24,888 nucleotides of DNA, taken from the IMG/VR virus record IMGVR_UViG_3300017759_000068, positions 1 to 24,888 of that record; one strand, 5' to 3'. Within the stretch, counting starts at the first letter, position 1. Each line of letters starts with the position of its first letter. Positions 1-24,888 of this stretch are shown in pieces. The position numbers were made by a program, and so were the translations under genes. Under the pieces are notes generated by a model, which was given only the letters and a program-made list of their open reading frames with translations, ran no database searches and was not told the origin of the DNA. This DNA is from a virus.

Positions 1-372
1 ATCCGTGATATTATAGTAATATCGCAACTGTTCAGCCGTTAAAGATAGTTTACCAAAATTAGTTAAACTAGCTACATTTCCAGAAAATAATCCACGTGTT
101 ACAGTCTCGACATTATTTGATAAAACATCATCTACTTCATCGAACCGAGTATAAATCTTTCCTAATCGCGACATACGACGTTCGCGGTCACGTTCCGCTA
201 CTATTTGATCTGCTAATCGCCGTGCTTGTTCTTCTACTGATATCCGACTATAACGTGCCGATGCACCCATAGTCATAGGTGTTCTACCAGCACCCGCAGT
301 CCGCATACCCGTAATCGAAGGGCCTAAATTTAACCCACGTAGATAATCTATATATCTATCATTTATTGCCAT
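1..372 (-). CDS. Phage protein, N-terminal part (runs off window)
   Basis: The frame is open from an ATG at 372 down to base 1, giving the first 124 residues of a longer protein. It starts MAINDRYIDYLRGLNLGP, followed by a Gly/Thr/Met-rich stretch (about 20-38) and a charged helical segment (about 45-70, rich in Glu, Arg and Gln). A ribosome binding site AAAAGGAA lies about 10 bases before the ATG. It follows the 226-residue structural gene by 15 bases and is probably in the same late operon, so a virion or tail role is inferred from position only. I do not recognise a family. The C-terminus is outside the window. Confidence 0.75.
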   Translation of the reverse strand, partial: MAINDRYIDYLRGLNLGPSITGMRTAGAGRTPMTMGASARYSRISVEEQARRLADQIVAERDRERRMSRLGKIYTRFDEVDDVLSNNVETVTRGLFSGNVASLTNFGKLSLTAEQLRYYYNITD

Positions 373-387
373 CTCTAATTATTCCTT

Positions 388-1068
388 TTATGTACCACTT
401 TCTATATTACCTGTACGATTAACTGTTGCAACATCTAATTTTTTAACAGTTAAATCAATTGTAACTCGACCACCGGTCTCATTTCCAATTATAATAATAG
501 TAGCAGTTGCATCAGCATCATATTGCTCTTTTGCAATTATTTCAAATTCACGACCAGTAATAGTAACACTTTGAGCAGCTTCATTATCACCAATAAATTG
601 AGGAGCAGTTGCTCCAGGTAACCCACCAGCTACATTTAATGTTGTTCTAATTTCAGCAACATCTGAATCTGATAAAATTATAGTATAACCAAATTCTCTA
701 TTACCACCTGAAAAATTAACGGTATCAGGACGTACAACAGTTGTTTGATTTGCCTGCAATGTTATTGCTGACTGTGCCACAGATACAACTGGGATACGAG
801 CAGTACCCTTAGGTAATGTTACTAATTTATATTTCATCATCTGAGTTTCATCAGGTAATGCTTCTAAAATAGGCATATTTTCAATAGCCGCGCCATAAAA
901 TGCAGATCCATTTGGATGTTCTGGATTATATAAATCATAATCAATTTCATCATCTGCTAACGCAAACTGCGTAATTTTAAATTCATCGCGTCCACGCGCC
1001 AATAATTCTCTACCTTTTTTGGTAAGTATAGCATCAATCGTGATCGCGCTATTATTTAAATATCCCAT
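388..1068 (-). CDS. Conserved phage virion structural protein
   Basis: A 226-residue protein. Its N-terminus (MGYLNNSAITIDAILTKKGR, then ELLARG and ITQFALADDEIDY) resembles a protein I recall from uncultured T4-like phages, where it is annotated as a structural protein next to baseplate genes. The first ~75 residues form the conserved block. From about residue 95 the chain is rich in Val, Thr and Ile with alternating beta-strand patterns (TATIIIIGNETGG, VTIDLTVKK), suggesting an Ig-like or other beta-sandwich domain. It lies 40 bases after the 1238-residue tail gene, with its own candidate late promoter cassette at 1086-1094 and an AGGAT ribosome site. The structural assignment rests on context and recalled similarity; the precise role is unknown. 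Confidence 0.75.
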   Translation of the reverse strand: MGYLNNSAITIDAILTKKGRELLARGRDEFKITQFALADDEIDYDLYNPEHPNGSAFYGAAIENMPILEALPDETQMMKYKLVTLPKGTARIPVVSVAQSAITLQANQTTVVRPDTVNFSGGNREFGYTIILSDSDVAEIRTTLNVAGGLPGATAPQFIGDNEAAQSVTITGREFEIIAKEQYDADATATIIIIGNETGGRVTIDLTVKKLDVATVNRTGNIESGT

Positions 1069-1085
1069 ATCTTATCCTACTTTTT

Positions 1086-1094
1086 AATAAATAT
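1086..1094 (-). promoter_or_regulatory. Candidate late promoter cassette
   Basis: On the minus strand the sequence is ATATTTATTAAAAAG followed by TAGGAT and, 5 bases later, the ATG at 1068. The same ATATTTATT plus A-rich plus AGGAT arrangement recurs before several other genes in the window. There is no TTTG box at the -33 position. Calling it a late promoter read by the gp55-like sigma factor is inference. Confidence 0.45.
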
Positions 1095-1108
1095 GCTTAT
1101 CTATAAAT

Positions 1109-4100
1109 TTACTGTACACGTAACGTACCTTGTTCATTTTCTGGCGGTGTTTCATTGAAAATTAATTGATTTGGATTCACTGCAAATACTTGTATAATTG
1201 GATCATAATTTAATTGTGGATATGTTGATGCAATATTAATAGCAGGTGCGGTAATTTTTGTTCCAGCAAACCGCTGATTTTCTATATTTTCAAATATATC
1301 ATCTCTATAAGAAGATGCCGCAGAGGACCGGCTGTAATGTTGGTTGAGAGATCGACTTGCAAATGATTTATAAAAAAATGTTTCAGTATTATATATATCA
1401 CTTTCACGTGAGTTCAATATAAAACCTTCATTAACTGATCCAGATGTAAACTTTATAGTATCTGGAACTTGAATTTGCATTTTAAAACTATTACCGGCAA
1501 TTCCATAATTGCGGTATACGGCTGGCTTTTCATACCTATGATATACAGTATCCATAGAAATGGCATTAGCTGCCATTGATAGCGAAACTTCATAATTAGT
1601 ATATTCCATGCTAGCCGAAGGAATTATACTATTAATAGTTACATTATAAACCGGTTTTGTAAACGATGGTTGTTTTGTAATATGGCTTTTATTACGTTCT
1701 AACGCGTTTGGCTCGACTAATAATCCCATTACTTCATCTACACGTTCTGGTAATAATTGTTTTATTTGGTTAAATAACGCGAAATCAAATTGACTAAATA
1801 TACGTATATATGCGTTTATATCATTGCGGTCTGAATATTTTTTCCAATATTTATTTGCAAAAGATTCTAAATCTGGATATACGGATTCAAATTCATCGTT
1901 AGGATCACCGACATAATCATCTAATTCGACATCACCAATATGGTTAAATATTTCTTTGTTAATTTGATCAGCCATTGAATAGAACAGACCGACTCGATTA
2001 GTATCAATTGGTGCCCGGTCAAATCGTGACCGTTCTGCGGATGCATTTGGCGATAAACGCCCTACCAATTCATTATCTTCTAAACGTATTTTCTGCGACC
2101 TTGGTAGATTGCTACCTAAAGATACACCTTGTATATAATATGTTTCTTCGATTGGTACAAAATTTCCACGTGATGAATTAATAGGGGTATTAAATCCAGA
2201 TGCTGATGCATATGTATTATTTTTATCATTATATGGTGGAGAAAAATCTTTAATTGATTGATTTGGGTGACTCGATGTTATCCGAAAATCATTGCTTGAT
2301 AAATCAAATGTATTTAAATCTGTACCTAATGGATAATGTCGTATCAATGTATCATATGCACCACTAGGGTTTAATGCTGACACATACGACGTTGGATTTG
2401 TTGTATGTATATCAAATGTAGATTGGTTAATTACTTCTAACCAACCACGATATTCCTGCATAGAGCCGGTAAATGATCCGGTAATTAACTCACCAGATAT
2501 AGTTTCATTATTCGTTACTGGTCCATTTCCTTTAATCGCAAATGATGCAGATAATGCAGCCCTAACATCATACTCACTTAATACGGCAGCTATCGGGCCA
2601 CCTAATCTTAATACATGTGAATTATTATTATCATCTGGACTTGACCAATATAATGAATGACTTGCAAATGTCGGTGTTAGTTGTGTAGTTGTTTTATGTA
2701 CAATTTTGTCTGAAATATAATCAGATGCCTGTTGGCAGCGTAATGTGTATGTAGTATTTGTATTAGGAGTATTGTTAACAGTATCAACACCGATACTCAA
2801 GTTCCAAAAATTCCCATCAAATAAAGGTACATAATCAGTTACTGATGCAGATGCCATACTCTCGCCGCCGGCAATAGCAAAATGTAGTCTACCATATTTA
2901 TCACTTCCGGAATATGATGCTGTATGCTGAAGAACGATTGCCCATGATAATGTATCATCATTATCACGACTTGACATAATATGCATATGTTGTTTAAGAT
3001 CTGGCTTAAACCTAACTTCATGAGTTAAAATTGGAATTTCTCCTCTTTCAATCCCCCATGTACCGATACTACTTGATACCCAGTTATTTGGTATCTTTAA
3101 ATGAGCATCTTCATCAAATTGTAATGCATATGTGAATCGGTCTTCAATTATTGTCGGAACATCGCCAGAAACGTTAGGACCACCATATTCTCGTATAGAA
3201 AGTAAAGTCTGCGGAATACCAAATGTATTCATGAGCGCTTTTACAGATCTAACAGTCCCTTTAGTCTTTAATAGATACGGTAAATTATTAACTATACGCT
3301 GCCATACTTCTGCAGTAATCGCTTCATCAGATTTTGAAAATAATGTACCAGTAGATTGCAAAGCTCCGGAACCAGAATCAACGCCTAATTTATATTGCCA
3401 TAATGCGGAAGCTTGTTTACCATTGGTTAATGACCACCCCATTGACTTCGCAATTTGATATAATGTGTCTTTACTTTGGCCTAATTTAGGATGTTCTTGG
3501 GGATGATATACTTTTGATAAATTATCTATATGTGAATAAATAATATCATAATGGTGTGCAATCATATTAACAAATAATTCATATTGCGAGTTATTTGAAT
3601 CTAAACGTATATGTTCTGGTATTGTTTTTATTAATGCAGTTTCATTCTCGTTATCATATAACGATGCCGTTGCATATGTACCATTATACCAATTTTCAGC
3701 AAAGGGACTGGTACTAAGATGTAAACTAAATTTACCATCTGAGATATATTTTGGCCATGGCTGTATGCGGTAAGGCTGTGATCCAATCCTACCACCTTCT
3801 ATCTCATAATCGTTAATTGTATATATATGTTGGTCTGTAAATAAGCTTGCTGTATTTTCATTATATAACCAACGTTCAAATCCATCAAATGATCCAATAA
3901 TATTATCTTTCTTACGTCTGTTTACTGTAATATTACCTTGTAATGCAGTGGAATCAGATCCGGACGCATTATCCAATGTCTCAATTCTAGAATTATAATA
4001 TTCGATTAATTCTATTTTATATTTAAAATTGGCAATACGCTCTGCCGCGGACGAAAAATTTATAAAATTATTAAATCCAGAGTAATCAACATCGAATGCA

Positions 4101-4825
4101 GGTAATGCTGATCCAGAAAACATGTTGTCAATTATTGTCTGTGATGTTGATAAATTAGTATCTAATAACGAATTCCAAGATTCAAAGTCAGTCTCAGTTA
4201 CTGTTCCATAAGTCGTTTCTACATCAAAATTTGCAGCACGTAATTCCACTGTATTATCAACGGTTGTAATTTTTGGTACTAATGAAATAACATCTTCGAA
4301 TGAATCTGATAATTCATTTATTATCCAAGCAGTTGATTCCTCACGAATATCATTTGGTAATGGATCTGATAAACGTATTACAAGGTCTCCATCAAACATT
4401 GCTTGGTTAACAATTTTAAATAAACGATTTGATCCAAAATTTAATAAAGGAGACATTCCGGAACTATTATTAACAAATGATTGCAACATTCCTGCATGTG
4501 CTGCTGGATTATCAACTGCGACATGTTCAAACCGTAATTCGTATCGATCAGGTGAAATTTCGTTTAAAAATATCATTGGAAAATCTGACGATCCTAACAA
4601 ATTATCGTAAACATTTATCACAGCGTTAAATGTACCACGTTGTATATTGTATAAATCTAATACCGCAGCATGGTCGATTAATACTTTATCAACATCAATT
4701 TCAAAATCCTTTATTACACCACCTACTATATATTTAGGAGATTGTCCTTGTGTAAAGTAATGTGATTCAATAATCGCATTTTTTAAAATCTGTGATTGTA
4801 TATTATTTATCGTATTCTTTCCCAT
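1109..4825 (-). CDS. Large baseplate/tail structural protein with LamG-like domain
   Basis: A 1238-residue protein, the largest in the window, at the end of the run gp25-gp6-X-Y. The first ~440 residues show mixed alpha/beta character. Around 505-552 is a helical block ending in YLLKTKGT, RSVKALMNTFGIP and IREYGG, resembling the tail-protein-I type segment of tail assembly proteins. Residues about 560-790 look like a ConA/LamG-type beta-sandwich with repeated strand patterns (LSWAIVLQHTAS, LHFAIAGG, LRLGGPIA). A second conserved helical stretch (QIKQLLPERVDEVMGLLVEP) lies near 1015-1035. Position after gp6 would suit a T4 gp7-like wedge role, but no clear gp7 signature is visible. It overlaps the upstream gene by 19 bases, implying translational coupling. 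A glycan-binding role for the LamG-like part is inference. Confidence 0.75.
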   Translation of the reverse strand: MGKNTINNIQSQILKNAIIESHYFTQGQSPKYIVGGVIKDFEIDVDKVLIDHAAVLDLYNIQRGTFNAVINVYDNLLGSSDFPMIFLNEISPDRYELRFEHVAVDNPAAHAGMLQSFVNNSSGMSPLLNFGSNRLFKIVNQAMFDGDLVIRLSDPLPNDIREESTAWIINELSDSFEDVISLVPKITTVDNTVELRAANFDVETTYGTVTETDFESWNSLLDTNLSTSQTIIDNMFSGSALPAFDVDYSGFNNFINFSSAAERIANFKYKIELIEYYNSRIETLDNASGSDSTALQGNITVNRRKKDNIIGSFDGFERWLYNENTASLFTDQHIYTINDYEIEGGRIGSQPYRIQPWPKYISDGKFSLHLSTSPFAENWYNGTYATASLYDNENETALIKTIPEHIRLDSNNSQYELFVNMIAHHYDIIYSHIDNLSKVYHPQEHPKLGQSKDTLYQIAKSMGWSLTNGKQASALWQYKLGVDSGSGALQSTGTLFSKSDEAITAEVWQRIVNNLPYLLKTKGTVRSVKALMNTFGIPQTLLSIREYGGPNVSGDVPTIIEDRFTYALQFDEDAHLKIPNNWVSSSIGTWGIERGEIPILTHEVRFKPDLKQHMHIMSSRDNDDTLSWAIVLQHTASYSGSDKYGRLHFAIAGGESMASASVTDYVPLFDGNFWNLSIGVDTVNNTPNTNTTYTLRCQQASDYISDKIVHKTTTQLTPTFASHSLYWSSPDDNNNSHVLRLGGPIAAVLSEYDVRAALSASFAIKGNGPVTNNETISGELITGSFTGSMQEYRGWLEVINQSTFDIHTTNPTSYVSALNPSGAYDTLIRHYPLGTDLNTFDLSSNDFRITSSHPNQSIKDFSPPYNDKNNTYASASGFNTPINSSRGNFVPIEETYYIQGVSLGSNLPRSQKIRLEDNELVGRLSPNASAERSRFDRAPIDTNRVGLFYSMADQINKEIFNHIGDVELDDYVGDPNDEFESVYPDLESFANKYWKKYSDRNDINAYIRIFSQFDFALFNQIKQLLPERVDEVMGLLVEPNALERNKSHITKQPSFTKPVYNVTINSIIPSASMEYTNYEVSLSMAANAISMDTVYHRYEKPAVYRNYGIAGNSFKMQIQVPDTIKFTSGSVNEGFILNSRESDIYNTETFFYKSFASRSLNQHYSRSSAASSYRDDIFENIENQRFAGTKITAPAINIASTYPQLNYDPIIQVFAVNPNQLIFNETPPENEQGTLRVQ

Positions 4826-5820
4826 CCGCCATACTCATTATAATACATTTCCGAACCTTCTGGTTCATATGGTTGCATATATTCTAAATTAAATACTTCA
4901 TTATTTGTTACATCGATATAACGTAAATACCGGCCTTGTTGTACATAATTTAAACCGGCTTGGTCTATATCAGCATGTCCAAATGTGTTCCATATAGGAG
5001 AATCAACTCCATCATCTCGTAAATCGGTTATAACGCCTTCTCCAATCATTACATTGAGTATTGCATTATTTTCCCATATATTTGTTGCCGCATCATATTC
5101 TAATCCTAAACCGTTAACATGATTATACCATTCTAATGTTGGTATTTCAGGATAAATTCCACCTTCTGAGAGTTGATACGCTAAAGGTCTCCAAACACCA
5201 TAGATTAACATTTTTAATGATGCAACTCTACGTTCAAAACTCCAAGATTGTAATACAATTGGTTTACCTTCATATTGTGCACGTATTTTTTCATCCCATG
5301 TTTGTTTACGAAACACTAAATCATCGTACCCATTTCTATTAAAATAATCGCCGGGGTCTCTTACAAATGGCAACGTTGGCCGATACCCACTTTCGTATCT
5401 AATAATATTATTATATTCAGCAGATCGATCATCTAAAAAAGATAAATTTTCATATATAAAATTATCTATATTTGTTTGTACTCGTATATCACTATATGTC
5501 ATGCCCCGTTCAACTAACATGACTTCTAACGTTTCATAATTAGGAATAATAGTAGGTTCTATATCAGCTGATACAAAGGCAACATCAATATCTGTGGTTA
5601 AAAATTGGTCATGATAATCTCCGGCCAATTCTATATTAGAAATAAATTCAGTTTCGATTAATTCTGGTACGAATTCATTTATATTTGGATCCGTCTCTGG
5701 ATTCATAACTACTGGTAATCTTTTTGCCGTGTAAAAAAAATTAAAATCAGAATCTATATTTCCAATTACATTAGTTTTAGATAACTCATATTCACTATAT
5801 TTAGAACGATCTATACTCAT
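4807..5820 (-). CDS. Baseplate-region structural protein, unknown family
   Basis: A 337-residue acidic protein, rich in Asn, Tyr, Asp and Glu, with many aromatic residues, as is common in virion proteins. It starts at the ATG at 5820 (MSIDRSKYSEYELSKTNVIG), overlapping the stop of the preceding 374-residue gene by one base, and it overlaps the next gene by 19 bases. A conserved-looking core is LQSWSFERRVASLKMLIYGVWRP (about 190-212, only part quoted in motifs: SFERRVASLK, YGVWRP). Size is close to T4 gp8 (334 residues) and position is compatible with a wedge component, but I see no sequence feature that proves it. Structural role is inferred from the operon. Confidence 0.7.
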   Translation of the reverse strand: MSIDRSKYSEYELSKTNVIGNIDSDFNFFYTAKRLPVVMNPETDPNINEFVPELIETEFISNIELAGDYHDQFLTTDIDVAFVSADIEPTIIPNYETLEVMLVERGMTYSDIRVQTNIDNFIYENLSFLDDRSAEYNNIIRYESGYRPTLPFVRDPGDYFNRNGYDDLVFRKQTWDEKIRAQYEGKPIVLQSWSFERRVASLKMLIYGVWRPLAYQLSEGGIYPEIPTLEWYNHVNGLGLEYDAATNIWENNAILNVMIGEGVITDLRDDGVDSPIWNTFGHADIDQAGLNYVQQGRYLRYIDVTNNEVFNLEYMQPYEPEGSEMYYNEYGGWERIR

Positions 5821-6944
5821 TAGTTAACAACCTTAAAATAGAAATCATCAAATGTTTGTATATCATTACCACCTTCTCTTTCAACTTTCAATTGTATTTT
5901 ATAATAACGTTCTGGCATAAACGAATCCATTCGAAGTCTAAAGAAATTACCATTAGCATCACAATCTATTTGTGTACCAGTAGTATCATATTCTATCATA
6001 GTTTCATTTGTTACAGAATCTATAATACTGTAATAAGATGAAGTTGGTAATCGTTCACCAGTTAAATAAAATGATGTGGTTGTATACGTCCGATCTGGAA
6101 ATTCCGGACGAACACCAATTCTAAATTTGGCAATTTCTGATACTCTGTATTCGTCTTTTATATTTTTAATATAAGGTATATATGAATCTGTGCTAATCTC
6201 TGCAGATGCAGTACTTGCAAATGTTGTATCATTCCAAACAACTTCTAATTTAGGAACAAACATGGTATGAGTTTCACGACTAAAAAACTTTATAGAACCT
6301 AACGTATCACCCGATTTTTCATCGGTTTCCGGTCGTTTAACAAGGAATCCATAGTTAATAATATTACCTTTAACCCAATTATCTACAATATCAGTAACAT
6401 TCATTCGAATATCTGGTACTTCATTTTTAAATGATTGAGAAGCAATGCCATAATCAGCCCGGAAAGACCCACCACCCATCGATGGTATTCCTATAGCCGG
6501 ATAATCATTATCTGCGTTCCAAAAAGTTCTCTGTTGTTTAGAATTTTTATAAAACCATGATGCACCATCTGTTGTTTCTGGATCATCATTTGTATATCCT
6601 CGACCGTTATTCCAATTTTCAAAAACAGGATATGCTTCCAATGTATATTCTTGAATTAAATCTGTAGCATCAGATGATCGTAATGATAAGTATACTGATG
6701 CAGATCCTTCTGAATTACCTAATGTAGGAATTTGACCAGTCGTTATAGCTGTTGATAATGTGTCAATCTCAGATCCAAAATCTATTAAGATTCTAGAATT
6801 ATATGTCACGTTTCGATACTTACCACCGACAATAGAACCAGATTGATTTTTAGTAAGTTCTAAAATCTGATCTATTCCAACGTTTCGTTCTCTAAATCGT
6901 TCTAACAATGATGTATCACGTTCAGCATAAAATAGTCTATACAT
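5820..6944 (-). CDS. Structural protein with DNRLRE/CBM96-like domain
   Basis: A 374-residue protein between the gp6-like wedge gene and the 337-residue gene. Residues about 55-240 carry the pattern of DNRLRE/CBM96-type beta-sandwich domains: strands such as SASVYLSLRSS and YTLEAYPVFENW, then the diagnostic segment MNVTDIVDNWVKG followed by NYGFLVKRPE, which matches the 'DVT.lV..W..G...NyGl.lk' signature of that family. The C-terminal 120 residues (FRIGVRPEFPDRTY to the end) look like another beta domain. DNRLRE/CBM96 modules in cell-wall and adhesin proteins bind polysaccharide, so host-surface glycan contact is a reasonable inference. The start has AAGGAA 6 bases upstream. Structural location is inferred from context. 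Confidence 0.7.
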   Translation of the reverse strand: MYRLFYAERDTSLLERFRERNVGIDQILELTKNQSGSIVGGKYRNVTYNSRILIDFGSEIDTLSTAITTGQIPTLGNSEGSASVYLSLRSSDATDLIQEYTLEAYPVFENWNNGRGYTNDDPETTDGASWFYKNSKQQRTFWNADNDYPAIGIPSMGGGSFRADYGIASQSFKNEVPDIRMNVTDIVDNWVKGNIINYGFLVKRPETDEKSGDTLGSIKFFSRETHTMFVPKLEVVWNDTTFASTASAEISTDSYIPYIKNIKDEYRVSEIAKFRIGVRPEFPDRTYTTTSFYLTGERLPTSSYYSIIDSVTNETMIEYDTTGTQIDCDANGNFFRLRMDSFMPERYYKIQLKVEREGGNDIQTFDDFYFKVVN

Positions 6945-6952
6945 TTAATTCC

Positions 6953-8806
6953 TTAAGGTTTTGTGACTTTACCACGAATATCGTTATTTGGGTATTTTAT
7001 TTCAAATATACAAGGATCTAATGATGGATATAATATACTATTTCTTATCGCTCCTTGTACATTATATTTGTTATTTGAATATGAACCACCTGCTTTATTA
7101 TATATATCTAAATTTATAACGCTTTGTACACCATCAACTTGGTCAAGTGCAACTGTCAATGCAGATATATCAATTGGTGCATTTATCTGCATACGGTCAC
7201 ATGATAACAATGTTCTTAATTTTGAAATACATGATAACAATACTTCATTACTATTATAATTAGGGCGAGTAGATATTTCAAAATTAATGGCTAAATTAAT
7301 TATAAACGCTGTTTTAATATTAACCGCATCCGTTAACATACGGTATTGTGATATATAAGTTCTTATATTCTCTTTTAATGCCTGATTAGGTTCTACAAAC
7401 AATTTGTTTGAATCATATGCTAATAAATATAAATTTAACGCATACGGATTATCAATTACATCTGATGGGTATGTAGTATCTTTTGTATTAATTTGACTAT
7501 CACCTATAATATATGCTTTAGCGACAGACCCGTATCGTGATGGCATTGAATATACTCTTGTTATATAATCTTCACGTGTAATTGCTCTATTCTGAGCTGC
7601 AAATGCAGCCATAGCATTTTGTTTAATATTATCAATATTTTCCTTCGACTTTCCACCAATAGCCGGCTGAGGGTTAGTTACGGCGACTGAACTCTTCGAG
7701 TCAGATAAATCAACGTTTGTTGTTTCATTAATATATGAAATGTTCTTTATCTTTGTTATTGAATTAACACCGACATTTTCAGATATAGCACCACCTACCG
7801 TATAACGTACGGTTAACGTTGTATTAGATGGCGCAATACCATATGTACTAGTATATAAAAAATTCGCAGGATCAATTGAATCGGTAGTCGTACGCCTTAA
7901 GTAATCTAACCCAGATCCAACATTTCTAGGATTTGGAATAATTTCTTCATCATGATCAACTGATAATCCGGACCCGAATTGCAATTCTATTTGATTATCA
8001 TCTCGCAATCTAGTAACAAACCTCCTAGGCGTTTTACGCAATTTTAATATATAAGGTACCGTAGATCTATGAATTGATATATCCGGATCATTAAATGGTA
8101 TATTAGCTATATCTTCAAATATAGTATCTTGAGCTAAATAATCAACTTCATACCATTTATTACCAAGTGTATCAGTAACATCAATAATGTTTATTGTATT
8201 AGAGTCTGGTAATATAATCTTGTCATATGGCTTTGGTTCATTAAAATTAAATGTCAATGTTTTAATTTCGCCAGATTCAACCTCTACTTGTTTTTTTAAT
8301 AAATACCTAGATATATTACCCGATGAATCAATTTCATATACAGATACGTCTGGGCTGTTATTAAAATCGATAGGATTAATCGTTCTAAATTTAACTCCTT
8401 CTTCACTTTCTAATTCTATATTAGAATCTATAGATAAAGCATAATTTAAATCAGGTCGGGCATTATCGCCAGATCCAGATGCAATTACTAATTGAAAAAC
8501 ATCTAACATTGTCTTAGCAGGAGAATTTAATTTTGGCTTATATCCAAATAATTGAGATAATGCTAATACATTTGAATTTTCTTGTGCAGAAGATAACATC
8601 GATTCTCGGAATGATTGATCGGTGTAATACGATAAAACATCACCAACATATGATGCCATCTCAATAAACATCATTCCAGGTGACGATTCATTGAAATCGT
8701 TATATGTATCTGGGAAGTAGTTTTTTGCAAAACTTATTAAATTTTGTCTGAATTGACTAAAATCTTTATTTAAATATTTTACATCTTTCTTAATTAAGTC
8801 TGACAT
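6953..8806 (-). CDS. Baseplate wedge protein, gp6-like (baseplate J family)
   Basis: A 617-residue protein, close to T4 gp6 (660 residues). The N-terminus has the typical gp6 start: DVKYLNKDFSQFRQNLISFA, then NESSPGMMFIEMASYVGDVL and YYTDQSFRES, helices that precede the beta-rich part. Around 390-430 is AAQNRAITREDYITRVYSMP followed by YGSVAKAYI, the conserved segment shared by gp6 and J-like proteins. In T4, gp6 forms the inner ring of the baseplate by dimerising between wedges. It follows gp25 by 2 bases, as in the T4 order 25-6. A strong ribosome site (GGAGGAT) lies 9 bases before the ATG. Family assignment is confident. Confidence 0.9.
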   Translation of the reverse strand: MSDLIKKDVKYLNKDFSQFRQNLISFAKNYFPDTYNDFNESSPGMMFIEMASYVGDVLSYYTDQSFRESMLSSAQENSNVLALSQLFGYKPKLNSPAKTMLDVFQLVIASGSGDNARPDLNYALSIDSNIELESEEGVKFRTINPIDFNNSPDVSVYEIDSSGNISRYLLKKQVEVESGEIKTLTFNFNEPKPYDKIILPDSNTINIIDVTDTLGNKWYEVDYLAQDTIFEDIANIPFNDPDISIHRSTVPYILKLRKTPRRFVTRLRDDNQIELQFGSGLSVDHDEEIIPNPRNVGSGLDYLRRTTTDSIDPANFLYTSTYGIAPSNTTLTVRYTVGGAISENVGVNSITKIKNISYINETTNVDLSDSKSSVAVTNPQPAIGGKSKENIDNIKQNAMAAFAAQNRAITREDYITRVYSMPSRYGSVAKAYIIGDSQINTKDTTYPSDVIDNPYALNLYLLAYDSNKLFVEPNQALKENIRTYISQYRMLTDAVNIKTAFIINLAINFEISTRPNYNSNEVLLSCISKLRTLLSCDRMQINAPIDISALTVALDQVDGVQSVINLDIYNKAGGSYSNNKYNVQGAIRNSILYPSLDPCIFEIKYPNNDIRGKVTKP

Positions 8807-8808
8807 AT

Positions 8809-9348
8809 TTAATATCCTCCAGCCGTAGTTATATTAATTTGCTGTAATGTAGTATCTTGAATAATATTTGATACCTGTAAACTATTTTCAGATGCTATTA
8901 CATTTATAACTAAATTTGATCCAATAGTTGTAATTTGAAAATGGATGGCAATAGTTAATTGATGCATATCTTTACTAGTCTCTAATTTTACATCGTTAAT
9001 CGTTATATATGGTAACCAGTAATTTACATCCTTAGTTATTGATTTTTTTATAGCAGACCGTATATCCTGTACATTATTTTCAAATAATAAATTATATATA
9101 TCAGTTCCAAAGTTTGGTTGCATAAATCGCTCACCTTTCTGCGTCAATATTAAATTTTTTAAATTTGAAATTACCTGTTCTTCTGTTGTATATGTGGATC
9201 CAAATACCATATTCCCTGACGTGCTATTCGAAGAGTAATCTGATGTAATAGATTGTGCCTTACTTGCCATATTGAAAGGTAAAGGTATTCCAATTGCAAC
9301 ATCTGGAGTCTCTGTACGGGGTTGATATCTATATACCGGCCTAGTCAT
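8809..9348 (-). CDS. Baseplate wedge protein gp25 (GPW/gp25 family)
   Basis: A 179-residue protein. T4 gp25 is 132 residues, and the extra length is an N-terminal Ser/Thr-rich arm of about 50 residues. The family core starts near residue 56: EEQVISNLKNLILTQKGERF followed by MQPNFGTDIYNLLFE (about 76-90), which contains the conserved Q-K-G-E-R and P-x-F-G motifs. The C-terminal half (YITINDVKLE, LTIAIHFQI) gives the expected beta strands. The family sits in the baseplate wedge where the sheath initiates; despite a lysozyme-like name in some databases no catalytic activity is expected. It lies immediately upstream of gp6 with a 2-base gap. Confidence 0.93.
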   Translation of the reverse strand: MTRPVYRYQPRTETPDVAIGIPLPFNMASKAQSITSDYSSNSTSGNMVFGSTYTTEEQVISNLKNLILTQKGERFMQPNFGTDIYNLLFENNVQDIRSAIKKSITKDVNYWLPYITINDVKLETSKDMHQLTIAIHFQITTIGSNLVINVIASENSLQVSNIIQDTTLQQINITTAGGY

Positions 9349-9350
9349 TA

Positions 9351-9764
9351 TTAATTATGCTTCTTTTTATTAATTGCTTTCATCAATGCAGAATAATCCT
9401 TTGTCATGGCATTAACTGTTGCAGCAACACCTTCTTTTTGCATATTCACAGCCTCGCCATTAATACCAGTAGTTGGAGCAATAGACGGCGATGTTTCTAC
9501 TCCAAACGCATTTGCCATTTCAGATCGGAAATTCATTGTACTCCATTCTGCCATTTCAGGCGCAGCTGGCGTACCAGCTGTTTCATTTAATAAATCATTT
9601 AGCATTGAATTTTTTGTAAACTGTTTTTTTGGCCGCGGAGTTGTAATTTCATGAATTGGGGCATTATGGTTAATTACTTGCTCATTCAATACTTCGCGAA
9701 CGGCACTTTGAACTTCTTCTTTAATAATTTTACGTAACAGTTTTACAAATGATTTTGAATTCAT
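9351..9764 (-). CDS. Small phage protein with N-terminal IIKEEV helix
   Basis: A 137-residue protein of unknown function directly upstream of gp25. Its N-terminus (SFVKLLRKIIKEEVQSAVRE, then VLNEQ) is an amphipathic helix that shares KL.(x)IIKEEV.S with the 132-residue protein at 22326-22724. The rest is low-complexity, Ala/Thr/Met/Asn-rich and ends in a basic Lys-Lys-Lys-His tail. Such an N-terminal helix on an otherwise disordered chain could be a targeting or assembly segment (inference). An 18-base promoter cassette identical to one before the Hc1-like gene lies just upstream. No enzymatic motif is visible. Confidence 0.75.
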   Translation of the reverse strand: MNSKSFVKLLRKIIKEEVQSAVREVLNEQVINHNAPIHEITTPRPKKQFTKNSMLNDLLNETAGTPAAPEMAEWSTMNFRSEMANAFGVETSPSIAPTTGINGEAVNMQKEGVAATVNAMTKDYSALMKAINKKKHN

Positions 9765-9779
9765 GATATTATCCTTTTT

Positions 9780-9788
9780 AATAAATAT
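9780..9788 (-). promoter_or_regulatory. Candidate late promoter cassette
   Basis: Minus-strand ATATTTATTAAAAAGGAT (9771-9788) is identical over 18 bases to the element before the Hc1-like gene (23178-23195). ATATTTATT is the candidate -10-type box and AAAAAGGAT the ribosome site, followed by ATG at 9764. No TTTG box is present about 20 bases upstream. Late-promoter function is inferred. Confidence 0.55.
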
Positions 9789-9807
9789 GTATTAAGTTAA
9801 CAATTAG

Positions 9808-10026
9808 TTAACTAATTGTACCAGTACCAGTACCGGTTTGAGCGACTGCAGATCCAGCGGTAACGACACTTGTGGTAACAGTGCCAGACTTTACATATTT
9901 CTCTACTGCATTTGCTATACCTTTAGCAAATTCCATACGCGCCTTTTCTTTACTTTGTTCTTCTTTTTCAACTTTCTTTAATACATTAACAATGTCATTA
10001 ATAAGTGATGGTTTATTTAACGGCAT
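9808..10026 (-). CDS. Small conserved phage protein near spike gene
   Basis: A 72-residue protein: an amphipathic, Lys/Glu-rich helix (about 5-50) followed by KYVKSGTVTTS and a repetitive Ala-Gln-Thr-Gly-Thr-Gly C-terminus. The pattern 'MPLNKPSL...helix...YVKSGTV...GTGTIS' is one I recall from small proteins next to baseplate hub genes in other phages, without known function. It starts at the ATG at 10026, with AAGGAG 4 bases before it, and lies 8 bases after the spike gene, so co-translation with the spike is likely. A role in spike or hub assembly is possible from position only. Confidence 0.75.
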   Translation of the reverse strand: MPLNKPSLINDIVNVLKKVEKEEQSKEKARMEFAKGIANAVEKYVKSGTVTTSVVTAGSAVAQTGTGTGTIS

Positions 10027-10034
10027 AATACTCC

Positions 10035-11036
10035 TTATTGTTTCATACTTTTTATTTCATTTAAAACTTTATTAAAATCGGCTACATTTATAGGAGGCCC
10101 AGATGGCCCAGTACCTGTTGTATGAGTCATTTTAGTTATAGCAGTTACCAATAGTTCTAATTGTGTTATAAGATTATCAATATCAACTGCCCAATTAGAT
10201 GTTGCTAATTTGATATCCGTTTTTGAGGCTAATACTACTTCATCTTGCCGGGCATTAAATATTAAACGATTGGATGAAATAATGACCTGCGAATCAGTAT
10301 ACGATGATAACGGTTTAACATCAGAACCTATATTGTCTTGAGAAAAATTTAAATTATTTATTTTTTGGGTAGAAGATAAGTAAATTAAACTAGAATCTTT
10401 ATCTGGATTTTCAATTGTATAATATCCTGACTGTTTAGTACCATCTATACCACATGATAATGCAACAAACGGGTCGCCCACAGTACTACCTTCCCAAAAT
10501 GGTTTTTGTAGATATGGCGATAATTCCGTATGATTACTAGTAAACCGGAGAGCTGATCCAAATCGGTCTTGTAGTATAGTATCACCTTGATACGGTTGTA
10601 TAGTAACTACATCGCGAGATTCAAAAGATATTTGTTCCGGAGGCTTACTTTTAGATGTAGATGATATTCCATTAGACTGATAATTTTTCTGTTCTACTCG
10701 AGTATCTTGTATGAATGGCATTATATTATTATTTACTTGACCATGTACGCCTACAGCTGGCATATAATAATATTGGCGAGATTTTAAACTTTCCGCTAAA
10801 CCGGAGATGGCGCTAAATACTAACACTTGTTCTCCAAATAATGGTACATTTATAAAATTTGCATTTGACGGAATAGCTGTTACTTCTGCAGGTGCTCCAC
10901 TAGGAGAATTTCGTAATCTGACTCGTACAGCTCCTGGAGGTAAATTTATTTCACGTTCATCTTGAAATTGATCAAATTGAATCGGGTCTGATGTCTGTAT
11001 TACTTGCGCTATCTGTAGGTTGATATTGCTTGGCAT
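10035..11036 (-). CDS. Baseplate central spike/hub protein, gp5-like OB domain, no lysozyme
   Basis: A 333-residue protein. Residues about 34-75 (PPGAVRVRLRN, NFINVPLFGEQVLVF) form the OB-fold typical of gp5/VgrG-type spike proteins. Residues 140-165 contain VTIQPYQGDTILQDRFGSALRF, of which the motif GDTILQDRFG..LRF is a hallmark of spike proteins in T4-like phages of this kind. Two long beta-rich stretches and a helical tail (about 285-333, with TGTGPSGPP) follow. T4 gp5 is 575 residues and carries a lysozyme domain between these parts. No such domain is present here, so peptidoglycan cutting must come from another protein. It overlaps the upstream gene by 65 bases. The start at 11036 is supported by AAGGAA 4 bases upstream. 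Confidence 0.82.
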   Translation of the reverse strand: MPSNINLQIAQVIQTSDPIQFDQFQDEREINLPPGAVRVRLRNSPSGAPAEVTAIPSNANFINVPLFGEQVLVFSAISGLAESLKSRQYYYMPAVGVHGQVNNNIMPFIQDTRVEQKNYQSNGISSTSKSKPPEQISFESRDVVTIQPYQGDTILQDRFGSALRFTSNHTELSPYLQKPFWEGSTVGDPFVALSCGIDGTKQSGYYTIENPDKDSSLIYLSSTQKINNLNFSQDNIGSDVKPLSSYTDSQVIISSNRLIFNARQDEVVLASKTDIKLATSNWAVDIDNLITQLELLVTAITKMTHTTGTGPSGPPINVADFNKVLNEIKSMKQ

Positions 11037-11397
11037 CTATTTCCTTACTTTCTACTTGCAGTTTTTTCATTTCTGATTCCGCCTCATCTAAGAGTTGTTT
11101 GCGTTCATCATCAGATAATCCAAATTCACCATCATCCGTCTCTTTCATTGAGGCGGATACTAATCGTTGGACTACTGCAGCTAACTTTACTAAAGCATCA
11201 TCATTTTTAACAGATACTTCAAGATAATCCTTTATCATCGGGACTAATACCGAAGCATCTCCAGAATTTTTAATTAAAGGTTGTAATTCTTTAATTAATC
11301 CATCAATTTGCCTTGATTTCTTTTTTGAATTATGATAAATATCACGCATCAAATCCGAAAAGTTTGTTCCTTGAAATAACTCAAATTCTGCACTCAT
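10972..11397 (-). CDS. Conserved helical phage protein upstream of spike
   Basis: A 141-residue, highly charged, mostly helical protein. The N-terminal half (FELFQGTNFSDLMRDIYHNS, then KKKSRQIDGLI and LVPMIKDYLEVSVKNDD) is a conserved-looking block recalled from T4-like phages of aquatic bacteria. The C-terminal half is an acidic coiled-coil (about 95-125) with a disordered tail. The last 65 bases also encode the start of the spike protein in another frame. Function is unknown. The tight coupling to the spike suggests a hub, chaperone or tail-assembly role. AAAAGGAT lies 5 bases before the ATG, and a promoter-like TATATTTATA is 14-23 bases upstream. Confidence 0.75.
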   Translation of the reverse strand: MSAEFELFQGTNFSDLMRDIYHNSKKKSRQIDGLIKELQPLIKNSGDASVLVPMIKDYLEVSVKNDDALVKLAAVVQRLVSASMKETDDGEFGLSDDERKQLLDEAESEMKKLQVESKEIDAKQYQPTDSASNTDIRPDSI

Positions 11398-11410
11398 GAT
11401 AATCCTTTTA

Positions 11411-11420
11411 TATAAATATA
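11411..11420 (-). promoter_or_regulatory. Candidate late promoter cassette
   Basis: The minus strand reads TATATTTATATAAAAGGAT, followed by TATC and the ATG at 11397. This matches the ATATTTATT-A-rich-AGGAT pattern seen upstream of other genes in the window. No TTTG box occurs at a Bacteroidota -33 position. Promoter activity is inferred. Confidence 0.45.
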
Positions 11421-11424
11421 ACGA

Positions 11425-12210
11425 TTAATCAATTGTGTTATGTATATGACCGGTCTTGGAATATGATGAATACATTTTTAAATAATCACGTTTCATTACA
11501 TTTAAAACCTTTGTAATGTTTTGAGTTTTAAGCCCTGTACGTTCGCGTATTAAAATATATAAAGCCTTTTTATTAAAATTTTCTATATTTTCGCGGATCC
11601 GGAATAATTCTAAAATAGTATCTGCTACCATTATATCACGCTTATTAAAAAATATAGTATTCATATGCTGGTCATACCAATCTACCCATAAATTGGTAAA
11701 ATCGCGTAATGATTCTTGGTGGTCATTTAATGATACTTCCGAATGAATATTTCTATTATTATCAATCTCAGTAGTATCAGTCCTCATTTTCATTTTCGCG
11801 TAATTAGCATTGTTCTGTATAATGAGGTAATTTTTTGCGACAATACTAAAATATGAAAATGCTTTACCTTTACCTTCTTGATATTTTCCAATTTTTTCTG
11901 TTAGAAATGCAACAACTTCTGCTTTAATATCCTCATACGGTACATCAAAATATGAAAATCGGAATGTATGATAAATATTCTCTACTAATTTATTGAAAGG
12001 ATAATTAATATGTTCACGAAATACCTTATTTCGTTTACTTTGAGATGGTTCTTTATTATATGCAATAATTGCTTGATCTGTCATATATGTAAAATACATA
12101 TTTTTAGTTGGTTTACGGCCGCGGCGCTTCTTAGGGCCATTTGCCTCGAAATCCGCATGTTCTGCAGCTAACCATTCATAAAACTTATCAACTGGTCCTA
12201 ATTGTTCCAT
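11425..12210 (-). CDS. Late-transcription sigma factor, gp55-like
   Basis: A 261-residue protein resembling the T4 gp55 late sigma factor (185 residues). The sigma region-2 core spans about 68-130: INYPFNKLVENIYHTF, FDVPYEDIKAEVVAFLTEKI, then KGKAFSYFSIVAKNYLI, the segment equivalent to the -10-recognition/melting helix. An AT-hook-like KKRRGRKPTK lies at 27-36. Residues 214-250 (KKALYILIRERTGLKTQNIT and following) look like a helix-turn-helix, which T4 gp55 lacks. In T4 the factor binds host RNA polymerase with the gp45 clamp and gp33 to read TATAAATA promoters; neither partner gene is in the window. The start overlaps the upstream stop (TAATG). AAAGGAT is a good ribosome site. Confidence 0.85.
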   Translation of the reverse strand: MEQLGPVDKFYEWLAAEHADFEANGPKKRRGRKPTKNMYFTYMTDQAIIAYNKEPSQSKRNKVFREHINYPFNKLVENIYHTFRFSYFDVPYEDIKAEVVAFLTEKIGKYQEGKGKAFSYFSIVAKNYLIIQNNANYAKMKMRTDTTEIDNNRNIHSEVSLNDHQESLRDFTNLWVDWYDQHMNTIFFNKRDIMVADTILELFRIRENIENFNKKALYILIRERTGLKTQNITKVLNVMKRDYLKMYSSYSKTGHIHNTID

Positions 12211-12491
12211 TAAAATCCTTTATTAAGTTCATCAACCATATCACGTAATTCTGAAAAGATAAATCCAGTTTCATCATCCGCTTCGAATGAACCCATTCTA
12301 TCAATTTGTTTTAATTTAGATTGAGATTCATTCATTCTAGATTTTAATGTTGTAAAAAATTGATAATATTCCATATTAGAATTTTCTAGTTCTTCTATAT
12401 ACGATTCCAAAGCTTCTTGTTTACGCATTTGGTTAAAATTAATTAACAAAGAAATAAATAGTATTATTGATAATAGTATAATTGTAACCAT
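12210..12491 (-). CDS. Small membrane protein with coiled-coil
   Basis: A 93-residue protein with one N-terminal transmembrane helix (MVTIILLSIILFISLLINF, 1-19) and a Gln/Glu/Lys-rich helical cytoplasmic part ending in SFEADDETGFIFSELRD. The start is placed at the ATG at 12491: GGAG lies 6 bases before it and it begins one base after the upstream stop. A longer reading from 12512 would overlap the HD gene and has no ribosome site. Function is unknown. Its conserved acidic C-terminus and its place between the HD hydrolase and the late sigma factor point to a phage housekeeping or takeover role (inference). Confidence 0.78.
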   Translation of the reverse strand: MVTIILLSIILFISLLINFNQMRKQEALESYIEELENSNMEYYQFFTTLKSRMNESQSKLKQIDRMGSFEADDETGFIFSELRDMVDELNKGF

Positions 12492-12492
12492 A

Positions 12493-13236
12493 TTAATCTC
12501 CGAATAAGTCATTAAACATTTTATTAGCGTTAATTTGAGTCTGAGGACTTGCTATTTTCTTTTTAGGAGCTTGGCTAGTAATAGGTTTATTATTATTCCA
12601 ACGCTCGTATTCAATACGGGCGGCCATCGCATCTGCCTGATGCATTACATATCCTAAATTAGTTTTAAGCTTTGCATCCGCAGATCTAGAAATGAAATAA
12701 GGTTTATTAGAATCATCATATAACCCATCTGTTAATTTTATTCCTAACATTTCATTCCATGAAATTTTTATTTCATAATGCTGTAATAGCCATATAGATA
12801 AATCATTAACTAATGTAAATGGGTTATTAGGGTTAATCTTATATTCTTTGCCTTGATTTTTTCTATGCCATTCTGAATCATTTCTTTGATATACTTCATT
12901 ACCATCTCCCGGAAATCCCATTTTACCGATATCATGGTTTAATGCGGTAAACATAAGCTCTTCATACGTATACCCTGACATGTCAGCATGCATATCAGTC
13001 CATAATTTATAAACTTTTTTAGCACAATCAATTACACGTAAAACGTGTTCGACATATCCACCCGGAAACGCGTTATGATAATGGTTAAATGAGGAAGCTG
13101 GTGCTAGCGCCATCCTATCTTCTAAATCAGTATACATAGATAATAATTTAGTTTTACGGTCACCTGTAAATTCTGTTTTGATGATGTTTAATAACTCATC
13201 CCAATTTCCTGCAATCTGGTCAGCTGTTAATTTCAT
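12493..13236 (-). CDS. HD-domain phosphohydrolase
   Basis: A 247-residue protein with an HD-superfamily metal-binding set: H54 or H64 (GGYVEHVLRV), H101-D102 in ALNHDIGKMG, H153 (LLQHYEI), and D202 in HQADAMAARIEYE. HD proteins hydrolyse phosphoester bonds in nucleotides, including dNTPs and cyclic or signalling nucleotides; the substrate cannot be told from sequence. The C-terminal ~35 residues are basic and low-complexity. The ATG overlaps the ClpP stop by 4 bases (ATGA), and the small membrane gene begins one base after its stop, so all are translated as one unit with the late sigma gene. Possible roles are nucleotide-pool adjustment or destroying a host signal nucleotide (inference). Confidence 0.85.
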   Translation of the reverse strand: MKLTADQIAGNWDELLNIIKTEFTGDRKTKLLSMYTDLEDRMALAPASSFNHYHNAFPGGYVEHVLRVIDCAKKVYKLWTDMHADMSGYTYEELMFTALNHDIGKMGFPGDGNEVYQRNDSEWHRKNQGKEYKINPNNPFTLVNDLSIWLLQHYEIKISWNEMLGIKLTDGLYDDSNKPYFISRSADAKLKTNLGYVMHQADAMAARIEYERWNNNKPITSQAPKKKIASPQTQINANKMFNDLFGD

Positions 13237-13844
13237 ATTATTATATCAATTACATTATATTCTTTTAATTGTTCCGCGGTTAAATATAAATCAGACTTCA
13301 TATTTTCTTTCCACCAAGTTTGATCTTTATTCGTTTTATCTGCTAAGATATCATATATAGATTTTTCTAAATTCTTTACATTGTCTAGATATGCGGATAT
13401 ATCACTCATCTTACCGCCTAAGAAACTTGATGATTGATGAAACATTACAGTGGATCGTTTACTCATCATCCGGTTTCCAGTACCACATGCTAATATAATT
13501 GCTGCAGCTGAAAAAGCCCTTCCTCTACATATGGTATTCACTTTAACTTCTAAAGATTCAATATAATCAATAATACCTAACATTTCATGTACATCACCAC
13601 CTGGTGAATTGATCATTAAATTGACAGGTGCTTGTTTATCAACTCGATTCTGTAATAAACTTCTCATCCGGATAATTAGATCTGTTAATGTGGTATCATT
13701 TATTTCATCGTTAAGAAATATTATTGAATCATTATAATCAACTAATGTTGCTAATTGATTATGTAAGGCTTCATATAATGAGCCATTCTCTTTCAATTCT
13801 TCTTGTTCCACCGGTTGTGGAGCGTTTTCATCGTATATACTCAT
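13233..13844 (-). CDS. ClpP-like serine protease
   Basis: A 203-residue protein, the usual length for ClpP. Fold motifs are VNLMINSPGGDVHEMLGIID, then the nucleophile Ser112 in GRAFSAAAIILACG, His136 in TVMFHQSS and Asp185 in MKSDLYLTAEQLKEY, which aligns with the catalytic Asp of ClpP (RDRFLSA-type motif). The full Ser-His-Asp triad is therefore present. The first ~30 residues are variable. In some phages ClpP-like enzymes mature the prohead, but T4-like phages use an unrelated gp21 protease, and this gene sits with sigma and HD genes, not capsid genes. An auxiliary protease that joins or remodels host Clp is plausible. A promoter-like TATATTTA lies upstream. Confidence 0.88.
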   Translation of the reverse strand: MSIYDENAPQPVEQEELKENGSLYEALHNQLATLVDYNDSIIFLNDEINDTTLTDLIIRMRSLLQNRVDKQAPVNLMINSPGGDVHEMLGIIDYIESLEVKVNTICRGRAFSAAAIILACGTGNRMMSKRSTVMFHQSSSFLGGKMSDISAYLDNVKNLEKSIYDILADKTNKDQTWWKENMKSDLYLTAEQLKEYNVIDIII

Positions 13845-13866
13845 TTAGTACCTTTTATTAATTTAT

Positions 13867-13874
13867 TAAATATA
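13867..13874 (-). promoter_or_regulatory. Candidate promoter upstream of the clpP-like operon
   Basis: The minus strand has TATATTTA, then A/T-rich sequence and AAAAGGT 5 bases before the ATG at 13844. The 59-base gap between this gene and the cysteine-protein gene is one of the larger gaps here. No TTTG box is seen 20 bases upstream, so it resembles the late-type elements more than the host-type ones. Inferred. Confidence 0.35.
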
Positions 13875-13903
13875 AAGAAATTTTTTCATAGATCAAAAGA
13901 TTA

Positions 13904-14434
13904 TTAAATCTTTTTCAATTGACGTTCTAATCGTTTCAATTGTGATTGACCCGATTTAATATCTTTTTTGAAACGAGCCTTCTTAAGAGTACCTCTAACC
14001 ATATTCATTTGTTGTAATATAGATTGTCTTAAATCTTCTTTCTCACTTTTAGATAATTTACGTTTAGCTTGTTTAGGTTCGATTTTTGTGACGGGTCTAG
14101 AACCTTTTAACTTTTTCTGCTCTACACCTTTATGAAAAACATTACCAGATTGGTCTACAAACTCTTTCATGAACTGCCACCCACGCGGTCTCCCTTTAGA
14201 AACATAACCCTTTCTCATCTCCGGGGGTGGTACAGTTTTACATGTACATGATGAGCATAATACTGCAGTCGTTCCTTCTGCTACCTTTGACCAGCGATTA
14301 CATCTACCAGAGTTTTTTAAATGCTCCCATGCAAAATACGATTCATCTGCAATACTATTCCTACAGACCATTTCGCGTTGACCTTCACGTGTACGTGTTT
14401 TAAATTGATGTGTAACTTTTTTCTTTTTTGCCAT
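13904..14434 (-). CDS. Cysteine-containing basic phage protein, possible zinc-binding
   Basis: A 176-residue, strongly basic protein. Cysteines at about 24, 44, 59, 62 and 64 (CRNSIADESYFAW, SGRCNRW, VLCSSCTCKT) could form a metal site. The middle part (KGRPRGWQFMKEFVDQSGN, then VFHKGVEQ) is a block I recall as conserved in T4-like phage hypotheticals. The C-terminal 60 residues are a Lys/Arg/Gln-rich helix ending in RLERQLKKI, suited to nucleic-acid binding. No catalytic motif is visible. The start ATG at 14434 lacks a clear ribosome site. The gene follows the membrane protein gene by 12 bases. Nucleic-acid binding is inference. Confidence 0.75.
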   Translation of the reverse strand: MAKKKKVTHQFKTRTREGQREMVCRNSIADESYFAWEHLKNSGRCNRWSKVAEGTTAVLCSSCTCKTVPPPEMRKGYVSKGRPRGWQFMKEFVDQSGNVFHKGVEQKKLKGSRPVTKIEPKQAKRKLSKSEKEDLRQSILQQMNMVRGTLKKARFKKDIKSGQSQLKRLERQLKKI

Positions 14435-14446
14435 AACTAATTTTAA

Positions 14447-15493
14447 TTAATACCAATATCCATTACCACGGTCCTTTGTAGCCTGCGGTTGTTTAGGTTT
14501 TTCCTCATATATATCTTTTTCTATATGTTCTTCATTTTTAGATTGCAATATTGCTTGACTTTCTTCTATACGATTTTTAAGTTCTAAAAACGATTTAGAT
14601 TTACCAGATCGCATTTTATCAATCTTTTCAGTTAAAGATTTGTCATCACTCACTGAATACGATTTATTCCATTCGGCGCCAATTGGCAAACTACATTCCG
14701 CGTCGTTACTCTCTTTATGTACTTTTGGAGTATTAGTACGTATTTGACTAAACGCAAAATTTGCTGCTACAACTAATGAAATGGCTAAAGGATCGAATAC
14801 AAATACAATTAGTAACAAAAACCAATTAATAATTTTATCCATTTCTACTTGCAGCAATTTAGATAAATACTTTAAAGGACCTAATTCACGTGCCGTTTCA
14901 TTTCCTATCTGTTGATTTAATATTTCCATATCTAATTTAGTAATAGAATCTGTAACTGTGTTAAGAGTTGCCTTTGCTTCATTCAATTGACTTTCTAATA
15001 AACGTCGTTGCCTAGATGATGTGGTAGTAACTAATTGTCCAGTCTCTTTATCAACATATTGTATAGTAGTAGGACTGCTTAATGCATTCGTCCATGTCAT
15101 TATAGATTGATTAATATCACTACGCTGTTCTTCGAATCTACTACGTTTTTGGTCGATAATTGAAATTTGTTTATCAATAAATTCAGACTGGTTTGCAGTT
15201 TCTTGATAAGCTCCGGATAGATATCCATATATCCCTCCGGATGTTATCAACATTAATATAAGAACGGATATAGAAAGATACATTCGTAATGCTTTATTAA
15301 TAGTATCCCAATATTGATATAGCAAAGATGCAACTACTAGTTTTGCAAATTCTAACGAACTGGCCATTATAATTACCTGCATACTAGCGCCGGCAAACAA
15401 TTTACTCAAACCGAACACAGAATAAAATGCTGCAGAGCTAGAAACTGCTAAAGCAGCTATAGCTATAACAATTGGAAGTAGTTTACGTTTCAT
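14447..15493 (-). CDS. Four-helix membrane protein with coiled-coil domain
   Basis: A 348-residue protein with predicted membrane helices at about 7-27, 37-60, 72-94 and 222-247 (INWFLLLIVFVFDPLAISLV). Between helices 3 and 4 lies a ~120-residue charged coiled-coil (FIDKQISIIDQKRSRFEEQR and onward, and a Thr/Ser/Arg-rich linker near 150-165). The C-terminal ~95 residues are polar and probably cytoplasmic. The layout (helices, coiled-coil, helix, tail) resembles DUF4407-type membrane proteins, but I cannot confirm a family. It begins 3 bases after a 57-residue gene. A role in host-membrane remodelling or superinfection exclusion is possible, unsupported by motif. Confidence 0.75.
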   Translation of the reverse strand: MKRKLLPIVIAIAALAVSSSAAFYSVFGLSKLFAGASMQVIIMASSLEFAKLVVASLLYQYWDTINKALRMYLSISVLILMLITSGGIYGYLSGAYQETANQSEFIDKQISIIDQKRSRFEEQRSDINQSIMTWTNALSSPTTIQYVDKETGQLVTTTSSRQRRLLESQLNEAKATLNTVTDSITKLDMEILNQQIGNETARELGPLKYLSKLLQVEMDKIINWFLLLIVFVFDPLAISLVVAANFAFSQIRTNTPKVHKESNDAECSLPIGAEWNKSYSVSDDKSLTEKIDKMRSGKSKSFLELKNRIEESQAILQSKNEEHIEKDIYEEKPKQPQATKDRGNGYWY

Positions 15494-15495
15494 GG

Positions 15496-15669
15496 CTAAC
15501 TAGCCGTTACACGATCTGTCACAAACTTTAATTTTTGCCGAAGTATTCTAAATCGATTCTTCGCCTCAACAGGATCAATTGGTAAACCACGTTCAACAGC
15601 TTGATTAAGTATCATAATCATATTATCTGCTTCATCTAAACGTCTTAACACATTTTCTCTATCTTTCAT
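15496..15669 (-). CDS. Small helical phage protein
   Basis: A 57-residue protein beginning MKDRENVLRRLDEADNMIMI, all helix, with heptad-like spacing of Leu and Ile. The ATG lies inside the UvdE stop (ATGA, 4-base overlap), indicating translational coupling, and the stop is 2 bases before the membrane protein's start. Small proteins beginning K-R-E-N-V-L-x-R-L-D are familiar from T4-like phages but have no assigned function. The coding frame is supported by its exact fit between two genes. Confidence 0.7.
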   Translation of the reverse strand: MKDRENVLRRLDEADNMIMILNQAVERGLPIDPVEAKNRFRILRQKLKFVTDRVTAS

Positions 15670-16715
15670 AGTAAAACTTTTTTATTATTATATTGATAAA
15701 TATTACGATATTGTAAAACTGCCAATTCTTTGGCCTTAGCTTCTACTACTATATCTAAGTCCATATCATACGTACGTATTTCATCTTTGATATAATTGGA
15801 ATGGGCTTGCATACGTATCTTATCGATATCATGTTTTTGCTGGGCAAATGTAGGCCATTCATTGACATCAGTTAATGGAATATTTTGTTTAGCCATCTTA
15901 GCTTCAAATAGACGTTGGAACTCATGCCGTCGGCATTCGCTATAATGAGTACATTGTCTCACGTCATCAGGCCATGTCTCGGCTGCCATCTGTAATGCTT
16001 CATATTCACTAAGGCCTGCAGGATGAAATGTATGGTGATGATAATCAAATGTAATAGGAATACCAGTTTCTCTATGGAACAAGTCATATAATTGTCGTAC
16101 GCTATACATAGAAGCCTTATCATCGTTCTCAACAACTAACCGAGCTCTACATGCATCAGATAAGCGGTAATAATTCTTAATCCATCTACGAGCAGTCGTT
16201 TCATGATCACCATATGCGCCGCCGATATGAATATTAATCTTGTTTTCATACGATGGATCGTAGCCCATAAGATCCCATAACTCAGAATGGCGCTCGAGGC
16301 CGATAATAGTCTTATCAACAACATGTTCATGAGGCGAACCTAATACATGAAATGGGCCGGGATGAGTAGTTAGTCGGTGCCCATGCTCACGAGCATAGTT
16401 ACCACATTCTAACAGTTTGGCAGATAACTCATCATATTGAGGTAATTCATGTAATTCGAATTGATCATGCCATGGCACTAATTCAGAACCTACACGAAAC
16501 AATTTAATGTTATGCTCTTCATTCCATTTTAGATAATGTAACAAGTCGGTAGCATTTAACAATGCACGTTCACCTAACAATGACAAGTCACGATTAGGAT
16601 ACCAACTAGCCTTTCTAGCCGTACGAGAAGTTGTAACTCTACCACCTAACTTTTTCGGCCTCTCAGTTAACGTCATGTTAACACAGGCATAACCTAGTCT
16701 TACGTTTTCATTCAT
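15666..16715 (-). CDS. uvdE: UV damage endonuclease, UvdE/UvsE family
   Basis: A 349-residue TIM-barrel repair nuclease. UvdE enzymes nick 5' to UV photoproducts and start excision repair without the UvrABC system. Family motifs appear in order: VRLGYACVN (5-13), LFRVGSELVPW (72-82), LTTHPGPFHVL (115-125), NIHIGGAYGDHE (161-172), RLVVENDD (192-199), ITFDYHHH (221-228) and CTHYSE (255-260). Metal ligands are expected among H118, H163, E196, D224, the H226-228 group, H257 and E260. Length is close to the bacterial family (about 300) with a longer C-terminal tail. A Bacteroidota-type promoter ends right at the start, so the message may be almost leaderless. The ligase gene just upstream would seal the repaired strand. 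Confidence 0.93.
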   Translation of the reverse strand: MNENVRLGYACVNMTLTERPKKLGGRVTTSRTARKASWYPNRDLSLLGERALLNATDLLHYLKWNEEHNIKLFRVGSELVPWHDQFELHELPQYDELSAKLLECGNYAREHGHRLTTHPGPFHVLGSPHEHVVDKTIIGLERHSELWDLMGYDPSYENKINIHIGGAYGDHETTARRWIKNYYRLSDACRARLVVENDDKASMYSVRQLYDLFHRETGIPITFDYHHHTFHPAGLSEYEALQMAAETWPDDVRQCTHYSECRRHEFQRLFEAKMAKQNIPLTDVNEWPTFAQQKHDIDKIRMQAHSNYIKDEIRTYDMDLDIVVEAKAKELAVLQYRNIYQYNNKKVLL

Positions 16716-16719
16716 ATTT

Positions 16720-16751
16720 TAAATATAAGTAAAATTTTTCAAATAAACAAA
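16720..16751 (-). promoter_or_regulatory. Bacteroidota-type promoter before uvdE
   Basis: On the minus strand TTTG (16751-16748) is followed after exactly 20 bases by TATATTTA (16727-16720), matching the Bacteroidota consensus TTTG-N19to21-TAnnTTTG apart from the last base. The -7 box ends 4 bases before the ATG at 16715, so transcription would begin at or next to the start codon. Two other sites in the window have the same spacing. Confidence 0.6.
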
Positions 16752-16758
16752 TAATTTA

Positions 16759-18054
16759 TTAGCAAGTTCTTCCATTTTCAAAGACATGTTTAACGGTTGG
16801 AAATCTTAAAGAGATGCCACCCTGCTGATTCTTAGTCTCTTCAAAATACTGTACGGTAATTGTTTTACCGATTAACTCGGAAGGATTTTTTTGGTAACGA
16901 ATTCGTTGTTCTTGATTCCAACCAGACCCAACTGCTACTTTATAACCTTTATGTTCAATCCATACCTGAGCTAACATTGGCATCACGACTTCTTTACCTT
17001 CTCGGATGACGCGATGGTCTTCAAAATCTAAATCTACAACTTGGTATTCTGCATCAAAAAACTTTTTAACTTTCAATAAGTTTTGAGTCCTCTTACCTTC
17101 ATATCCAACATTTTTTCTTACCATAAGACCTTCATGTCCTAACTCTTCTGCCGCTGTGCTTAATTTTGCAAAATGCTCATCATTAGTAACTACCACTTGG
17201 TTTAATACACTTAAATATATAGAATTTTCTATATATGAAGCAATCTTCGCAAATCTACCCAACCTACCAGTTAACACCATTTCACTTGTTTTAGAATCAA
17301 ATTCTGATAAGGTCAAATAATCAAACATTACATATCGAGGATTGTCTATAGTATGATTCTTTCTTTTAATTTGTTTCATGATACCTGGAAAATCTTCGTC
17401 TCCATTTTTATCCATTAAACAAATCTCGCCATCGAATACAACACCGCGGAGCCCCAATTGTTTAACAGCTTCTCGCACAACATCCAATGTTTCAAACTCA
17501 TTACCTTGGCGTGAATAACATTTAACATTGCCTTGTATATCAACAATTGTTAAACAACGAACGCCATCTAACTTGCGAGATGCTAACCATACATCATTCC
17601 AATCAGCTCGTTTAGGATCAAACTTATTAGCTAAGGCAACATCAAAGGTTGGAATTAAATTTGGTATAACTTTATTAATAACCGAATCAGATGCACGCAA
17701 TTCCAAATTACGATTGATAATTGAAAAGATTAGATCTTCAAATTGTCTATTTTCATATACAAATCTATTCACATTTGCAATTGCATTATGGCCGGTACAT
17801 ACACGATTATCCAAATCATCTAATAAAAAGAATATATTACCATATGTATTAGGATGGCCTAATAACTCCGAATTCTTCTTACAATTGACAGGAGTAACAT
17901 AATACTTCTTAAAGGGGTCGTAGGCGTATTTTAAAGCCTCTGTAATGAACTTATCGTTCTTGATAGTACCAATAATAACCTTTTTCTCATTAAGAGAAGA
18001 AGTGGCCTTCATTTGGTCTACAAAATCTTGTAATCGTTGTAAATCTTTATGCAT
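16759..18054 (-). CDS. ATP-dependent DNA ligase
   Basis: A 431-residue ligase (T4 gp30 is 487). Nucleotidyltransferase motifs are in order: motif I with the adenylated lysine K161 in SRKLDGVR (159-166), CYSRQGNEFE (179-188), motif III VVFDGEI (205-211), YVMFDYL (241-247), motif IV EGLMVRKN (308-315) and motif V LLKVKKF (326-332). An OB-fold C-domain follows (about 335-425, including ITVQYFEETK near 399-408). The N-terminal ~140 residues match no BRCT or zinc finger. It seals nicks in phage replication and in repair, and is adjacent to UvdE. It overlaps the 109-residue upstream gene by 8 bases. Confidence 0.94.
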   Translation of the reverse strand: MHKDLQRLQDFVDQMKATSSLNEKKVIIGTIKNDKFITEALKYAYDPFKKYYVTPVNCKKNSELLGHPNTYGNIFFLLDDLDNRVCTGHNAIANVNRFVYENRQFEDLIFSIINRNLELRASDSVINKVIPNLIPTFDVALANKFDPKRADWNDVWLASRKLDGVRCLTIVDIQGNVKCYSRQGNEFETLDVVREAVKQLGLRGVVFDGEICLMDKNGDEDFPGIMKQIKRKNHTIDNPRYVMFDYLTLSEFDSKTSEMVLTGRLGRFAKIASYIENSIYLSVLNQVVVTNDEHFAKLSTAAEELGHEGLMVRKNVGYEGKRTQNLLKVKKFFDAEYQVVDLDFEDHRVIREGKEVVMPMLAQVWIEHKGYKVAVGSGWNQEQRIRYQKNPSELIGKTITVQYFEETKNQQGGISLRFPTVKHVFENGRTC

Positions 18055-18376
18055 ATCTCGAATATTTATCTATAATTCTATAACTTACTTTTGAGCCGCA
18101 ATCATCATCCCAATCATCCATCCAAAGTTCTAATTTAAAATTCACTTTATCAAGTAACTCTTGAATCTGATCAAATTGTTCTTCGTGAAGCGATGCCCAA
18201 TAGCCAAATCTTAATACTAAAAATGATTCTACGTGTCTAGACACTTTACCATCTTCAGAACTACCAACACAAGGATTGGTAACTTCTCTAACAACTGCAT
18301 CGGTATAAACTTCTACATCATCTGTATTAACAATTTCTCGAATCTTTACTAATTGGTTTAAATCTAATCTTGACAT
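18047..18376 (-). CDS. Small acidic protein upstream of ligase
   Basis: A 109-residue protein of unknown family. Its N-terminus (MSRLDLNQLVKIREIVNTDD) is helical; then VRHVESFLVLRFGYWASL-like beta content (residues about 47-65) and an acidic cluster ELWMDDWDDDCGSK near 83-96 are visible. It is transcribed from its own Bacteroidota-type promoter (18406-18437) and overlaps the ligase start by 8 bases, so it is co-translated with the ligase. An AGAGAT weak ribosome site precedes the ATG. A role linked to replication or repair is inferred from location only. Confidence 0.7.
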   Translation of the reverse strand: MSRLDLNQLVKIREIVNTDDVEVYTDAVVREVTNPCVGSSEDGKVSRHVESFLVLRFGYWASLHEEQFDQIQELLDKVNFKLELWMDDWDDDCGSKVSYRIIDKYSRYA

Positions 18377-18405
18377 ATCTCTTTTTTAATTAATTATCTA
18401 CTATA

Positions 18406-18437
18406 TAAAAATAAGAAATAGTTCTCGAGCTACCAAA
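18406..18437 (-). promoter_or_regulatory. Bacteroidota-type promoter before the ligase operon
   Basis: TTTG (18437-18434) is followed after 20 bases by TATTTTTA (18413-18406) on the minus strand. The block AAAAGATTTGGTAG around the TTTG is identical over 14 bases to that at 21887-21900. A dyad with arms of 10 bases overlaps the TTTG (18428-18450). The message leader to the ATG at 18376 would be about 25 bases. Confidence 0.6.
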
Positions 18438-18450
18438 TCTTTTGGCAGCT
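18428..18450 (+). other. Hairpin with plus-strand T-tract over promoter -33 box
   Basis: Arms AGCTACCAAA and TTTGGCAGCT enclose a TCT loop. In minus-strand RNA all 10 pairs form (one G-U). In plus-strand RNA one pair is A-C, but it is followed by seven Ts (18450-18456), a terminator shape facing the plus strand. No plus-strand gene ends here. It also covers the TTTG of the minus-strand promoter, so it may instead be an operator dyad. Confidence 0.45.
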
Positions 18451-18593
18451 TTTTTTAAAAAAGTTTCTTAATATAGACTTAATAATTAATTAATAAAGTT
18501 TATAGAAAAAATTGCTATATTATAATATGAAAAGAAAGATAGAAATATCGAAGTTTTTATATGTAACTATTTTAACTGTAGTTTACATAATGG

Positions 18594-18779
18594 CTATAAT
18601 ATAATAGCCTCATCTATAACTTCACAACAATAGAACATCCCATCCTTGCGTAGAATTACATCTACACCAAGCCAGGCACGTAATACGTCAACATTAAACT
18701 CAGATTTCAATTGATGTTGCTTGAAAATGCGTTTAACTAAAAACTTTTGATTGTTATGATCTATAAATTGATAATTCAT
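18594..18779 (-). CDS. Small hypothetical protein
   Basis: A 61-residue protein, MNYQFIDHNNQKFLVKRIFK at the start, with no family I recognise. Central IRLD-like beta/helix content and a Cys pair (FYCCEV, about 50-55) are the only notable points. The start ATG at 18779 is preferred; a GTG one codon upstream is also in frame. The start codon lies inside the left arm of the 17-base inverted repeat that frames hsp20, so initiation could be affected by long-range pairing. It lies 18 bases downstream of the hsp20 stop and is probably in the same transcript. Confidence 0.6.
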   Translation of the reverse strand: MNYQFIDHNNQKFLVKRIFKQHQLKSEFNVDVLRAWLGVDVILRKDGMFYCCEVIDEAIIL

Positions 18780-18793
18780 CACTGCGGGTTGTA
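18777..18793 (+). repeat. 17-base inverted repeat flanking hsp20, left arm
   Basis: CATCACTGCGGGTTGTA at 18777-18793 is the exact reverse complement of TACAACCCGCAGTGATG at 19261-19277. The pair encloses the hsp20 gene. Its GC-rich core stands out from the surrounding AT-rich intergenic DNA. Confidence 0.8.
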
Positions 18794-18797
18794 ATGT

Positions 18798-19211
18798 TTA
18801 CTTGATTGTAACTGTTTTAGGCTTTGCCTCTTCTGTTAAAGGTGCAAATAAATGAAGTAATCCATTTTGTAATTTAGCTTCTAGTTTTGATAAATCAAAA
18901 CGGCGGCTAATTCTCCATCCAAAATTGAATGCACGTTTTGCAATATTTCTTTGAATGTATTCAGCTGATTCTTGAGTACGATCTTTTTTATACTCAACTC
19001 TTAAGATATCTCCTTCAATAGTTAACTCAATATCTTTTTTAGTTAAACCGACACATGCAATGTCAATATTAAGACCGTTATCGGCTTCGTAAATATCTAC
19101 TGGATGGTTGACTCTGATTTGGTTAAACGGAGCATATTCTTCCTCCGCTTTGAAAAAATCCTTGAAAAGGATGTCGAATGGCGATGTGCCAAATGGTGTT
19201 AAATTTCCCAT
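18798..19211 (-). CDS. hsp20: Small heat-shock protein, Hsp20 family
   Basis: A 137-residue alpha-crystallin-type chaperone. The variable N-terminus (to about 30) is followed by VNHPVDIYEADNGLNIDIAC, GLTKKDIELTIEGDILRVEY (about 55-75), then IAKRAFNFGWRISRRFDLSK and LQNGLLHLFAPL, the typical end of the crystallin domain, with a short KTVTIK tail. Hsp20 homologues are frequent in T4-like aquatic phages, where they are proposed to help fold virion proteins or protect host machinery. An AAGGAG ribosome site lies about 8 bases before the ATG. The gene is bracketed by 17-base inverted repeats and has a promoter-like TATATTTATA at 19292-19299. It has its own intergenic leader of 89 bases. Confidence 0.93.
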   Translation of the reverse strand: MGNLTPFGTSPFDILFKDFFKAEEEYAPFNQIRVNHPVDIYEADNGLNIDIACVGLTKKDIELTIEGDILRVEYKKDRTQESAEYIQRNIAKRAFNFGWRISRRFDLSKLEAKLQNGLLHLFAPLTEEAKPKTVTIK

Positions 19212-19260
19212 AATAAATCTCCTTAGATGATTAAATATTTAATAAATAATTTGATAACTA

Positions 19261-19277
19261 TACAACCCGCAGTGATG
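19261..19277 (+). repeat. 17-base inverted repeat flanking hsp20, right arm
   Basis: TACAACCCGCAGTGATG, exact reverse complement of 18777-18793. It lies in the leader upstream of hsp20 (ATG at 19211), between a TATATTTA box (19292-19299) and the ribosome site. Confidence 0.8.
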
Positions 19278-19291
19278 TTAATTATCATATA

Positions 19292-19299
19292 TAAATATA
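19292..19299 (-). promoter_or_regulatory. Candidate promoter box upstream of hsp20
   Basis: TATATTTA on the minus strand, followed by TATATGATAA, about 80 bases before the hsp20 ATG. A second AT-rich element TTATTTATTAAATATTTAA lies about 20-40 bases before the start. There is no TTTG box 20 bases upstream of the first. Weak support. Confidence 0.3.
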
Positions 19300-19300
19300 G

Positions 19301-19711
19301 TTAACTTAATGAAATTGGATTTGCCCGGCCTATGACTTTGAAAGCCTTAAAGTACCGGTACATATCCATTTCTGTTTTCTTCTTTTTTAATGGCGTTAAT
19401 ATTACACCATCGTAAAATAATTTAGTGACAAATTTACGAATCGATTTTAAACTTTCTGAATTTAATTGCACTTCACCATCTAATGTTGTAACACATAACC
19501 GATATCCATTAGATATAAAATCTTGAGATGATACAATTGATAATGGTGTATGGCTCACAACTTCCTCGGTAATTTTCTCCATCTGTTTTAATATAGCGGA
19601 TTGAGTACCGAATTCTAAAGCATCTGATAAAAATTCAATTTTATTACTAGCATTGAATGTTACAAAAATATCAAATGCATCTTCATCAATATTTAATTCT
19701 GATAAATTCAT
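19301..19711 (-). CDS. Hypothetical phage protein
   Basis: A 136-residue protein of unknown family. The N-terminus is acidic (MNLSELNIDEDAFDIFVTFN) and the middle has beta-type patterns (YRLCVTTLDGEVQLN, residues about 70-84). The C-terminus contains a basic cluster (PLKKKKTEMDMYRYFKAFK). The start overlaps the upstream stop by 4 bases (ATGA at 19708-19711), implying coupled translation with the 69-residue gene. No catalytic or metal-binding motif is visible. Confidence 0.65.
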   Translation of the reverse strand: MNLSELNIDEDAFDIFVTFNASNKIEFLSDALEFGTQSAILKQMEKITEEVVSHTPLSIVSSQDFISNGYRLCVTTLDGEVQLNSESLKSIRKFVTKLFYDGVILTPLKKKKTEMDMYRYFKAFKVIGRANPISLS

Positions 19712-19917
19712 TGGTTACCGAACATTAATCCTTTGTTTGACGCGTTCTTAGTTTCTTGGATTATATCAACTTCAAATTGTTGGTCAAACTGTTCCGGTGT
19801 TAAACGTTTCATACCTATAAAATATGCACGCGCTTCTGCTAAACTACGCATACTAATAGATGAAATATAACCTTTATTTTCATTTGAAAATTTGGTATAT
19901 AATGCAAACTTAGTCAT
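19708..19917 (-). CDS. Small phage protein
   Basis: A 69-residue protein MTKFALYTKFSNENKGYISS with the internal segment SLAEARAYFIGMKRLTPEQF followed by DQQFEV (about 25-50), a pattern seen in other phage hypotheticals. It is preceded by a GATATTTATTTTAAAGGAT cassette and an ATG 6 bases after AAAGGATC. It is coupled to the next gene by a 4-base overlap. Function is unknown. Confidence 0.68.
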   Translation of the reverse strand: MTKFALYTKFSNENKGYISSISMRSLAEARAYFIGMKRLTPEQFDQQFEVDIIQETKNASNKGLMFGNQ

Positions 19918-19931
19918 ACATGATCCTTTAA

Positions 19932-19940
19932 AATAAATAT
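19932..19940 (-). promoter_or_regulatory. Candidate late promoter cassette
   Basis: ATATTTATT followed by TTAAAGGAT on the minus strand, 15-23 bases before the ATG at 19917. This is the same arrangement as the other cassettes here. Function inferred. Confidence 0.4.
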
Positions 19941-19946
19941 CAAAGT

Positions 19947-20216
19947 TTACTTATTCATTAACCCTAATCGGTATTTTGCTTCAACCGTTCTTTTAGCTTC
20001 CTGTAATGTAGACATTATTGCATCAATCTCTTGATATGTCACTTTAAAAGACTTGCCACCAATTTCTAATTCACCAACGACTGGCTTTTCTGGTACCTTT
20101 GAAAATAATTCCCCGGAAATTTTTTCACTAACGTTAAAGTCAATTGTATTATACAATTTACCCATTCTTTTACTACGTTTTTTATCATACGCATACGCAT
20201 TATTTACTCTTCCCAT
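19947..20216 (-). CDS. Small conserved phage protein
   Basis: An 89-residue protein. A basic N-terminus (AYDKKRSKRMGK, 9-20) precedes a conserved-looking block, LEIGGKSFKVTYQEIDAIMS followed by TLQEAKRTVEAKYRLGLM (about 50-87), which I recall in related phage hypotheticals. The start has no clear ribosome site; it lies 11 bases after the methyltransferase stop. The leader contains TATAAATA (minus strand, 20229-20236), identical to the T4 late promoter core, but it overlaps the upstream stop and may be chance. Function is unknown. Confidence 0.68.
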   Translation of the reverse strand: MGRVNNAYAYDKKRSKRMGKLYNTIDFNVSEKISGELFSKVPEKPVVGELEIGGKSFKVTYQEIDAIMSTLQEAKRTVEAKYRLGLMNK

Positions 20217-20227
20217 AATATAGATTT

Positions 20228-20950
20228 TTATTTATAAATTACTAATATGAATAATTCTTTTGAAAATGAATGATCTAACGCAACATTTCCAAATTCTTTT
20301 TGTGCCCAATTTAATATATCACCTGGATTACGATTAATTAATCCATCATCCGTTTTTAATATATCCGATGTTAATAACGATATTATACCTTTTTCGGCAT
20401 GCTTAAGCATGGCATGTAATGTCTTTTTTAAATATTCTTCATCAGAAGATTTAATATCAGCATCATATCTTAAATTCGATGATCCAATATTAATACACCA
20501 ATCACGTTTCATATCATCAGGCAAAGAAAACCAATCACTTTGTATTAAATTTACTCGATTTTCATATACTTCTATACCTGCATTTATCAAATGTGGATTC
20601 ATATCCACGCCGGTGTAATCTAATTCATATGAATATTCTGATGCATGAAATAATTTAAAATCACCTCTAGCACATCCAAAGTCTAATATACTATCACCCT
20701 CTGGAAAATAACTTGCTATAGCTCGGTATGCATTCCATTGCAATTCTCTATTCGCATATCCAACCGCCTCAGGCGCATATTGTAAATAATCATCCTCAAC
20801 TACTTCTTCATCTTCCACTAATGCAGTTAATTCATCAGAAGGGGCCCAGTCTTCTAATACACCAGTCCGTTCATCTGGCCATTCTTTCCCTCGAGGTATC
20901 ACTTTATCTGACATAAATATTTTTTTTAATTTATTTAACACGTCTTCCAT
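20228..20950 (-). CDS. Class I SAM-dependent methyltransferase
   Basis: A 240-residue protein with a Rossmann-type methyltransferase core. Motif I is SILDFGCARGDF (87-98), motif II YTGVDMNPHL (112-121) with the acidic D116 that binds the SAM ribose, and post-I NLIQSDWFSLP (134-144). The first ~55 residues are acidic. The substrate is not evident: the motif is not that of a DNA N6A/N4C methylase (no DPPY/NPPY), so protein, RNA or small-molecule methylation is more likely. The start ATG at 20950 overlaps the upstream gene by 20 bases; a second Met at residue 13 has no ribosome site. Its phage role is unknown. Confidence 0.82.
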   Translation of the reverse strand: MEDVLNKLKKIFMSDKVIPRGKEWPDERTGVLEDWAPSDELTALVEDEEVVEDDYLQYAPEAVGYANRELQWNAYRAIASYFPEGDSILDFGCARGDFKLFHASEYSYELDYTGVDMNPHLINAGIEVYENRVNLIQSDWFSLPDDMKRDWCINIGSSNLRYDADIKSSDEEYLKKTLHAMLKHAEKGIISLLTSDILKTDDGLINRNPGDILNWAQKEFGNVALDHSFSKELFILVIYK

Positions 20951-21212
20951 TCCGTTTTCGTCGATTAATTCTAGCTAACTTATTTTCAACAGCACTCAGG
21001 TCCATACGAGATGGATGAGCTCGGTTAAAATTTTGAGTTAACTTACACGCTAATGACGCATATTCCCATGCCCGATCTTCACAATGTGTATCTGGCATAT
21101 AAAACTCTTCTGCTAACACTTGGTCATTATTAATTATACATAATCCATTTGCAGACGATTCTACATATGCATTAGGAAATTGTTTAAGTACTCGTTTTTT
21201 AAACTTGTTCAT
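20931..21212 (-). CDS. Small conserved phage protein
   Basis: A 93-residue protein with the segment VLAEEFYMPDTHCEDRAWEY followed by ASLACKLTQNFNRAHPSRM (about 32-70), a block I recall from other T4-like phage hypotheticals, and a basic tail (ARINRRKRNGRRVK). The tail could bind nucleic acid. It overlaps the methyltransferase start by 20 bases and lies 1 base after the 134-residue gene. No catalytic motif can be assigned. Confidence 0.7.
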   Translation of the reverse strand: MNKFKKRVLKQFPNAYVESSANGLCIINNDQVLAEEFYMPDTHCEDRAWEYASLACKLTQNFNRAHPSRMDLSAVENKLARINRRKRNGRRVK

Positions 21213-21213
21213 A

Positions 21214-21618
21214 TTAAAACGATCTAGGTCCTTGAGTTGGAAATATCAAATCATTATGCTTTTCAAATTGGTGCATGCCGCCGCCATTTTCTCCATCAAA
21301 ATATAAAGGATATCCTTTTGGAAAATTTGCACGCGTATGTCCTACATTTTCTTTTGCAAATAAATTTGTTTCTGAATCACTACCTATCCATGCTGCAGTT
21401 AGCTTGGAATCTATTAATGGATATTCCGTACGTCTATTACGTTGTCTGGTAGTTAAATTAGATTCTACTTGGACTAATATATATCCAGATCCTTTCTCTG
21501 ACCTGATATCATATCCAATTACTGTTTTTTTATGGCGTCTAACATTTGTAATAACACCAATTTCATTTACGTTATTGTATCGGAATACAATTCTGTCATT
21601 AATTTCATATTCAACCAT
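21214..21618 (-). CDS. Hypothetical protein with SH3-like N-terminus
   Basis: A 134-residue protein. The first ~55 residues (YEINDRIVFRYNNVNEIGVI, TNVRRHKKTVIGYDIRSEKG) look like a small SH3/Tudor-type beta barrel found in nucleic-acid-associated proteins. The remainder contains Gly-rich turns (FDGENGGGMHQFEKH) without a recognised family. It follows the DUF4494-like gene by 3 bases, with a weak ribosome site (AGGAGAT) before the ATG. Function is unknown; the fold idea is inferred from pattern only. Confidence 0.65.
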   Translation of the reverse strand: MVEYEINDRIVFRYNNVNEIGVITNVRRHKKTVIGYDIRSEKGSGYILVQVESNLTTRQRNRRTEYPLIDSKLTAAWIGSDSETNLFAKENVGHTRANFPKGYPLYFDGENGGGMHQFEKHNDLIFPTQGPRSF

Positions 21619-21621
21619 CTC

Positions 21622-21834
21622 CTATAATTTTTTAGTTGTACCAATTACTTTACAAATCTTAGACGCTGAAACCGACTTTACTTCAAATTCAGTACCACTG
21701 TCTTTAAAATCTTCATGGACTAACTGTTCTGCATGTCCAACTGATACTGCATTAATTAAATAGGATTCTGTTAGCCACTTAACACCTTTTGGTGTATCGG
21801 TTGCAATTTTTACTCGAGATACATAATATGCCAT
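21622..21834 (-). CDS. DUF4494-like small protein
   Basis: A 70-residue protein. The pattern YYVSRVKIATD, YLINAVSVGHAEQLVHEDF and FEVKSVSASKICKVI matches the small DUF4494 type ('K-V...YLVDAVS..EAE....E.....EF.V.S......I'), a family I know mainly from Bacteroidota and their phages. Its function is unknown. It is the first gene of the 20.2-21.8 kb operon and has a Bacteroidota-type promoter (21863-21894) with a ~22-base leader. The family match is from memory and not decisive. Confidence 0.65.
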   Translation of the reverse strand: MAYYVSRVKIATDTPKGVKWLTESYLINAVSVGHAEQLVHEDFKDSGTEFEVKSVSASKICKVIGTTKKL

Positions 21835-21862
21835 CTTCTCTTTCTTTTAAATTAATAATACT

Positions 21863-21894
21863 TAAATATAACTATTCTTTTTCATACTACCAAA
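21863..21894 (-). promoter_or_regulatory. Bacteroidota-type promoter
   Basis: TTTG (21894-21891), 20-base spacer, TATATTTA (21870-21863) on the minus strand. The surrounding 14 bases AAAAGATTTGGTAG (21887-21900) are identical to those at 18430-18443, at nearly the same distance from their start codons (21834 and 18376). Confidence 0.65.
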
Positions 21895-21913
21895 TCTTTT
21901 TCTAGAAATGTTT

Positions 21914-21945
21914 AAATAAAAGTAAGGCCCCGAAGGACCTTACTT
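21914..21945 (-). terminator. Rho-independent terminator with UUCG loop
   Basis: In minus-strand RNA an 11-pair stem AAGUAAGGUCC / GGGCCUUACUU (one G-U pair) closes a UUCG tetraloop and is followed by UUAUUU. The G-U pair would be a C-A mismatch on the other strand, so the structure favours minus-strand transcription. It lies about 20 bases beyond the stop of the 74-residue membrane gene. Confidence 0.88.
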
Positions 21946-21963
21946 AAACTTATAAAATAAAAA

Positions 21964-22188
21964 CTATTTCTTCGTAAAGAATGATACTAACAGTACCAAT
22001 ACTACTATACCAACAAAGCCAGCTTGCCCGATTTGGGAAATTAGGTTTGCAAGGTTAGTCACGACATCGATACCAAATACGGTACCACCAGTTAGTACAT
22101 ACCAAAGAATCGATACTGGAATAATTGCTGTAAAAATAGTCAATAGTCCTGCAAAGAAATTGGTAATAAACTTAATTACTGAATCCAT
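21964..22188 (-). CDS. Small two-helix membrane protein, holin candidate
   Basis: A 74-residue protein with an N-terminal helix (MDSVIKFITNFFAGLLTIFT, running to about 32) and a second one at 53-71 (QAGFVGIVVLVLLVSFF) ending in Lys-Lys. The start at 22188 is chosen because AAAAAGGAC precedes it; a longer reading from 22239 would add an unlikely Lys-rich tract. It is the only gene in the window with its own palindrome-rich leader and a strong terminator, so it looks like a separately regulated, highly expressed unit. Size and topology fit class II holins, but no lysin gene is present in the window to support it. Confidence 0.7.
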   Translation of the reverse strand: MDSVIKFITNFFAGLLTIFTAIIPVSILWYVLTGGTVFGIDVVTNLANLISQIGQAGFVGIVVLVLLVSFFTKK

Positions 22189-22233
22189 AATCTTGTCCTT
22201 TTTCTTTTTTTGTTTTGTGGCAATATGGCCATT

Positions 22234-22266
22234 GGTCATTACGTAATTGACCGTATGTATACATAC
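22234..22266 (-). promoter_or_regulatory. Tandem palindromes upstream of the small membrane gene
   Basis: GGTCATTACGTAATTGACC (22234-22252, dyad with one extra T) abuts the perfect 14-base palindrome GTATGTATACATAC (22253-22266). They lie 46-78 bases before the chosen ATG at 22188. They could be operators or RNA hairpins; upstream sequence is AT-rich with no clear TTTG-N20-TAnnTTTG promoter. Confidence 0.5.
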
Positions 22267-22325
22267 ACTCTTAATTTGAATGTTTAATAATATAGTAAAT
22301 AAATTTCAGAAAACCTAAATAAATG

Positions 22326-22724
22326 TTATTTTTGTTTAGGGATTGGAATGGATCTTCGTCCACCTTGGCTGCGTAATTGTTCAAGCTGTTCTGCTATCTC
22401 ACGCTCTGCTTTTAATTGCTGTTGAAGCACGCCATTTGGTTCTAACACGCCTTCTAACGATTTAAATTTATCATATGAATTATCACCACCGGTAGATGCA
22501 TCCTTAGCTGTTTTTAATGCGCCTTGCAATCGGCGTACAATTTCTTGTCGTAGAGCAGATCTTGTCATTGAACCAAAGCCTATAATATGCACTTCAGGAT
22601 CTACAGGATCAAAATCAGATGGATCTAATAATCCGCCGTATTGATAATCACGTTCTGAAATTAGAGAAGATACTTCTTCTTTAATTATTGTCTTTAATTT
22701 ATTTTTTAAATCTGTCTTTTTCAT
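22326..22724 (-). CDS. Phage protein with N-terminal IIKEEV helix
   Basis: A 132-residue protein. The N-terminal amphipathic helix (KKTDLKNKLKTIIKEEVSSL) shares the KL..IIKEEV.S core with the protein at 9351-9764. The rest is helical and polar (ALRQEIVRRLQGALKTA, QLKAEREIAEQLEQLRSQ) with a basic C-terminus. No enzyme motif is visible. It starts directly after the stop of the upstream tail-anchored gene (TAAATG). A structural or internal-virion role is suggested by the shared N-terminus, but this is inference. Confidence 0.7.
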   Translation of the reverse strand: MKKTDLKNKLKTIIKEEVSSLISERDYQYGGLLDPSDFDPVDPEVHIIGFGSMTRSALRQEIVRRLQGALKTAKDASTGGDNSYDKFKSLEGVLEPNGVLQQQLKAEREIAEQLEQLRSQGGRRSIPIPKQK

Positions 22725-22982
22725 TTAATTCCAAAATATTAATTTAGCAAGGACGCCAATCATGGCAACCCATACGGACCATAACGCGCCACCTGCTAAT
22801 TTTCTAAACTCGGTATTTCGATTAACTCTAGCAATTGCACCTCTATCTGGATCCAATAATGTTCTTTTGATCATTGATATATCATTTGCCATTTTTAATT
22901 GCGCAGATTTCATATGATCTAAATCTTGTTTTAGTAATTGAATATCTTTATGCAGATCTGCGTTAGTTAACCGAGTAGCCAT
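22725..22982 (-). CDS. Coiled-coil protein with C-terminal membrane helix, XhlA-like
   Basis: An 85-residue protein: a coiled-coil (about 8-45, LHKDIQLLKQDLDHMKSAQL and onward), then DPDRGAIARVNRNTEF and a C-terminal membrane helix (LAGGALWSVWVAMIGVLAKL, about 63-82). This N-coil/C-anchor topology is that of XhlA-type haemolysin/holin-associated proteins found in phage lysis modules. The ribosome site is AAGGTC, about 7 bases before the ATG. A holin-accessory or membrane-anchoring role is possible; function is not proved. Confidence 0.7.
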   Translation of the reverse strand: MATRLTNADLHKDIQLLKQDLDHMKSAQLKMANDISMIKRTLLDPDRGAIARVNRNTEFRKLAGGALWSVWVAMIGVLAKLIFWN

Positions 22983-22985
22983 TGT

Positions 22986-23171
22986 TTAAGACCTTTTTGA
23001 CTCGGCTACCGATGCTTTACGATATTCCGTTACTAATTTTTTTAACTCTCCTACAGCCTTCCTTGCACGCGTTGCCGCGGCCTTATTACCTTTTTCGGTA
23101 AATTTAGAGTGGTTATCATGGAACTCGGTCCATAATGTTTCCATTTGTGTAAATAATTCATTTGATGCCAT
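22986..23171 (-). CDS. Histone H1-like (Hc1-type) DNA-binding protein
   Basis: A 61-residue, Lys/Arg/Ala-rich protein. The segment KFTEKGNKAAATRARKAVGE followed by LKKLVTEYRKASVAESK matches the Hc1/histone-H1-like family common in Bacteroidota ('..EKGNKAA..RARKA..EL.KL..E.RK.S...SK'). Such proteins bind DNA without sequence preference and compact it. A role in phage DNA compaction or in shaping the host nucleoid is possible. The gene has one of the 18-base promoter/ribosome-site cassettes shared exactly with the gene at 9764. Confidence 0.85.
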   Translation of the reverse strand: MASNELFTQMETLWTEFHDNHSKFTEKGNKAAATRARKAVGELKKLVTEYRKASVAESKRS

Positions 23172-23186
23172 AACATAATCCTTTTT

Positions 23187-23196
23187 AATAAATATA
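23187..23196 (-). promoter_or_regulatory. Candidate late promoter cassette
   Basis: TATATTTATTAAAAAGGAT on the minus strand before the Hc1-like gene (ATG at 23171). The 18 bases 23178-23195 are identical to 9771-9788. The -33 position holds TATT instead of TTTG, so it lacks a host-type -33 box. Confidence 0.55.
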
Positions 23197-23212
23197 CAGT
23201 TAATGATTAAAA

Positions 23213-23422
23213 TTAGAATACTATATCTTCATGCTCTTCGAGTATTTTGAACTCCTTCTTTAACTCATGTTCTAGTTGTTCATCATCAATAACATCTAAT
23301 GATTGGAATACTAAATCACCGTCTAAAAAGACTTCGCCGATCAAGGTATCATCGTCAATGAAAAATTCTATTTCATCTCCTATAAATACTTCACCTGTTG
23401 ATATGTTCTCTAATGTAATCAT
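23213..23422 (-). CDS. Small acidic hypothetical protein
   Basis: A 69-residue, very acidic protein (MITLENISTGEVFIGDEIEF, then FIDDDTLIGEVFLDGDLVFQ and an Asp/Glu-rich helix at about 45-66). The net charge is strongly negative, as in some phage DNA-mimic or inhibitor proteins, but no family is recognised. It starts 14 bases after the SWIM gene's stop. The upstream cassette ATATTTATTTTAA lacks the AGGAT, so the ribosome site is weak. Confidence 0.6.
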   Translation of the reverse strand: MITLENISTGEVFIGDEIEFFIDDDTLIGEVFLDGDLVFQSLDVIDDEQLEHELKKEFKILEEHEDIVF

Positions 23423-23426
23423 TTAA

Positions 23427-23435
23427 AATAAATAT
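23427..23435 (-). promoter_or_regulatory. Candidate late promoter box
   Basis: GATATTTATTTTAA on the minus strand immediately before the ATG at 23422, adjoining the stop of the SWIM gene. It has the ATATTTATT box but no AGGAT. Weak evidence. Confidence 0.3.
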
Positions 23436-23588
23436 CTAATCTTTTAACTTTTCGCGTAATCGATTAATATGTTTACAATCTTTATATGGCCGGAATTGCC
23501 ACGCCGGGCAGGAACAGCTATATGATCCATTTTGTCGTTCAATATCATAATATGATAACATGTTCGTCTTCTTATTACGAGATCCCAT
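23436..23588 (-). CDS. SWIM-type zinc-finger mini-protein
   Basis: A 50-residue protein from the ATG at 23588. It carries a SWIM zinc-binding pattern: C25-S-C27 (GSYSCSCPAW), then ten residues to C38-K-H40 (DCKHINRL). SWIM domains bind DNA or proteins and also occur in recombination-associated proteins. The whole protein is little more than the motif. Basic ends (GSRNKKTN; RLREKLKD) fit nucleic-acid contact. It lies 4 bases after the upstream gene. Similar single-SWIM proteins are something I recall in aquatic phages; the function is unknown. Confidence 0.75.
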   Translation of the reverse strand: MGSRNKKTNMLSYYDIERQNGSYSCSCPAWQFRPYKDCKHINRLREKLKD

Positions 23589-23592
23589 TTCT

Positions 23593-23736
23593 CTATACTT
23601 TGTTATCATAACTTATACCAAATTCAGTTAATAACTGAGTTAATAAAATATTTTGACGTAATAATTCTACTGGGCCATATAATTGTAAAATAATTTCATC
23701 AATTGATGCATCGCCGGGTATATCACTACTATACAT
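23593..23736 (-). CDS. Small helical protein
   Basis: A 47-residue protein MYSSDIPGDASIDEIILQLY with a Leu-rich helix (VELLRQNILLTQLLTEFGIS). The ATG at 23736 is chosen over a longer in-frame reading from 23775 because it overlaps the previous gene's end by only 8 bases. No family is recognised; it may be a small membrane-free helical or coiled-coil protein. It ends 4 bases before the SWIM gene. Confidence 0.5.
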   Translation of the reverse strand: MYSSDIPGDASIDEIILQLYGPVELLRQNILLTQLLTEFGISYDNKV

Positions 23737-23884
23737 TAACAGTTTCTTTAAAAAATGTTGCATATACTTTAACACCTCTAACCGTACATATTAACTCATT
23801 AGTAAATGTATCAACAGGTCCTTTCTTTTCTGTTGATATACGGTACTTAGGATTTTTACTGTTTAATTTTGTTTTCTTGGGCAT
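23729..23884 (-). CDS. Small basic protein
   Basis: A 51-residue protein MPKKTKLNSKNPKYRISTEK followed by KGPVDTFTNELICTVRGVKV and YATFFKETVNV. The basic N-terminus could bind nucleic acid; the C-terminal half has beta character. The ATG lies within the end of the upstream gene (29-base overlap). No family is recognised. Coding status rests on clean frame and operon fit. Confidence 0.5.
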   Translation of the reverse strand: MPKKTKLNSKNPKYRISTEKKGPVDTFTNELICTVRGVKVYATFFKETVNV

Positions 23885-24029
23885 AATTACGTTTATTAGT
23901 TTGTTTTAATTGTTCTTGTTCCATTAATATTAGTATCGAGTTTACACTTTCTACAAACTCGACATCCTTCTTAGCAGTATTATCTATACGATACAATACC
24001 TTCTTTATAATCTTAGTATCTATCTTCAT
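23856..24029 (-). CDS. Small helical protein
   Basis: A 57-residue protein MKIDTKIIKKVLYRIDNTAK followed by KDVEFVESVNSILILMEQEQ and a Lys/Gln/Asn-rich tail; predominantly helical. It starts 1 base after the exported-protein gene's stop (24031), implying one transcript. No family is recognised. Confidence 0.55.
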   Translation of the reverse strand: MKIDTKIIKKVLYRIDNTAKKDVEFVESVNSILILMEQEQLKQTNKRNYAQENKIKQ

Positions 24030-24030
24030 A

Positions 24031-24411
24031 TTATTCTACTTTAGATATTTTAGATAATACACCACACATATGATATCGGTTATCTAGCCAATTACCAAAT
24101 ATATAAACTTTATCAGATTCATAATCTACACATATCTTATGAGTGTCACCTTCTGTTATATAACAATCGCCTAATGTCGCGTCATCATAAAACACCCACC
24201 ATATCTTACTAAAGACTTCTGGCTTGGTTTCTAATATAATATATTCTCTATGTATTACAAATTTACTTTTTTCCCATTTGGTATCTACTTTAAGATATTC
24301 TTGTTTATTTTGATTCCATTTAAATGTTTCAAATAAATGAGATTGCCAAACTTGTTGCGCCCATGTCGATGTACATGTTAACAATATTATTACTAATAAT
24401 TTAATTTTCAT
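24031..24411 (-). CDS. Exported small protein with signal peptide
   Basis: A 126-residue protein with a clear Sec signal: MKIKLLVIILLTCTSTWA, then cleavage likely after A18 (TWA|QQ). The mature ~108 residues are beta-rich with cysteines at 83, 94 and 116 and aromatic clusters (KIWWVFYDDA, YIFGNWLDN). Exported to the periplasm, it could act in superinfection exclusion or envelope modification (inference). No family is recognised. It lies one base after the 80-residue membrane gene. Confidence 0.72.
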   Translation of the reverse strand: MKIKLLVIILLTCTSTWAQQVWQSHLFETFKWNQNKQEYLKVDTKWEKSKFVIHREYIILETKPEVFSKIWWVFYDDATLGDCYITEGDTHKICVDYESDKVYIFGNWLDNRYHMCGVLSKISKVE

Positions 24412-24412
24412 A

Positions 24413-24655
24413 TTAAAATGGTATCATTGTTAAACCTATTAAATTAAATAAGTACTCTAGTATTGTGAATATAACAGCTCCACCAACTATCTGATAAGCC
24501 CAATACTTCCAGCCAGTTAAGCTTTGCTCAAACCTTTTAACTCTAGAATTCATAGCCTTATCTCTAAGACCAGACTTCACAAAGATCTTCTCAGCCCAGT
24601 AACCTGGATCGAATAAATCTTTAAACTTCTTTAGTAATAATAAAAACTTTTTCAT
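24413..24655 (-). CDS. Small membrane protein
   Basis: An 80-residue protein with a basic, amphipathic N-terminus (MKKFLLLLKKFKDLFDPGYW), a polar loop and one membrane helix near the C-terminus (YQIVGGAVIFTILEYLFNLI, about 54-73) ending in GLTMIPF. It is the first gene after the tRNA and is followed, after one base, by the exported protein; together they look like a cell-envelope pair. Similar short proteins ending in a hydrophobic helix and P-[WF] are familiar from phages, without known function. Confidence 0.65.
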   Translation of the reverse strand: MKKFLLLLKKFKDLFDPGYWAEKIFVKSGLRDKAMNSRVKRFEQSLTGWKYWAYQIVGGAVIFTILEYLFNLIGLTMIPF

Positions 24656-24668
24656 ATACTCTTTTTTG

Positions 24669-24815
24669 CTGTAGGAGAAGGATTCGAACCTCCACGTAGT
24701 AGTTAGCTTTAAGACAATGTTGCAACTTGGTGGTCAACCCCGTTTATCCTAAGTTTATCCTATACTCTACACCCCCGAGACAGGAGGGCATGTCTGCCAA
24801 TTTCATCACCCTACA
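24669..24815 (-). tRNA. tRNA with abnormally long variable region, GUC anticodon position
   Basis: Minus strand. A 7-pair acceptor stem TGTAGGG/TCCTACA (24815-24809 with 24676-24670), D-arm ATG-loop-CAT with conserved TTGG and AGA, anticodon stem CCCTC/GGGGG around loop CTGTCTC (24783-24777), and T-arm GGAGG-TTCGAAT-CCTTC (24693-24677) are all present. The anticodon by position is GTC (Asp), but the D-arm is of the Leu type. Between anticodon arm and T-arm lie 78 bases (24694-24771), far beyond a type II variable arm, including a tandem 11-base duplication (24742-24762). No CCA is encoded. It may be inactive, intron-bearing or a novel tRNA form. Confidence 0.65.
24742..24762 (+). repeat. Tandem 11-base duplication in tRNA variable region
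   Basis: GTTTATCCTAA (24742-24752) is followed directly by GTTTATCCTA (24753-24762). It lies inside the oversized variable region of the tRNA and suggests slippage expansion. Confidence 0.7.
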
Positions 24816-24822
24816 TTATTAA

Positions 24823-24888
24823 TTATACTTTACCAAATTTATCATGCATCGCACCACCATAAAAGTTAGAACGACGCATTAATTTTTC
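24823..24888 (-). CDS. C-terminal end of a gene running off the window
   Basis: An open frame enters from beyond base 24888 and ends at a TAA at 24823, giving EKLMRRSNFYGGAMHDKFGK then V. It is 7 bases upstream of the tRNA's first base. Its 21 residues are too few to identify, and the coding assignment depends on sequence outside the window. Confidence 0.45.
   Translation of the reverse strand, partial: EKLMRRSNFYGGAMHDKFGKV

Follow-up and report, generated by a model that had tools for sequence, protein, structure and literature searches.

The locus and the tRNA-like element

The window analysed here, the whole 24,888-nucleotide stretch of the viral record IMGVR_UViG_3300017759_000068, carries on its minus strand (24815-24669) a complete cloverleaf of 147 nt, running from U1 (24815) to G73 (24669) and located in the intergenic space between two genes. 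The initial annotation had described a tRNA core in which acceptor, D, anticodon and T arms all pair while 78 bases separate the anticodon arm from the T arm. The pairing was borne out to the base: each of the 35 pairs in the consensus described below for the family forms in the window, and the 78-base stretch corresponds to the variable region. The combination of a Leu-like D arm with the Asp anticodon GUC had also been read accurately, and it is the signature of the whole family. ARAGORN and Rfam 15 (gathering score) made no call at the element, and Rfam at a permissive threshold returned chance matches only. The features, all on the minus strand, are the following.

24668..24816, minus: whole element, base -1 to C74; matched with 154 bits by R1, a covariance model that has the window among its training sequences; alignment A2
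24669-24815, minus: mature body, U1 to G73
24809..24815, minus: 5' strand of the acceptor stem, UGUAGGG, starting U1-G2; 7/7 pairs in 213/214 members
24790..24806, minus: D arm of the tRNA-Leu type, AUG AAAUUGGCAGA CAU, stem AUG/CAU; from pair counts, and R1 also matches tRNA-Leu genes
24772..24788, minus: anticodon arm, stem CCCUC/GGGGG, which covaries
24777-24783, minus: anticodon loop CUGUCUC, with GUC at 24779-24781; from loop counts
24694..24771, minus: 78-nt variable region forming a structured variable arm, by covariation
24767..24770, minus: 5' strand of variable-arm helix P1, GUAG, pairing with 24696-24699; covariation at 69-178 and 70-177 of A2
24760..24762, minus: 5' strand of helix P1b, UAG, pairing with 24700-24702; double changes at 3/3 pairs
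24745..24753, minus: 5' strand of helix P2, pairing with 24707-24716; double changes at 6/8 pairs
24730..24740, minus: conserved GG(G/A)UUGACCAC; nearly all A2 columns invariant
24719..24726, minus: self-complementary octamer GUUGCAAC at the tip; a palindrome of at least 6 bases occurs in 43/51 distinct phage tips
24677..24693, minus: T arm GGAGG-UUCGAAU-CCUUC; alignment A2 and pair counts
24670..24676, minus: 3' strand of the acceptor stem, UCCUACA; from pair counts
24668..24669, minus: G73 and C74, then non-CCA sequence; GC in 214/214 members, following bases unconstrained
24413..24655, minus: downstream gene of 80 aa (phrog_31764, function not assigned), starting 13 bases past the element and outside it

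The tandem 11-base duplication that had been noted in the insert (AGGATAAACTT/AGGATAAACGG) is present in the window and absent from the relatives in the alignment. Because the relatives are without it and its copies fall on different parts of the arm, copy 1 spanning helix P1b and the AUAAA motif and copy 2 forming the 5' strand of helix P2, the repeat is, judged from the alignment, a local coincidence. Elsewhere in the window, the closest relatives of the baseplate protein belong to Flavobacterium phages and to a phage labelled as infecting Microcystis, and an Hsp20-type heat-shock gene (18798-19211, minus strand) lies near DNA ligase and endonuclease genes.

A family in phages and Bacteroidota

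A blastn search yielded a 71% match, confined to the element, inside a tRNA cluster of the 636-kb phage LR756504. When IMG/VR was scanned for patterns with four different keys, over 100 phage loci were recovered, and one pattern scan of bacterial genomes added at least about 100 more elements, of which the true ones were all labelled Bacteroidota (among the matches listed: Pedobacter, Chitinophaga, Saprospiraceae, Aquirufa, Flammeovirga, Spirosoma and Sporocytophaga). After trimming, 214 elements from phage contigs and Bacteroidota chromosomes were left. All seven acceptor pairs form in 213 of them, the G73-C74 end is present in all 214 and the U1-G2 start in 212; the search patterns demanded neither acceptor pairing nor these ends, while the trimming filtered for at least five acceptor pairs. 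The motif GG(G/A)UUGACCAC belonged to some of the search keys and was also recovered in matches of a pattern without it, three of which contain UAGACCAC. No homologue without the large arm was found, the initial annotation having proposed to look for the insert in related phages, and R1 also detects shorter members, mostly of 110-126 nt, which keep the arm with a smaller tip: their P2 is a plain hairpin without GG(G/A)UUGACCAC.

When R1 was run as a control on 204 kb of chance pattern matches, one short tRNA-sized match was the only one obtained, and by this control loci L025, L028-L030, L074 and L086 and the non-Bacteroidota pattern matches were set aside as chance. Blastn with other members matched no further named phages or plasmids, and Flavobacterium phage immuto, Microcystis phage Mel-JY01, Tenacibaculum phage pT24 and Rhodothermus phage RM378 gave no family-level match. 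The literature that we searched contains no earlier description of the family; coverage was incomplete and one may exist elsewhere, so that we provisionally regard the family as previously undescribed.

Covariation and the structure of the variable arm

Folding energies of single sequences do not reveal the element (z = -0.10 for the window and -1.09 for the member at L038), and the structural case therefore rests on covariation. In an unsupervised analysis of 55 diverse members, pairs from all four cloverleaf stems (acceptor, D, anticodon, T) and from three variable-arm helices ranked at the top. Over the 35 pairs of these 55 members, 98.2% of the paired cells are complementary, as compared with 78.3% in shuffles; pairs changed on both sides amount to 28/35 (18.6 in shuffles), and cells with double changes to 386 (86.5 in shuffles). 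Covariation exceeded all 500 shuffles by every measure, and slid controls were only about 50% paired. The cloverleaf features under selection comprise a 7-bp acceptor stem, the D arm, an anticodon arm of 5 bp with a 7-nt loop and a T arm of 5 bp with UUCGANU.

The variable arm consists of P1 (4 bp; columns 68-71 with 176-179 of A2), P1b (3 bp), an internal loop AUAAA/CUAA and P2. The internal loop adjoins a base pair (column 87 with 168) that alternates between C-G and G-C, and in most members GG(G/A)UUGACCAC sits above P2. With 72-95 nt in the 55 aligned members, the variable region lies outside the usual tRNA range (~4-24 nt), and the whole element reaches up to 197 nt. A contact between the D loop and the anticodon loop (AGAC with GUCU) was considered and dropped, as L036, L043 and L072 have AAAC with the same loop. 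No complement of GUUGACCAC or UUGACCAC was found in host 16S/23S rRNA.

These data are best explained if the element represents an independent RNA gene within a conserved family, probably derived from a class II (Leu-type) tRNA. Of the three options raised at the outset, the one supported is a new kind of tRNA or a regulatory RNA. From the window alone, a degenerate tRNA or an intron-interrupted tRNA gene would be conceivable, and ARAGORN misses the element. Yet compensatory changes preserve every arm across the family, the extra stretch itself covaries as a variable arm down to its basal helix P1, and neither an uninterrupted homologue nor a match to an intron family was found. Degeneration is therefore rejected and an intron finds no support, which leaves this explanation very improbable.

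Identity elements for charging and decoding

The strong determinants of bacterial AspRS are G73, G34, U35, C36 and C38 (PMC9976931), and all five are present in 213/214 members. C38 is found in 213/214 and the GUC anticodon in 214/214, an invariance that is partly built in since GUC was contained in several search patterns and in the R1 training set; the only pattern that left GUC free gave matches that were all GUCU. By contrast with these determinants, the rest of the anticodon loop departs from the U33 and purine 37 of tRNAs. Base 33 is C in 22/214 members, with U33 still in ~90%, and base 37 is U in all 214; wider covariance-model matches add A33, G33 and C37 and keep GUC in all but one, so that base 37 is always a pyrimidine. 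The ordinary tRNA-Asp of the same genomes has the loop CUGUCAC with A37, and it coexists with the element in five host genomes and at 12 phage loci. As the AspRS set is conserved while positions 33 and 37 deviate, the determinants for charging seem to be kept and those for decoding relaxed.

Outside the anticodon loop, the tRNA-Asp features G1-C72 and G10 are lacking: U1-A72 occurs in 54/55 rows, and base 10 is A, G or U, mostly A. The tRNA-Leu scaffold (class II, Leu-type D arm) is present without A73 or a Leu anticodon, G73 being found in 214/214 together with GUC. With respect to tRNA-Ser, G73 and the large variable arm are shared, and C72 and C11-G24 are replaced by A72 and mostly U11-A24. 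In ordinary tRNA genes from these phages and hosts, C74 is encoded and the remainder of CCA mostly is not, and the invariant G73-C74 of the family matches these neighbours, which fits tRNA-type trimming and CCA addition.

Gene context and distribution

Of 99 chromosomal copies, 74 are followed within 80 nt by a terminator-like site (30.4 in shuffles), and 28/100 are preceded by TAnnTTTG, the -7 element of Bacteroidota (2.85 in shuffles), suggesting that the chromosomal copies are independent genes, a point that we count in favour of the best explanation. A divergent Lrp/AsnC gene is located within 600 bp upstream of 63/103 chromosomal copies and recurs across Pedobacter, Chitinophaga and Cytophagales; this adjacency (e.g. 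L128, L120, L138) possibly reflects a regulatory link or merely an old neighbourhood. No Lrp/AsnC-type regulator was seen beside the phage copies. A tRNA gene lies within 1.5 kb at 56/111 phage loci, on the same strand as the element for 218/218 such tRNAs, and no recurrent protein family was detected alongside the phage copies. In LR756504 (L001), the adjacent 88-nt genes at 3718-3898, called tRNA-Thr(tgt) and tRNA-Asn(gtt), are long for their isotypes.

Presence was scored with R1 at E <= 1e-14 and the larger sets were filtered more strictly, so that the following counts are lower bounds. The family occurs in 31/296 evenly sampled Bacteroidota genomes, in 35/41 genomes of the Pedobacter order (as a rule with two copies side by side), in 25/39 of the Aquirufa order, in 13/41 of the Chitinophaga order and rarely in other parts of the phylum, with 7/40 in the order to which a Flavobacteriaceae bin belongs and 1/41 in that of a Bacteroidales bin. 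That a tRNA-like gene carried by most members of some bacterial orders went unseen is due to the fact that ARAGORN makes no call and a model is lacking in Rfam 15. In a tree, the phage members form a group nearly separate from the chromosomal ones (4 changes for 81 + 81 rows, 54 in shuffles), and the phage lineage therefore does not consist of repeated recent captures. Four to six copies in tandem were observed in Flammeovirga (L155/L242), in Sporocytophaga (L215) and in the whole genomes G334 and G399, some of the copies having scattered changes at conserved bases, such as GGGCUGACCAC in L242.

Possible functions

The reading that we favour, tentatively and with a little less than even confidence, is that of an RNA that is matured as a tRNA, is probably charged with aspartate and works outside ordinary decoding through its arm. 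Following tRNA rules, the transcript would be trimmed at both ends like a tRNA and completed with CCA. AspRS would then charge it, which we propose because the five strong Asp determinants are kept whereas the other positions of the anticodon loop are not. Ordinary decoding of GAC/GAU would, with less certainty, not be its use, given that base 33 drifts, base 37 is U or C and an ordinary tRNA-Asp coexists. The large arm (P1, P1b, internal loop, P2 and often a cap formed by the GGGUUGACCAC domain) may serve as docking site for a dedicated partner that senses whether the RNA is charged or employs its aspartate away from normal elongation; this partner stays hypothetical since no protein family was seen to accompany the phage copies. 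By bringing their own copy in tRNA arrays, phages would sustain the function during infection. U1-A72, the lack of G10, U33 in ~90% of the members and the partly built-in invariance of GUC count against this reading.

If the RNA were instead an ordinary elongator tRNA-Asp (or a Ser- or Gln-charged tRNA) with an oversized variable arm, reading Asp codons, the phage copies would represent one more array tRNA. Their same-strand position in such arrays, the U33 and GUC of most members and the retention of all strong Asp determinants are in accordance with this. However, the pyrimidine 37 throughout, the non-U33 bases of several lineages, the redundancy created by ordinary tRNA-Asp and the conserved motifs of the arm, which decoding does not need, make it rather improbable. 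An uncharged structural or regulatory RNA, with the tRNA shape used only for processing, stability or protein binding, would account for U1-A72, which differs from tRNA-Asp, for the own terminator and for the divergent Lrp/AsnC gene of the 63 chromosomal copies; it could act as a decoy of an aminoacyl-tRNA synthetase or a tRNA-cleaving nuclease, or as an Lrp/AsnC-linked regulator. The strictness of the G73-C74 end and the exact set of AspRS determinants point to charging, though, the regulator was not seen beside the phage copies, and conservation over entire bacterial orders would hardly be required of a decoy, so that we consider this explanation unlikely, if far from negligible.

Whichever the basic role, the phage RNA might in addition form a homodimer through kissing of self-complementary tips. 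An exposed six-base loop palindrome recalls kissing-loop dimers, e.g. of retroviral RNA, and the palindromes of at least 6 bases in the phage tips (10.1 expected for the 43 found) are of ~20 different kinds, including GCGCGC, GUGCAC, GCUAGC, GUUGCAAC and GCUUGCAAGC; some chromosomal copies also show hairpin loops with a central palindrome. On the other hand, chromosomal tips are barely enriched (18/50 as compared with 11.9), palindromes of 8-12 nt may be simple hairpins, and the phage rows are related. From sequence, a homodimer in phages is plausible, but we hold it as somewhat doubtful.

Returning to the Asp-charged, non-decoding RNA, it might constitute a separate class of tRNA: charged with aspartate, not employed for decoding on the ribosome, a core gene in several Bacteroidota orders, resupplied by phages, with a built-in docking arm and dimerising in phages, and thus a family of its own and no side job of an ordinary tRNA. 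This composite proposal is possible and, taken as a whole, rather doubtful. If the RNA is charged and does not decode, the question arises of what else Bacteroidota and their phages use an aminoacyl-tRNA for. The family is a new item in phage tRNA arrays, outside the explanations based on codon supply and defence evasion, and the covariance model eases the study of its distribution as well as experiments.

Comparison with known RNAs

Bacterial class II tRNA-Leu resembles the family in its cloverleaf, in its D arm and in the bases that flank the variable stem (one on the 5' side, two on the 3' side), and tRNA-Leu genes score ~40-60 bits with R1. However, the family has G73 and not A73, a GUC anticodon and a variable region of 72-95 nt where 10-24 are usual. 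With tRNA-Asp(GUC) it shares G73, G34-U35-C36, C38 and G2-C71, whereas it differs by its class II architecture, U1-A72, the lack of G10, U/C37 instead of A37 and a variable base 33. Like the family, tmRNA (RF00023) is tRNA-ended, has a large insert and is phage-carried, and locus L099 contains both a tmRNA and a member; in contrast to tmRNA, the family keeps the D stem and anticodon arm, has its insert in the variable region and shows no conserved reading frame, the frame through the window copy being broken in L001. The RF00023 model does not match the family. The specialised tRNA-Sec and allo-tRNAs (reviewed in PMC7609411) also have unusual shapes and long variable arms; their anticodons are UCA or others used in recoding and their acceptor/T lengths are altered, whereas the family has 7 + 5 bp and GUC. 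GOLLD, ROOL and OLE, natural RNA oligomers with kissing contacts (PMC12286853), are comparable in that the palindromic tips make self-association plausible for the family too, although they have no sequence or structural relation to it and its dimerisation is only inferred.

Two further tRNA-like genes were noted. The phage at L010 (IMGVR_UViG_3300037804_000222), which also has a family member, carries a second, Leu-like gene (40254-40392, minus strand) in which a stem GAAUU/AAUUC closes a ~35-nt loop at the position of the anticodon loop, possibly an intron-bearing tRNA. Cellulophaga phage phiST (NC_020842; locus L308) contains at 4184-4349, on the minus strand, an unannotated tRNA-like stretch of 166 nt with a perfect 7-bp acceptor stem, a T arm and a large AT-rich insert, which R1 matches weakly (31.7 bits).
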